A stretch of 64,000 nucleotides of DNA, from assembly GCA_013152535.1 (NCBI GenBank), contig JAADGE010000082.1:1-64000 (forward strand). Reading direction: 5' to 3'. The position numbers were made by a program, and so were the translations under genes. The notes under the pieces are model-generated. The model had not been told where the DNA came from. It searched no databases and saw only the letters and a list, made by a program, of their open reading frames with translations. The stretch comes from Chlorobiota bacterium (GTDB taxonomy: Bacteria > Bacteroidota > Bacteroidia > Bacteroidales > JAADGE01). Shown piece after piece: positions 1 through 64,000 of the stretch. Every line of letters begins with the position of its first letter. Positions within the stretch are counted from its first letter, which is position 1.

Positions 1-2
1 AT

Positions 3-560
3 TTAGGAATTGAACATATAACCGATTTAAACGGTTATGATCATATTTTATTTCTTATGGCTTTGTCAGCGGTTTACCTGCTGAAAGATTGGAAAAAAGT
101 GCTTATTTTAGTAACTGCTTTTACGATAGGTCATTCTTTTACATTGGCATTAGCAACTTTACGAGTTATTAAAATACCGACAGATTTAATCGAATTTTTA
201 ATTCCCGTAACAATATTTATTTCTGCTTTTTCGGATTTCTTTTATAAAGAAAACATTAATGATAAGAGATTGCATCATTTTAAATATGCCTTGGCAATGT
301 TTTTCGGTTTAATACACGGTTTGGGTTTCTCTAATTATTTAAGAGATTTGCTTGGGAATGAAAAAAATATAGTATCGCCTTTATTTGCATTTAATATTGG
401 TTTAGAATTCGGACAAATCATTATTGTTCTCAGTTATTTGAGTTTAGCAACAATTTTAGTTTTCTTTTTTAAAGTAAAAAGACGAGATTTAACGTTAATA
501 ACAGCCGGAGCAGCTTTCGGAGTTTCAATAATATTAATGATTGAACGTTACCCGTTTTAA
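3..560 (+). CDS. HupE/UreJ-like membrane protein, 5' truncated by window edge
   Basis: Frame is open from base 3 (LGIEHITDLNGYDHILFLMALSAVYLL...), upstream of the listed ATG at 57; hydrophobic multi-TM protein with HupE/UreJ_2-type GxDHxLF motif. Confidence 0.75.
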   Translation, partial: LGIEHITDLNGYDHILFLMALSAVYLLKDWKKVLILVTAFTIGHSFTLALATLRVIKIPTDLIEFLIPVTIFISAFSDFFYKENINDKRLHHFKYALAMFFGLIHGLGFSNYLRDLLGNEKNIVSPLFAFNIGLEFGQIIIVLSYLSLATILVFFFKVKRRDLTLITAGAAFGVSIILMIERYPF

Positions 561-566
561 AATAAA

Positions 567-591
567 AAAGCCCTGCTTAAAGCAGAGCTTT
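567..591 (+). terminator. Stem-loop after HupE/UreJ-like gene
   Basis: aagccctgctt/aagcagagctt inverted repeat immediately after the stop codon. Confidence 0.5.
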
Positions 592-592
592 G

Positions 593-678
593 TGCCCGGA
601 ACAAGAATCGAACTTGCACTCCGAAAAGTCGGAACATGGCCCTCAACCATGCGCGTCTACCAATTCCGCCATCCGGGC
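593..678 (-). tRNA. tRNA-Leu (anticodon GAG)
   Basis: Reverse complement gcccggatggcggaattggtagacgcgcatggttgagggccatg...gttcgattcttgttccgggca: 7-bp acceptor stem, GAG in anticodon loop, variable arm, T-loop GTTCGATTC. Confidence 0.93.
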
Positions 679-803
679 TCTGAATTTGGGATTGCAAATT
701 TATTTATTTTTCTTAAATCGAAAAAAGATATAATACTATTTTTAAAGTTTTTTTCGGATTAAGGCAAAAATTCTTTTTTTAAAAATATTTGTATTAAAAA
801 TAA

Positions 804-848
804 AAAAGCAATAATCCTTATATCTTTTTATAAGTGATTATTGCTTTT
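804..848 (-). terminator. Stem-loop downstream of DUF1573 gene
   Basis: aaaagcaataatc...gattattgctttt inverted repeat flanked by A/T runs. Confidence 0.55.
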
Positions 849-866
849 AAATTGAAATAAATTTGA

Positions 867-1289
867 TTATTTTACTTCACCTGCTACAATAAAAGGTATT
901 TCTTTTGTTGTTGTAATACCGTTATCTTTTTGTTTTGTTGTAATGATAATTTGTTCGGCAAATTTACCTTTATTCATTACCGTAGGGTCAACTGTTGCAG
1001 TTATTACGCCTTCTTGACCGGGTTTAATGTGCATATCAACAACTGTAACACCAATTTTTTCGGGTAATTTAATATCAATGATGTGCAGAGGAGAAGAGCC
1101 GGTATTTTTAATTTTAAAATTATACGATTGAACGGTACCGGTTACTTTTCCGAAATTGTGACTGAATGCTGATTTTACGCCTCTGACATTTCCGAACATA
1201 GGTGCTTCTGCAGGTTCTACTTGTCCGTAGCTTATAAAACTAAAAGCAAATACGGCAATTGTTAACATAATAAGTTTCTGTAATTTCAT
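867..1289 (-). CDS. Secreted DUF1573 domain protein
   Basis: Signal peptide; HNFGKVTGTVQSYNFKIKNTGSSPLHI.. typical of DUF1573. Confidence 0.8.
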   Translation of the reverse strand: MKLQKLIMLTIAVFAFSFISYGQVEPAEAPMFGNVRGVKSAFSHNFGKVTGTVQSYNFKIKNTGSSPLHIIDIKLPEKIGVTVVDMHIKPGQEGVITATVDPTVMNKGKFAEQIIITTKQKDNGITTTKEIPFIVAGEVK

Positions 1290-1421
1290 AATTCCAATAT
1301 TTAAATTAATAATAAATTTTTTGAACTTTAACTAAAGATGATTTAATACTTTAAATTCCATAAAAAAAAAATAAAAAAGATTACATTTTTTCTGAAAAAC
1401 AATACAAATATACATTTATTT

Positions 1422-1429
1422 TATCTTTG
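1422..1429 (+). promoter_or_regulatory. Candidate Bacteroidetes -7 element (TATCTTTG)
   Basis: Matches TAnnTTTG, about 27 nt upstream of the ATG at 1456. Confidence 0.45.
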
Positions 1430-1455
1430 TATCAAGATATATAATTACTTTTTTT

Positions 1456-2061
1456 ATGAACGGAATTTCTTTTAAGGCAATTGATTTTGAAACTGCAAAC
1501 GAAAACCCGGCAAGTGTTTGTTCGCTTGGTGTTGTTATTGTTGAAAACGGGATAATTACAGATAAAAAATACCGATTAATTAAACCGCCTGATTTGAGGT
1601 TTAATTATCAAAATATTTCAGTTCACGGAATTCAACCCGGAGATGTGGAAAATGAGCTTGAGTTTTTCAGGTATTGGAAATCATTAAAATTATTGTTTGA
1701 CAATTCTGTAATTGTTGCCCATAATGCCGAATTTGACATAGGAGTGTTAAAAGCTGTTTTGAATTCTTATCAATTAGATTATCCGGAGTTTAGTTATTCA
1801 TGTTCATTACGTGTGGCAAGAAGAACTTGGAAGGGCTTGAGAAGTTACTCTTTGGGAAATATCGGCAAACATTTCGGATTTTCATTTTCACATCACCATG
1901 CTTTGGAAGATGCTGAAATGAGTGCAAATTTGATTTTGAAAGCTTGTAAAGATACTGATTCTCGAAGTATGAAGGAATTAAATTCAAAATTGAATATTAC
2001 GTGCGGATTTATTTCTTCTGACAAAAAACATATTAAAGTTAAGTCTAATCCGATAAAATAA
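1456..2061 (+). CDS. DEDDh 3'-5' exonuclease (DNA polymerase III epsilon-like)
   Basis: FKAIDFETAN, VAHNAEFDIGVL, HHALEDA motifs. Confidence 0.85.
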   Translation: MNGISFKAIDFETANENPASVCSLGVVIVENGIITDKKYRLIKPPDLRFNYQNISVHGIQPGDVENELEFFRYWKSLKLLFDNSVIVAHNAEFDIGVLKAVLNSYQLDYPEFSYSCSLRVARRTWKGLRSYSLGNIGKHFGFSFSHHHALEDAEMSANLILKACKDTDSRSMKELNSKLNITCGFISSDKKHIKVKSNPIK

Positions 2062-2063
2062 AA

Positions 2064-2086
2064 AAGTCCCTGATTTCTCAGAGACA
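2064..2086 (+). terminator. Stem-loop between convergent genes
   Basis: gtccctga-tttc-tcagagac inverted repeat. Confidence 0.5.
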
Positions 2087-2112
2087 TTATGAAGAGTAAT
2101 TTTATTCTTTAA

Positions 2113-2550
2113 TTATTTTGCATTTTTAGCAATATTATAAAGAGTTTCTGCATCTTTTTGAGTAAATTCGGTAAATAATTTTAATCCTTCCGTAAACTCA
2201 ATTGCCTTATCGTCTTTCATTAATACATAATGAAATTTATAGTCTTCATTATCATCAAGTTTTACTTTATAAATAAAACCGTTCGTTTCTTCTTTAACAA
2301 ATTTGATAAACCCTTCTTCAGTTTGAGCTGTTTCTTTGGCATCATCAATAATTTGTTTAATACTTCTTGTTTCTTTTGCCTCATTCATCGAAATTTCCAT
2401 AACGAATTCACCTTTTACGATTTCATAATCAAGCATTTTAATTCCGCCGAATTCACCCTTAAACATTCCGTCTTTCACTTCTGCACCTTCAGGAGCCTGA
2501 ATTGTAACAGGAATACCTTTGTCTGTAAGGTTTAATGCCGTTAGTTTCAT
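2113..2550 (-). CDS. Hypothetical protein
   Basis: Intact 145-aa ORF with Bacteroidetes-like codon use; no recognised domain. Confidence 0.65.
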   Translation of the reverse strand: MKLTALNLTDKGIPVTIQAPEGAEVKDGMFKGEFGGIKMLDYEIVKGEFVMEISMNEAKETRSIKQIIDDAKETAQTEEGFIKFVKEETNGFIYKVKLDDNEDYKFHYVLMKDDKAIEFTEGLKLFTEFTQKDAETLYNIAKNAK

Positions 2551-2609
2551 ATCTGCTAACGAGTTACTGCTATTAATAAAAAAAATAGCAAAATTATCAA
2601 TATAAAAAA

Positions 2610-3014
2610 CTATTTTGTAACAGTTCCTTTTAAATGAAGGATTTGAGAACTTTTTTCAATATTCATGGTAAGAGTAACCGTTTTGTTGAAGACACCAAGT
2701 AATTCTGCATCATAAGTAACAATAATCTCTGTTGTTTCACCGGGTAAAACCGGTTTTTTCGGATAATCAATATCTGTACATCCGCAAGAGCCTTTTGCGT
2801 TAGTTATAATTATGGGTTTTCCTCCGATATTTTTAAATTTGAATACGGCTTGAGTGGGATTATATTGTTTAATATTTCCTAAGTCAATAATCGATTTTTC
2901 CCATTTTACGTCGGCATTTTTTCCTGTACTGAGAGTAGCATTATTCCCTCCCCATTGCCCGAAAGAAACTCCCGAGAATAAAAAAAAGATAAATAATAAA
3001 GATAATTGTTTCAT
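2610..3014 (-). CDS. Secreted DUF1573 domain protein
   Basis: Signal peptide; KWEKSIIDLGNIKQYNPTQAVFKFKNIGGKPIIITNAKGSCGCTD is a typical DUF1573 motif. Confidence 0.85.
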   Translation of the reverse strand: MKQLSLLFIFFLFSGVSFGQWGGNNATLSTGKNADVKWEKSIIDLGNIKQYNPTQAVFKFKNIGGKPIIITNAKGSCGCTDIDYPKKPVLPGETTEIIVTYDAELLGVFNKTVTLTMNIEKSSQILHLKGTVTK

Positions 3015-3105
3015 AGTTTTTTCCTTTTTAAACGCTTGTTAAATTTTAATATTACAAAGCAGACCAAAAAATATGCCGTTTGGTTGCAATAAAGCGAATT
3101 GTTTT

Positions 3106-3996
3106 TTAAGAATTTTTATTTTTTAAATAATACCCTAATTTGTAGAAATCGAATAAAAAAAGTATCGGATGTTTGCTTTTAAGATTTTTTAAAATTAAAT
3201 TTTCAGATATAATGAAAGTTAAAATAATAAGAGGTTTTAAAAAAAACAGTTTTTTTGAAATTCTTAAAAGTTTGATTTTTTTATATAATTCCGGATAGTT
3301 ATAATTTTTTGAAATATATATTAAATTTTCAATTCCGGTTTTTGTTTTATTAATAAATGTATTATTATCTTCTAATCCATTGTGAATTAGAGGATTGTCA
3401 ATATGGGCAATTGTGATATTTTTTCTTTGTAATTCAATACCGAAAAGTGTGTCTTCGTGTCCGTATTTTGAAATATTTTCATTAAATTGTATTTGTCTGA
3501 AGATGTTTTCACGAATAAAAAAATTTCCTGACATAAATGAAGAGTAAGGATTCAGACTTCGATTTTTTGCAGATTTTTTTTCTCTTTTAATGCCGTAACA
3601 CCATCTTAACAGAAGTTGTTTATCTTTTGGTTCTTGTTTTTGATAACATATTCCTCCGCAAATTACAGAATACGAATTTTGGATGTTGATATATGATTTA
3701 ATAAAATTATTGTTTTTTATCAGCATATCGCAATCCGCAAACAATAAGTTTTCATATTTTGCTTTTTCTGCTAAAAGGTTTCTTATTTTTGAACGACCGA
3801 TATTTTTCTCAAGTTGAATGTATTCAACTTGTTTGAGTCCGGTTAGTTCCGAATTTTTTTTTCTGTATTTATTTTCAGAAGCATCATCTGCTATAATTAT
3901 TTCAAAATCAATATTTTCCTGCATTGTTTGATTGTGCAGTTGTGAAACAAATTCTCTCACATCATAATTATAAATCGGTATCAGAATTGATAACAT
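3106..3996 (-). CDS. Family 2 glycosyltransferase
   Basis: LSILIPIYNYD..., EIIIADDASENKYR, LLFADCDMLI, GHEDTLFGIEL. Confidence 0.85.
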   Translation of the reverse strand: MLSILIPIYNYDVREFVSQLHNQTMQENIDFEIIIADDASENKYRKKNSELTGLKQVEYIQLEKNIGRSKIRNLLAEKAKYENLLFADCDMLIKNNNFIKSYINIQNSYSVICGGICYQKQEPKDKQLLLRWCYGIKREKKSAKNRSLNPYSSFMSGNFFIRENIFRQIQFNENISKYGHEDTLFGIELQRKNITIAHIDNPLIHNGLEDNNTFINKTKTGIENLIYISKNYNYPELYKKIKLLRISKKLFFLKPLIILTFIISENLILKNLKSKHPILFLFDFYKLGYYLKNKNS

Positions 3997-4012
3997 TGCT
4001 TCGGATAAAATA

Positions 4013-4045
4013 AATCCTGTCAGGTTTTAATAACTTGACAGGATT
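4013..4045 (-). terminator. Stem-loop downstream of C1 peptidase gene
   Basis: aatcctgtcaggtt...aacttgacaggatt inverted repeat. Confidence 0.6.
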
Positions 4046-4062
4046 ATTATGTTTTTAGTATT

Positions 4063-5301
4063 TTATTTAAATTTTTTCAAAATGTCTTTTACTGCATTTT
4101 TATTAATGGTAAAGCCCATCATTTTAAGTTTTACATAATCTTGGCGGAAAAAGTAGTAACCGAATTCCGGAGCATTAGGGTCGTTATTTCTGGAACCTGA
4201 ACTTGAATCTTTGATTAAATACCAGTCCATGCCGTTTCTTTCGGTATATCCTACAAGGTGCATTCCGTGATCGTCGGTTGTTGTGCCGTTAGAAAAACGG
4301 AATTGTCTTGCATTATCGTTAATGTATTGATACGGAATATCAAAAGAAGGTATAACAGCAGCTTGTGTGCTTCTTAAAAATCCGGCTTCTGAAACATCAC
4401 CGCCGATACTCATTGTGTAACCGTTGCGAATGGCTCTTTTTAATACTTTCATAAAGTCTTCAAGCGGAATATTATAATAATCTTTACTGTGCCACCAGTT
4501 ATCCGGAACTTTGTATTCTACTTTTTGCCAGAACGGTTCTTGTTCGTATGATAAAATTTCGATATAATCATCAGGATTAATTTTTAAATAATTTTTCAGA
4601 TATGACATTGGTGTGTATTTTTTCCCGTCAACTACAAAAGATGTCGGAGGTTCGCCGATGTGGTAATTCATAATTGCTTTAATTGTTGCAACAACTTCTT
4701 TTTCATTCCAAGCATCAGATTTTTTTACTGTTTTCAGATATGTCATCATTTCGTCAAACATTTTTGCATGGGAATGATATTTTCTGCCGTTTAGTAATCC
4801 GGTATAAACAGAATAGGGCATTGTTCCGTATTTTTTCCAGTCTCTTGTTACGGCATTTCCCTCGGAACCTTCAGAGAAATTACTCGTTCCTCTGGTTTTG
4901 ACATATTCTTTTGCTTTTTCAACATATTCCCAATAAACGGTATAAATTTCAGACAATTTGACTTTTTTCTTGGTTTGTCTGTAAATTTCTGATTCTAAAA
5001 AAGAAACTGTAGAATAGCACCAGCAAGTACCTGCATTTCCTTGTGAGATAACGGGATTTGCCCATTCCCTTTTGTAATCACTTACTTTATTCGGAATATT
5101 ATATCCGGTTTGAACCATTTGAAAATGTTTTTTAATTTCTTTCGGTTTCATATTATCATTCACATGTCTCACGTCTTTCAAAATGGAGTTTTGATAAAAT
5201 CCCGGTTGATATTCTTGAAATTTTGCTTTGTCTGTTTTGGTTTGAGCAAACAGATTTGCAGTCATCATAAAAGCTGCAATTGTAAATATTATTTTTTTCA
5301 T
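4063..5301 (-). CDS. Secreted C1-family (papain/bleomycin hydrolase-like) cysteine peptidase
   Basis: Signal peptide; VISQGNAGTCWCYSTVSFLESEIYR catalytic Cys region; DDHGMHLVGYTE catalytic His region; LIKDSSSG Asn/Asp region. Confidence 0.8.
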   Translation of the reverse strand: MKKIIFTIAAFMMTANLFAQTKTDKAKFQEYQPGFYQNSILKDVRHVNDNMKPKEIKKHFQMVQTGYNIPNKVSDYKREWANPVISQGNAGTCWCYSTVSFLESEIYRQTKKKVKLSEIYTVYWEYVEKAKEYVKTRGTSNFSEGSEGNAVTRDWKKYGTMPYSVYTGLLNGRKYHSHAKMFDEMMTYLKTVKKSDAWNEKEVVATIKAIMNYHIGEPPTSFVVDGKKYTPMSYLKNYLKINPDDYIEILSYEQEPFWQKVEYKVPDNWWHSKDYYNIPLEDFMKVLKRAIRNGYTMSIGGDVSEAGFLRSTQAAVIPSFDIPYQYINDNARQFRFSNGTTTDDHGMHLVGYTERNGMDWYLIKDSSSGSRNNDPNAPEFGYYFFRQDYVKLKMMGFTINKNAVKDILKKFK

Positions 5302-5333
5302 TTTTTATTTATTTAGAAATTTAATATGTAAAA

Positions 5334-6266
5334 TTATAAATTTTCTTTAATTTTTTGTACAGGAATTTTAAAAATTAATCCGTCTTGAGCAATAAATGTA
5401 TTTTTAAATATTTTTGTTGCTTCATTATAAAAAGGTGTACCATTTTTATATCTTGAAGAAAAATGACCTATTAATAAACTTCCGGCATTAGCTTGTAATG
5501 CAATTTTAGCAGCATCTGAGGCTGTAGAATGTTTTGTTATTGCGGCTGTTTCTTTTAACTCTTCGGTAAATGTAGCTTCGTGATATAACAAATCAACGTT
5601 TTTTATATGTTGAATTATTTCCGGAAAGTACATTGTGTCAGAACAATAGGCATATGAGCGCGGTTTTACTTCAGGTAAAGTTAAATCTTTATTTTTAATA
5701 CAAACTCCTTTTTTTGTAATAAAGTTATTTCCTGCTTTTATGTCGAGAATATTTTTTATTGATAATTTATATTTTTGAATAAGCTCTTTTTTGATGTTTT
5801 TTTCTTTTTGTTTTTCTTCAAATAAATATCCGTAGGTTTCAATTCTGTGATTTAACGGGAAACAGCTTATTTTTATACTTTTGCTTTCGTAAACGGTTTC
5901 TTTTGTATCGGTATTTAAACGATGAAAAAAGAGTTGAAAATTTAAATCATTTTTTTTAATTACTGTATATATTATTTTCTCTAAATCTCCGGGAGAAAAT
6001 ATGTGTAAGTCATTTTTTCTTCCTAAAAGGTTGAAAGACGAAATCAGCCCGAAAATACCGAAAAAATGATCGCCGTGAAGATGAGAGATAAAAACATGAT
6101 TGATTTTAGAAACTTTAATTTTATATTGTCTTAATCTGATTTGAGTACCTTCTCCGCAATCTGTTAAAAAAAAACGCTCATGTATATTTATTACATGAGC
6201 GGAAGGGAACTTATTATATGAAGGAAGAGCAGAACTGCTTCCCAATACTGTAATTTCAAAAGGCAT
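5334..6266 (-). CDS. rnz: Ribonuclease Z
   Basis: LTDCGEGTQIRLRQ, FISHLHGDHFFG, YHEATF, HSTASDAA motifs. Confidence 0.92.
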   Translation of the reverse strand: MPFEITVLGSSSALPSYNKFPSAHVINIHERFFLTDCGEGTQIRLRQYKIKVSKINHVFISHLHGDHFFGIFGLISSFNLLGRKNDLHIFSPGDLEKIIYTVIKKNDLNFQLFFHRLNTDTKETVYESKSIKISCFPLNHRIETYGYLFEEKQKEKNIKKELIQKYKLSIKNILDIKAGNNFITKKGVCIKNKDLTLPEVKPRSYAYCSDTMYFPEIIQHIKNVDLLYHEATFTEELKETAAITKHSTASDAAKIALQANAGSLLIGHFSSRYKNGTPFYNEATKIFKNTFIAQDGLIFKIPVQKIKENL

Positions 6267-6619
6267 TAATTATCCGTGTTAAATTTTTGTTCGGCTTTTT
6301 CTAAATTATCTTCAATATCAAGAACTGAATCTAATTGGGATATTGTAATTAACCGTTCGACAGCGTTTTGCAAACCGGATAAAATAAATTTTCCTTTTGC
6401 ATTCTTACATAACCGATTTGCAACTAAAATGGAACTTAATCCTGATGAATCACAATATTCTGTATTACTTAAATCAATAATCATATTTTTTTCACCGTTT
6501 CCTGCAATCATTACTAATTCGGATTTAAATGAAGGGGCTATGCTGGTATCAAGTTTTTTTGCCAAAACCTGAATAATCGTATGATTATCTTTTTTTATTA
6601 CATCATATTTTTTTTCCAT
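6266..6619 (-). CDS. STAS-domain anti-sigma factor antagonist-like protein
   Basis: NMIIDLSNTEYCDSSGLSSILVANRLCK; stop overlaps rnz start (TAATG). Confidence 0.85.
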   Translation of the reverse strand: MEKKYDVIKKDNHTIIQVLAKKLDTSIAPSFKSELVMIAGNGEKNMIIDLSNTEYCDSSGLSSILVANRLCKNAKGKFILSGLQNAVERLITISQLDSVLDIEDNLEKAEQKFNTDN

Positions 6620-6661
6620 AATTATAATTTGTTAATTATTTATGTGTAAAAATACAAAAAA

Positions 6662-6689
6662 CGAATGAAAGATAAAAATCTTTCATTCG
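6662..6689 (-). terminator. Rho-independent terminator of rpsA
   Basis: cgaatgaaag-ataaaaat-ctttcattcg perfect stem followed (minus strand) by a T run. Confidence 0.75.
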
Positions 6690-6701
6690 CTAATTATAAT
6701 T

Positions 6702-8879
6702 TTATTTTTCATCTTTTTCTTCAGGAGCATCACCTTTTTCCGGTTTTGCTTCTTTATCATCTGCTTTCTTCTTTTTTGAAGTTGTTTTTTTCTTTGGTTT
6801 TTCAGCAACTTCTTTTTTAACATCTTTTTCTGCAGCGGTTTCAGTTTCAGCTTTTTCTTCTTTTGTTGCAACTGCTTTTTTAGTTGTTTTCTTTTTAGCT
6901 TTTTTAGAATCCTTGTTAAGTTTATCCTTTAATTCTGAAAGACTGCTGATATCTCCGAGTGTTGTTTTCTCAATATCATTTTGATAGTTTGCTTTTGTTT
7001 TAGCAGATTTGCTTCTTTCTTTATAAGTTCTTAAATGCGAAACAACTATTTTTTTAGCATCTTTATGAAAATCAATCACTCGAACATTAATCTTTTCATC
7101 TTCCGAAGGCATGCTTCCGTCTTCTTTTTTCAGATGATTAACAGGACAAACAGCTTCCACACCATATGGCATAGCAATTAATGCTTCTCGATTTCCGATT
7201 TTAATAATTGTACCTTCATGTTCGCTGTCAATTCCGAATAAAGTTTCAAAAACATCCCAAGGATTTTCTTCTAATTGTTTATGTCCCAGACTTAATCTTC
7301 TGTTTTCTTTATCAATTTCCAAAACAACTACTTCAATATCTGCATTAATTTCCGTAAATTCAGCCGGATGTTTGATTTTTTTAGTCCAAGATAAATCAGA
7401 AATGTGGATTAATCCGTCAACACCTTCTTCAAGTTCAACAAAAATACCGAAATTAGTAAAGTTTTTAACTTTTGCAGTATGTTGAGATGCTTCAGGATAT
7501 TTCTTTTCAATATCTTCCCACGGATCTGGTTTTAATTGTTTAATACCGAGAGACATTTTTCTTTCTTCTCTTTCAAGAGTTAAAATTTGAGCTTCAACAA
7601 TATCTCCTATTTTAAAGAAATCTTGTGCGGTTCTCAAATGTTGAGACCAAGACATTTCCGATACGTGAATTAAACCTTCAACTCCGGGTTTAATTTCCAT
7701 AAATGCACCGTAATCAGCAATAACAACAATTTTTCCTTTTACGGTATTTCCGGGAATTAATTCGGGGTCTAACGAATCCCAAGGATGTTCTTGTAATTGT
7801 TTTAATCCTAAAGCAATACGTTTTTTGCTTTCATCAAAATCAAGAATAACCACATTTAATTTTTGATCAAGTTCAACAACTTCGTCGGGATGATTTACTC
7901 TTCCCCAAGAAAGATCGGTTATGTGGATTAAACCGTCAACACCTCCGAGGTCGATAAACACACCGTATGATGTAATGTTTTTAACAGTTCCTTCAAGAAC
8001 TTGTCCTTTTTCAAGTTGTTCAATAATTTTAGCTTTTTGTTCTTCCAATTCAGCTTCAATAAGAGCTTTATGTGAAACAACAACATTTTTAAACTCTTTG
8101 TTAATTTTAACAACTTTAAATTCCATTGTTTTTCCTACGTAAGCATCATAGTCTCTGATTGGTTTAACATCAATTTGAGAACCGGGTAAAAATGCTTCAA
8201 TTCCGAAAACATCTACAATCATACCGCCTTTAGTACGACATTTAATAAATCCGTTAATAATTTCGTCATTTTCTAATGATGAATTAACTTTTTCCCAAGA
8301 GCGGAGAGTTCTTGCTTTTTTATGAGAAAGGATCAGTTGTCCTGTTTTGTCTTCTTGAGATTCGATATAAACTTCAATAGAATCACCAACTTTTAAATCG
8401 GGATTATATCTGAACTCATTTTTACTGATTACACCGTCGGATTTATAACCGATGTTTACTACAACATCTTTATCGGTAAGTGCTATAATAGTTCCGTCAA
8501 GTACTTCTTTTTCAGAAATAACAGATAATGTTTCAGAATATAAATCTGTTAATTCTTCTCTTTTTTTACCTGTGTATTCATCTGATTCAACAGCTGCTGA
8601 ATCCCAATCAAAATCAAGAGTTGATGCATTTTGAATTTCAATCGGTTTTGTTTCTTCAACAACTTCAGTTTTAGTTTCTTCAGCAGGTTCGTTAACCGTT
8701 ACTTTTTCTTCCGGTTTTGTTTCTTCAACAGCTGCTTCTTCTTTCGGAGCAGTTTCTTCAACAATTTCAGTTTTAGTTTCTTCGGCAAGTTCATTAACTG
8801 TTACTTTTTCTTTCAGAACTTTTTCTTCAATTGTTTCCTGAATTTCTTTTTCTTCGTTTTCGTTCTTTTTTTCGCTCAT
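6702..8879 (-). CDS. rpsA: 30S ribosomal protein S1, multiple S1 domains with charged low-complexity tails
   Basis: Repeated S1 motifs (VLEGTVKNITSYGVFIDLGGVDGLIHITDLSW etc.); Glu-rich N terminus, Lys-rich C terminus. Confidence 0.93.
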   Translation of the reverse strand: MSEKKNENEEKEIQETIEEKVLKEKVTVNELAEETKTEIVEETAPKEEAAVEETKPEEKVTVNEPAEETKTEVVEETKPIEIQNASTLDFDWDSAAVESDEYTGKKREELTDLYSETLSVISEKEVLDGTIIALTDKDVVVNIGYKSDGVISKNEFRYNPDLKVGDSIEVYIESQEDKTGQLILSHKKARTLRSWEKVNSSLENDEIINGFIKCRTKGGMIVDVFGIEAFLPGSQIDVKPIRDYDAYVGKTMEFKVVKINKEFKNVVVSHKALIEAELEEQKAKIIEQLEKGQVLEGTVKNITSYGVFIDLGGVDGLIHITDLSWGRVNHPDEVVELDQKLNVVILDFDESKKRIALGLKQLQEHPWDSLDPELIPGNTVKGKIVVIADYGAFMEIKPGVEGLIHVSEMSWSQHLRTAQDFFKIGDIVEAQILTLEREERKMSLGIKQLKPDPWEDIEKKYPEASQHTAKVKNFTNFGIFVELEEGVDGLIHISDLSWTKKIKHPAEFTEINADIEVVVLEIDKENRRLSLGHKQLEENPWDVFETLFGIDSEHEGTIIKIGNREALIAMPYGVEAVCPVNHLKKEDGSMPSEDEKINVRVIDFHKDAKKIVVSHLRTYKERSKSAKTKANYQNDIEKTTLGDISSLSELKDKLNKDSKKAKKKTTKKAVATKEEKAETETAAEKDVKKEVAEKPKKKTTSKKKKADDKEAKPEKGDAPEEKDEK

Positions 8880-8933
8880 TTTACTTTTAAATTAATAAGT
8901 TAGACATTATATATAGTATATATTTTTGAGCCG

Positions 8934-8941
8934 CAAAATTA
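8934..8941 (-). promoter_or_regulatory. Candidate -7 element (TAATTTTG) for rpsA
   Basis: Minus strand matches TAnnTTTG about 55 nt upstream of the rpsA ATG. Confidence 0.45.
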
Positions 8942-9073
8942 ACCTTATAATTTTATTATTCAAAGATTTTACCGACTTTCTTTTATTTTGTGTTGTATAA
9001 TATTCCTTAAAATGATATAAAATATCTTATTTTGCACGTTTATTGATTGACTTTTTACATAAGGAATTAATTC

Positions 9074-11044
9074 ATGAAGAAATATCATATTTTAACAATA
9101 AATCCCGGTTCAACTTCTACTAAAATAGGTGTTTTTCAAAATGAAGAATGCTTGTTTGAAATCAATGTAAGCCACAGTCCCAAACAATTAGAACAGTATT
9201 CTGATATTTGGGAACAATATTCATTTCGTAAAGAAGAAATTATCACAGCAATTAATAAAAATGGTTATAATTTAAATAAATTAGATGCTGTTGTAGGCAG
9301 AGGCGGTTTAATAAAACCGATACCCAGCGGGACTTATTATGTTGATCAGGAGATGATAAATGATGCACGTGACGGTTACCAGGGGCAGCATGCTTCAAAT
9401 TTGGGTTGTGTTATTGCATACAGTATCGGTTGGGAAAACTCAATTCCGTCATTTATTGTTGATCCGCCGGCTGTAGATGATTTAGAACCGATTGCTCGTA
9501 TTTCGGGACATAAAGATTTTGAAAGATCGTCGTTACTGCATGCTTTAAATATTTTTGCAACGGCACGTGAACATGCTCAAGTTTTAAAGAAAAAAATAAC
9601 TGATTTAAATTTGATAGTGGCACATCTCGGCGGAGGAATTACGGTTGCTGCATTAAAAAAAGGAAAAGCCGTAAACGTAAATCACGGTTTGTATGAAGGT
9701 CCTTTTTCTCCCGAAAGAAGCGGAAGTTTGCCTCTTTTCAAATATCTTGATAAATCTCTCTCCGGAAAATATTCCGAAACTGAATTAAAGAAAATGGTTG
9801 TAGGAAAAGGCGGACTTGTATCATATTTTAATACTAATGATGCTCGAAATGTTGAACGGTTTGTTGCGGCGGGTTCTGAAAAATACGAATTGGTTTATAG
9901 AGCAATGGCATATCAAATTGCAGAAGAAATCGGAAAAAGAGCTACTAATTTAAAAGGTGAAATTGACGGAATAATTATCACAGGCGGTTTAGCTCATTCT
10001 AAATTATTGACAGGTTGGATTCGAGAACGTATAGATTTTCTGGGAAAAGTAAATATATATCCCGGCGAAGCTGAACTTAAGGCATTGGCACAAGGTGCTT
10101 TGCGTGTACTTAAAGGAGAGGAAAGGGCAAAGCATTATATGCGAAAAGTTAAAAAAATCGGTATTCTTTATTGGGATAATTTAGAAATTTTTATAAAATC
10201 AATTAACATTATTGAGGCTCGTTTAAAAAAGGCGGGATATATTTTCAGAAAAGAAAGAGATAATAATTTGCAAATTACTTATGTGAACTGTAAACGCGAT
10301 GAAGAAAATTTAATGCATGCTGTTGATAAATTAAAAAAAGATAAAGTTGATTTAATATTTTCTATCGGTTCTCCTGTTAGTATGCGAATAGGGCAATATC
10401 TTACAGATGAGGAAATTCCGGTTGTTTTTACCGGGATATACAGTTCTGCAATAATTGCCGATTTTGAAAAGAATCATAACAATAATTATTATGCCGTTTG
10501 TTATGCTCCCGAAATTAAAGATCAATTTGAGCATACTGTTTTAATATCGGATAAGAATCTGAAAAAAATAGGAGTTTTATATCGCCGAGGAGAGCTGCAG
10601 GCAGAAATTCAATACGATGATATTATAGAATATACCGAAAAAGAAGGAATAGAGGTTATAAGTTATGAAATTCAGGAAACTGAAGATTTTGAAAAAGCAA
10701 AGAATTATTTCACACGTAAAAACGTGAAATGGGTATATATAGGCACAAGCACTGTTATCGCTTCATCCGGATATGACTTATTAAGTACTATTACTGATAA
10801 TTTTCCTACGGTTTGTATGCTTGAAGATACTGTAATCAGAGGTGGTTTGGAAGGATATGTTATTCCCTGGGATGCAGTAACCGAAACTTCCGTTAAGATT
10901 GCTCTTGATTTATTGGACGGTAATCCGGTTACTTCCAGAGTTTTTAAACCTGATTCGGTAAAATTATTCATTAACAGAAAAACTGCTGAGAAATTAAAAA
11001 TTCTTGGTAATTTTGAAAAGTTTGAACAAGCAGAATTTGTTTAA
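9074..11044 (+). CDS. Butyrate kinase fused to C-terminal ABC_sub_bind (TrpX-like) domain
   Basis: N-terminal ~355 aa: ILTINPGSTSTKIGVF, VGRGGLIKPIPSGTY, HLGGGITVAA, GIIITGGLAHS. C-terminal ~300 aa from codon 356: KIGILYW..., LIFSIGSPVSMRIGQYLTDEEIPVVFTG, KKIGVLYRRGE, LDLLDGNPVTSRVF. No stop between them. Confidence 0.88.
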   Translation: MKKYHILTINPGSTSTKIGVFQNEECLFEINVSHSPKQLEQYSDIWEQYSFRKEEIITAINKNGYNLNKLDAVVGRGGLIKPIPSGTYYVDQEMINDARDGYQGQHASNLGCVIAYSIGWENSIPSFIVDPPAVDDLEPIARISGHKDFERSSLLHALNIFATAREHAQVLKKKITDLNLIVAHLGGGITVAALKKGKAVNVNHGLYEGPFSPERSGSLPLFKYLDKSLSGKYSETELKKMVVGKGGLVSYFNTNDARNVERFVAAGSEKYELVYRAMAYQIAEEIGKRATNLKGEIDGIIITGGLAHSKLLTGWIRERIDFLGKVNIYPGEAELKALAQGALRVLKGEERAKHYMRKVKKIGILYWDNLEIFIKSINIIEARLKKAGYIFRKERDNNLQITYVNCKRDEENLMHAVDKLKKDKVDLIFSIGSPVSMRIGQYLTDEEIPVVFTGIYSSAIIADFEKNHNNNYYAVCYAPEIKDQFEHTVLISDKNLKKIGVLYRRGELQAEIQYDDIIEYTEKEGIEVISYEIQETEDFEKAKNYFTRKNVKWVYIGTSTVIASSGYDLLSTITDNFPTVCMLEDTVIRGGLEGYVIPWDAVTETSVKIALDLLDGNPVTSRVFKPDSVKLFINRKTAEKLKILGNFEKFEQAEFV

Positions 11045-11067
11045 GCTGACAAGTTTATTTAAAAAAA

Positions 11068-11084
11068 CGGATTTTTAAAATCCG
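11068..11084 (+). terminator. Stem-loop between convergent genes
   Basis: cggatttttaaaatccg inverted repeat flanked by A runs and T-rich sequence. Confidence 0.55.
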
Positions 11085-11108
11085 CTTTATAAAAAACGAT
11101 CAAAATAG

Positions 11109-11489
11109 TTACTCCGATTTTTCTGTATCTAAATCTTCAAATTTAATATCGGTATAATCTTTTACTGATTCATTTGATTCTGTCTTTTCTGTAACATCAG
11201 AATATTCTGTTTTTTCCGGTATTTTTCCGGATTCAACATATTCAATAACATCATCTAAAGCATCTGCAAATTTATCGAAATCTTCTTTGTAAAGGAAAAT
11301 TTTGTGTTTTTCAACTTTGTAGCTTCCGTCTTCATTGTAACGGCGTTTTCTTTCCGTAACGGTAATGTATTTTTCACCGCCTTTTGTTTCTTTTACGTCA
11401 AAATAATATGTTCTTTTTCCTGCTCTCACTGAACTGGTAAAAACATTCTCCCTAAATTTCTTGGCTCCGTCAGTCATTGATTCTTCCAT
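11109..11489 (-). CDS. PUR-alpha-like DUF3276 nucleic-acid-binding protein
   Basis: VFTSSVRAGKRTYYFDVKETKGGEKYITVTERKRR...KHKIFLYKEDFDKF. Confidence 0.85.
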   Translation of the reverse strand: MEESMTDGAKKFRENVFTSSVRAGKRTYYFDVKETKGGEKYITVTERKRRYNEDGSYKVEKHKIFLYKEDFDKFADALDDVIEYVESGKIPEKTEYSDVTEKTESNESVKDYTDIKFEDLDTEKSE

Positions 11490-11635
11490 CTTGGTTTTTT
11501 ATTTTTGTTAATAACAATAATTCTTCCTTATGCAAAATTATATAAAAAAGTTATATATAAAATTTTTGCATCTCTTTTTTTGAGTTTTATAAATTTTATT
11601 TCTCATTTCCAATGCTTAATTATACATTTGCTTAA

Positions 11636-13735
11636 TTGAAAATCGTATATTTGATTCATATGCAAAAAAAAAGGCTTAATTTTTTCTATAAAATACTGAT
11701 GTTTACCGTTGCTGCTTTAATTACGGTTTTTATTTTACCTCACAGTAACAAATTTAAATATGAATTTCAAAAAGGAGAGCCGTGGAAACACAAAAGTTTG
11801 ATTGCTGAATTTGATTTTCCTGTTTATAAAAGTGATGAAACAATTAAAGCAGAAAAAGACAGTATTTTAAAACTTGCTAAGCCATATTATATTTTTAATT
11901 TTACTGTTTATAAATCAATTGACAATGAAGTTGACAATGATATAAAAGGTTTATTTTCAGAGTTGACTGTACCCGAAAAAAATCGTAAGGAATTTACTGC
12001 TTTTACTGATTCATTTATAACCGGATTTAAACAAAAACTAAAATCAATTTACGAAAAAGGAATTATACAACCTTTACCCCAAAATTATACTGTTAATTCT
12101 GATAACAACGAAATTTATGTGTTAAAAAATAATGTGGCAGAATTAACAAAATACTCTGATTTCTATTCTTCAAAGCAATCCTATAATATTCTCTATAATT
12201 ATTTTAAGAATTATACGGAAAAAAGTCCGGTTATTGTTTCCGAAATTAATTTTTCGAAGTATATTAAATTCAATGTTATTTTTAATTCTGAATTAACTGA
12301 AAAATCAAAAGAACGATTAATTAATGATTTATCCCCTGTAAGAGGGATGATACAAGCCGGGCAAAGAATAATATACGAAGGACAATTGATTAATGATGAA
12401 AAATATCAAATTTTAATGTCTTTGAAAAAAGAATATTTATCGGAACAAAATTCATATACGGATAAATTTATTGTATTTTTAGGGCAATTTATTTTAACAG
12501 GTGCTATACTTGCTATTTTATTTCTGCATTTGTTTTTCTATAACAGACCGATTTTTGACAGTAACCGTAAACTGTTATATTTTATAAGTTTAACGTTAAT
12601 ATTTATAATAAGTTCCGCTATAGCGGCAAAGACTGACAGCACAAATATTTATTTAGTTCCGGTTACTGTTTTACCCTTAATAACTGCAACTTTTTATAAA
12701 CCGCGAACAGCATTCCTGCATCATACAGTAACAATTATGATTATCGGTTATATCGCTGCTAACGGTTTTGAATATATTTTTATTCAGTTCATTGCAGGAT
12801 TTGTCGCTATTTCCGGTGTTAGTCGGTTATATCGAAGAAGTCAAATTCTTTGGACGGCATTAATAATTTTTATCACATATTTGGTTTTATATTCTGCTTT
12901 TACAATTGTTCGCGAAGGTGATATTTCGCGTATTGAAACATCTTATATAATATGGTTTGCCGTAAGCAGTATTTTAGTATTAATGGCATATCCTTTAATT
13001 TATCTTTTTGAAAAATTATTCGGTTTTCTTTCGGATGTTACTCTAATTGAACTGTCCGATACAAACAGACCCTTATTAAAATTACTTTCTGAAAAAGCTC
13101 CGGGCTCATTTCAACATACCGTACAAGTCGCAAATATTTCGGAAGAAGCTGCTCGCGAAATCGGAGCAAACGTTCTTTTAGTTCGTACCGGTGCATTGTA
13201 TCACGATGTCGGGAAAATGAATAATCCCTCTTTTTTTGTTGAAAATCAACATGGTGAAAATCCGCATGATAAAATTGATCCTATAAAAAGTGTACAGATA
13301 ATTAAAAAACATGTTGATGACGGCATTAAAATTGCCGCAAAATATGGTTTACCTAAAGAAGTTGCAGATTTTATTCCTACGCATCACGGAAGCGGAAAAA
13401 TAATGTGGTTTTTGCATAAATATAAAGAATTGCATCCCGGAGAAGAAATTAACGAAGATTTATTTAAATATCATGGAAAACTGCCTTATTCAAAAGAAAC
13501 AGCAATAGTAATGATAGTCGATTCCGTAGAAGCAGCTTCCAGAACTCTGAAAGATTATTCAGAAGAAAGCATTGATGCACTGGTGGAACAAATTGTACAT
13601 TCTAAAATTGCACAAAATCTGTTAATAAATGCCGATATTACTTTTGCCGAAATTGATAAAGTTAAAAAAGTTTTGAAAACAAAGTTGAAAAATATTTATC
13701 ATACACGTGTTGAATATCCGAAAGATGAAGATTAA
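11636..13735 (+). CDS. 7TM-HD family membrane phosphohydrolase (PgpH-like)
   Basis: N-terminal extracellular 7TMR-HDED-type region, multiple TM helices, then HTVQVANISEEAAREIGANVLLVRTGALYHDVGKMNNPSFFVENQ HD domain; ATG at 11660 is a more likely start. Confidence 0.88.
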   Translation: MKIVYLIHMQKKRLNFFYKILMFTVAALITVFILPHSNKFKYEFQKGEPWKHKSLIAEFDFPVYKSDETIKAEKDSILKLAKPYYIFNFTVYKSIDNEVDNDIKGLFSELTVPEKNRKEFTAFTDSFITGFKQKLKSIYEKGIIQPLPQNYTVNSDNNEIYVLKNNVAELTKYSDFYSSKQSYNILYNYFKNYTEKSPVIVSEINFSKYIKFNVIFNSELTEKSKERLINDLSPVRGMIQAGQRIIYEGQLINDEKYQILMSLKKEYLSEQNSYTDKFIVFLGQFILTGAILAILFLHLFFYNRPIFDSNRKLLYFISLTLIFIISSAIAAKTDSTNIYLVPVTVLPLITATFYKPRTAFLHHTVTIMIIGYIAANGFEYIFIQFIAGFVAISGVSRLYRRSQILWTALIIFITYLVLYSAFTIVREGDISRIETSYIIWFAVSSILVLMAYPLIYLFEKLFGFLSDVTLIELSDTNRPLLKLLSEKAPGSFQHTVQVANISEEAAREIGANVLLVRTGALYHDVGKMNNPSFFVENQHGENPHDKIDPIKSVQIIKKHVDDGIKIAAKYGLPKEVADFIPTHHGSGKIMWFLHKYKELHPGEEINEDLFKYHGKLPYSKETAIVMIVDSVEAASRTLKDYSEESIDALVEQIVHSKIAQNLLINADITFAEIDKVKKVLKTKLKNIYHTRVEYPKDED

Positions 13736-13787
13736 AAATATATTAAAGAATAACAAAACATCCTAAAAACTCGTTAATATTACAGAT

Positions 13788-14453
13788 ATGAAACGTTTAA
13801 TATTAAGTACAATAGTTTTATTTTCGGTAATTTTTGCTTTTTCACAAACCGGTGATATCCGTAAGGATAAAGTAAAATATACACCTGCTTTTAAATTTAA
13901 AGACGGCATTTTTATTAATTTTCAGCAGGTTAAAGATAATAATCCTGTTCCGAAATCTCAAATTCTTACAACAATTGATTATAATGCTTTTGATTTTTAT
14001 AATAAATTATTTCAAAATAAATACATTACAATTTACGATAATTTGGGAATACAAAAAAAAATTAATACAGGCAGAATATGGGGCTTTAGTAACCGAGGAG
14101 TTTTATTCATTAATTTAAATGATGAATTTAATCGCATTCCGGTTTTTGGCAGTATCAGCCATTTTACTGCAAATAAAACAATTCAGGAATATGATCCGTA
14201 TCGATATAATAATTCGTATTATTATTATAATGACCCGTATTCTGAAAAAACCGTTTTGATGCAATATCTGTTAGATTTTGATACCGGTAAAATTTATAAT
14301 TTTGACGTAAAATCTGTTGAAGCCGTTATTTCTAAAGATCCCGAACTGTATGAAGAATTTTCAAAATTAAGTAAAAGAAAAAAAAATAAACTAAAATTCG
14401 TATATATCAGAAAATATAATCAAAAACACCCTATATATTTTCCTAAAAATTAG
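13788..14453 (+). CDS. Hypothetical secreted protein
   Basis: Signal peptide MKRLILSTIVLFSVIFAFSQ. Confidence 0.7.
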   Translation: MKRLILSTIVLFSVIFAFSQTGDIRKDKVKYTPAFKFKDGIFINFQQVKDNNPVPKSQILTTIDYNAFDFYNKLFQNKYITIYDNLGIQKKINTGRIWGFSNRGVLFINLNDEFNRIPVFGSISHFTANKTIQEYDPYRYNNSYYYYNDPYSEKTVLMQYLLDFDTGKIYNFDVKSVEAVISKDPELYEEFSKLSKRKKNKLKFVYIRKYNQKHPIYFPKN

Positions 14454-14541
14454 GAATAACTTTTATAATAAGATACCAATAAAACAAAAATATCGTTTAA
14501 AAAATGAAACTAAATTATTACAACAATACTTTAAAATTATT

Positions 14542-15402
14542 ATGATGAAAAAACAAGCATTATTTTTAATATTTTTTGTTACTTTATTTTCTTTAGATGC
14601 TCTTGCTCAGCAAATGTTACCGACTGAAAAACAGGTAACAAGGTTTTTAAATTCACGTACCTATTTTGTTTATGATAATAATATTTTCGGAATGTATAAT
14701 ACGGCTATCGAAGATGCTGCAAATAAACATTGGAAAATAACAGATTTTGATTTTATAAATAAAAACGAATTTAAGAAAAAAAAGAATGTTTCTACGGCAT
14801 CAATGGTGGTACAAACCGAATCACATTTTGAAGGGCAAGAAGAACTCGGTGTTTTCACTTCTTTAAGTTTAGTACTCGGAAAACCCGGAGGAACCATAAA
14901 TACAATGCCTGATATTATTACTGTTCCGCTTGCATACAGCGATGTAGATTATGACAATTATTATTACAAACTCGGATTAGCATTACTGTTTATGCAAAAT
15001 CACGTCCAATGGCTCAAAAATAATCCGCATGTTGAAGACAGGGTATTGCTTAACCATTATAAAAACAGCAGAAAAAGTACAAAAAACAAAACATTGTGGT
15101 TGCTGAAAAATGAAATGAGCCAAGATGTTAATACTATTACAAAAATTAAACAATATTATGACGGAGACGTAAAATTTGTAACTAAAGACGATATTAAACA
15201 AGCCGTTGACAACAAAAATCAAGATGTATTGGTTTTGCATTTGGTAGCACCTTCTCGCAACATAAAAGGCAACGTTGTAACAAAAATGATTTTGAGTGCA
15301 GCAAATGCGGATATTTATTATTTCGATTTTCACAGAATAAAAGGTAAGAAAAAACCTAATAAATTTCTGAAATCGGATTTTGTTGCTTTAAATAAATTAT
15401 AA
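14542..15402 (+). CDS. Hypothetical secreted protein
   Basis: Signal peptide MMKKQALFLIFFVTLFSLDALAQ; no recognised domain. Confidence 0.7.
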   Translation: MMKKQALFLIFFVTLFSLDALAQQMLPTEKQVTRFLNSRTYFVYDNNIFGMYNTAIEDAANKHWKITDFDFINKNEFKKKKNVSTASMVVQTESHFEGQEELGVFTSLSLVLGKPGGTINTMPDIITVPLAYSDVDYDNYYYKLGLALLFMQNHVQWLKNNPHVEDRVLLNHYKNSRKSTKNKTLWLLKNEMSQDVNTITKIKQYYDGDVKFVTKDDIKQAVDNKNQDVLVLHLVAPSRNIKGNVVTKMILSAANADIYYFDFHRIKGKKKPNKFLKSDFVALNKL

Positions 15403-15409
15403 ATACAAA

Positions 15410-15433
15410 GCCCCTGATTTAAGGGGTTTTATT
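15410..15433 (+). terminator. Rho-independent terminator
   Basis: cccctgatttaaggggttttattt. Confidence 0.65.
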
Positions 15434-15462
15434 TTGATACGCTCATTTTTGATTAATATAAA

Positions 15463-16425
15463 ATGCTTCAAAAAACTGTTTTTCTGTTTTCTTTATTTTT
15501 TTCTCAGCTTATAATTGCACAGAATTCATTCGAATTATTGGATGCTGCATATCGAAATGATGAAAAAAAGGTTTATTATCTGTTAAAAGGAGGTGCCGAT
15601 GCAAATTTTGCGGATGACAATAACGTAACGCCTTTAATGTATGTTGTTGACAATAATAATTTGTATTTGACGAAACTGTTGATAAAATACGGTGCCGAAG
15701 TAAATAAAGTGCCCGATAACGGAGTAACGGCATTATTATCTGCCGTAAAAGGAAATTATCCCGAAATTCTTGAATTATTATTAAAAAATAATGCGAATCC
15801 GAATGTCAGCGATGAATACGGAAATTCTTCCTTAATGCTTGCGGCTGCATACGGTTATCCTTTGGTTGCAGCTTATCTGTGTAGTTACGGAGCCGATATT
15901 TCTTACAGTAATGTTTACGGAACCGATGCCGCAATGATTGCAGCCTGGTATAATGATACGGATATTTTACAAGTATTGTGGGATTATTATGCCGATTTTA
16001 ATTCAAAAGACGATTTCGGCTTTACGCCATTAATGATTGCTTCGCAGCAGGGTAATACGGAAGCCGTAAAGTTTTTAACAGAAAACGGTGCGAAACTTAA
16101 TTCGATAAATTCTGAGAATTTGAATGCACTTGATATGGCATTGTTGCATTTTCATTCCGAAACGGCGGAGTATTTAATTCGCCGGGGCTTGTCAAATCAT
16201 CAAATTAACGATAATATTTCAACTTATGATATTGTAAAATATAAAGAATTGAATAATCTTTTAAAGTATTTTGAGAAAAAAGAATCCGATAAAAAAAGTA
16301 AACATCATAAACTCTTAAATAAATATTTTAATTTTGCCGATAAAAATATTCCGTCGGAAATATTCGAAATAAAGAAAAAACGAAATCGACATTTAACTAT
16401 CGGATATCTCAACAGTAGTTTATGA
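15463..16425 (+). CDS. Secreted ankyrin-repeat protein
   Basis: Repeated GADANFADDNNVTPLMYVVDNNNLYLTKLLIKYGAEVNK-type units. Confidence 0.88.
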   Translation: MLQKTVFLFSLFFSQLIIAQNSFELLDAAYRNDEKKVYYLLKGGADANFADDNNVTPLMYVVDNNNLYLTKLLIKYGAEVNKVPDNGVTALLSAVKGNYPEILELLLKNNANPNVSDEYGNSSLMLAAAYGYPLVAAYLCSYGADISYSNVYGTDAAMIAAWYNDTDILQVLWDYYADFNSKDDFGFTPLMIASQQGNTEAVKFLTENGAKLNSINSENLNALDMALLHFHSETAEYLIRRGLSNHQINDNISTYDIVKYKELNNLLKYFEKKESDKKSKHHKLLNKYFNFADKNIPSEIFEIKKKRNRHLTIGYLNSSL

Positions 16426-17036
16426 ATGAATTTTATGATAAAATACCGAAAGATATATTAAATGATTTACCTGTTAAAAGTTTTGAAGGGGAGATCTTTT
16501 TTATTTCCGATGAAGAATCCTTAAACGAAATAATTCCTTACTTGCAAAAAACCGATGTTTTGGGCTTTGATACCGAAACGCGTCCGGCATTTAAAAAAGG
16601 CATAACTTATGATGTTTCTTTGCTGCAGCTGGCAACTTCCGATAAAGCTTTTTTATTCAAATTAGATAAATTGGGATTGCCGAACAAACTTATTCAAATT
16701 CTTGAAAATAAGAATATTGCAAAAGTCGGTGTTGCCGTTCGCGATGATTTGAAAGCATTACGAAAAATACGAAAATTTACGCCCGGTGCTTTTATTGAGC
16801 TCCAATCATTTTCCGATGAGTTCGGTATTGAAGATAACGGGTTAAAAAAATTAACGGCTAATTTACTTAATTTCAGGATTTCGAAAGGTGCTCGCCTTAC
16901 GAATTGGTCTAACGAGGTTTATACCGAAGTTCAGTTAAAATATGCCGCAACCGATGCGTGGGTGTCTTATTTGATATATAAAAAACTCTTATCTTTAAAC
17001 GGAAATTTTAAGATTAAAAAAAATACGGATATTTAA
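16422..17036 (+). CDS. RNase D-like 3'-5' exonuclease
   Basis: LGFDTETRPAF, KVGVAVRDDLKAL, YAATDAWVSYLIYKKL; ATGA overlap with upstream gene. Confidence 0.85.
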   Translation: MNEFYDKIPKDILNDLPVKSFEGEIFFISDEESLNEIIPYLQKTDVLGFDTETRPAFKKGITYDVSLLQLATSDKAFLFKLDKLGLPNKLIQILENKNIAKVGVAVRDDLKALRKIRKFTPGAFIELQSFSDEFGIEDNGLKKLTANLLNFRISKGARLTNWSNEVYTEVQLKYAATDAWVSYLIYKKLLSLNGNFKIKKNTDI

Positions 17037-17781
17037 GATTCGTAAAATTTTAAACCATCAATTTTAATAAGAAAAAAATGAAACTCGAAATAAAAAATAC
17101 CGAAAATTTTATAAGTAAATCAGAATTGTCAGAATATCAAAAAAAAGCGGAAATTGCAAATGAAACTTTACATAACAAAGACGGCTTAGGCAATGATTTT
17201 CTCGGTTGGGTAAATTTACCTTTTGAAGCATCCGAAGAAATAATTTCCGATATTGAAGAAACGGCAAAAAAACTGCAAAACAAAATTGATATTATGGTAA
17301 CTGTCGGTATCGGCGGTTCCTACCTCGGTGCAAAAGCCGTTATAGAGGCACTTTCGGATAATTTTTCCGATTTAAAAGATACGGGTAAAATAAAAATGCT
17401 TTTTGCCGGTAATAATTTAAGCGAAGATTATTTATACGAGCTTACCGAACTTCTCAGAGATAAATCGTGGGCAATTACGATTATTTCAAAATCGGGAACA
17501 ACAACCGAACCTGCCGTTGCTTTCAGAATATTGAAAGCCGATTTGGAAAAAAAATACGGAAAAGAAGAAGCAAATCAGCGTATTATTGCCGTAACCGATA
17601 AGGAAAAAGGTGCCTTAAAACAACTTGCCGATAAAGAAGTATATAAAACATACGTTATTCCGGACGATGTCGGCGGAAGATTTTCGGTGTTAACTCCGGT
17701 CGGCTTGTTGCCGATTGCAGTTGCAGGATTTAATATACGAGAATTATTAAAAGGTGCTGTTAACGCAGCCAAAGAAACAAA

Positions 17782-17801
17782 TTCCGATTCTTTCCGATTC
17801 T
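17782..17801. repeat. Perfect 10-bp tandem duplication (ttccgattct)x2 in pgi
   Basis: Read directly: aa|ttccgattct|ttccgattct|tttggaaat. Confidence 0.97.
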
Positions 17802-18267
17802 TTTGGAAATTCGGCAGAAGAATATGCTGCTGTCCGCAACATTTTGTATGACACCGGTTTTACTAATGAAATATTGGTAAATTATAACCCCAAACTCACT
17901 TTTTTTGCCGAATGGTGGAAACAACTTTACGGTGAAAGCGAAGGAAAAGACGGAAAAGGTATTTTTCCCGCAAGCGTAAGCTTTACAACCGATTTGCATT
18001 CTATGGGACAATATATACAAGACGGAAAACGAAATTTATTTGAAACCGTTATTTCTGTCGAAAAAATAAAAAAAATAAAAAATAATCTTATCCTTCCGGA
18101 AAATGATAGTAATTTGGATAAATTAAATTATTTGGCAGGCAAACATATTGAAGAAATAAACAAAAGTGCAGAACAAGGAACTTTAAAAGCCCATCTTGAC
18201 GGCGGAGTTCCGAATATCAGAATTTCAATTCCTCAAATCAACGAGTATTATATCGGTGAATTAATTT

Positions 18268-18281
18268 ATTTTTTATTTTTT
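18268..18281. repeat. Perfect 7-bp tandem duplication (atttttt)x2 in pgi
   Basis: Read directly: ttaattt|atttttt|atttttt|cgagaaagcc. Confidence 0.93.
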
Positions 18282-18446
18282 CGAGAAAGCCTGCGGTATC
18301 AGCGGTTATATTCTCGGCGTAAATCCTTTTGACCAACCCGGTGTGGAAGCCTATAAACGCAATATGTTTCAGATTCTCGGAAAACCCGGATATTAGAGAA
18401 ATATCATTTTTCAAAAACTAAATTTATATAATAATGATTACTTGTT

Positions 18447-18454
18447 TATATTTG
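18447..18454 (+). promoter_or_regulatory. Candidate -7 element (TATATTTG) for lysS
   Basis: Matches TAnnTTTG, 30 nt upstream of the native lysS ATG at 18484. Confidence 0.45.
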
Positions 18455-18483
18455 CAAGTTATTATTTTTTTACATAAAAAACT

Positions 18484-20216
18484 ATGAGTAATATTGAATT
18501 AAGCGAACAAGAACAACTGAGAAGAAAATCTCTTGAAGAAATTAAAAAGTTAGGTATAAATCCTTATCCTGCATCAAAATATGAGATAACTGCATGATAA
18601 CTGCATACAGTAAAGATATTAAAAATGCTTATAATCCGGAAGAAAATAACTTTCAAAATATAAGTATTGCAGGCAGAATAATGACTCGGCGGATAATGGG
18701 TAAAGCATCTTTTATTGAACTGCAGGATTCAAAAGGAAAAATACAGGTTTATTTCAATCGAGATGAAATTTGTTCCGGAGAAGATAAAACATTATATAAT
18801 ATTGTTTTTAAAAAGCTACTTGATTTGGGTGATATAATCGGCATAAAAGGCGATGTCTTCATTACACAAACAGGTGAAATCACCGTAAAAGCAAAAGAAT
18901 ACACAATTCTTACAAAATCTGTTCGTCCTTTGCCCGTAGTTAAGGAAAAAGACGGGAAAACCTACGATGCATTTTCTGACCCGGAACAAAGATACCGAAT
19001 GCGTTATTTGGATTTAATTGTAAATCCGCAGGTTAAAGAAACCTTTATTAAACGCACTAAGTTAACAAATTCAATGCGTGAGTATCTTAACGGAAAAGGT
19101 TATTTGGAAGTGGAAACACCCATTTTACAACCGATATACGGCGGTGCAGCTGCACGACCTTTTAAAACTCATCATAATGTGCTTGATCAAACCCTGTATT
19201 TAAGAATTGCCGATGAATTATACCTTAAAAAATTAATTGTAGGCGGATTTGACGGTGTTTATGAATTTGCAAAAGATTTCCGTAATGAAGGAATGGACAG
19301 ATTCCATAATCCGGAATTTACGCAAATGGAACTTTATGTTGCTTACAAGGATTATTTTTGGATGATGAATACTGTTGAAGAAATGGTAGAAAAAATTGCT
19401 TTAGATATTCACGGAACTACAAAAGTACAAGTCGGAGAAAATACAATTGACTTCAAAAGACCTTGGAAACGTTACACAATGTTTCAAGCCATTGAGCATT
19501 TTACCGGCATTGATATTTCCGAAATGAATGAAGAAGAATTGCGTACAACAGCTGAAAAACTCGGTATTGAAACAGATGCAACGATGGGAACAGGAAAATT
19601 AGTTGATGAAATTTTCGGCGAAAAATGCGAAGCTCAACTCATTCAACCCACGTTTATTACCGATTATCCGGTAGAAATGTCGCCGCTTGCAAAAAAACAC
19701 CGCAGTGTTGAGGGTTTGGTCGAACGCTTTGAAGCTGTTTGTAACGGAAAAGAAATTTGTAATGCTTATTCGGAACTTAACGACCCGATTGACCAAAGAG
19801 AACGCTTTGAAGAACAACTTTTACTTGCAAAAAGAGGCGATGACGAAGCTATGATGCTCGATGAAGATTTTCTGAAAGCTATTGATTACGGTATGCCGCC
19901 GACATCAGGTCTTGGTATCGGAATTGATCGTTTGGCAATGATTATGACAAATTCAAACTCAATTCAAGATGTTTTATTTTTTCCGCAAATGCGTCCCGAA
20001 AAGAAAGAACAAATTGATTCAACGGATAAATATATTGAAAAAGGAATTTCGGAAGAATGGGTCTTTCTTTTGCAAAAGCTTGGTTTTAAGACTGTTAACA
20101 GTCTAAAAGAAGCAAAACCGGGAAAATTATTTAATGATTTATGCGGATTAAATAAAAAAGGAAAACTCGGATTACAAAATCCGTCTGCGGATGATGTAAA
20201 AAAATGGTGTGAATAA
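18484..20216 (+). CDS. lysS: Lysyl-tRNA synthetase; native start at 18484, frame broken by an 11-bp duplication, ORF reopens at ATG 18594
   Basis: 18484-18597 encodes [37 protein letters not shown], a typical LysRS N terminus; 18594-20216 encodes the remainder (class II motifs, [31 protein letters not shown]). Confidence 0.92.
18585..18606. repeat. Perfect 11-bp tandem duplication (gataactgcat)x2 in lysS 5' region
   Basis: Read directly: atga|gataactgcat|gataactgcat|acag. Confidence 0.97.
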
Positions 20217-21063
20217 TTTTGAACAAATTGTGGAAGAAAAAAGTACCAAAGTCATAAAAGAATTGTTTTTTCATGTCGGTTTGGCAAAAACAGGTTCAAC
20301 ATTTTTGCAAAATAGGTTTTTTCATAAGCTGAAAGGTATCAGATACATTCATACATCAAAATTTTATCGTTATAACAGCATCATTAAGCAAAGTAATGAA
20401 AATCAACTGTTATTTTCTCGCGAATTTGACAGACAATTTTTTGATGAGACTTTAAAAATTGCCGAGAAATATCCTTATGCAAAAATTATTATTGTTTTAC
20501 GTTCAAATGAAAAATGGATTGCATCGCAATACCGAAGATATGTGAAAAACGGCGGTTCTCGCTCTTTTGAAAATTTTATTAATATTAAAACAAATAAAGG
20601 TATCTGGAAGATTGAAGAAGCCTTATTTTTACCGAAATTAAAATTTTTAACAAGACATTTTAACAATCCTCCTTTAATTCTGTTTTACGAAGAATTTAAA
20701 GAAAATCCGCATAAAGTTTTCAGAAAAATTGCTGACTATACAAATTCTGATTATGACAAAAATTCAATAAATCTGAAACCAAAACATAAATCTTATTCCG
20801 ATAAACAACTATTGTTTATACGAAAATTAACACGAAAATTCTATAAAAAAGACCCTTATGAATTTACGGACAAAGAAGTAACTTGGCTGAAATATCGAAG
20901 CCGATGGTTTCTTTTGCATATATTTTTATATCTTGCAAAGTTCATTCCGATGCGTTTTGAAGAGGAACTGATAAGCAAAAAACAACTTCTGGAATATGAA
21001 TCTTTTTATCGAAAGGATTGGGAACAATGTTTGGAATTTACAAAAGAAAATTCAGTATTTTAA
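20209..21063 (+). CDS. Sulfotransferase-like protein
   Basis: [24 protein letters not shown]-binding P-loop; [24 protein letters not shown]. Confidence 0.8.
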
Positions 21064-21073
21064 AAAACAGGAA

Positions 21074-22030
21074 ATGAAAATAAGCGGATTTACAATGGGT
21101 AAAAATGTATCGAAATTATACTATCCGATACGCGAATCAATTGAATCAATTTTGCCGATTGTTGATGAATTTGTTATTGCATTGGGCGACAGCGATGAAG
21201 ATGATAATACCGAAGATATAATAAAGCAAATTAATTCACCTAAAATTAAAATAATACATACGGTTTGGGATATTGAAACCTATCCGAACGGAACTGAAAA
21301 TGCACGTCAGACAAATATTGCAAAAGAAGCCTGTACCGGTGATTGGCTTTTGCATTTACAAGCCGACGAAGTTATTCATGAAAAATATCTTGACCGAATA
21401 AAAAACGCTTGTCAAAAGTATCTCGACAATGATAAAGTTGAAGGTTTTTTGTTTCAATACAAACATTTTTTCGGAGATTATAATCATTATAACAATGCAC
21501 ACGGTTGGTATCCGAAAGAAATTAGATTAATCAGAAATAAACCGGATATTTATTCTTTTCGCTCGGCACAATCGTTTAAACGTGTTCCGAATTTTGATAA
21601 AAAAGATTTCAGACAATCCAACGGAACTTTTCCGCTTAATGTTGTTGAATTGGATGCATATATCTACCATTACGGCTGGGTACGCCCGCCCGAATATATG
21701 CAAAAAAAGACTAAGTCTTTAGATACCATTCATAAAGGAAAAGAAAAAGTTGAATATGAATATAAAAATAAAGATATTAATTTTGATTACGGTAATTTGT
21801 CAAACTTATCTGTTTTTAAAGAAACACATCCTAAAGTGATGGAAAATAAGATAAAGGCATTCAATTGGGCTGATAAATTACATTATGAGAAAAATTATAA
21901 ACCGTCTCGTGCCAAAATGAAACATGAAAAATTTAAAAGCAAATTACTGACTTTTATTTCAAAAAAGATTTTCGGAGGCAAACAACTTCTCGGTTATTCC
22001 AACTGGAAAATAATCGGTAAAGAATTTTAA
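21074..22030 (+). CDS. Family 2-like glycosyltransferase
   Basis: MKISGFTMGKNVSKLYYPIRESIESILPIVDEFVIALGDSDEDD...WLLHLQADEVIHE; listed ORF begins at 20996 but ATG at 21074 is more likely. Confidence 0.75.
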   Translation: MKISGFTMGKNVSKLYYPIRESIESILPIVDEFVIALGDSDEDDNTEDIIKQINSPKIKIIHTVWDIETYPNGTENARQTNIAKEACTGDWLLHLQADEVIHEKYLDRIKNACQKYLDNDKVEGFLFQYKHFFGDYNHYNNAHGWYPKEIRLIRNKPDIYSFRSAQSFKRVPNFDKKDFRQSNGTFPLNVVELDAYIYHYGWVRPPEYMQKKTKSLDTIHKGKEKVEYEYKNKDINFDYGNLSNLSVFKETHPKVMENKIKAFNWADKLHYEKNYKPSRAKMKHEKFKSKLLTFISKKIFGGKQLLGYSNWKIIGKEF

Positions 22031-22046
22031 TTAAATAAATACAAAA

Positions 22047-23864
22047 TTGAAAAAGTTAAAAAAAATATTAAAATATCTCGTTCCTTATTATGTAAATATT
22101 ATTTGGAACTTTGTTCTCAACATATTCCAAATCATATTTTCTGTTTTTTCTTTGTTGATGATTATTCCTTTTTTGAGGGTTTTATTTTCACAAGAAGCAA
22201 TTGTTACCGTAAAGCCTGAGTTTTCTTTTTCAGGAAGTGCATTTAATAATATCATTAACTATTATTTGGGACAAATTATTGAAACATACGGAAAAAAAGA
22301 AGCCCTTTTGGTTGTAAGTATTTTTGTTATCGTAATGATATTATTTAAAAATATTTTATTCTATTTCTCGAAATATGTAATGGTTCCTGTCAGAAACGGA
22401 GTTATTCGTGATATGCGTAATTCAATTTATAAAAAAATACTTGAGTTGCCGTTTTCTTATTTTTCAGAAGAGAGAAAAGGAGATATTATAAGCAAAATGA
22501 CAAATGATTTAAAAGAAATTGAATGGACAATAATGACTTCGATTGAAATGCTGATTCGTAATCCGCTGACAATCATTGTGTATCTGATTACATTAATTAT
22601 TATGAGTCCGCAATTGACCGTTTTTGTACTGATTTTAATTCCTGTAAGCGGAGCCATTATCGGAACCATAGGACGCTCACTGAAAAAAACATCTCGAAGA
22701 GCTCAGGATCAAATGGGAACTTTGCTTTCCAAAATTGAAGAAACACTTTCGGGTTTAAGGATTATTAAGGCATTTACTGCCGAAAATTTTGTATTTAAAA
22801 GTTTTGTTAATCATAATGAAACCTATAATAATACAATGAATAAAGTTTATCGTAAAAATTACTTAGCTTCTCCGATAAGTGAATTTCTCGGTATTTTACT
22901 GATATCAGGAATTATGTATTACGGAGGGTCTTTAGTTTTGGGTAATCAAAGTGCATTGTCTCCGGAAGCATTTATTGCTTATATTGCTGTTTTTTCACAA
23001 ATAATTAATCCGGCAAAAGCTTTTTCAACAGCACTTTATAATGTTCAAAAAGGTGCTGCTTCAATTGATCGAATTAACATAATTTTAGATGCCGAAAATA
23101 CGATTTTAGAGAAAGAGGATGCCGTTGAAATGAAATCTTTTGAAAAAGAAATAACATTTAAAAATGTTTCTTTTGCCTACGAAAATACTTTTGTTGTAAA
23201 GGATATTAATTTGACTGTTAAAAAGGGACAAACAGTTGCGTTAGTCGGTCAGTCAGGTTCCGGCAAATCAACATTGGTTGATTTAATTCCGAGATTTTAT
23301 GATATCACTGAAGGAGAAATTTTGATAGACGGGAAAAATATTAAAGATATTAAAATTGATGATTTGCGAAGTTTAATGGGGAATGTAAATCAAGAACCGA
23401 TTTTATTTAATGATACCGTCAAAAATAATATTGCTTTCGGTTCGGAAAATGTTCCGGATGAGAAAATAATTGAAGCAGCAAAAATTGCTAATGCTCATGA
23501 TTTTATTTTGCAGACAGAAGCAGGTTATGATACTAATATCGGAGACAGCGGTATAAAACTTTCAGGCGGACAAAGACAGCGGATGAGCATAGCACGTGCC
23601 GTGCTTAAAAATCCGCCGATTATGATTTTAGATGAAGCAACTTCGTCATTAGATACCGAATCTGAAAAAACTGTTCAGGAAGCTTTGGATCATTTGATGC
23701 AAAACAGAACTTCTGTGGTAATTGCTCATCGACTTTCTACAATAAGAAATGCTGATTTAATTTGTGTGATGCACAAAGGCGAAATCATAGAGAAAGGAAC
23801 ACATAATGATTTAATTAAACTTAACGGCAATTATAAGAAATTATATGATTTGCAGATATTTTAA
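22047..23864 (+). CDS. ABC transporter with fused permease and ATPase (MsbA-like exporter)
   Basis: TM domain; Walker A GQSGSGKST; signature LSGGQRQRMSIARA; Walker B IMILDEATSSLD. Confidence 0.93.
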   Translation: MKKLKKILKYLVPYYVNIIWNFVLNIFQIIFSVFSLLMIIPFLRVLFSQEAIVTVKPEFSFSGSAFNNIINYYLGQIIETYGKKEALLVVSIFVIVMILFKNILFYFSKYVMVPVRNGVIRDMRNSIYKKILELPFSYFSEERKGDIISKMTNDLKEIEWTIMTSIEMLIRNPLTIIVYLITLIIMSPQLTVFVLILIPVSGAIIGTIGRSLKKTSRRAQDQMGTLLSKIEETLSGLRIIKAFTAENFVFKSFVNHNETYNNTMNKVYRKNYLASPISEFLGILLISGIMYYGGSLVLGNQSALSPEAFIAYIAVFSQIINPAKAFSTALYNVQKGAASIDRINIILDAENTILEKEDAVEMKSFEKEITFKNVSFAYENTFVVKDINLTVKKGQTVALVGQSGSGKSTLVDLIPRFYDITEGEILIDGKNIKDIKIDDLRSLMGNVNQEPILFNDTVKNNIAFGSENVPDEKIIEAAKIANAHDFILQTEAGYDTNIGDSGIKLSGGQRQRMSIARAVLKNPPIMILDEATSSLDTESEKTVQEALDHLMQNRTSVVIAHRLSTIRNADLICVMHKGEIIEKGTHNDLIKLNGNYKKLYDLQIF

Positions 23865-23908
23865 ACTCAATGTTGTAACAAATTGATATTTTTGTTAAAA
23901 GATAAGTT

Positions 23909-25564
23909 GTGCTGAAACATATTTCCATACAAAATTACGCTTTAATTGAATCTTTAGAAATTGATTTTGAGCCCGGTTATTCCGTTATTACAGGTGAAAC
24001 AGGTGCCGGAAAATCAATATTATTGGGTGCTTTATCATTAATTTTGGGTAATCGAGTTGAAACCGGTGTTTTAAAGAATAAGGAAAAAAAATGTGTGGTT
24101 GAAGCTGAATTTGATCTTCAACGCTATTCTTTAAAAGTATTTTTTGATAAAAGTGATATTGATTATGACGAAATTACCATAATCCGACGCGAAATTATGC
24201 CCGGCGGACGTTCACGGGCATTTGTTAATGATACTCCCGTAAATTTGAGTGTTCTGAAAGATTTAAGTGTCCGACTTATCGATATTCATTCCCAGCATCA
24301 AAATTTACATTTAAATGACAATCGTTTTCAGCTTAATGTGTTAGATGCCTTTGCAAGACTTAATTTGGATATTGAAGATTATAAAATAAATTATTTTAGG
24401 TATCTTTCAGTTAAAAAAGACTTTCAAAAACTGATTGAACGTTCCGAAGAAGAAAAAAAAGATTATGATTTTTTACAGTTTCAATTTGATGAGCTGGAAA
24501 ATGCAAATTTACAAGTCGGTGAGCAAGCTGAAATTGAAACAGAATTACAACAATTAAATCATGCAGAAGAAATAAAACAGAGTTTATCAATTGCTTTTAA
24601 TGCAATTTCTGATGATAACAGCGGTATAACCGTTAAATTACGAGAAGGAATTTCTTCATTGAAACAAGTTCAAAAATTTTTCGGAAAATCAGATGAATTT
24701 CTTCAACGTTTAGAAAGTGTGAAAATTGAATTGGATGATCTTTCTCACGAATTAGAAATTTTATCGGAAGATTTAGAGCATAATCCCGACAGAGCTGAAT
24801 ATCTGAAAGAAAGAATTGATTTAATTTACGCTTTACAGAGTAAACATAAAATTGATACCGTTGAAGATTTGATTGCAATAAAAAATGATATACAAAATAA
24901 ATTGGATGATATAACAACGTTTGATTCTCGAATTATTGAGAAAAAAAAGCAATTGTATGAGCAAGAAAAAAAAATAACTGAACTCGCAGCAAAATTATCT
25001 GAGGGCAGGAGAGAAGCTGCCGGAAAATTTGAAAACAGAATTGTTGTAATTTTACAACGCCTCGGTATTCCTTCGGTAAAATTTAAAGTACGTTTGGAAG
25101 AAACAAATAATTTTACGGAAACAGGAAAAGATACCGTCAACTTTTTATTTTCTTCCAGTAAACATTCTGATGTTCAGGATATTGCAGAAATTGCATCCGG
25201 CGGTGAAATTTCGCGTTTGATGTTAAGCATAAAATCGGTTATTGCTGATACAATGGCTCTGCCTGCAATAATTTTTGATGAAATTGATACCGGTGTTTCG
25301 GGAGAAATTGCTGAAAAAATAGGACAAATTATGAAGGAAATGTCCGACAATATGCAGGTAATAAGTATTACTCATCTTCCGCAAGTGGCTGCAAAAGCAG
25401 ACTTTCATTACAAAGTGTTTAAAATTGAAGATGAATTTAACACCCGAACAGATATTAAAAGACTCAACAGAGAGGAACGTGTTAAGGAATTAGCAACGAT
25501 GCTGAGCGGAGAAAATATTACGGATGCCGCTTTTAAAAATGCAGAAGAATTACTGAAACCGTAA
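23909..25564 (+). CDS. recN: DNA repair protein RecN
   Basis: MLKHISIQNYALIESLEIDFEPGYSVITGETGAGKSILLGALSLILGNR; IASGGEISRLMLSIKSV; IIFDEIDTGVSGEIAEKIG. Confidence 0.95.
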   Translation: MLKHISIQNYALIESLEIDFEPGYSVITGETGAGKSILLGALSLILGNRVETGVLKNKEKKCVVEAEFDLQRYSLKVFFDKSDIDYDEITIIRREIMPGGRSRAFVNDTPVNLSVLKDLSVRLIDIHSQHQNLHLNDNRFQLNVLDAFARLNLDIEDYKINYFRYLSVKKDFQKLIERSEEEKKDYDFLQFQFDELENANLQVGEQAEIETELQQLNHAEEIKQSLSIAFNAISDDNSGITVKLREGISSLKQVQKFFGKSDEFLQRLESVKIELDDLSHELEILSEDLEHNPDRAEYLKERIDLIYALQSKHKIDTVEDLIAIKNDIQNKLDDITTFDSRIIEKKKQLYEQEKKITELAAKLSEGRREAAGKFENRIVVILQRLGIPSVKFKVRLEETNNFTETGKDTVNFLFSSSKHSDVQDIAEIASGGEISRLMLSIKSVIADTMALPAIIFDEIDTGVSGEIAEKIGQIMKEMSDNMQVISITHLPQVAAKADFHYKVFKIEDEFNTRTDIKRLNREERVKELATMLSGENITDAAFKNAEELLKP

Positions 25565-25565
25565 A

Positions 25566-26501
25566 TTAATGATTTTCTTTCTCAAATGCCTCCACAATAG
25601 GAGCTACTAACGGATGTCTGACAATATCTTCTTTTTTGAAATCAACGAAACCGATACCTTTTACATTTTTTAGTATCTGATTAACTTTTACAAGACCCGA
25701 AGCTGTTTTTTTCGGTAAATCAATTTGTGTCATATCTCCGGTAACAATAAATTTTGAATTTTCACCCATTCTTGTCAGAAACATTTTCAGTTGAGGGACT
25801 GTGGTATTTTGTGCTTCATCTAAAACAACAACGGCATCACTTAAAGTTCTTCCGCGCATATATGCCAAAGGTGCTATTTGAATAACGCCTTGTTCCATTA
25901 ATTTGTTTAATTTGTTTCCGGGCAAAATGTCAAGTAAAGCATCGTAAATTGCTTGCAAATACGGATCTAATTTGTCTTTTAAATCGCCGGGCAGAAAACC
26001 TAAATTTTCTCCTGCTTCAACAGCCGGGCGACTCAGAATAATACGTTTTACTTCATTATTTTTTAAAGCTCTTACGGCTAAGGCAATTGCTAAATATGTT
26101 TTTCCGGTTCCGGCAGGTCCCGTAGCAAATATTAAATCTTTTTTATCGTAAAGTGCAACAAATCTTTTTTGATTTTCGGAACGCGGAAAAATGGGCTTTC
26201 CGTTATTTCCGTAAATAATAATATTATCAGATTTTTTTTCCGCAGTCAGTTTTTTTTCAAAAATAAGTCCTATTTCGTTAACGGATAATTGATTGTATTG
26301 TTCCAGCCTTTGTTTTAATTTTTTAATAAAAGAGTTAAAATCATTAACTTCTGTTTTTTCTCCGGAAATAATGATTTCGTTACCGCGAAAAACAATTTTT
26401 AATTTCGGAAATAAAGATTTAATACGTCCGATATTCTTACTGTCATTTCCGTAAAAATCAATCAAAGAATCAGTCTCTAAATATATTTTTTTTTCAATCA
26501 T
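25566..26501 (-). CDS. PhoH family ATPase
   Basis: FATGPAGTGKTYLAIALAVRAL, RIILSRPAVEAGENLGFLPGDLKDKLDPYLQAIYDAL, VVLDEAQNTT. Confidence 0.95.
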   Translation of the reverse strand: MIEKKIYLETDSLIDFYGNDSKNIGRIKSLFPKLKIVFRGNEIIISGEKTEVNDFNSFIKKLKQRLEQYNQLSVNEIGLIFEKKLTAEKKSDNIIIYGNNGKPIFPRSENQKRFVALYDKKDLIFATGPAGTGKTYLAIALAVRALKNNEVKRIILSRPAVEAGENLGFLPGDLKDKLDPYLQAIYDALLDILPGNKLNKLMEQGVIQIAPLAYMRGRTLSDAVVVLDEAQNTTVPQLKMFLTRMGENSKFIVTGDMTQIDLPKKTASGLVKVNQILKNVKGIGFVDFKKEDIVRHPLVAPIVEAFEKENH

Positions 26502-26513
26502 TAAGTAATAATT

Positions 26514-27338
26514 TTGCGTTTACAAAGTAAATATTTTTTCACTAATAAAGAAATCTTGCCTGTAATTACCTTAATATCCGACAGAAATGTTGATGATTTT
26601 TTTCTCGGGAGATTAAAAGGTAAAATTTTAAGTACCTGTGATGATATTAACATCATTGATTTGGCTCATAATATCGGGCATCACAGTGTTTCAAGAGCAG
26701 CATTTATTCTGAAAAACAGTTGGCGTGATTTTCCGGACAAAACGGTACATCTTATAGGTGTTGACAGTGAATGTAACGGAAAACGAAAACATTTAATTGC
26801 CGAAATTAACAAACAATTTTTTATTGCTTCCGATAACGGACTTTTAAGTTTGGTATTCGATTCTTCTGAATTACAAAGGATTGTGAAAATCGAAATTTGT
26901 AAAGAGAATGTAATAATGATACCGGCTTTGTTTTCTTTTGCAGAAGCAGCATGTGAAATTATTAAAGGAAAAAAACTTGAAACATTCGGTAAAATAACTT
27001 CCGATATTAAAAGAATGCTGGCAATTAAACCGATGTTTGATAAATCTTATATTCTCGGAAATATGGTTTATACCGACAGTTACGGAAATGCGATTTCGAA
27101 TATTTCTTTTGATTTGTTTCATGAAGTTGCGAAGGGCAGAAACTATAAAATATTTACCGGAACTTCAGGATATTCAATTAATAAAATCAGTTTACGTTAT
27201 CAAGATGTGGAAGAAGGCGATTTGGCTGCTGTTTTTAACTCGTTGGGTTTGTTGGAAATAGCAATGAACAAAGGCGATTTGGCTAAGCTGATGAATTTTG
27301 ACAATAATACAAAAATAAGAATCGAATTTTATGATTAA
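26514..27338 (+). CDS. S-adenosyl-L-methionine hydroxide adenosyltransferase family (DUF62)
   Basis: PVITLISDRNVDDFFLGRLKGKI, HLIGVDSECNGKRKHLIAEI, FIASDNGLLSLVF; real start is likely TTG at 26556. Confidence 0.82.
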   Translation: MRLQSKYFFTNKEILPVITLISDRNVDDFFLGRLKGKILSTCDDINIIDLAHNIGHHSVSRAAFILKNSWRDFPDKTVHLIGVDSECNGKRKHLIAEINKQFFIASDNGLLSLVFDSSELQRIVKIEICKENVIMIPALFSFAEAACEIIKGKKLETFGKITSDIKRMLAIKPMFDKSYILGNMVYTDSYGNAISNISFDLFHEVAKGRNYKIFTGTSGYSINKISLRYQDVEEGDLAAVFNSLGLLEIAMNKGDLAKLMNFDNNTKIRIEFYD

Positions 27339-28416
27339 CAGAATAGTTAAGATGACGTTCCGTAAGGAACATATTGAAGATTTTATCCGGTTTACCGCAG
27401 AAATTCAGGAAACAATTAAAAGTCATGAAGGCTGTTTGCATTTGAATATTTTGCAGGATAAAAAGTATCCTGAAATTTTTTTTACATACAGTTGCTGGAA
27501 TTCCGAAAAAGATTTAGAAAATTACCGAAAATCCGAATTTTTCAATACTATTTGGTCCCGGACAAAAAAATGGTTTTCCGATAAACCTCAAGCCTGGAGT
27601 ACGGAAATAGTTTCGGCTGAGGCTGTCGTTAATTCAACGGCAGTAAGAATTATTGCTTTTGAGCGTATTCTCGGAATTATGGATAAAATAAGAAAAGAAT
27701 GTCCGTGGGATTCGGTACAGACTAATGAAAGTTTGAGAAGTTTAACCTTGGAAGAAGCTTATGAATTGGCGGAAGCCGTATTAAATTCGGATTTTGAAAA
27801 TATTAAAAAAGAACTCGGAGATTTATTTTTACATATTATTTTTTATGCCAAAATTGCCGAAGAGAAAAAACAATTTGATATTGCCGATGTGATAAATTCT
27901 TTAGCGGAAAAGTTGATTTACCGGCATCCGCATGTATTTGGTAATGTTGAAGTTTCTGATAAAGAAGATGTAGAAACAAATTGGGAAAAACTTAAATTAA
28001 AAGAAAAATCAAACGGAAATAATCATACGGTACTCGGCGGAATTCCCAAATCGTTGCCTTCAGTAATTAAAGCTGTAAGAATGCAGGAAAAAGCACGAGG
28101 CGTAGGTTTTGACTGGGAACAAAAAGAACAGGTTTGGGATAAAGTAAAAGAAGAATTGGGCGAATTTGAAGCAGAGTTGAAAGCAAATGACCAACGAAAA
28201 TCCGAAGAAGAATTCGGTGATTTGATGTTTGCGATGATAAATGCCGCTCGTTTGTACGGCATAGACCCTGAAAGTGCACTTGAACTTACCAATCAAAAAT
28301 TTATCAGGCGATTTAACTATCTGGAAAAAAATACTTTACAGAAAGGATTGTCTTTGCAGGATATGACTTTAGACGAAATGGAAGCCATTTGGCAAGAAGC
28401 AAAAAAAACTGAGTAA
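27331..28416 (+). CDS. ABM-like domain fused to MazG nucleoside triphosphate pyrophosphohydrolase
   Basis: N-terminal ~92 aa ABM-like (NRIVKMTFRKEHIEDFIRFTAEIQETIKSHEGCLHLNIL); then ERILGIMDKIRKECPWDSVQTNESLRSLTLEEAYELAEAV...KRHPHVFG-type region and EEEFGDLMFAMINAARL of MazG. Confidence 0.88.
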   Translation: MINRIVKMTFRKEHIEDFIRFTAEIQETIKSHEGCLHLNILQDKKYPEIFFTYSCWNSEKDLENYRKSEFFNTIWSRTKKWFSDKPQAWSTEIVSAEAVVNSTAVRIIAFERILGIMDKIRKECPWDSVQTNESLRSLTLEEAYELAEAVLNSDFENIKKELGDLFLHIIFYAKIAEEKKQFDIADVINSLAEKLIYRHPHVFGNVEVSDKEDVETNWEKLKLKEKSNGNNHTVLGGIPKSLPSVIKAVRMQEKARGVGFDWEQKEQVWDKVKEELGEFEAELKANDQRKSEEEFGDLMFAMINAARLYGIDPESALELTNQKFIRRFNYLEKNTLQKGLSLQDMTLDEMEAIWQEAKKTE

Positions 28417-28432
28417 ATTTGAAAATAATAAG

Positions 28433-28642
28433 TTACTGATTTATTATTTTTTGAACTCTTCCTACTTCGCCTGTTTCCAAACGCACTTTTATGCCGTGCG
28501 GATGTGTTGCGGATTTAGTTAAAATTTTTTCAACAAAACCTTCGGTTAATTCGCCTGTGCGTTGGTGGTGTTTTTGTATAATTTCAACTTCCAGTCCCGG
28601 TGTTATGTCTTTTCTGTTTTTTCCGCTTAGGTATTGATTCAT
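28433..28642 (-). CDS. YwbE family protein (DUF2196)
   Basis: GLEVEIIQKHHQRTGELTEGFVEKILTKSATHPHGIKVRLETGEVGRVQ. Confidence 0.9.
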   Translation of the reverse strand: MNQYLSGKNRKDITPGLEVEIIQKHHQRTGELTEGFVEKILTKSATHPHGIKVRLETGEVGRVQKIINQ

Positions 28643-28651
28643 TTTTTGCAG

Positions 28652-29530
28652 TTAAATGTTTTTCATCAAATTTTCAATTTTATTATAAGTCTCTCTGCTA
28701 ACGGATGCCAAAGGTAATCGCACATATTTTTTACAAATATTTAATATTTCCAATGCGGCTTTTACGCCTCCCGGATTGCCTTCCGAGAATACGGCATTTG
28801 TAAAGTCAAGTAATTTATAATGAAGCTGTTGCGAGGTGTTAATTTCATGTTTTAAAGCGGCTCGTACCATATCGGAAAATTGCTTTGGGTAAGCATTTGC
28901 GGTAACGGAAATGACACCTTGCATGCCCAATGTTATATAGGGCAGGGTATAAGTATCATCACCGGACAGTACGGTAAAATTTTCAGGTTTGTTTTTTAAA
29001 ATTTGCATCACTTGGTTTAAATTTCCGGATGCTTCTTTTACGGCAATAATGTTTTCAAAATCGTTTGCTAATTTTAAAGTGGTTTCTGCCGAAATGTTTA
29101 CGGAAGTTCTGCCGGGCACATTATATAAGATAACGGGAACGGGAGAAGCACTTGCAATACTTTTATAATGAATGTATAAACCTTTTTGCGTGGGTTTGTT
29201 ATAATACGGTGCTGCTGAGAGAATTGCATCAATATTTGTAAAGTCAGTATTTTTTATTCGGTTAATAACAGCCTGCGTGTTATTGCCTCCGATACCGAAA
29301 ACAATCGGCAGTTTTTTTTCGGAAATTTCTGTAACATAATTTAAAATCGCTTCTTGTTCTTGTACGGTGAGCGTGGGATTTTCTCCGGTTGTTCCCATTA
29401 TTACCAGAAATTCGACACCGCCGTTTACAATATGTTCGGTCAGTTTTTTTAAGGCATTAAAATCAATACTGTCGTCATCTCTGAACGGGGTTACCATTGC
29501 AACTCCGGTTCCTTTTAGTTTGTTTTGCAT
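28652..29530 (-). CDS. dapA: 4-hydroxy-tetrahydrodipicolinate synthase
   Basis: GTGVAMVTPFRDDDSID, VIMGTTGENPTLT, YYNKPTQKGLYIHY, ILYNVPGRTSVNI, AVKEASGN. Confidence 0.95.
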   Translation of the reverse strand: MQNKLKGTGVAMVTPFRDDDSIDFNALKKLTEHIVNGGVEFLVIMGTTGENPTLTVQEQEAILNYVTEISEKKLPIVFGIGGNNTQAVINRIKNTDFTNIDAILSAAPYYNKPTQKGLYIHYKSIASASPVPVILYNVPGRTSVNISAETTLKLANDFENIIAVKEASGNLNQVMQILKNKPENFTVLSGDDTYTLPYITLGMQGVISVTANAYPKQFSDMVRAALKHEINTSQQLHYKLLDFTNAVFSEGNPGGVKAALEILNICKKYVRLPLASVSRETYNKIENLMKNI

Positions 29531-29549
29531 AGTTTTGATAATTAAGATA

Positions 29550-30071
29550 TTATGCTTGTTTTATGGTGCTCAGGTAGTACATTATTTGGTCGGCTAAAAA
29601 GTCGGGGTTTTGAGTTTTCTTATAATTTATATTTAAGTCGGAATATTTACAATCAATGATACCTGAAACTTTAAATTTTGCTTTCGAGAGTGCAAAAATA
29701 TATTCTGTATAAAAACTGTTTTCCGCACATAAATTAATCAAAATATCATTTTCTTTATTAAGAAATTCTACGATACAAGGTTCTTTAATTTTACCGAATT
29801 TAGTAATATGTTTTTCCGAAAAAAAGTTATTATTTCCCTGCCCGAAATATATATTTCCTATATCTTCAGTTTTCGGAACGTATGCTAAAGTGCTGATATT
29901 AATTCCTTTTTGTAATAATTCTTTAGCGAAATGCTTCACACGTTCGAAATCGTCTTTGTTTCCTATACAATAAAGAATTGCAATATTTTTTGCTGTTTCA
30001 AAATTATGAAATTCAACCTTTCGCCGACTGCGGTTAATGTTTTTCGAAATTATAAGATCTTTTAAACTCAC
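29550..30071 (-). CDS. Conserved Bacteroidetes hypothetical protein (DUF6913-like)
   Basis: IAILYCIGNKDDFERVKHFAKELLQKGINISTLAYVP...DILINLCAE... Confidence 0.65.
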   Translation of the reverse strand: MSLKDLIISKNINRSRRKVEFHNFETAKNIAILYCIGNKDDFERVKHFAKELLQKGINISTLAYVPKTEDIGNIYFGQGNNNFFSEKHITKFGKIKEPCIVEFLNKENDILINLCAENSFYTEYIFALSKAKFKVSGIIDCKYSDLNINYKKTQNPDFLADQIMYYLSTIKQA

Positions 30072-30129
30072 TGTTTTGTTTTTGTTTACAATACAATATT
30101 ACAAAATAAAACGGATTTTTGAAAATTCC

Positions 30130-33139
<3,010 letters not shown>

Positions 33140-33143
33140 TGTC

Positions 33144-34232
33144 TTAATTATTTAATATTTGCAAAGCTTTTTTTATAGTAATTAATTTGCCGTTATTTAC
33201 GGCAATAATATAGGCATCAGGTATTTTTTTTTGAACTTTTTTCTGAAGTTTTGCAATTTCTTCATAAGATTTGGTATTACCCGTAAAATATCTGTAATAC
33301 CTCCCGTCTTCAACACATTCAACATTTTTAATACCTTTAAAATTTTCCGGTTTAGTATCTATTTTTTTTCCTGAAAATGCAAGTTGAATTTTAAATGTAA
33401 CTTTTTTCTCTGATTTGATAATTTTATTTTGATGTTCTGTTTCGTATTTATATTTTTTTATTGCTCGGTATATTGCTGATGCAATAATGGCTTGTCCGTT
33501 TTTAGAATTTAAAAAAAGTTCTTCGGCAGGATTAGTAATAAAACCTGTTTCAATTAATATACTCGGCATTGCACAATTCCATAATACAACTAATCCGGCT
33601 TGTCTCACATCTCTGTCTGTTCTTTTTGCTTTTTGTTTAAATTCTTCCTGCACCAATTCTGCTAATCGAATACTTTTATCTAAATAAGCATTTTGATACA
33701 GTGAAAAAATAATATCGGATTCGGGCGAATTGGGATCAAAACCTTCGTATTTGTTTTTGTAATTATCTTCGATAAGTATAACAGAGTTTTCACGTTTTAC
33801 AACATCCAATTGTTTGTCTGCCTTGTTGAGTCCCATAATAAATGTGGATGTTCCGGTAACGCTTTTTTTTGTGCTGGCATTAACATGAATTGAAATAAAC
33901 AAATCGGCATTATTTCTGTCAGCAATTTCCGAACGTTCATGAAGTTCAATGAATTTATCTGTTTTTCGGGTATAAATAACTTTGACGTCAGGTAAGTTTT
34001 CATTGATATACTTACCTAATCTTAAAGCAATTGCAAGTGTAATATCTTTTTCTTTACTTTTTTTGCCTAATGCACCTGAATCTTTACCGCCGTGTCCTGC
34101 ATCAATTACAATTACATTCACGTTATCATTTGTATCTTGTGCCGAAGTTTTTTGAAATATAAAAACAACTGAGATAACAAAAATGAGTTTTAGCAGTTTA
34201 TCCATATTAAGCTTTTTATTATCTTTTAACAT
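33144..34232 (-). CDS. N-acetylmuramoyl-L-alanine amidase
   Basis: VIVIDAGHGGKDSGALGKKSKEKDITLAIAL, SIHVNAS, ILIETGFITNPAEE. Confidence 0.93.
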   Translation of the reverse strand: MLKDNKKLNMDKLLKLIFVISVVFIFQKTSAQDTNDNVNVIVIDAGHGGKDSGALGKKSKEKDITLAIALRLGKYINENLPDVKVIYTRKTDKFIELHERSEIADRNNADLFISIHVNASTKKSVTGTSTFIMGLNKADKQLDVVKRENSVILIEDNYKNKYEGFDPNSPESDIIFSLYQNAYLDKSIRLAELVQEEFKQKAKRTDRDVRQAGLVVLWNCAMPSILIETGFITNPAEELFLNSKNGQAIIASAIYRAIKKYKYETEHQNKIIKSEKKVTFKIQLAFSGKKIDTKPENFKGIKNVECVEDGRYYRYFTGNTKSYEEIAKLQKKVQKKIPDAYIIAVNNGKLITIKKALQILNN

Positions 34233-34272
34233 TAATTAATATAATGAATTTTCGGTAATTGTGTTAATATTT

Positions 34273-34280
34273 TAATTTTG
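34273..34280 (+). promoter_or_regulatory. Candidate -7 element (TAATTTTG) upstream of LptD-like gene
   Basis: Matches TAnnTTTG in the divergent intergenic region. Confidence 0.4.
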
Positions 34281-34296
34281 CGTAAATTTAAAACAT

Positions 34297-36924
34297 TTGA
34301 ATAACAACAAAAATAATATATTAATTACAAATAATCTGCAAAATTTTGTAAAGTATTTTTTTACAATTATATTTTTATTCGTATTTACACATATTTTCGG
34401 ACAGCAAGATTCCTTATTTGTGAAAGACAGTATCAAAAATAATGTTATAACTGATACTCTGCCGATAAATAATGTTTCAGATACAACTGTGAACGATACT
34501 GCACAAAATAATATTGTTTCGCCGGATGCTGTTGATCAAATTATAAATTATTCTTGTAATGATTCTATTTTATTTTCTTTTTCGGAAGAAAAAATGTTTT
34601 TATACGGAAGAGGTGATATTCTCGCAAAAGATATGGAATTAAAATCTGCTTATGTTGAAATAGGAACAAAAGACAGTTATTTATATTCTAAAAGTGTTTC
34701 TGACAGTAGTGGTGAACATATAATAAAACCTGTTTTAAAACAAGATAATGAAGATTTTACTGTCAGCAGTCTTAAATATAATTTCAGAACGAAAAAGGCA
34801 CTTGTCAAAGATGTAAAAACAAAAATGGAACAAGGTTATTTACATAGTGATATTGCAAAAATGCAAACTAATAAAGAGTTTCACATTAAAGACGGTAAAT
34901 TTACAACTTGTGATTTGGATCATCCGCACTATTATATTAAATTAACAAAAGCCAAGAAAATTCCGAATAAACATATTATTTCAGGACCGATGTATTTTGT
35001 AATTGCAGATATTCCGTTATATATAATAGGTTTACCTTTCGGTATTTTACCAAATCAAAAACATAATTCTTCGGGTTTGATAATTCCCGAATACGGTGAA
35101 GAAAAGCAACGCGGTTTTTTTCTCAGAAACGGAGGATATTTTTGGGCTGTAAACGATTACATCAATGTAGCGGTTTTGGGAGATATTTATTCACGGGGAA
35201 GTTGGGGTTTAACTTTGAGATCAAATTTTAAAAAATTGTATAAATATTCAGGTAATATAGAATTAAAATATGATTTTATTCAAACCGGTGAGAGAATTTT
35301 AATTGATTCTAAAACTACAAATGCTTTTTCTGTAAACGGTACGTTTAATCAGGACCCGAAAGCTAATCCTAACGGAACTTTTTCAGTATCATTAAATTAC
35401 GGAAAAAATTTTCAGCTTACTTCTAAAAATATTGATGATTATACAAAAACAAGCCAGTCTTCTAATATTTCTTATCGCTGGTCCAAACCGGGAAGTATTT
35501 TTAACTTCAGCGCAAATTTAAGGGGTACTCATAATTCAAAATCTCAAGAATTTAACCTTCTTTTGCCGAGTTTGTCATTTAATGTAAAAAGACAAACACC
35601 TTTTAAAAAATTCGGAACGGGAACAAATAAATGGTATCAAAAAATCGGTTATACTCTCAGTGTTGATGCAAAAAATTCATTAACAACAACGGATACTACT
35701 ATTTTTGATAAGAGTAATTTTAATAAAATGAAAAACGGGTTAAAATATAGTTTACCTGTTTCTACTTCATTTTCTTTATTAAATTACATCAATGTAAGCC
35801 CCTCAATGAATTTTACCGGACGAATTTATACAAGTTATATTAAACATCGAAATATTATTTTAGTTAATGATAATCAGATTATTACGGCGATTAAAAATGA
35901 TACAATTCACAAAATAACTTTTCCTTTTGATTTTAACTTTTCTTTTCCCTTGTCAACAAAAATATACGGTATCTTTAATATTAACAAAGGAAGAGTACAG
36001 GCAATAAGGCATGTAATGTCGCCGTCATTATCTTTTAGTTATCGCCCGGATTTCAGTACAGATTTTTGGGGATATTATGGTTATAATAATTCAGACAGTA
36101 CTTATTATTCATATTACAACGGATATTTATACGGGGGACCTCAAGGCGGAAAATCAGGCTCAATTAATTTTTCTTTAGGGAATAATTTTGAAATGAAACT
36201 AAAAAGTAAAAATGATACAGTTACAGAATCTAAAAAAATTAAGTTAATTGACAATTTAAATATAGGAACATCATATAATTTAGCTGCCGAAAAACTTAAT
36301 TTTTCTAACATTTCTATACGAGGAAATACCAAATTATTAAAAAATATTTCATTAACTTTCGGTGCAGATTTTGATCCTTATATCAGGGACTCTTTAGGGA
36401 CAAAGGTTAATACTTTTGAATGGGATGTAAATCATCGAATTGCCAGATTTAATTCAGGAAGAATTGGTCTTTCGGGTTCTTTAAAACCTAAAAAATCTCA
36501 AACAAAAGGAGATCAAATTAATTCGGATTTTTACTATTATCAACATCCGGAAATTCCCTATGCAGATTTTGATATTCCTTGGAATTTATCTGCAAATTAT
36601 AATCTGAATGTTATTAATAAGTTTGATATTGCTTCTCAACTTTATGTCAAAAAGATAACTCAAACAGTTTCATTAAACGGTAATTTTTCTTTAACCAAGA
36701 ATTGGAAAATTACGGCAAGAACAAATTACGATATTGTTGCCCAAAAATTTTCTTATGCTCAATTTTCAGTTTATCGAGATTTGCATTGTTGGGAAATGAG
36801 TTTTAATGTTATTCCGTTCGGAACATTAAAAAGTTATTCTTTTCGTATAAATATTAAATCAAGCGTGTTCAAAGGAATTGAATACAATAAACGTAAGGAA
36901 TGGGATAAGAGTAAACTCTTCTAA
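34297..36924 (+). CDS. LPS-assembly protein LptD-like (OstA/organic solvent tolerance family)
   Basis: N-terminal OstA-like region, DGKFTTCDLDHPHYYIKL, large beta-barrel C terminus. Confidence 0.8.
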   Translation: MNNNKNNILITNNLQNFVKYFFTIIFLFVFTHIFGQQDSLFVKDSIKNNVITDTLPINNVSDTTVNDTAQNNIVSPDAVDQIINYSCNDSILFSFSEEKMFLYGRGDILAKDMELKSAYVEIGTKDSYLYSKSVSDSSGEHIIKPVLKQDNEDFTVSSLKYNFRTKKALVKDVKTKMEQGYLHSDIAKMQTNKEFHIKDGKFTTCDLDHPHYYIKLTKAKKIPNKHIISGPMYFVIADIPLYIIGLPFGILPNQKHNSSGLIIPEYGEEKQRGFFLRNGGYFWAVNDYINVAVLGDIYSRGSWGLTLRSNFKKLYKYSGNIELKYDFIQTGERILIDSKTTNAFSVNGTFNQDPKANPNGTFSVSLNYGKNFQLTSKNIDDYTKTSQSSNISYRWSKPGSIFNFSANLRGTHNSKSQEFNLLLPSLSFNVKRQTPFKKFGTGTNKWYQKIGYTLSVDAKNSLTTTDTTIFDKSNFNKMKNGLKYSLPVSTSFSLLNYINVSPSMNFTGRIYTSYIKHRNIILVNDNQIITAIKNDTIHKITFPFDFNFSFPLSTKIYGIFNINKGRVQAIRHVMSPSLSFSYRPDFSTDFWGYYGYNNSDSTYYSYYNGYLYGGPQGGKSGSINFSLGNNFEMKLKSKNDTVTESKKIKLIDNLNIGTSYNLAAEKLNFSNISIRGNTKLLKNISLTFGADFDPYIRDSLGTKVNTFEWDVNHRIARFNSGRIGLSGSLKPKKSQTKGDQINSDFYYYQHPEIPYADFDIPWNLSANYNLNVINKFDIASQLYVKKITQTVSLNGNFSLTKNWKITARTNYDIVAQKFSYAQFSVYRDLHCWEMSFNVIPFGTLKSYSFRINIKSSVFKGIEYNKRKEWDKSKLF

Positions 36925-37341
36925 TACAAACTGTTACTGCTGAGTATGCGTATCCGGTATATAAAATAATTGAATCTATTTTTCCGAATATGTTTGAACT
37001 CGTACAAGCATTAATATTTTAGTTTACGTTACGGTGATACAGATTAAAAAAATATCTGTTAAATTTGAGAATGTTCGAGACCAATAATGTTTCCGAGGGT
37101 TAAAAATGATACTTCTTAACGTTAATAAACAGCATATCATAAATGAATTTCTTCCAAAGTTATTAACGGCGTATTTTTCAAGTGAATTCGCAGTTCTGTT
37201 ATAAAATGATAAATATTAATAATACACCTCATATCGAAAGCTCAAATAATCATTTTTTTTTGATGATTTACAGTTAAAATATTATTTTCGCAGATTGAAA
37301 TTAATTATGTTCTTAATACTCATTTTATAAAAACAACACTC

Positions 37342-41009
<3,668 letters not shown>

Positions 41010-41023
41010 TTTTAACAGAAAAA

Positions 41024-42949
41024 ATGGATAAAAATCAAATCTTCGGAATTATAATTATTGTAGCTTTACTTATAGGTTACGGTATTTATAATCAACCTTC
41101 AAAAGAGGAAATTGCAAAAAAACAGAGAGAACAAGATTCTTTAAGAAAAGTTTTAGTTGAGCAGGGAATTAAAGATTCAATTACTCAAGCACGGGATTCT
41201 GTTACTAAAGCATTAATTGTTAATAAACTTGATTCTGTTGCTGCCGATACTGCAACAATAAAAAAAGATTTAAAAACAGATTTCGGTGTCTTTTCTTCTT
41301 CTGCATTAGGGAACGAAAAATTAATTACATTAGAAAATCAAAAAATCAAAATTAAATTTACGACAAAGGGTGCATATCCGTATTATGCCGAATTAAGAAA
41401 TTTCAAAGCAGGAGGCAAAAAACCGTGGGATAAACCGTTGATATTATTTAATAATGACGAAAATAAATTTGAACTTAAATTTTATTCGGATAATAAAGAT
41501 ATTTCAACTTCCGATTTGTATTTTGTAAATATAAAAGGTGATTCGATTTATGATGCAAGTAAAAAGAAACAAACCGTAACTCTAAGATTAAATGCCGGAG
41601 AAGGTAAATATATTGATTTTATATACAGTTTAGAACCCGACAGCTATTTGATGAAATATGATATTCAATTTCATAATTTAGATGATGATTTGGCGGCAAA
41701 TTCAAGTTATTTAGATTTATATTGGAAATCAAAAATTCGCAGACAGGAAAAAGGGGCAAAATGGGAAAATCAAAATTCCACGATTTACTATCGATATTAT
41801 GAGGACGAAGTTAAATATTTAACTGAAACTTCTGATGAGAAAGAAGAATCAGAAGATACCAGAATTGGATGGATTGCCTATAAAGATCAATTTTTTTCAA
41901 CCATTTTAATTGCTGATAAATATTTCTCTTCGGCAGATATGAAATATACGAAAGATAAAACTTTTGTTAAATATTTAAAAAACCTTGAAAGTACTCTTTC
42001 AGTTCCTTACGAAACAGGAAATCCGCATTACGGTTTTACTTATTACTTCGGACCGAACGATTTCGATATTTTGAAAAAAATTAAAAGAAAAGACGGAAAA
42101 AGTTTAAGTTTAAACCGGATAATTCCTCTCGGATGGTCTGTATTCAGATGGGTAAATATATATATTATTATTCCTCTGTTTAATGGTTTGGGGTATCTTT
42201 TCGGTAATAATATGGGATTAATTATTTTAATTATGACTTTATTAATTAAGTTAGCTTTATTCCCGTTTACATTTAAATCCTATAAATCATCGGCAAAAAT
42301 GCGTGTATTAAAGCCGCAAATTGACGAAATAAATAAAAAAATTCCGAAAGAAAAATCAATGGAACGCCAACAAGCTACTATGGCATTGTATAAAAAGGTA
42401 GGTGTAAATCCTATGGGAGGTTGTTTGCCTATGCTGTTCCAAATGCCTTTTTTAATTGCAATGTTCCGATTTTTTCCGTCGTCAATTGAATTAAGGCAAA
42501 AAAGTTTCTTGTGGGCAAGCGATTTATCATCTTATGATTCTATTTGGAATTTCCCTCACGGATTCAGTATCCCTATGTATGGTGACCATATCAGTTTATT
42601 TGCTCTTTTAATGGCGGTGGCAATGCTTATCAGTCAATTATTGAATAAAAATCAAATGTCCGGCGGCAACACACAAATGCCGGGTATGAAACTGATGTTG
42701 TATCTTATGCCTGTGATGATGGTTTTATGGTTTAATAAATATTCTGCAGGTTTAAGTTATTATTATTTCTTGTCAAACGTAATTACTATTATCCAAACTT
42801 TAGTAATTCGCCGAATGATAAACGAGGATGATTTATTGTCAAAATTAAATGCTAATAAGAAAAAGGCAAAACCGAAATCGAATTGGCAAAAACGTTTAGA
42901 AGACATGCAAAAAGTACAAAAGCAGCAGAAAAATAAAAAAAGAAGATAA
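41024..42949 (+). CDS. yidC: Membrane protein insertase YidC
   Basis: MDKNQIFGIIIIVALLIGYGIY...; GLIILIMTLLIKLALFPFTFKSYKSSAKMRVLKPQIDEINKK; GVNPMGGCLPMLFQMPFLIAMFRFFPSSIELRQ. Confidence 0.96.
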   Translation: MDKNQIFGIIIIVALLIGYGIYNQPSKEEIAKKQREQDSLRKVLVEQGIKDSITQARDSVTKALIVNKLDSVAADTATIKKDLKTDFGVFSSSALGNEKLITLENQKIKIKFTTKGAYPYYAELRNFKAGGKKPWDKPLILFNNDENKFELKFYSDNKDISTSDLYFVNIKGDSIYDASKKKQTVTLRLNAGEGKYIDFIYSLEPDSYLMKYDIQFHNLDDDLAANSSYLDLYWKSKIRRQEKGAKWENQNSTIYYRYYEDEVKYLTETSDEKEESEDTRIGWIAYKDQFFSTILIADKYFSSADMKYTKDKTFVKYLKNLESTLSVPYETGNPHYGFTYYFGPNDFDILKKIKRKDGKSLSLNRIIPLGWSVFRWVNIYIIIPLFNGLGYLFGNNMGLIILIMTLLIKLALFPFTFKSYKSSAKMRVLKPQIDEINKKIPKEKSMERQQATMALYKKVGVNPMGGCLPMLFQMPFLIAMFRFFPSSIELRQKSFLWASDLSSYDSIWNFPHGFSIPMYGDHISLFALLMAVAMLISQLLNKNQMSGGNTQMPGMKLMLYLMPVMMVLWFNKYSAGLSYYYFLSNVITIIQTLVIRRMINEDDLLSKLNANKKKAKPKSNWQKRLEDMQKVQKQQKNKKRR

Positions 42950-42966
42950 TATTAAAAAATTTATGA

Positions 42967-42999
42967 TAAATCCCGATAGTTTAACAATCGGGATTTTTT
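42967..42999 (+). terminator. Rho-independent terminator of yidC
   Basis: aatcccgat-agtttaaca-atcgggatttttttag. Confidence 0.8.
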
Positions 43000-43039
43000 T
43001 AGTTAAAAAATCTTAATTATAAGGTCTTGCGTATAAAGA

Positions 43040-43100
43040 TTGTTGCAAATATCGCAAATAATTTAACTTCTTGTTGCAAATATCGCAAATAATTAAGTTT
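43040..43100. repeat. Two tandem imperfect copies of a 31-bp unit (ttgttgcaaatatcgcaaataatt...)
   Basis: Copies begin at 43040 and 43071; about the first 24 bp are identical. Confidence 0.9.
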
Positions 43101-43190
43101 CTCAGTATTATATATTCAATTTTTTGCATATTTTACAGATAATATTCTTTTAATTGCAAATATCCGTTTTGTTTTGGAATTATCCCGTTC

Positions 43191-43198
43191 TATCTTTG
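43191..43198 (+). promoter_or_regulatory. Candidate -7 element (TATCTTTG)
   Basis: Matches TAnnTTTG, about 30 nt upstream of ATG 43229. Confidence 0.5.
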
Positions 43199-43228
43199 TA
43201 TTGAAAATAAACACAAAAAATAACAGTT

Positions 43229-44342
43229 ATGAAAACATTTACGAAATTATCAGTGATTGTAAGTCTGTTCATTTTTTTAAATTTGAATATGCTTGCTCAA
43301 AAGCCGAGTCTTACAGTATTAAATATGGATTCGCAAGGTATGGAATACACTCCGGAGCAACTCGGGAATTTGCTGCGTATGGAAGTTGAAAAATTAGATA
43401 AATATGAAGTTACCGACAGGTATGATGTTGCTTATTTGGTTGAAAAAAACAATCTTAAAATTGACAATTGTTACGGAAAAATTTGTTTGACAGAAATGGG
43501 AAAACTTTTAAAATCCGATAAAATGATGAGCGGAAGTGCCGAGTTATACGGAAATAAAATTATTCTGTCAATTCGCTTGGTTGATGTGAAATCAGACAGA
43601 ATTGAAAAAGCTGAGGTTATGGAATTTTTAAAATATCCGGAGCAAATTCAAGTTATGATCCGAATTGTATAAGATGTTTGATTTACCGACAGACGATTTA
43701 CAAAATCAAATTAAAAGTTTAACAAACGAACAAGTTTATGAAAGCGAATTGATTAATCCGAATACCGACAAATTAAACCTTTCCGGTCCGCGGTTGGGAT
43801 TAACCTATTTTGACGGTGATATCAAAGATATTATGATGAAACCGAAAGACGAAGGCGGTTACGATGTATGGCCTGTTATGTTTATGTTCGGGTATCAGTT
43901 TGAAGTTCAGTATCTTAATTCAGGAAATTTTCAGGCATTATTTGAATTCTTGCCTACCGTAACAGGTGTTGATCAAGGACTTTTTTTACCGAATTTATCA
44001 ATTCTTATGGGTTTCAGGCATAATGTAAGAGGTTGGGAAATAGCACTCGGTCCTACGGCAGGATTAACAAAAAAAGCAACCGGCTATTACGATGCCGAAG
44101 GAAATTGGCATTTATCTTCTGATTGGGACAATACATTAGGTCTGAACCCAAATCCGAGCGAAAAAAGACTTGACAGCAGGGGATATATAACCTATCATAC
44201 GGGATTTGTTTTTGCTTTCGGTAAATCATTTAAATCAGGCAAAATGAATTTTCCCGTAAATGCTTTTGTAATTCCCTCAAAAAACGGAATGCGTTTCGGA
44301 ATAACCTTCGGATTTAATTCTAAAAACAAACAAGTAAATTAA
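43229..44342 (+). pseudogene. CsgG/DUF2380-like secreted protein split by a small frameshift near 43664-43672
   Basis: 43229-43672 ends ...EQIQVMIRIV*; the overlapping downstream frame continues YKMFDLPTDDLQNQIKS... to 44342; the second half has no signal peptide or good start. Confidence 0.65.
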
Positions 44343-44381
44343 AGTTCAAAATTATTACGGGAAGTTTTTTATCTTTGTTAT

Positions 44382-44888
44382 ATGATTAAAAATTTCAATA
44401 TAAAATATCTTCCCGTAATTTTAATCTTTATTTTAACATTATATTCTGTGGAAATTATGGCGGTTCAAGCAAATCCCGGAAATAATAATTCTGCCGGAGG
44501 AGTTGAAATTGTAAAGCAACAAAAAACAAATAATTTACCGTTAAAAAAAAGGTTTCTTAAAAGATTAGTTAAAAAAATAGCAGAAAATTTTAAAGAAACA
44601 AAAAGAAAAATTGTAAAGAGAGTTAAACGAATTTTTTCTAAACGAAAAGCAAAAAAAGAAAGGATGAAAAGCAGTTTCAGACACAGACACCATAATTTAT
44701 TTAATATTCTTGTGTTTTTAAGTATTTTTCTTTTGCTTACCTGCGGGATTATTGCATTATTTTATTTTACAGTTATTTCTTCTGCCGTTTTTTTAATTCT
44801 TTCACTTATTTTGGGTATAACAACTTGTGTTATTGCATTAATTTACTTTTCCGGGAGATACATCGTAAGACCGCATTTCAAATCTTAG
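44382..44888 (+). CDS. Small membrane protein with cationic segment
   Basis: KKRFLKRLVKKIAENFKETKRKIVKRVKRIFSKRKAKKERMK followed by two TM helices. Confidence 0.65.
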   Translation: MIKNFNIKYLPVILIFILTLYSVEIMAVQANPGNNNSAGGVEIVKQQKTNNLPLKKRFLKRLVKKIAENFKETKRKIVKRVKRIFSKRKAKKERMKSSFRHRHHNLFNILVFLSIFLLLTCGIIALFYFTVISSAVFLILSLILGITTCVIALIYFSGRYIVRPHFKS

Positions 44889-44918
44889 AGTAATTTTAAC
44901 TATTTTAATCAATTTAAA

Positions 44919-45623
44919 ATGAGATATTTAGCATCTGTTTTTTTGATTATTTTGTCTGTAATATCTCAGAGTCAAAATCGATACCTGAGTATCGGAAATA
45001 AGCAAAACGGTATTTGTTTCGGTAATTCTGAATTATATAACGGTTTAAGAATTAATTTCTTGGATAAAAATACAGATTTAATTAACGGTATGAATATTTC
45101 CGTGATATCAAAATCAAATGTAACTAACGGAGTAAAGTTTTCTTTACAATCTTATTCTCAAAAAACAAACGGAATTAATTTTGTAATTTGGGGACTTGAC
45201 GAAACTGAAAGCAATGGTTTTACATTTGCAACTGCTATGGTTGCAGAAGAACTTAACGGTTTAGGAATAGGTTTAATTTCTGCGACAGCAAAAAAAATGA
45301 ACGGTGTATTTTTTACCGGTATAATAGGAACAATGACGGCTCCTGTTAATCAAATTACCGGTATTGCCGTCGGATTAATTTTTAATGTTCAGTCAAAAAA
45401 ATTTAACGGTCTCGCAATAGGAGGCACAAATGATGCAGAAATTTCAAAAGGATTATTGATAGGTGTATTTAATTTTTCAAAAAAACATTACGGAATTCAA
45501 ATAGGCTTAAATAATAATTCTGAAGAATTACACGGTCTTCAAATCGGCTTATGGAATACTGCAATGAATAATTCTTTTTTTAAAAGAATGCCTTTAATTA
45601 ACTTTAATTTTAAAAGAAAATAA
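44919..45623 (+). CDS. Secreted repeat protein (LA_2272-type surface repeat-like)
   Basis: Signal peptide; NG[LIMVF]-centred repeat about every 18-22 aa. Confidence 0.7.
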   Translation: MRYLASVFLIILSVISQSQNRYLSIGNKQNGICFGNSELYNGLRINFLDKNTDLINGMNISVISKSNVTNGVKFSLQSYSQKTNGINFVIWGLDETESNGFTFATAMVAEELNGLGIGLISATAKKMNGVFFTGIIGTMTAPVNQITGIAVGLIFNVQSKKFNGLAIGGTNDAEISKGLLIGVFNFSKKHYGIQIGLNNNSEELHGLQIGLWNTAMNNSFFKRMPLINFNFKRK

Positions 45624-45664
45624 AAGACGTATATTTTTATTAATTATATTGTAATTTATTTATT

Positions 45665-46243
45665 ATGAAGAATTTAACATTATTAGTAGTTTATTTGTTA
45701 TTCTCGTTTATAAGTTCTTCGCAAGATATTATTTACCTGAGAAACGGAACGGAAATTAAAGCTGAGATTACGGAAATCGGTGTTAATGAAATAAAATATA
45801 AAAAATTTAATTTTCAGGACGGTCCGGATTATGTTGTTCTTAAAAAAGCAACCAAATATATTGTATATGAAAACGGTAAAAAAGATGTCTTTTTTAAAAA
45901 CTTATCCGGAGTGCAATATAAAATGCTCTGCGAAAGAAAAGTAAAACATTATTATAAACAGCAAAAATTCGGAATCGGAATGGCGGGAGCAGGTTTGGCA
46001 GGTGCAATTTTAATCGGAGTAAACAATTATAACTATAATATGAACCATCCGAATGATTATGACCGGCAAATTTTATATGATTTCAGTTATGCGATGTGTT
46101 TAGGGACAATTGTAGGCGGAACAGTATTGTATCTTACCGGAAAACATAAAGTTAAACAATATTCCGAGAAGTTAGGTAAACTTTCTTTTGGGTTTAATTA
46201 TTCAGATAAAATGAAAGGAATTACATTGGTTTATAAGTTTTAA
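45665..46243 (+). CDS. Hypothetical exported/membrane protein
   Basis: Signal peptide; DIIYLRNGTEIKAEITEIGVNEIKYKKF typical of Bacteroidetes exported proteins. Confidence 0.7.
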   Translation: MKNLTLLVVYLLFSFISSSQDIIYLRNGTEIKAEITEIGVNEIKYKKFNFQDGPDYVVLKKATKYIVYENGKKDVFFKNLSGVQYKMLCERKVKHYYKQQKFGIGMAGAGLAGAILIGVNNYNYNMNHPNDYDRQILYDFSYAMCLGTIVGGTVLYLTGKHKVKQYSEKLGKLSFGFNYSDKMKGITLVYKF

Positions 46244-46325
46244 ATTAATCAGTTTGATTTATTTTTCAAAAAGATTTATTCTCGGACCGCACTACAGAAA
46301 TTAATACTATTTTGATAATTAAGTT

Positions 46326-47144
46326 ATGAAAAATTTTATTTTATTTATAATTACAGGAGTACTATTTTTATTTACAAGTTGCTACACTTATAATATTCCC
46401 TCAGGAGCAACAACGCCTTTAATTACCGAACAAGGTGAAAAAAAAGCATCCGTCGGTGCAAATTTTAACGAAGCAGGGGGAAATTTTACCATCGCTTTAA
46501 CAAATCATGCTTTATTTTCAGCATCCGGAAATTTTATTTTTTCAAAAAATTATTACAAACCGGATTACGACAGCTTATTTGATAAAAAAACACCGAATAA
46601 TTTTGAAGTGGCTTTCGGATATTACGACGGAATGAAAAAATTTGCAAATAATATTTTGTTCGGTATCGGAACGGGCAATAATGTTTATAACTTCGGAAGA
46701 TTGTGGAATAATTATTTGTCCGGTTATTTTCAAACTGAATATATTCAATACTTTTTACAATACAATGCCGGATTTAAATATCAAAAAATCAGAAGAGGAC
46801 ATAAGCGGTTTAAAGAACAAGGCTTATCATTACGATATGCTTACCATAATTATCATCTAATCGGTATTTCGGAAGAATACAAATATGAAGAAATTTGGAA
46901 TGAGGAAGCGGGTTATTATGATTATCGTGATTATATTGTTACTTCAAAAGTTGAAAAAAACAGTTTCTTTAATTCATTTTCCGTTTATTATTTTTTCAGA
47001 ACCGGAAACGATAAAATACAATTTGAGGTCAGTCCCGGATTTACATTTTACGACAGAGTACCAAATTTTAATAAATACAGAGAATTAACAACTAATTTGC
47101 ATTTTAATGTCGGGTTGGTTTTTAATATTGGTAATTTGCTCTAA
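46326..47144 (+). CDS. Hypothetical lipoprotein
   Basis: Lipobox-like LFLFTSCYTYN; beta-rich C terminus. Confidence 0.7.
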   Translation: MKNFILFIITGVLFLFTSCYTYNIPSGATTPLITEQGEKKASVGANFNEAGGNFTIALTNHALFSASGNFIFSKNYYKPDYDSLFDKKTPNNFEVAFGYYDGMKKFANNILFGIGTGNNVYNFGRLWNNYLSGYFQTEYIQYFLQYNAGFKYQKIRRGHKRFKEQGLSLRYAYHNYHLIGISEEYKYEEIWNEEAGYYDYRDYIVTSKVEKNSFFNSFSVYYFFRTGNDKIQFEVSPGFTFYDRVPNFNKYRELTTNLHFNVGLVFNIGNLL

Positions 47145-47148
47145 TACT

Positions 47149-47185
47149 AAAGTTAAAACTCCCGTTTTACGGGAGTTTTAACTTT
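47149..47185. terminator. Bidirectional terminator between convergent genes
   Basis: aaagttaaaactcccgttttacgggagttttaacttt near-perfect palindrome. Confidence 0.85.
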
Positions 47186-47194
47186 CAACTATTG

Positions 47195-48445
47195 TTAATC
47201 TGACAGACTGTGAACAATCAAACCGCTTCGTAGTTTCGGTTCAAACCAAGTAACTTTCGGCGGCATAATCATATCATTATCGGCAATATCCATAAGCTGT
47301 TTCATAGAAACAGGATAAAGAGCAAAAGCAGCTTTCATTTCTCCGGAATCCACTCTTTTCTCTAATTCGCCCAAACCTCTGATTCCGCCTACAAAATCAA
47401 TTCTGTCGGAACGACGTAAATCTTTAATGTTCAGATGCGGTGCCAAAACTTGTTCGGTTAAAATGGTAACATCCAAAACGCCTACCGGGTCATCTTCTTT
47501 GTATGTGCCTTTTTTGGCTGTCAGTTTATACCAGTTTCCGTCGAGGTACATCGAAAATTCATGCAGTTTAGAAGGTTTGTATTCTCTGTTGCCCATGTTT
47601 TCTATGTCAAAACTTGCTTTCAGTTTTTTAATAAATTCATCGTTGGTCAAACCGTTAAGGTCTTTTACAACTCTGTTATAATCAATTATTGTAAGCTGAC
47701 TTTCCGGAAAGTTTACTGACAGAAAAAAGTTATATTCTTCATTTCCCGTATGGTTGGGATTTTGTTTCATTCGTTCTTTTCCTACCAAAGCAGCTGCCGC
47801 AGTTCTGTGATGTCCGTCAGCTACATAAATATATTCAACTTCTTCGGCAAATATTTTTTCAATATTTCCTACAGTTTTTTCATTATTAATAATCCACATT
47901 TGATGTCTTACGCCGTCTTCCGAAGTAAAATCATATTCCGGTTTATCAGCGGTTTTTGCGGAAACGATTTTGTCAATTTTTTCATTATCTCTATATGCAA
48001 AGAACACAGGACCGGCATTAATGTTTGAAACTCTTACGTGGTTCATTCGGTCTTCTTCTTTATCCGGACGTGTTAACTCGTGTTTTTTAATAATCCCGTT
48101 AACATAGTCATCTACAGCAGCTCCGGCAACTAAACCATATTGAGTTTTACTGTTCATGGTTTGGGCATAAATGTAATAACACGGTTCATCGTCTTGTACA
48201 AAAATACCTTCTTGAAACATACGTTCAAAGTTTTCTTTAGCTTTTTCATAAACCGGTGCCGAATGAATATCAATGTCTTCAGACAAATCAATTTCGGGTT
48301 TGTTTATATGAAGAAAAGAGTAGGGGTTTCCCTGAACTTCTTTTCGTGCTTCCGCAGAATTCAGAACATCATAAGGACGTGCGGCAACTTTTTCGGCTAT
48401 ATCCGGTCGCGGTCGTATTCCTTTGAATGGTTTTAGTATCGACAT
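47195..48445 (-). CDS. DUF1015 family protein
   Basis: ILKPFKGIRPRPDIAEKVAARPYDVLNSAEAR; YIYVADGHHRTAAAALVG. Confidence 0.92.
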   Translation of the reverse strand: MSILKPFKGIRPRPDIAEKVAARPYDVLNSAEARKEVQGNPYSFLHINKPEIDLSEDIDIHSAPVYEKAKENFERMFQEGIFVQDDEPCYYIYAQTMNSKTQYGLVAGAAVDDYVNGIIKKHELTRPDKEEDRMNHVRVSNINAGPVFFAYRDNEKIDKIVSAKTADKPEYDFTSEDGVRHQMWIINNEKTVGNIEKIFAEEVEYIYVADGHHRTAAAALVGKERMKQNPNHTGNEEYNFFLSVNFPESQLTIIDYNRVVKDLNGLTNDEFIKKLKASFDIENMGNREYKPSKLHEFSMYLDGNWYKLTAKKGTYKEDDPVGVLDVTILTEQVLAPHLNIKDLRRSDRIDFVGGIRGLGELEKRVDSGEMKAAFALYPVSMKQLMDIADNDMIMPPKVTWFEPKLRSGLIVHSLSD

Positions 48446-48473
48446 AATTTTATTTTGTTTGTTATTAAAAAAA

Positions 48474-48502
48474 TGAGAGTTTTTATGAAATCAAAACCCT
48501 CA
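48474..48502 (-). terminator. Stem-loop downstream of serA
   Basis: tgagagttttt...aaaaccctca inverted repeat. Confidence 0.45.
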
Positions 48503-48513
48503 CTAAAAATATT

Positions 48514-49437
48514 TTATTTATTTACCTGAAACGTTGTATCACCGTTTTCAAAGAAATTAATAATTTGTTTTGCAGATGCTAATGCTGCATTAAGATTTGC
48601 TTCAATGGTTTGTGCACCCATTTTTTTAGGTGTAAAAAAAACTCTGTCGGCATATTTCTCTTCAAATTCGGCTTTTTTATCCGGAGCAATGTCTGAAATG
48701 TATTTAAAATCATCTCTTTCACTCATTAATTTTAACAGTTCATCTTCGTAAATGACTTCTTTTCTGGCAGTATTAACTAAAGTCGCACCGCTCGGCATTT
48801 TAGTAAGCAAATCATAATCAATTGATTGTTTTGTATCTTCATTTGCCGGAATATGCAATGAAACATATTGACAACCGGAATATAATTCATCTGCGGAATC
48901 AAGTGCTTTTATGCCGTCGGCTTCTATATTTTCTTTGGGTACAAAGGCATCGAAAGCAAATACTTCCATTCCGAAACCTTTAGCAATATTTGCTACTAAT
49001 CTGCCGACATTTCCGTATGCGTGAATACCGAGTTTTTTACCTTTGAGTTCGGTACCGGATTTACCGTTAAATTTTCCTCTGGCGGCAAATACCATTAATC
49101 CGATAGCAAGTTCGGCAACGGCATTAGAGTTCTGTCCGGGTGTATTCATTACAACAATACCGTTTTCGCTTGCTGCTTCCAAATTAATATTGTCGTATCC
49201 TGCACCTGCTCTTACGATTATTTTTAATCTGTCGCCTCCGGCTTCTATTACTTCTTTGGTTGCTTTATCACTTCTGATAATTAATGCATCGGTATTTTTT
49301 GCTGCTTCGATTAATTCGTCTTGGCTTTCGTATTTTTCGAGTAAAGCAAATTCGTATCCTGCATCTTCAGCAGTTTCTTTAATTTTTGTAACGGCTGCAG
49401 GTGCAAAGGGTTTAACTGTTGCTACGGTTATTTTCAT
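48514..49437 (-). CDS. serA: D-3-phosphoglycerate dehydrogenase-like oxidoreductase
   Basis: KIIVRAGAGYDNINLEAASENGIVVMNTPGQNSNAVAELAIGLM; LGIHAYGNVGRLVANIAKGFGMEV; adjacent to serC. Confidence 0.88.
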   Translation of the reverse strand: MKITVATVKPFAPAAVTKIKETAEDAGYEFALLEKYESQDELIEAAKNTDALIIRSDKATKEVIEAGGDRLKIIVRAGAGYDNINLEAASENGIVVMNTPGQNSNAVAELAIGLMVFAARGKFNGKSGTELKGKKLGIHAYGNVGRLVANIAKGFGMEVFAFDAFVPKENIEADGIKALDSADELYSGCQYVSLHIPANEDTKQSIDYDLLTKMPSGATLVNTARKEVIYEDELLKLMSERDDFKYISDIAPDKKAEFEEKYADRVFFTPKKMGAQTIEANLNAALASAKQIINFFENGDTTFQVNK

Positions 49438-49503
49438 TTTTAAATTTTTTGTTATAAATAATTTTTAAACCTTTTTACTTTTGTTTTTTTACTTTAAACT
49501 ATT

Positions 49504-50562
49504 TTAGTGTTTACTTTCAAATTCTTTCATTACAGCAATAAGTGCATTAACGCTTTCAATATCAAGTGCATTGTAGAGTGAAGCTCTGAAGCCGCCGACA
49601 GAACGATGTCCTTTTATGCCCACCATTCCTTTGGAAGTTGCAAATTCAAGAAATTCGGCTTCAAAATCTTTGTATTCTTCATTCATAACAAAACAAACAT
49701 TCATAATTGAACGATCTTCTTTTGCAACAGTTCCTTTAAACAGTTTATTTCTGTCAATTTCATTATACATTGCGGATGCTTTTTCATTATTCCGTTTATT
49801 CATCCCTTCAACGCCGCCGTTTGCTTTAACCCATTTTAATGTTTGCAATGCCGTGAAAACAGAAATTACCGGAGGTGTGTTAAACATAGAATTTTTGTCA
49901 ATATGTGTTTGATAATTAAGCATTGTAGGGATTTTATGCTCAACTTTTCCGAGAACATCCTGACGAACAATAACAAATGTAACACCTGAAGGAGCAAGAT
50001 TTTTTTGAGCTCCTCCGTAAATTAAAGCATATTTTGAAATATCGACTTTACGACTGAAAATATCAGAAGACATATCGGCAATCAAAGGAACATTAATATC
50101 TAAATCTTCGTGATATTCAGTTCCGTAAATTGTATTATTTGTTGTAATGTGAACATAATCAGCATCTTCAGGTATGTCGTAACCTTTAGGAATTGAGAAG
50201 AAATCATCCCCTTTAATTTCAATAACTTCTCCGAACATTTTTGCTTCTTTAATCGCTTTTGTTGCCCAAGTTCCGGTATTGACATATAGTGCTTTTTTTC
50301 TCATTAAATTAAAAGGAATCATAGCAAATTGTGTGCTTGCGCCGCCGCCGAGAAATAAAACAGAGTAGCCTTCGGGAATATCCAGTAATTCTTTGAACAT
50401 TGCAACTGCATCGTTCATTACGGCATCAAATTCTTTTGATCTGTGAGATATGGAAGCCAAAGAAATACCTGTTCCCGCAAAATCTTTTAAGGCACTGATT
50501 GTTTCGTCAATTGCCGATTGAGGCAGAATTGACGGTCCGGCGTAAAAATTATGTTTTTTCAT
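49504..50562 (-). CDS. serC: Phosphoserine aminotransferase
   Basis: [67 protein letters not shown]; listed ORF extends to 50604 but MKKHNF is the likely start. Confidence 0.95.
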
Positions 50563-50691
50563 TTTATATGTATTAATTTGTTTTATTAAAATGATTTTTT
50601 GCAAATTTGCAATATTTTAACAAAATACGGAACTGTTTTTGAATGTTTTATAAAAAAAACGAAAAATATTTTTTAATGAAAATATATTCTT

Positions 50692-53367
50692 ATGAAAAAA
50701 CTTTACTTTTCTCTTATTTTTATGTTGATTTTTTCTTTAGGAGTCAATGCTCAAAGCCAGATTATTTTTAATAAAGCAAATGTTTTAACTTTTCTTATCA
50801 GATATGATCAAGGACAATCAAATATAAAAAATCAAATTTTCAGAAAAATAGCCCAAGGATATTCGAAACCGATTACAAATGTCAGTTTGACTTTTTCATT
50901 TAAACAACATCGACAAATTTTAAAACGCAGCAATCGTTTAGAATTTATTGTAAGCATAAATAATATTCGTATTACCGGAGATAATATGTATCGCGAATTT
51001 GATGTCGGAAAAACTCTGATCCCGAAGAAAATATCTTTTAACCTGCAATGGTTAAACGGCAACAATGTTATAGGAAATTATACATTTAATGATATAAATG
51101 TAACAGGAAGTAATGTTGAATTAGTGCATATGACAGTTACGGATACTATAAATACCGATAATTACAAAATAAGATTACTGAATAAGGTTTTTGATTATAC
51201 TGCAGAAAATAAAAGAGAATTTGATGCGCAAGTAATAAAGATTGATAATTATTATAATGAAAGTTTAAATGCTCGAGGCAGGTTACGTCGATTGAATAAT
51301 ATCAATTCAAACAGAGATTATCTGAGCCATCTTGAAAATTTGAATGAACTTTATCGTTTCAGAGATACTGCAAACAGTGCCGAGGTATATGTAAACACTG
51401 TAAAACAAAAAGATTTTTACAGGTTTTTACCTCTTAATACTTACGATCCGGCAGGTTTAAAAAATAAATTAAGTCAAATTTTAAATAAAGCACAAGTTTT
51501 AAAAGATGTGTGTAATGACTTGATTAACAGTTTTGACCAAATATATTACGAAAGAGGTATTGAAATGCTGGCAAGACATAATCCGGGGCAGGCAGATTTT
51601 TATTTTAATAAATCAATAGAAATAAATCCGAATTATGCACCTGCTCATTTTCAATTGGCTCGTTTGTATTATAATTCGGGTTATGTTGATAAAGCTATTA
51701 ATAAGTTGTTTCAAATCAGAGGAATGAATCCGGATACGGAAACAAAAATTCAAACCGTTGAACTGGCTCGCGGAATTTATAATGATTTTTTGCTGAACGC
51801 TTCCGAGATGAATAATAACGGAAGATATGATGATGCTATCGGAACATTAACAACAGCTGCTCAAATTTGCAGAGATTTTCCTGAAGTTCGATGCAGACAA
51901 AATATGGATGTTGAATTAGCTCGTGCAATTAACGGTAAATATCATTTGATAATAAATACGGTTGATGTTAACTTTAAAAATAATAATTTGCAGGAAGCTG
52001 AAAAAGTTATTAATGATGCAATTACTTTTGCAAATCAGAACAGAGATTTTATTACTAATCAAACAGATATTAATCAAAGAATTTCAACATTATATCACCG
52101 ATATATTACAAGAGCTAATAAGTTATCTTATAATAAAAAATATATTAAAGCAATTAACAATTACGATAATGCGGCACGAATTTGTAACGGGTATCAACAA
52201 ATAAATTGTACGGATGCTTTGGCAAAAGGCTATATAAAAGCACGAAACGGAATTTATTTTTCATATCTTTCTGATGCAGAAAGGAGTTTCAGAACCGGAA
52301 ATAATGAAAATGCCGAAAGTTATGCCGACAAAGCAATTGCATATCGTAAAAAATATGATTTAAAACAAAGCACTAAAGAAGACCGTTTATTTTTAAATAT
52401 AAAACAAGCAATTTATAACAGTGTTATTTCAGACGGGAAAACTTTTGCATCAAAAGGCAAATATCAAGATGCTTTGGATAAATTTGACAGAGCAACAACG
52501 ATTCAATCCGAATTCGGTATCCGCAAAAATTTAAAGTTAAATACATATATAAGCAGTGCTGCCGAAAATCTTGTTCTTGATATTATTGCAAACGGAAGAA
52601 GTAAAGTAAAAGTAAATGATTTACAAAAAGCAAGACAATTATATAATGAAGCTAAAATAATTTCGGAAAAATACAGTATTGAAAATAATCCGAAAGTGTA
52701 TCAGGCAAGAACAGATTTAAAAAAGTTAATTTTCAAACGAGAATGTATTAATGCACAAAATGCTTATGACCTGATAGTTATAAAAGCATCTGATTTGATA
52801 AATTCAGGTAAATATATTGAAGCAGATAATAAATTTAACGAAGCATTAAATTTGGCAAAAAAATATGCACAATGTGAAATCGATACCAAAAAAGCGGCAA
52901 CTAAAAAGGATTATATTTATCCGGCAGTAAAATATTTAAAAGATATTGAAACGGTTAACAGTTATTTACAGCGAAAAAATTATAAATCTGCAATTAGTAC
53001 ATATATGGCTGTTGAAGATTATTATAAAGTTCAAAATGTTTCGGAATACGGTATAAAGCATATCCCTTTGTTTGAGTTTATTCAAAAGTCGTACAGTGAT
53101 TTTATTATTTATGCCGTAGGTTTTTACAATCACAACAAAAATTATGATAAAGCATTGGATTTATTAAGAGAATTAAGCCGCAGGCAAACTAAAAGTAAAT
53201 ATACCAAAGAAATGCAAACTGTATTGGCAACCGATATGTCAACAAAAGATTTTAACGCAGACCCGAAAGGCAATTATAAATCATACATTGCCAAATATAC
53301 CGGAGGGAACAAATTCTTTAAATATTTTAAAAGAGCATATAAAAAACAGTGGAAAAACTTGGATTAA
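50692..53367 (+). CDS. Large secreted TPR-containing protein
   Basis: Signal peptide; TPR-like units (ARHNPGQADFYFNKSIEINPNYAPAHFQLARLYYNSGYVDKAINKLFQI). Confidence 0.75.
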   Translation: MKKLYFSLIFMLIFSLGVNAQSQIIFNKANVLTFLIRYDQGQSNIKNQIFRKIAQGYSKPITNVSLTFSFKQHRQILKRSNRLEFIVSINNIRITGDNMYREFDVGKTLIPKKISFNLQWLNGNNVIGNYTFNDINVTGSNVELVHMTVTDTINTDNYKIRLLNKVFDYTAENKREFDAQVIKIDNYYNESLNARGRLRRLNNINSNRDYLSHLENLNELYRFRDTANSAEVYVNTVKQKDFYRFLPLNTYDPAGLKNKLSQILNKAQVLKDVCNDLINSFDQIYYERGIEMLARHNPGQADFYFNKSIEINPNYAPAHFQLARLYYNSGYVDKAINKLFQIRGMNPDTETKIQTVELARGIYNDFLLNASEMNNNGRYDDAIGTLTTAAQICRDFPEVRCRQNMDVELARAINGKYHLIINTVDVNFKNNNLQEAEKVINDAITFANQNRDFITNQTDINQRISTLYHRYITRANKLSYNKKYIKAINNYDNAARICNGYQQINCTDALAKGYIKARNGIYFSYLSDAERSFRTGNNENAESYADKAIAYRKKYDLKQSTKEDRLFLNIKQAIYNSVISDGKTFASKGKYQDALDKFDRATTIQSEFGIRKNLKLNTYISSAAENLVLDIIANGRSKVKVNDLQKARQLYNEAKIISEKYSIENNPKVYQARTDLKKLIFKRECINAQNAYDLIVIKASDLINSGKYIEADNKFNEALNLAKKYAQCEIDTKKAATKKDYIYPAVKYLKDIETVNSYLQRKNYKSAISTYMAVEDYYKVQNVSEYGIKHIPLFEFIQKSYSDFIIYAVGFYNHNKNYDKALDLLRELSRRQTKSKYTKEMQTVLATDMSTKDFNADPKGNYKSYIAKYTGGNKFFKYFKRAYKKQWKNLD

Positions 53368-53457
53368 ATTTTCCGACAAAGCAGTATCCTGAAATTGTGT
53401 AAAGTTGACTGATATATGTTGCTTTCTGTTTACTTTTTTTTAGGTTTTAGCTTACAA

Positions 53458-55515
53458 TTACTTCTCAATTTTAATCCGTGCATCAACTGCAATAACATCT
53501 TTTGCTGTTCCCAACAAAGGATTCAAGTCCATTTCAGTAATTTCCGGTGCTGCTTCCGATAATGCCGAAAGACGCACGATTATATCGGTAAATTTATCTT
53601 GGTTTATGCCTTCTTGTCCGCGTGTGCCTTCAATTAATTTATAGGATTTTAACGACTTAATCATTTTAAATGCTTCATTTTTGCTGACAGGCGATAAAAT
53701 TGTTGATACGTCTTTCAACACTTCAATAAAAATACCGCCCATACCGGCTAATATAATATGTCCGAATTTATCTTCATATTTTGCTCCGGCAAACAGTTCA
53801 ATTCCGCTCAGCATCGGTTGCATAAGTATACCGGTTGTGTTTTTTATTTTTATCATACGTTCGAACTCTTTAATTACCTGTTCTTCGTTCTTAACATTTA
53901 AAACCACACCGCCGACATCTGATTTATGAACAGGACCTATAACTTTCATTACCAACGGAAAGCCTATTTTTTTAGCTTCCGTAACGGCTGTTTGCAAATT
54001 ATCGGTAACAATTTCTTTGGCTCTGTTAATGCCTGAGGCGTCTAATAATTGTTGAACATTTTCAGGGGTTAAATAACCTTTGTCGGCATTATCAATGACT
54101 TCTCGGATTTTTTGTTTATTAATTTCGGGCAGAATTATGTTTGTCGATTTTGGTTTCGATGTGTAATAAATTTTTGAAAGTGCATTACCGAGCAAAACTT
54201 CTTCGGGAAAAAATACGCGACCTTTTGAAATAAATTCTTTAATTTCTTCTTTTGCTTCACTTAAAGACGGTAAAACCGGAAAAATCGGTTTTTTGCAGGT
54301 TACCATTTTTTTATCTATTACATCATAAGCATCAAAAACTTTGCTTAAACCGGGAGTTCCGAAAATTACGACCATTGCATCAATATCATCAAATTTGTTT
54401 TCACAATAATCAATAATATCGGAAAGTTGTTCGGCGGTGCCTGTTGCCAAAAAATCTATCGGATTAACAACGGAAGAACCGGGATATAATTTTTCGAGAA
54501 GTTTTGCGGCTTTTTTACCTTCAATTTTCGGAATGTTTAACCCGCCTTTTTCGAGTGCATCGGTAAGCATAACGGCAGGACCGCCGGCATGTGTGATAAT
54601 TGCAATATTTTTGCCTTGTAATTCGGGATGCATAAAAACTGAAGCAACAGTAATGAGTTCTTGTCTTCCGTAACAGCGAACAATACCGGCTTTTTTAAAC
54701 AGTGCACCAACAGCAACATCGGAACTTGCCAAAGCTCCGGTATGCGATGATGCAGCACGACTCCCGGCTGATGAGCTTCCTGCTTTTACCGCTGCTATTT
54801 TACACCCTTTTCGGATTAAGGAACTTGCATGTTTTAATAATTTTCGAGGTTTGTTAATTTGTTCGAGGTATAACAATTTAACTTTCGGACTTATGCCTTC
54901 TTTATAATTTAAATCCATATATTCCAAAATCTCTTCCACGCCTGTTTGTGCACTGTTTCCTACGGAATATAAACTTGCAAAACGCAATCCGTTCGGAATC
55001 CCGAGTTCTGTAATAAAAACAGCTGTTGCTCCGGAACCGGAAATAAAATCAACGCCTTGCGGGTCTAATTTAGGAATAGGCGAAGTGAAAACACCGTGAT
55101 AATTCGGTGTAAGTACTCCGATACCGTTCGGACCGATTAACACACCTTTAACTTTATTGATTATTTCAACAATTTCATGTTCTGTTTTTGCACCTTCTTC
55201 GTTTGTTTCACTGAAACCGGCAGAAAGTATAATAAATGCTTTGGTATTTTTGGTATTTGCCAGAATATTAACGGCATCAATACAAAATTTTGCTGAAATT
55301 GCCAATATTGCAAGTTCTGTTTCGGGCAATTCATTCAAATTCTTATAAGATTTTATTCCCTGAACTTCTTCTTGTTTCGGGTTCGCAACATATAGTTTTC
55401 CTTGATAGTTTCCTTTAATAATATTATATAAAACTTTTCCTCCTGGTTTGTGAATATCATCAGAACCGCCGACTATTACAATGCTTTTCGGATTTAATAA
55501 TTGTTGATTTATCAT
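53458..55515 (-). CDS. ADP-forming acyl/acetyl-CoA synthetase, fused alpha-beta subunits
   Basis: LLNPKSIVIVGGSDDIHKPGGKVLYNI CoA-binding; SHTGALASSD; C-terminal ATP-grasp FPLVMKVIGPVHKSDVGGVVLNV. Confidence 0.93.
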   Translation of the reverse strand: MINQQLLNPKSIVIVGGSDDIHKPGGKVLYNIIKGNYQGKLYVANPKQEEVQGIKSYKNLNELPETELAILAISAKFCIDAVNILANTKNTKAFIILSAGFSETNEEGAKTEHEIVEIINKVKGVLIGPNGIGVLTPNYHGVFTSPIPKLDPQGVDFISGSGATAVFITELGIPNGLRFASLYSVGNSAQTGVEEILEYMDLNYKEGISPKVKLLYLEQINKPRKLLKHASSLIRKGCKIAAVKAGSSSAGSRAASSHTGALASSDVAVGALFKKAGIVRCYGRQELITVASVFMHPELQGKNIAIITHAGGPAVMLTDALEKGGLNIPKIEGKKAAKLLEKLYPGSSVVNPIDFLATGTAEQLSDIIDYCENKFDDIDAMVVIFGTPGLSKVFDAYDVIDKKMVTCKKPIFPVLPSLSEAKEEIKEFISKGRVFFPEEVLLGNALSKIYYTSKPKSTNIILPEINKQKIREVIDNADKGYLTPENVQQLLDASGINRAKEIVTDNLQTAVTEAKKIGFPLVMKVIGPVHKSDVGGVVLNVKNEEQVIKEFERMIKIKNTTGILMQPMLSGIELFAGAKYEDKFGHIILAGMGGIFIEVLKDVSTILSPVSKNEAFKMIKSLKSYKLIEGTRGQEGINQDKFTDIIVRLSALSEAAPEITEMDLNPLLGTAKDVIAVDARIKIEK

Positions 55516-55614
55516 TTTTAATTTAATTTTTGTTCATATTTTCAACAAAAATAGAATAATTATTTTAAGTTTTTTATGACACAAAACATACTTGTATATT
55601 AAAGTTTATACAAA

Positions 55615-55641
55615 CCGTGCCACGCTTCTGCGTGGCACGGT
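55615..55641. terminator. Strong GC-rich stem-loop between two minus-strand genes
   Basis: accgtgccacgc-ttct-gcgtggcacggt. Confidence 0.75.
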
Positions 55642-55667
55642 TAATAAAAATTTCAGCTTTAATAAAA

Positions 55668-57359
55668 TTAATTATTAGTTTTTCCGTAACTTTTATTATT
55701 TGATTTATTAAAAGCAGCGGCTTTTCGTTGAATATCACCTGAAGCCAATCGGTAATTAATTAATTTCCTGATTTCTTTTGTACTGTATGTATTAAGATGT
55801 TGATTATTTATTACGGTTTGCCTCGGGGAATCATCGCCCATTTTCGGATTTAATTTCTTTTCAAAATTTTTAGCAGGCTGTTCTTGCATTACACCATTGC
55901 TGAATGTGATTGGACCGCCTTCAGAATCTGTTAAATAAAAATAATTATTTGATTCATCAAATTCTTTAATGACATCATATCCGTCAACAATAATAAGAAG
56001 ATAATAATCTCCTGTTATTGAAGGCATTGTATATTGCCAGCTAAAGCGGTCGCCTTCAGGTGTGTTTCCGTAAACAGAATAAGCAACACTCTGTCCTGAC
56101 GGAACATCAACCCAATTCCACCAATTCTGATCAATTTCACTGTCTCCGTTTGTTCCTAAACTTCCGTTTCCTCCTTGTGTCCATGTTCCGTCTGTATTAT
56201 CATCACTATAATAATCATATAGTAAAATGCCGTAATCATTTGCATTGTTTGCATTGTAATAAATGTAAAGAATATTCCAATCTCTTGATGAAGGAATATA
56301 ATTAGTTCCTGTATTATAGGCGTTATATTTTGCTACACGGGCACGCGGATTTGTGTTTCCGGGATCTGAAACATCATCATGAAGGTCATATAATTCCCAA
56401 GCCATTAAATCATAACCTGAATTAATATCACCGTCATCAACTTGATGGTCTCCGTCTGAATCAGGATTAGAAAAAACATTAGTTGCGGCAAATGCACAAA
56501 AAGCAAAATCACCGCTTACAAAGAAGTTGTAATCAACCCAAATGTAACCGTTGTCGCCCCAGCTTGTACCCCAGGTATTTACAATACGGAAAGCACCGTT
56601 ATTTCCTTTACTGTCATCATAACCGCAAAGAGTCATCGCATGATAAGCATTTTGACCTTGGTAGTCTTCTGTATCACTGTATATTACATCACTCGAATTC
56701 CAAGCCATAAAATTTTCTCCGAGTTTTGCTCCGAAAGTTAGTACTCTTCCTTGAGCCAAATATTGTTTTATTGTTTTAATCTTAACATCTACTTGCCGAT
56801 AACTTTCAATTTTGTATTTGGCTGCATTTGTATTTTCGGTTCCTGAAGGAGAACTTGAGCAATCACCCAAATTTGTATATGGTGTTGTTGCTAAATCAGC
56901 TACTCCGCCGGATATCATAGCATCGTAAGCCGGTTCAAAGCCTGTTCCGTTACAATCATCTCCTTTTTTAGCACTCGGAATAGACCAAAATAAATATTTA
57001 GGACTGAATATTTGACTGTTGTTGAATGTTGTTCGGTGATTATCATCCCAAGCTTCCAAAAACGATTTGTGATTGTAACCGGTTGCCCAGGCAACGCATG
57101 TTCCGTATGAACCCTGATCACCTATCGGCGGAAAATATGCCGATAAATCAACTGAACCGGGAAGTTGACCCGAACCGAGATAAATGTCATTTTCAATAGC
57201 AGTTGTATCATCGCCCATAGTGCCGCCCAGACCAAACCAACCGAGGGCTTGTGAAAGGTTATTCAAAGAATTAGGGTTATCCGGATCACAACTCGGGAGA
57301 ACTGCAAACAGACCGATGACAAAACTTAAAATTAAAATTTTGTTAATTAATTTTTTCAT
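55668..57359 (-). CDS. Secreted lipoprotein-like C1A cysteine peptidase
   Basis: Lipobox-like LFAVLPSCDP; FPPIGDQGSYGTCVAWATGYNHKSF catalytic Cys; YHAMTLCGYDDSKGNNGAFRIVNTWGTSWGDNGYIWV His/Asn. Confidence 0.85.
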   Translation of the reverse strand: MKKLINKILILSFVIGLFAVLPSCDPDNPNSLNNLSQALGWFGLGGTMGDDTTAIENDIYLGSGQLPGSVDLSAYFPPIGDQGSYGTCVAWATGYNHKSFLEAWDDNHRTTFNNSQIFSPKYLFWSIPSAKKGDDCNGTGFEPAYDAMISGGVADLATTPYTNLGDCSSSPSGTENTNAAKYKIESYRQVDVKIKTIKQYLAQGRVLTFGAKLGENFMAWNSSDVIYSDTEDYQGQNAYHAMTLCGYDDSKGNNGAFRIVNTWGTSWGDNGYIWVDYNFFVSGDFAFCAFAATNVFSNPDSDGDHQVDDGDINSGYDLMAWELYDLHDDVSDPGNTNPRARVAKYNAYNTGTNYIPSSRDWNILYIYYNANNANDYGILLYDYYSDDNTDGTWTQGGNGSLGTNGDSEIDQNWWNWVDVPSGQSVAYSVYGNTPEGDRFSWQYTMPSITGDYYLLIIVDGYDVIKEFDESNNYFYLTDSEGGPITFSNGVMQEQPAKNFEKKLNPKMGDDSPRQTVINNQHLNTYSTKEIRKLINYRLASGDIQRKAAAFNKSNNKSYGKTNN

Positions 57360-57432
57360 AATATTTAGGTTTAATTTTAGATTAATAAGGTTATAAAGAT
57401 ATAACTTTTTTCTGAATTGGTATTTTGATAAG

Positions 57433-58383
57433 TTATTTTTTTAGAAGTATAAATGTATTGTCATCTGTAAAATCACTCTCTTTCAATAGTTTTATCTTAA
57501 AATTTTCAGGATTTGAAATATAGAAAATACTGTTTTCAAATGTTAATATTCCCGAAATTTCAGCATCTTTAAATTTTGTTTCCGAAAAAAATAAACAGTT
57601 TTTAAATTCAGAAATCATATTGAATTTGCATTTTAAAAACTCGGTTCTTCCCCTGAATACCGAAGTATTAAATTTTATTGACCTGTAAAATTCAGAATAA
57701 TTAAAAAATACATCATCGAAGAATTTAACTTTAGTAAAATCTGCATTTCTATTAAATTTTACGGATGCAAATCTTGCACTTCGGTTAAATTCAGACAGCT
57801 GAAACAGCACATTATCGTCAAAAACAGCATCAGAAATATTGAAATATCCGGAGCTTTCTATAATGTTAAATTTAGCATATTTTATAAAATGCGACTTACT
57901 GAAATTTGCACCTTTAGGACTAAAAAATGCTGATTCAAAGTTTGTTAAATTTTGAAACATTGAGTTTGAAAAGATTGCGACATCTTTAAAATCGGAATAG
58001 GAAAAATCAACAGTATCCTGAAATGTGCAGTTTACAAAGCATACACTTTTGTTAAACTCGGATATAATCCTGAATTCATTATTTTTTTTATGAGCAATTA
58101 TTTTTCCTTTAAAAGTGCAATCGTAGAATGTAAGAGCCGAATTTATCGTATGTTTTATTAAATTCGCATTAACCAAATATTTTTCTTTGCTTTTTGTAAA
58201 ATCAATGTCTCCGATAATAGTTGCATTTCTTAAAATTATGTTTTTTTCTTTACTTAATTTATTGTTTATTTCGGAAGCATCAATAATTTTGCTTCTTGAA
58301 TCGTCAAAATTGATTTTTTCTTCTTTGTTGCAGGAAATAAGCAATGTTAACGGAATTATAAAGACGAAAATAAGATTTTTCAT
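57433..58383 (-). CDS. Pentapeptide-repeat-like lipoprotein
   Basis: Lipobox LTLLISCNKE; regular 5-residue F/A-x-F periodicity (FVNCTFQDTVDFSYSDFKDVAIFSNSMFQNLTNF...). Confidence 0.75.
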   Translation of the reverse strand: MKNLIFVFIIPLTLLISCNKEEKINFDDSRSKIIDASEINNKLSKEKNIILRNATIIGDIDFTKSKEKYLVNANLIKHTINSALTFYDCTFKGKIIAHKKNNEFRIISEFNKSVCFVNCTFQDTVDFSYSDFKDVAIFSNSMFQNLTNFESAFFSPKGANFSKSHFIKYAKFNIIESSGYFNISDAVFDDNVLFQLSEFNRSARFASVKFNRNADFTKVKFFDDVFFNYSEFYRSIKFNTSVFRGRTEFLKCKFNMISEFKNCLFFSETKFKDAEISGILTFENSIFYISNPENFKIKLLKESDFTDDNTFILLKK

Positions 58384-59054
58384 TATTTAAAGGATTTACA
58401 TTTGTTCAGAAAAAAATATGTTTGTTCTCCGGCATCTTGCATTGTGTTTCCCAACGATACAAAACCGTGATTTTTTAAAATGATAAAATCAGAGTTGTGC
58501 AGCAAATTTAAAGCATTTTTTGCAAATTCAACAGTACCGTAGGGTAATTCTTTTTCAGTAGTCGGAATATTTAATTGTTCGGCATGTTTCAAAATTTCGG
58601 GAGAATGCCCGTGAAATATTGCATTAATATCGTTCCTGTTTTTATAAATAAGAAAGTGCATTATTGATTCTGATGAAGGTTCTTTCTCGCCTTTTCCGGT
58701 AATTAAATTTTGATTTTTATAATAATTTATAACTTCAGAGAAATCCGTATTCACCATGCTGTCGTTCAGTGCTGTACGGCTTGCCGTAATTATAAAATTA
58801 TTTTCTTTTGAATTAAGTCTGAAACTTAAATTTCCGGAGGAACCGCCGGGATAGGGAGGTGCTAAATTTTTATGATTAAAAACAGCACACCAATATTTCA
58901 ATTCATACAATAAAGGATGTTCACTTATCGTTTTGCCGATGTTTTTGTAATTAAATTTTACACCGTTGTAAGGTTCTGCCATATCAAAAAATAAAAACGC
59001 ATAAAAATAAGCTTTTTTTGATATTATTTGAATGATTGTTTTTAATTTTGACAA
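58383..59054 (-). CDS. Class II aldolase/adducin family protein
   Basis: GGSSGNLSFRL; PSSESIMHFLIYKNRNDINAIFHGHSPEIL; FIILKNHGFVSLG. Confidence 0.85.
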   Translation of the reverse strand: MSKLKTIIQIISKKAYFYAFLFFDMAEPYNGVKFNYKNIGKTISEHPLLYELKYWCAVFNHKNLAPPYPGGSSGNLSFRLNSKENNFIITASRTALNDSMVNTDFSEVINYYKNQNLITGKGEKEPSSESIMHFLIYKNRNDINAIFHGHSPEILKHAEQLNIPTTEKELPYGTVEFAKNALNLLHNSDFIILKNHGFVSLGNTMQDAGEQTYFFLNKCKSFK

Positions 59055-59066
59055 AATTTTCTTAAT

Positions 59067-60029
59067 ATGATTAATAAAATTTTCAGTATTTTATTGTTAT
59101 CTTTTTTGTTTCAGACGAGTTTCTCGCAAAGAGCAACCTTTGAAAAGAAAAAGATAACGGTTGGTGATCAGATTACTTTAAAATTGGAAATTCCTGAAAA
59201 TGCCGGAAAAAATATTCAGTTTCCCGTTTTTGATAAAGTAATTATTCCGGGCATTGAAATTATAAACAAAAGCAGTGTCGGGAAAACCGATGATAATTTT
59301 TTAGAGCAATTATATACCGTAACTTCTTTTAAAGATTCACTGTTTTTAATAAAAGGTTTTAAATTTATTGTTGACGGCGATACTTTAATAACAAATCCGT
59401 TGCGTTTAAAGGTTTCGTATTTTAAACCTGATTCTGCATTTATGAGTAAAATTGATACTGCACAACAACTCAAAATTGCCGATATTAAAAGTCCTGTTGA
59501 TGCTCCTTTAACATTTAAAGAATTTATGCAACGCTTCGGTTGGTATATATTACTAAGTATTATTTTGATAGTGATTATTCTTCTGTTAATCAGGTATATA
59601 AAGAAAAGAAAAGCAGAAGAAAAACCGCTGTTTGTAAAAACTAAATCTGAAATACCGGCACATATAAGAGCAATTCAACGAATAAATGAAATAAAAAATA
59701 AAGAACTTCACAAGAAGAATAATTTAAAACCATTTTACACAGAATTAAGTAATATAATAAGAATATATCTTGAAGAACGATTTAAAATTCAGGCATTAGA
59801 ATCCGTAACAAATGAAATTATTGAAAATTTTGATAAAACTGAATTTGCAAGTGAGAATTTGAATAATAAATTGAAAGAACTGTTATCCTTGTCCGATATG
59901 GTTAAATTTGCAAAGAATGAACCGGATGAGTATCGCAATGAAATGATGATTGAATATGCACTTTCTTTTGTCAATAAAACAAAAGAAAAAGATGAAGACG
60001 AATTAACTGACGGGAAAATTGAAAATTAA
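59067..60029 (+). CDS. BatD-like secreted/membrane protein of the VWA operon
   Basis: Signal peptide, N-terminal beta domain, one TM, DUF4381-like cytoplasmic tail; immediately upstream of two VWA genes. Confidence 0.75.
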   Translation: MINKIFSILLLSFLFQTSFSQRATFEKKKITVGDQITLKLEIPENAGKNIQFPVFDKVIIPGIEIINKSSVGKTDDNFLEQLYTVTSFKDSLFLIKGFKFIVDGDTLITNPLRLKVSYFKPDSAFMSKIDTAQQLKIADIKSPVDAPLTFKEFMQRFGWYILLSIILIVIILLLIRYIKKRKAEEKPLFVKTKSEIPAHIRAIQRINEIKNKELHKKNNLKPFYTELSNIIRIYLEERFKIQALESVTNEIIENFDKTEFASENLNNKLKELLSLSDMVKFAKNEPDEYRNEMMIEYALSFVNKTKEKDEDELTDGKIEN

Positions 60030-61014
60030 AATTATGGTTTTTGCACATCCTTCATATTTTTGGTTGTTTTTGATATTAATACCGATGATTATCTGGTATA
60101 TTTTCAGAAAATCAAAATCACAGGCAAGTTTGCTGTACTCTTCTGTGAATGTATTTGATAATATAAAAAAACCTTTAAAATATTATTTAAGACATTTATT
60201 ATTTATTATTCGATTAGCTGTAATTTCTTTATTGATACTTATTTTAGCACGTCCGCAAATTGAAAAAGTACAAAATAAAATAACACAAGGAATTGATATT
60301 GTTATTGCTTTGGACATTTCCGGGAGTATGTTAGCACAAGATTTTAAACCTAACCGGCTTGAAGCATCAAAAGATATTGCAATAGAATTTATAAACAAGC
60401 AGGAAAATGATCGAATAGGATTGGTAGTTTTTGCCGGTGAAGCGTTTACTCAATGTCCGGTTACCATTGACCATAAAGTGCTGATTAATATGTTTGCCGG
60501 TGTAAAACAAGGTTTGATTGATGACGGTACGGCAATCGGTCATGGATTAGCAACGGCTGTAAATGATTTAAAAGACAGCAAATCAAAAAGTAAGATAGTT
60601 ATTCTTCTGACAGACGGAGAGAATAATGCCGGAAATATTGATCCTATGACAGCGGCTGATTTGGCTGCAAAGTATAATATCAAAGTTTATACAATAGGGG
60701 TAGGAAAGAACGGCTATGCCGATATGCCGGTGCAAACAGTTTTCGGAACTCAAATGCAAAAAGTCGAAGTGAAAATTGATGAAGAAACTTTGAAATTGAT
60801 TGCAAAAAAAACCGGAGGAAAATATTTCAGAGCAACCGATAATAATAAACTTAAAAAGATATATGATGAAATTGAAAAACTTGAAAAAGACAAAATAAAA
60901 GAAAAACTCGGAAAGAAAACAGAAGAAGAATATATGCGTTTCTTAATTCCGGCTTTAATTCTGCTTGTTCTTGAAATTTTACTAAGATACACGGTTTTAA
61001 GAACTATACCATAG
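60019..61014 (+). CDS. VWA-domain membrane protein BatA-like
   Basis: FAHPSYFWLFLILIPMI; IDIVIALDISGSMLAQDFKPNRLEASK MIDAS motif; likely start at 60034. Confidence 0.9.
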   Translation: MKIKIMVFAHPSYFWLFLILIPMIIWYIFRKSKSQASLLYSSVNVFDNIKKPLKYYLRHLLFIIRLAVISLLILILARPQIEKVQNKITQGIDIVIALDISGSMLAQDFKPNRLEASKDIAIEFINKQENDRIGLVVFAGEAFTQCPVTIDHKVLINMFAGVKQGLIDDGTAIGHGLATAVNDLKDSKSKSKIVILLTDGENNAGNIDPMTAADLAAKYNIKVYTIGVGKNGYADMPVQTVFGTQMQKVEVKIDEETLKLIAKKTGGKYFRATDNNKLKKIYDEIEKLEKDKIKEKLGKKTEEEYMRFLIPALILLVLEILLRYTVLRTIP

Positions 61015-61032
61015 AAACAAATATTATAAAAC

Positions 61033-62058
61033 ATGAATTTATTTCAATTTAAAAATCCCGAATATTTTTGGTTATTTTTACTTATTCCTGTTTTTATTTT
61101 GCTGTATATTTCAGCAAATTATTTCAGAAAAAAAGTATTGAAACGTTTTGGTGATGAAGATTTACTGCGAAAATTATTTCCTGATTATTCAAAATACAGA
61201 ATTTTATTTAAAAATATGCTTATAGGGACGGCATTAATATTTATGATTCTTGCGGCAGCGCGACCGCAATCGGGCAACAAAGTAAAAGTTCGGGCAACAA
61301 AAAACAGAGAAATTATTTTTGCGCTTGATGTGTCTTCCAGTATGCTTGCTCAAGATGTAAAACCGGACAGATTATATCGTGCAAAACAAATTATAAGCGA
61401 ATTATACCGAAAAAACCCTTATGACAGAATGGGACTGATAATATTTGCCGGTGAAGCATTTGTTCAAATTCCTCTGACATCAAACTTCTCAAATTCCGAT
61501 ATTATTTTATCTTCAATTTCTCCGGATATTATTCCTGTTCAGGGAACAAATATAAGCAGTGCAATAAATTTGGCTGCAAATATGTTTGATAAAACAAATA
61601 CTGAAAGTCAAAAGTTCGTTTTAATTTTAACAGATGGTGAAAATCACGAACAAAAAGCTATTGATGCAGCAAAAGAAGTAAAGAAAAGCGGTATTATTAT
61701 TTCAACTGTCGGTATTGGTAAAAAAAGTGCTGTTCCTATACCTGAATCTCAAACCGGTGAATATAAGAAAGATAAAAACGGAAAAGTCGTTCTTACAAAA
61801 CTAAATGAAGTGCTTTTAACGCAAATTGCAAATGCCGGAGGAGGAAAATATTACGATACAGGTAATTTTTATTCTGATATTAATAAAATTCAACATCAAA
61901 TTAATTCATTCGGAAAAAAAGGCGGAAAAACCGAAGTAATGGATTATGCTGATTTATTTCCCTATTTTATTTTTATCGCTTTTCTTCTGCTGATTACAGA
62001 ATTTATATTTTTAGAACGGAGAAATCAAAAATTGACCAATTTGAGAATATTTAAATAA
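61033..62058 (+). CDS. VWA-domain membrane protein BatB-like
   Basis: FKNPEYFWLFLLIPVF; EIIFALDVSSSMLAQDVKPDRLYRAK MIDAS motif. Confidence 0.9.
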   Translation: MNLFQFKNPEYFWLFLLIPVFILLYISANYFRKKVLKRFGDEDLLRKLFPDYSKYRILFKNMLIGTALIFMILAAARPQSGNKVKVRATKNREIIFALDVSSSMLAQDVKPDRLYRAKQIISELYRKNPYDRMGLIIFAGEAFVQIPLTSNFSNSDIILSSISPDIIPVQGTNISSAINLAANMFDKTNTESQKFVLILTDGENHEQKAIDAAKEVKKSGIIISTVGIGKKSAVPIPESQTGEYKKDKNGKVVLTKLNEVLLTQIANAGGGKYYDTGNFYSDINKIQHQINSFGKKGGKTEVMDYADLFPYFIFIAFLLLITEFIFLERRNQKLTNLRIFK

Positions 62059-62069
62059 TTTAATATTTT

Positions 62070-62723
62070 GTGAATAAAACCAAAATCATTCAACAAACAA
62101 TAATCTTCGTAAAACAAACTTTAAACAAAGCCGAAGGCTCTCACGATTGGTTTCATATTTATCGGGTTTGGAAAAATACCCGACTCATTTTAAAAACAGA
62201 AAAAGCAAATTCGTTAGTTTGTGAACTTGCTGCGTTGCTTCATGATATTGCCGATCATAAATTTAACGAAGGTAACGAAACAATAGGTCCGAAAAAAACA
62301 GAGCAATATTTATTATCTCTGAATATTGATAATGAGATTGTTACACCGGTTGTTAATATCGTAAAAAACATATCTTTTCTCGGAGGGCATCAAAAAAATA
62401 ATTATTTTTCACCTGAATTGGCAGTGGTTCAAGATGCCGACAGATTAGATGCAATAGGTGCAATCGGTATTGCCAGAACATTTGCATACGGCGGTTTTAA
62501 AAAACGTGAAATATATAATCCCGACATAAAACCGAATTTGCAAATGAGCAAAGAAGAATATAAAAACAGCACAGCTCCGACAATTAATCATTTCTACGAA
62601 AAATTGTTACTTTTGAAAGATAAAATGAATACCGAAACCGGAAAAACACTCGCCGAAAAACGACACAACTTTATGTTGCAATATCTTTCTCAATTTTATG
62701 ATGAGTGGGCAGGAGATGTCTAA
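62070..62723 (+). CDS. HD-domain phosphohydrolase
   Basis: GSHDWFHIYRVWKNTRLI; ALLHDIADHKF; VVQDADRLDAIGAIGIARTFAYGG. Confidence 0.9.
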   Translation: MNKTKIIQQTIIFVKQTLNKAEGSHDWFHIYRVWKNTRLILKTEKANSLVCELAALLHDIADHKFNEGNETIGPKKTEQYLLSLNIDNEIVTPVVNIVKNISFLGGHQKNNYFSPELAVVQDADRLDAIGAIGIARTFAYGGFKKREIYNPDIKPNLQMSKEEYKNSTAPTINHFYEKLLLLKDKMNTETGKTLAEKRHNFMLQYLSQFYDEWAGDV

Positions 62724-62730
62724 TTTGTAA

Positions 62731-62751
62731 GTCGCCTTTCCGGAGGCGACA
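62731..62751 (+). terminator. Rho-independent terminator
   Basis: gtcgcctttccggaggcgacattttt. Confidence 0.75.
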
Positions 62752-62829
62752 TTTTTGCAAATATCTCTCTCACAGCAACAATTAATATTAAATATTTGTT
62801 AAAACATATCAATTCTTAATTATAAAAAA

Positions 62830-64000
62830 ATGATTATAACAGAAAAACCCGATAATTTAGTCGATCATTTTGAAATTGCAACCGAAAAATTTAAAAACAA
62901 CAAACTTTTCGGTACAAAAAACAAACAAACCGGTAAATACGAATGGACAACTTATGATGATGTCAGAAAAAGAGTTGATAGTTTCCGAGCCGGTTTAGCT
63001 TCCTTAAATATTAAAAAAGATGATGTAGTCGGAATCATAGCCAATAACAGAACAGAATGGGCTGTTGCTGCTTTTGCAACATACGGATTAGCAGCACGAT
63101 TTGTTCCGATGTATGAAAATGAAATCTTAAAAATTTGGCGATATATTATTAAAGATGCAGGGATAAAATTTTTATTAGTTTCAAATAAAAAAATTTATGA
63201 CCAAGTAAAGATATTGAAAGATGAGATTGAAAGCTTAGAGCATATTTTTATCATTGAGTATTCAGGAGATAAGAGTATGCAATATCTTGAAAATATCGGT
63301 AAAAAAAATCCTGTTAAATTAATAAAACCGGGAGTAAATGATATTGCAGCTTTAATATATACTTCCGGAACAACCGGAGACCCGAAAGGTGTTTTGTTAA
63401 CTCACGGGAATTTTGTTTCAAATTCTCGGGCAGGATTTCACCGATATAAAAATATTCTTAATGAAACATCTCGTAGTTTATCGATACTTCCATGGGCTCA
63501 CAGCTACGGGCAAACTGCCGAATTATACAATTGGTTTTTTGTAGGCGGTTCAATCGGCTTTATGGAAAGTGTAGAAACAATGGCAGAAGATTTATTGAAG
63601 GTTCAGCCGACTTTTTTAATTGCCGTTCCGCGTGTTTTTAATAAAATTTATGACGGAATTCAAGCTAAAATGAATGAAGAAGGCGGTATTAAAAAGAAAC
63701 TGTTTGATATATCAGTTAATGCAGCTAAAAAATATCGCGAACAAAAAGGTGCTGTCGGTTTCGGAACAAAATTGAAACTAAAACTGGGTAATAAGCTTGT
63801 TTTCTCAAAAATACAAGCAAAATTCGGAGGAAAACTTATAGCCTCAATAACAGCAAGTGCTAAAATGAATAATGAAATTTCTTATTTCTTTACCGATATC
63901 GGTCTGCCTGTTTATGATTGTTATGGTTTGAGTGAAACATCACCGGCAATTTCAATGAACAGTCCGGAACTGAATAAACCCGGAAGTGTGGGTTCTCCTT
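62830..64000 (+). CDS. Long-chain fatty acid-CoA ligase (AMP-binding), truncated at window end
   Basis: Absent from the ORF track because it runs off the edge; MIITEKPDNLVDHFEIATEKF...ALIYTSGTTGDPKGVLLTHGNF...YDCYGLSETSPAISMNSPELNKPGSVGSP. Confidence 0.92.
   Translation, partial: MIITEKPDNLVDHFEIATEKFKNNKLFGTKNKQTGKYEWTTYDDVRKRVDSFRAGLASLNIKKDDVVGIIANNRTEWAVAAFATYGLAARFVPMYENEILKIWRYIIKDAGIKFLLVSNKKIYDQVKILKDEIESLEHIFIIEYSGDKSMQYLENIGKKNPVKLIKPGVNDIAALIYTSGTTGDPKGVLLTHGNFVSNSRAGFHRYKNILNETSRSLSILPWAHSYGQTAELYNWFFVGGSIGFMESVETMAEDLLKVQPTFLIAVPRVFNKIYDGIQAKMNEEGGIKKKLFDISVNAAKKYREQKGAVGFGTKLKLKLGNKLVFSKIQAKFGGKLIASITASAKMNNEISYFFTDIGLPVYDCYGLSETSPAISMNSPELNKPGSVGSP

Follow-up and report, generated by a model that had tools for sequence, protein, structure and literature searches.

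Short tandem duplications that break pgi, lysS and other genes of a Bacteroidales-like draft genome are probably assembly errors

The DNA considered here (the window, 64 kb) is the first part of contig C28 (73,082 bp) in G000, a Bacteroidales-like draft genome of 3.3 Mb in 92 contigs that is estimated to be 98% complete and 0.3% contaminated, and whose nearest named relatives are metagenome bins of Bacteroidales type. Within this window, two consecutive core genes are interrupted by short tandem duplications, which raises the question of whether the breaks belong to the living organism or to the draft sequence. The features concerned are as follows.

17078..18393, + strand: pgi (glucose-6-phosphate isomerase), split over three frames, with a Pfam PGI match in the first piece
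17782..17803, + strand: 10-bp exact tandem duplication, TTCCGATTCT, 2.2 copies; first frame break in pgi
18061..18082, + strand: 9-bp tandem repeat, AAAAAATAA, 2.4 copies, in frame; private, with several relatives 9 bp shorter here
18265..18281, + strand: 7-bp exact tandem duplication, ATTTTTT (TTTATTT in another register), 2.4 copies; second frame break in pgi
18484..20216, + strand: lysS (class II lysyl-tRNA synthetase), its frame interrupted 37 codons in, with a TIGR00499 match above cut-off and Pfam matches
18585..18606, + strand: 11-bp exact tandem duplication, GATAACTGCAT, 2 copies; frame break in lysS

The original prediction described three exact duplications of 10, 7, and 11 bp without spacers, each coinciding with a frame break in pgi or lysS, and the sequence and its alignment to relatives bear this out: two of the breaks lie in pgi and one in lysS, and relatives carry one copy at each site. 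At the 7-bp and 11-bp sites, the gaps in the relatives are exactly 7 and 11 bp long; the 10-bp site lies in a length-variable stretch, with net 10-bp gaps in the relatives L009 and L033. The in-frame 9-bp repeat constitutes a fourth tandem duplication, placed between the frame-breaking ones. No other perfect two-copy repeat of period 10 or 11 occurs within the 64 kb, where 0.4 and 0.2, respectively, would be expected by chance (third-order Markov control). Repeats of period 7, on the other hand, occur at chance level (10 observed versus 9.75 expected), and the 7-bp duplication is therefore notable solely for breaking a frame.

The draft genome holds no second copy of either gene: the pgi locus gives the sole PGI match, and lysS the sole above-cut-off TIGR00499 match. 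The three frames of pgi together match one 429-aa protein of a relative, and the gene bears the marks of ordinary constraint, with a dN/dS of approximately 0.11–0.13, similar to values between relatives; at 159 sites that do not otherwise vary it has three changes of its own, again similar to relatives. A decaying pseudogene, on which selection would be relaxed, was accordingly rejected for pgi. Several core genes are disrupted together, including two that are single-copy, and yet purifying selection on pgi is normal; the breaks must be either very recent or absent from the organism. In lysS, the 11-bp duplication creates the motif ATGATAA, so that a new in-frame ATG at 18594 overlaps the stop codon of the 37-aa upstream piece; judged from the sequence, a lysyl-tRNA synthetase (LysRS) shortened by 37 residues could still be produced from this ATG, and the break may perhaps be survivable by that route. 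The arrangement (window 18590–18600) is as found at termination-reinitiation sites. Of 295 genomes belonging to the order, none supplied a close conspecific copy of the region where lysS begins. Over the last 429 codons of the main lysS piece (18594–20213), 13 sites that are invariant in four relatives carry a residue unique to G000; the corresponding count is 0–2 for each of three relatives and 17 for the fourth.

To see these breaks in a wider context, 1.41 Mb of the 3.3-Mb draft genome was scanned for exact tandem duplications with a unit of at least 5 bp that is not a multiple of three and that, once reduced to a single copy, connect two reading frames; mid-gene breaks were distinguished from natural gene boundaries by eye from the junctions, without blinding. 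This yielded 12 exact, frame-breaking mid-gene duplications of 5–14 bp, or approximately 9 detected per Mb sampled. The 12 include the three sites of the window, although the 7-bp pgi site fell under the length threshold of the scan and was counted through the alignments. The other nine are listed by contig and position.

C10:417: 14-bp duplication, in a gene that we take to be HdrA-like from our own reading of its FAD and 4Fe-4S domains
C19:332: 8-bp duplication
C19:9296: 8-bp duplication, in a C39-peptidase ABC transporter gene
C25, around 10540–10900: 14-bp and 7-bp duplications, 355 bp apart, in one DUF5686 gene
C3:59061: 10-bp duplication, in a Peptidase_C26 gene
C15:25104: 10-bp duplication, in an M1-peptidase gene
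C15:34086: 10-bp duplication, in a SLOG-like gene
C15:88430: 5-bp duplication, in aroC, first noticed via its homolog

Gene identities at most of these sites are backed by Pfam matches to the pieces, and the insertions in the C25 gene and aroC are missing from relatives. Homolog-based detection of split genes, applied with sampled relatives at low coverage, bore out the breaks in pgi, lysS, aroC, and the C25 gene. Two of the 12 duplications (C10:417 and C19:332) lie no more than 420 bp from a contig start, and none of the frame-breaking duplications has a unit longer than 14 bp. The last 354 kb sampled from G000 contained no frame-breaking duplication, and the breaks are therefore patchy. Most 5-bp and several 7–8 bp scan candidates were rejected as natural gene boundaries, and the split at locus L116 was likewise read as one.

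The identical scan found zero mid-gene cases in 0.98 Mb from three genomes of the same genus and zero in 0.77 Mb from 80 related loci, giving an overall contrast, on a list sorted by eye, of 12 in 1.41 Mb of G000 versus 0 in 1.76 Mb of controls. For the sites outside the window (9 versus 0), the probability at equal rates is approximately 0.007 when the three genomes serve as the comparison and 0.0005 when all controls do; these statistics are approximate, as they rest on the eye-sorted, unblinded list. Total tandem-repeat density discriminates poorly, with G009 equal to G000 in repeats of 10–14 bp. Pairs of breaks less than 1 kb apart number 4 against 0.09 expected, a figure inflated by the choice of the window for its cluster, and outside the window 1 against 0.05. 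The set is not special to this spot: the pattern has no counterpart elsewhere in the 64 kb but does recur in the rest of the genome, including the second close pair on C25.

On this evidence we think it likely that the duplications are technical artefacts of a draft assembled from short reads rather than biology, and that the organism itself probably carries pgi and lysS intact, with one copy at each site. In thinly covered patches, two pieces sharing an overlap of 5–14 bases would have been abutted end to end without being merged, so that the shared bases would be printed twice; at the level of reads, a chimeric or end-repaired library molecule entering the consensus at very low coverage would give an identical picture. 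Of this account, the duplications, their absence from relatives, their recurrence in G000, and their clustering are observed, whereas the low coverage and the joining step are inferred. As would be expected of such an error, an exact short duplicate stands at each site and is missing in relatives, and the class recurs in the G000 assembly and is missing, on the eye-sorted list, in comparable genomes. Recurrence in G000 only, clustering, the two sites near contig starts, and the lack of any unit above 14 bp together fit short overlaps that were abutted and left unmerged. The original prediction had allowed for an assembly artefact confined to this stretch; the artefact is the best-supported reading, although it is not confined, the same class recurring in G000. 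It had also leaned away from an artefact on the grounds that long-read errors look different, an argument that loses its footing here, as G000 has the look of a de Bruijn assembly built from short reads. This is indicated by the contig ends C4/C33, C13/C27, and C7/C29, which overlap exactly over 91, 91, and 75 bp, respectively; these pairs could probably be joined.

A comparable error has been described in metagenome assemblies made with IDBA-UD and CLC, where local errors at scaffold joins leave overlapping flanks unmerged and a duplicate behind (Chen et al., 2020; PMC7111523). The likeness lies in a short overlapping sequence that is kept twice at a join; the difference, which counts against assembly error, is that Ns part the copies there, whereas the copies abut here, and the first 1.05 Mb sampled from G000 contains no N at all. 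In the sections considered here, the study of Cooley and Wright (2024; PMC11017572) describes spurious pseudogenes, functional genes that look broken owing to assembler, platform, or low coverage, without giving short tandem duplications separate mention. Junction microhomology slightly exceeds the chance level (17 bases versus 9.9, P = 0.05, borderline), and this too weighs against an assembly error to some extent, being also expected from slippage. We know of no assembler step that demonstrably yields exactly such abutting duplicates.

The main rival to assembly error is real, recent mutation in the sampled population, by slippage or by staggered breaks being filled in and re-ligated, the lineage being a mutator or damaged and making LysRS by re-initiation at the new ATG. 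Duplications of this kind in living genomes are likewise exact, head-to-tail, and without spacer, and the borderline microhomology and the overlap of the lysS ATG with the preceding stop (ATGA) speak for it as well. Against it, several core genes were struck together, including aroC and the two without a second copy, which is not expected of slippage or fill-in repair in a living genome; moreover, selection on pgi is not relaxed, no such duplications were seen in the relatives scanned, and no unit in a broken gene exceeds 14 bp. We therefore regard real mutation as unlikely, though worth keeping in mind. A local mutational signature, as had been suggested for this stretch, found no support. 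The stronger proposition that the duplications are real because the lineage gains clustered exact tandem duplications of 5–14 bp by end-filling repair, and tolerates them through re-initiation (the ATGA overlap of lysS) or ribosome bypass, seems to us distinctly improbable.

The remaining explanations fare worse still. Precise excision of an insertion sequence can leave both target copies abutting, and footprints of lost elements would accordingly be exact and spacer-free, but the target-duplication length, constant for any one element, varies here among 5, 7, 8, 10, 11, and 14 bp, and no remnant bases separate the copies, such that this origin has very little to recommend it. A reversible on/off switch (phase variation), another of the earlier suggestions, could in principle restore each frame by dropping one repeat copy; nothing supports it, however, as each site has two copies only, the units differ in length and sequence, relatives are single-copy (a phase-variable locus would have many copies of a single unit, shared by relatives), and the targets are housekeeping genes rather than surface or contingency genes, and we give it almost no credence. 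Equally implausible is programmed ribosome bypass (hopping), by which the genes would be expressed despite the breaks: bypassing elements have matched take-off and landing codons, which a direct repeat would offer, but the repeats are not conserved in relatives, the sites share no common sequence, and single-strand DNA folding at the three sites is no better than that of shuffles (z = -0.8, -1.4, and -0.7).

Taken as assembly errors, these duplications serve mainly as a quality warning, in that a genome rated 98% complete and 0.3% contaminated may still hold frame-breaking duplications in core genes, which gene callers would label as pseudogenes or fragments. Candidates can be found without a reference, by scanning for exact duplications of 5–15 bp that link two frames once one copy is removed; they must then be sorted from natural gene boundaries. 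A break of another kind was seen in G000 on contig C17 (locus L129, 500–670), where an ankyrin-type reading frame close to the contig start shifts twice within approximately 130 bp, seemingly by single bases rather than by tandem duplication, and which may represent another low-quality patch or a pseudogene.
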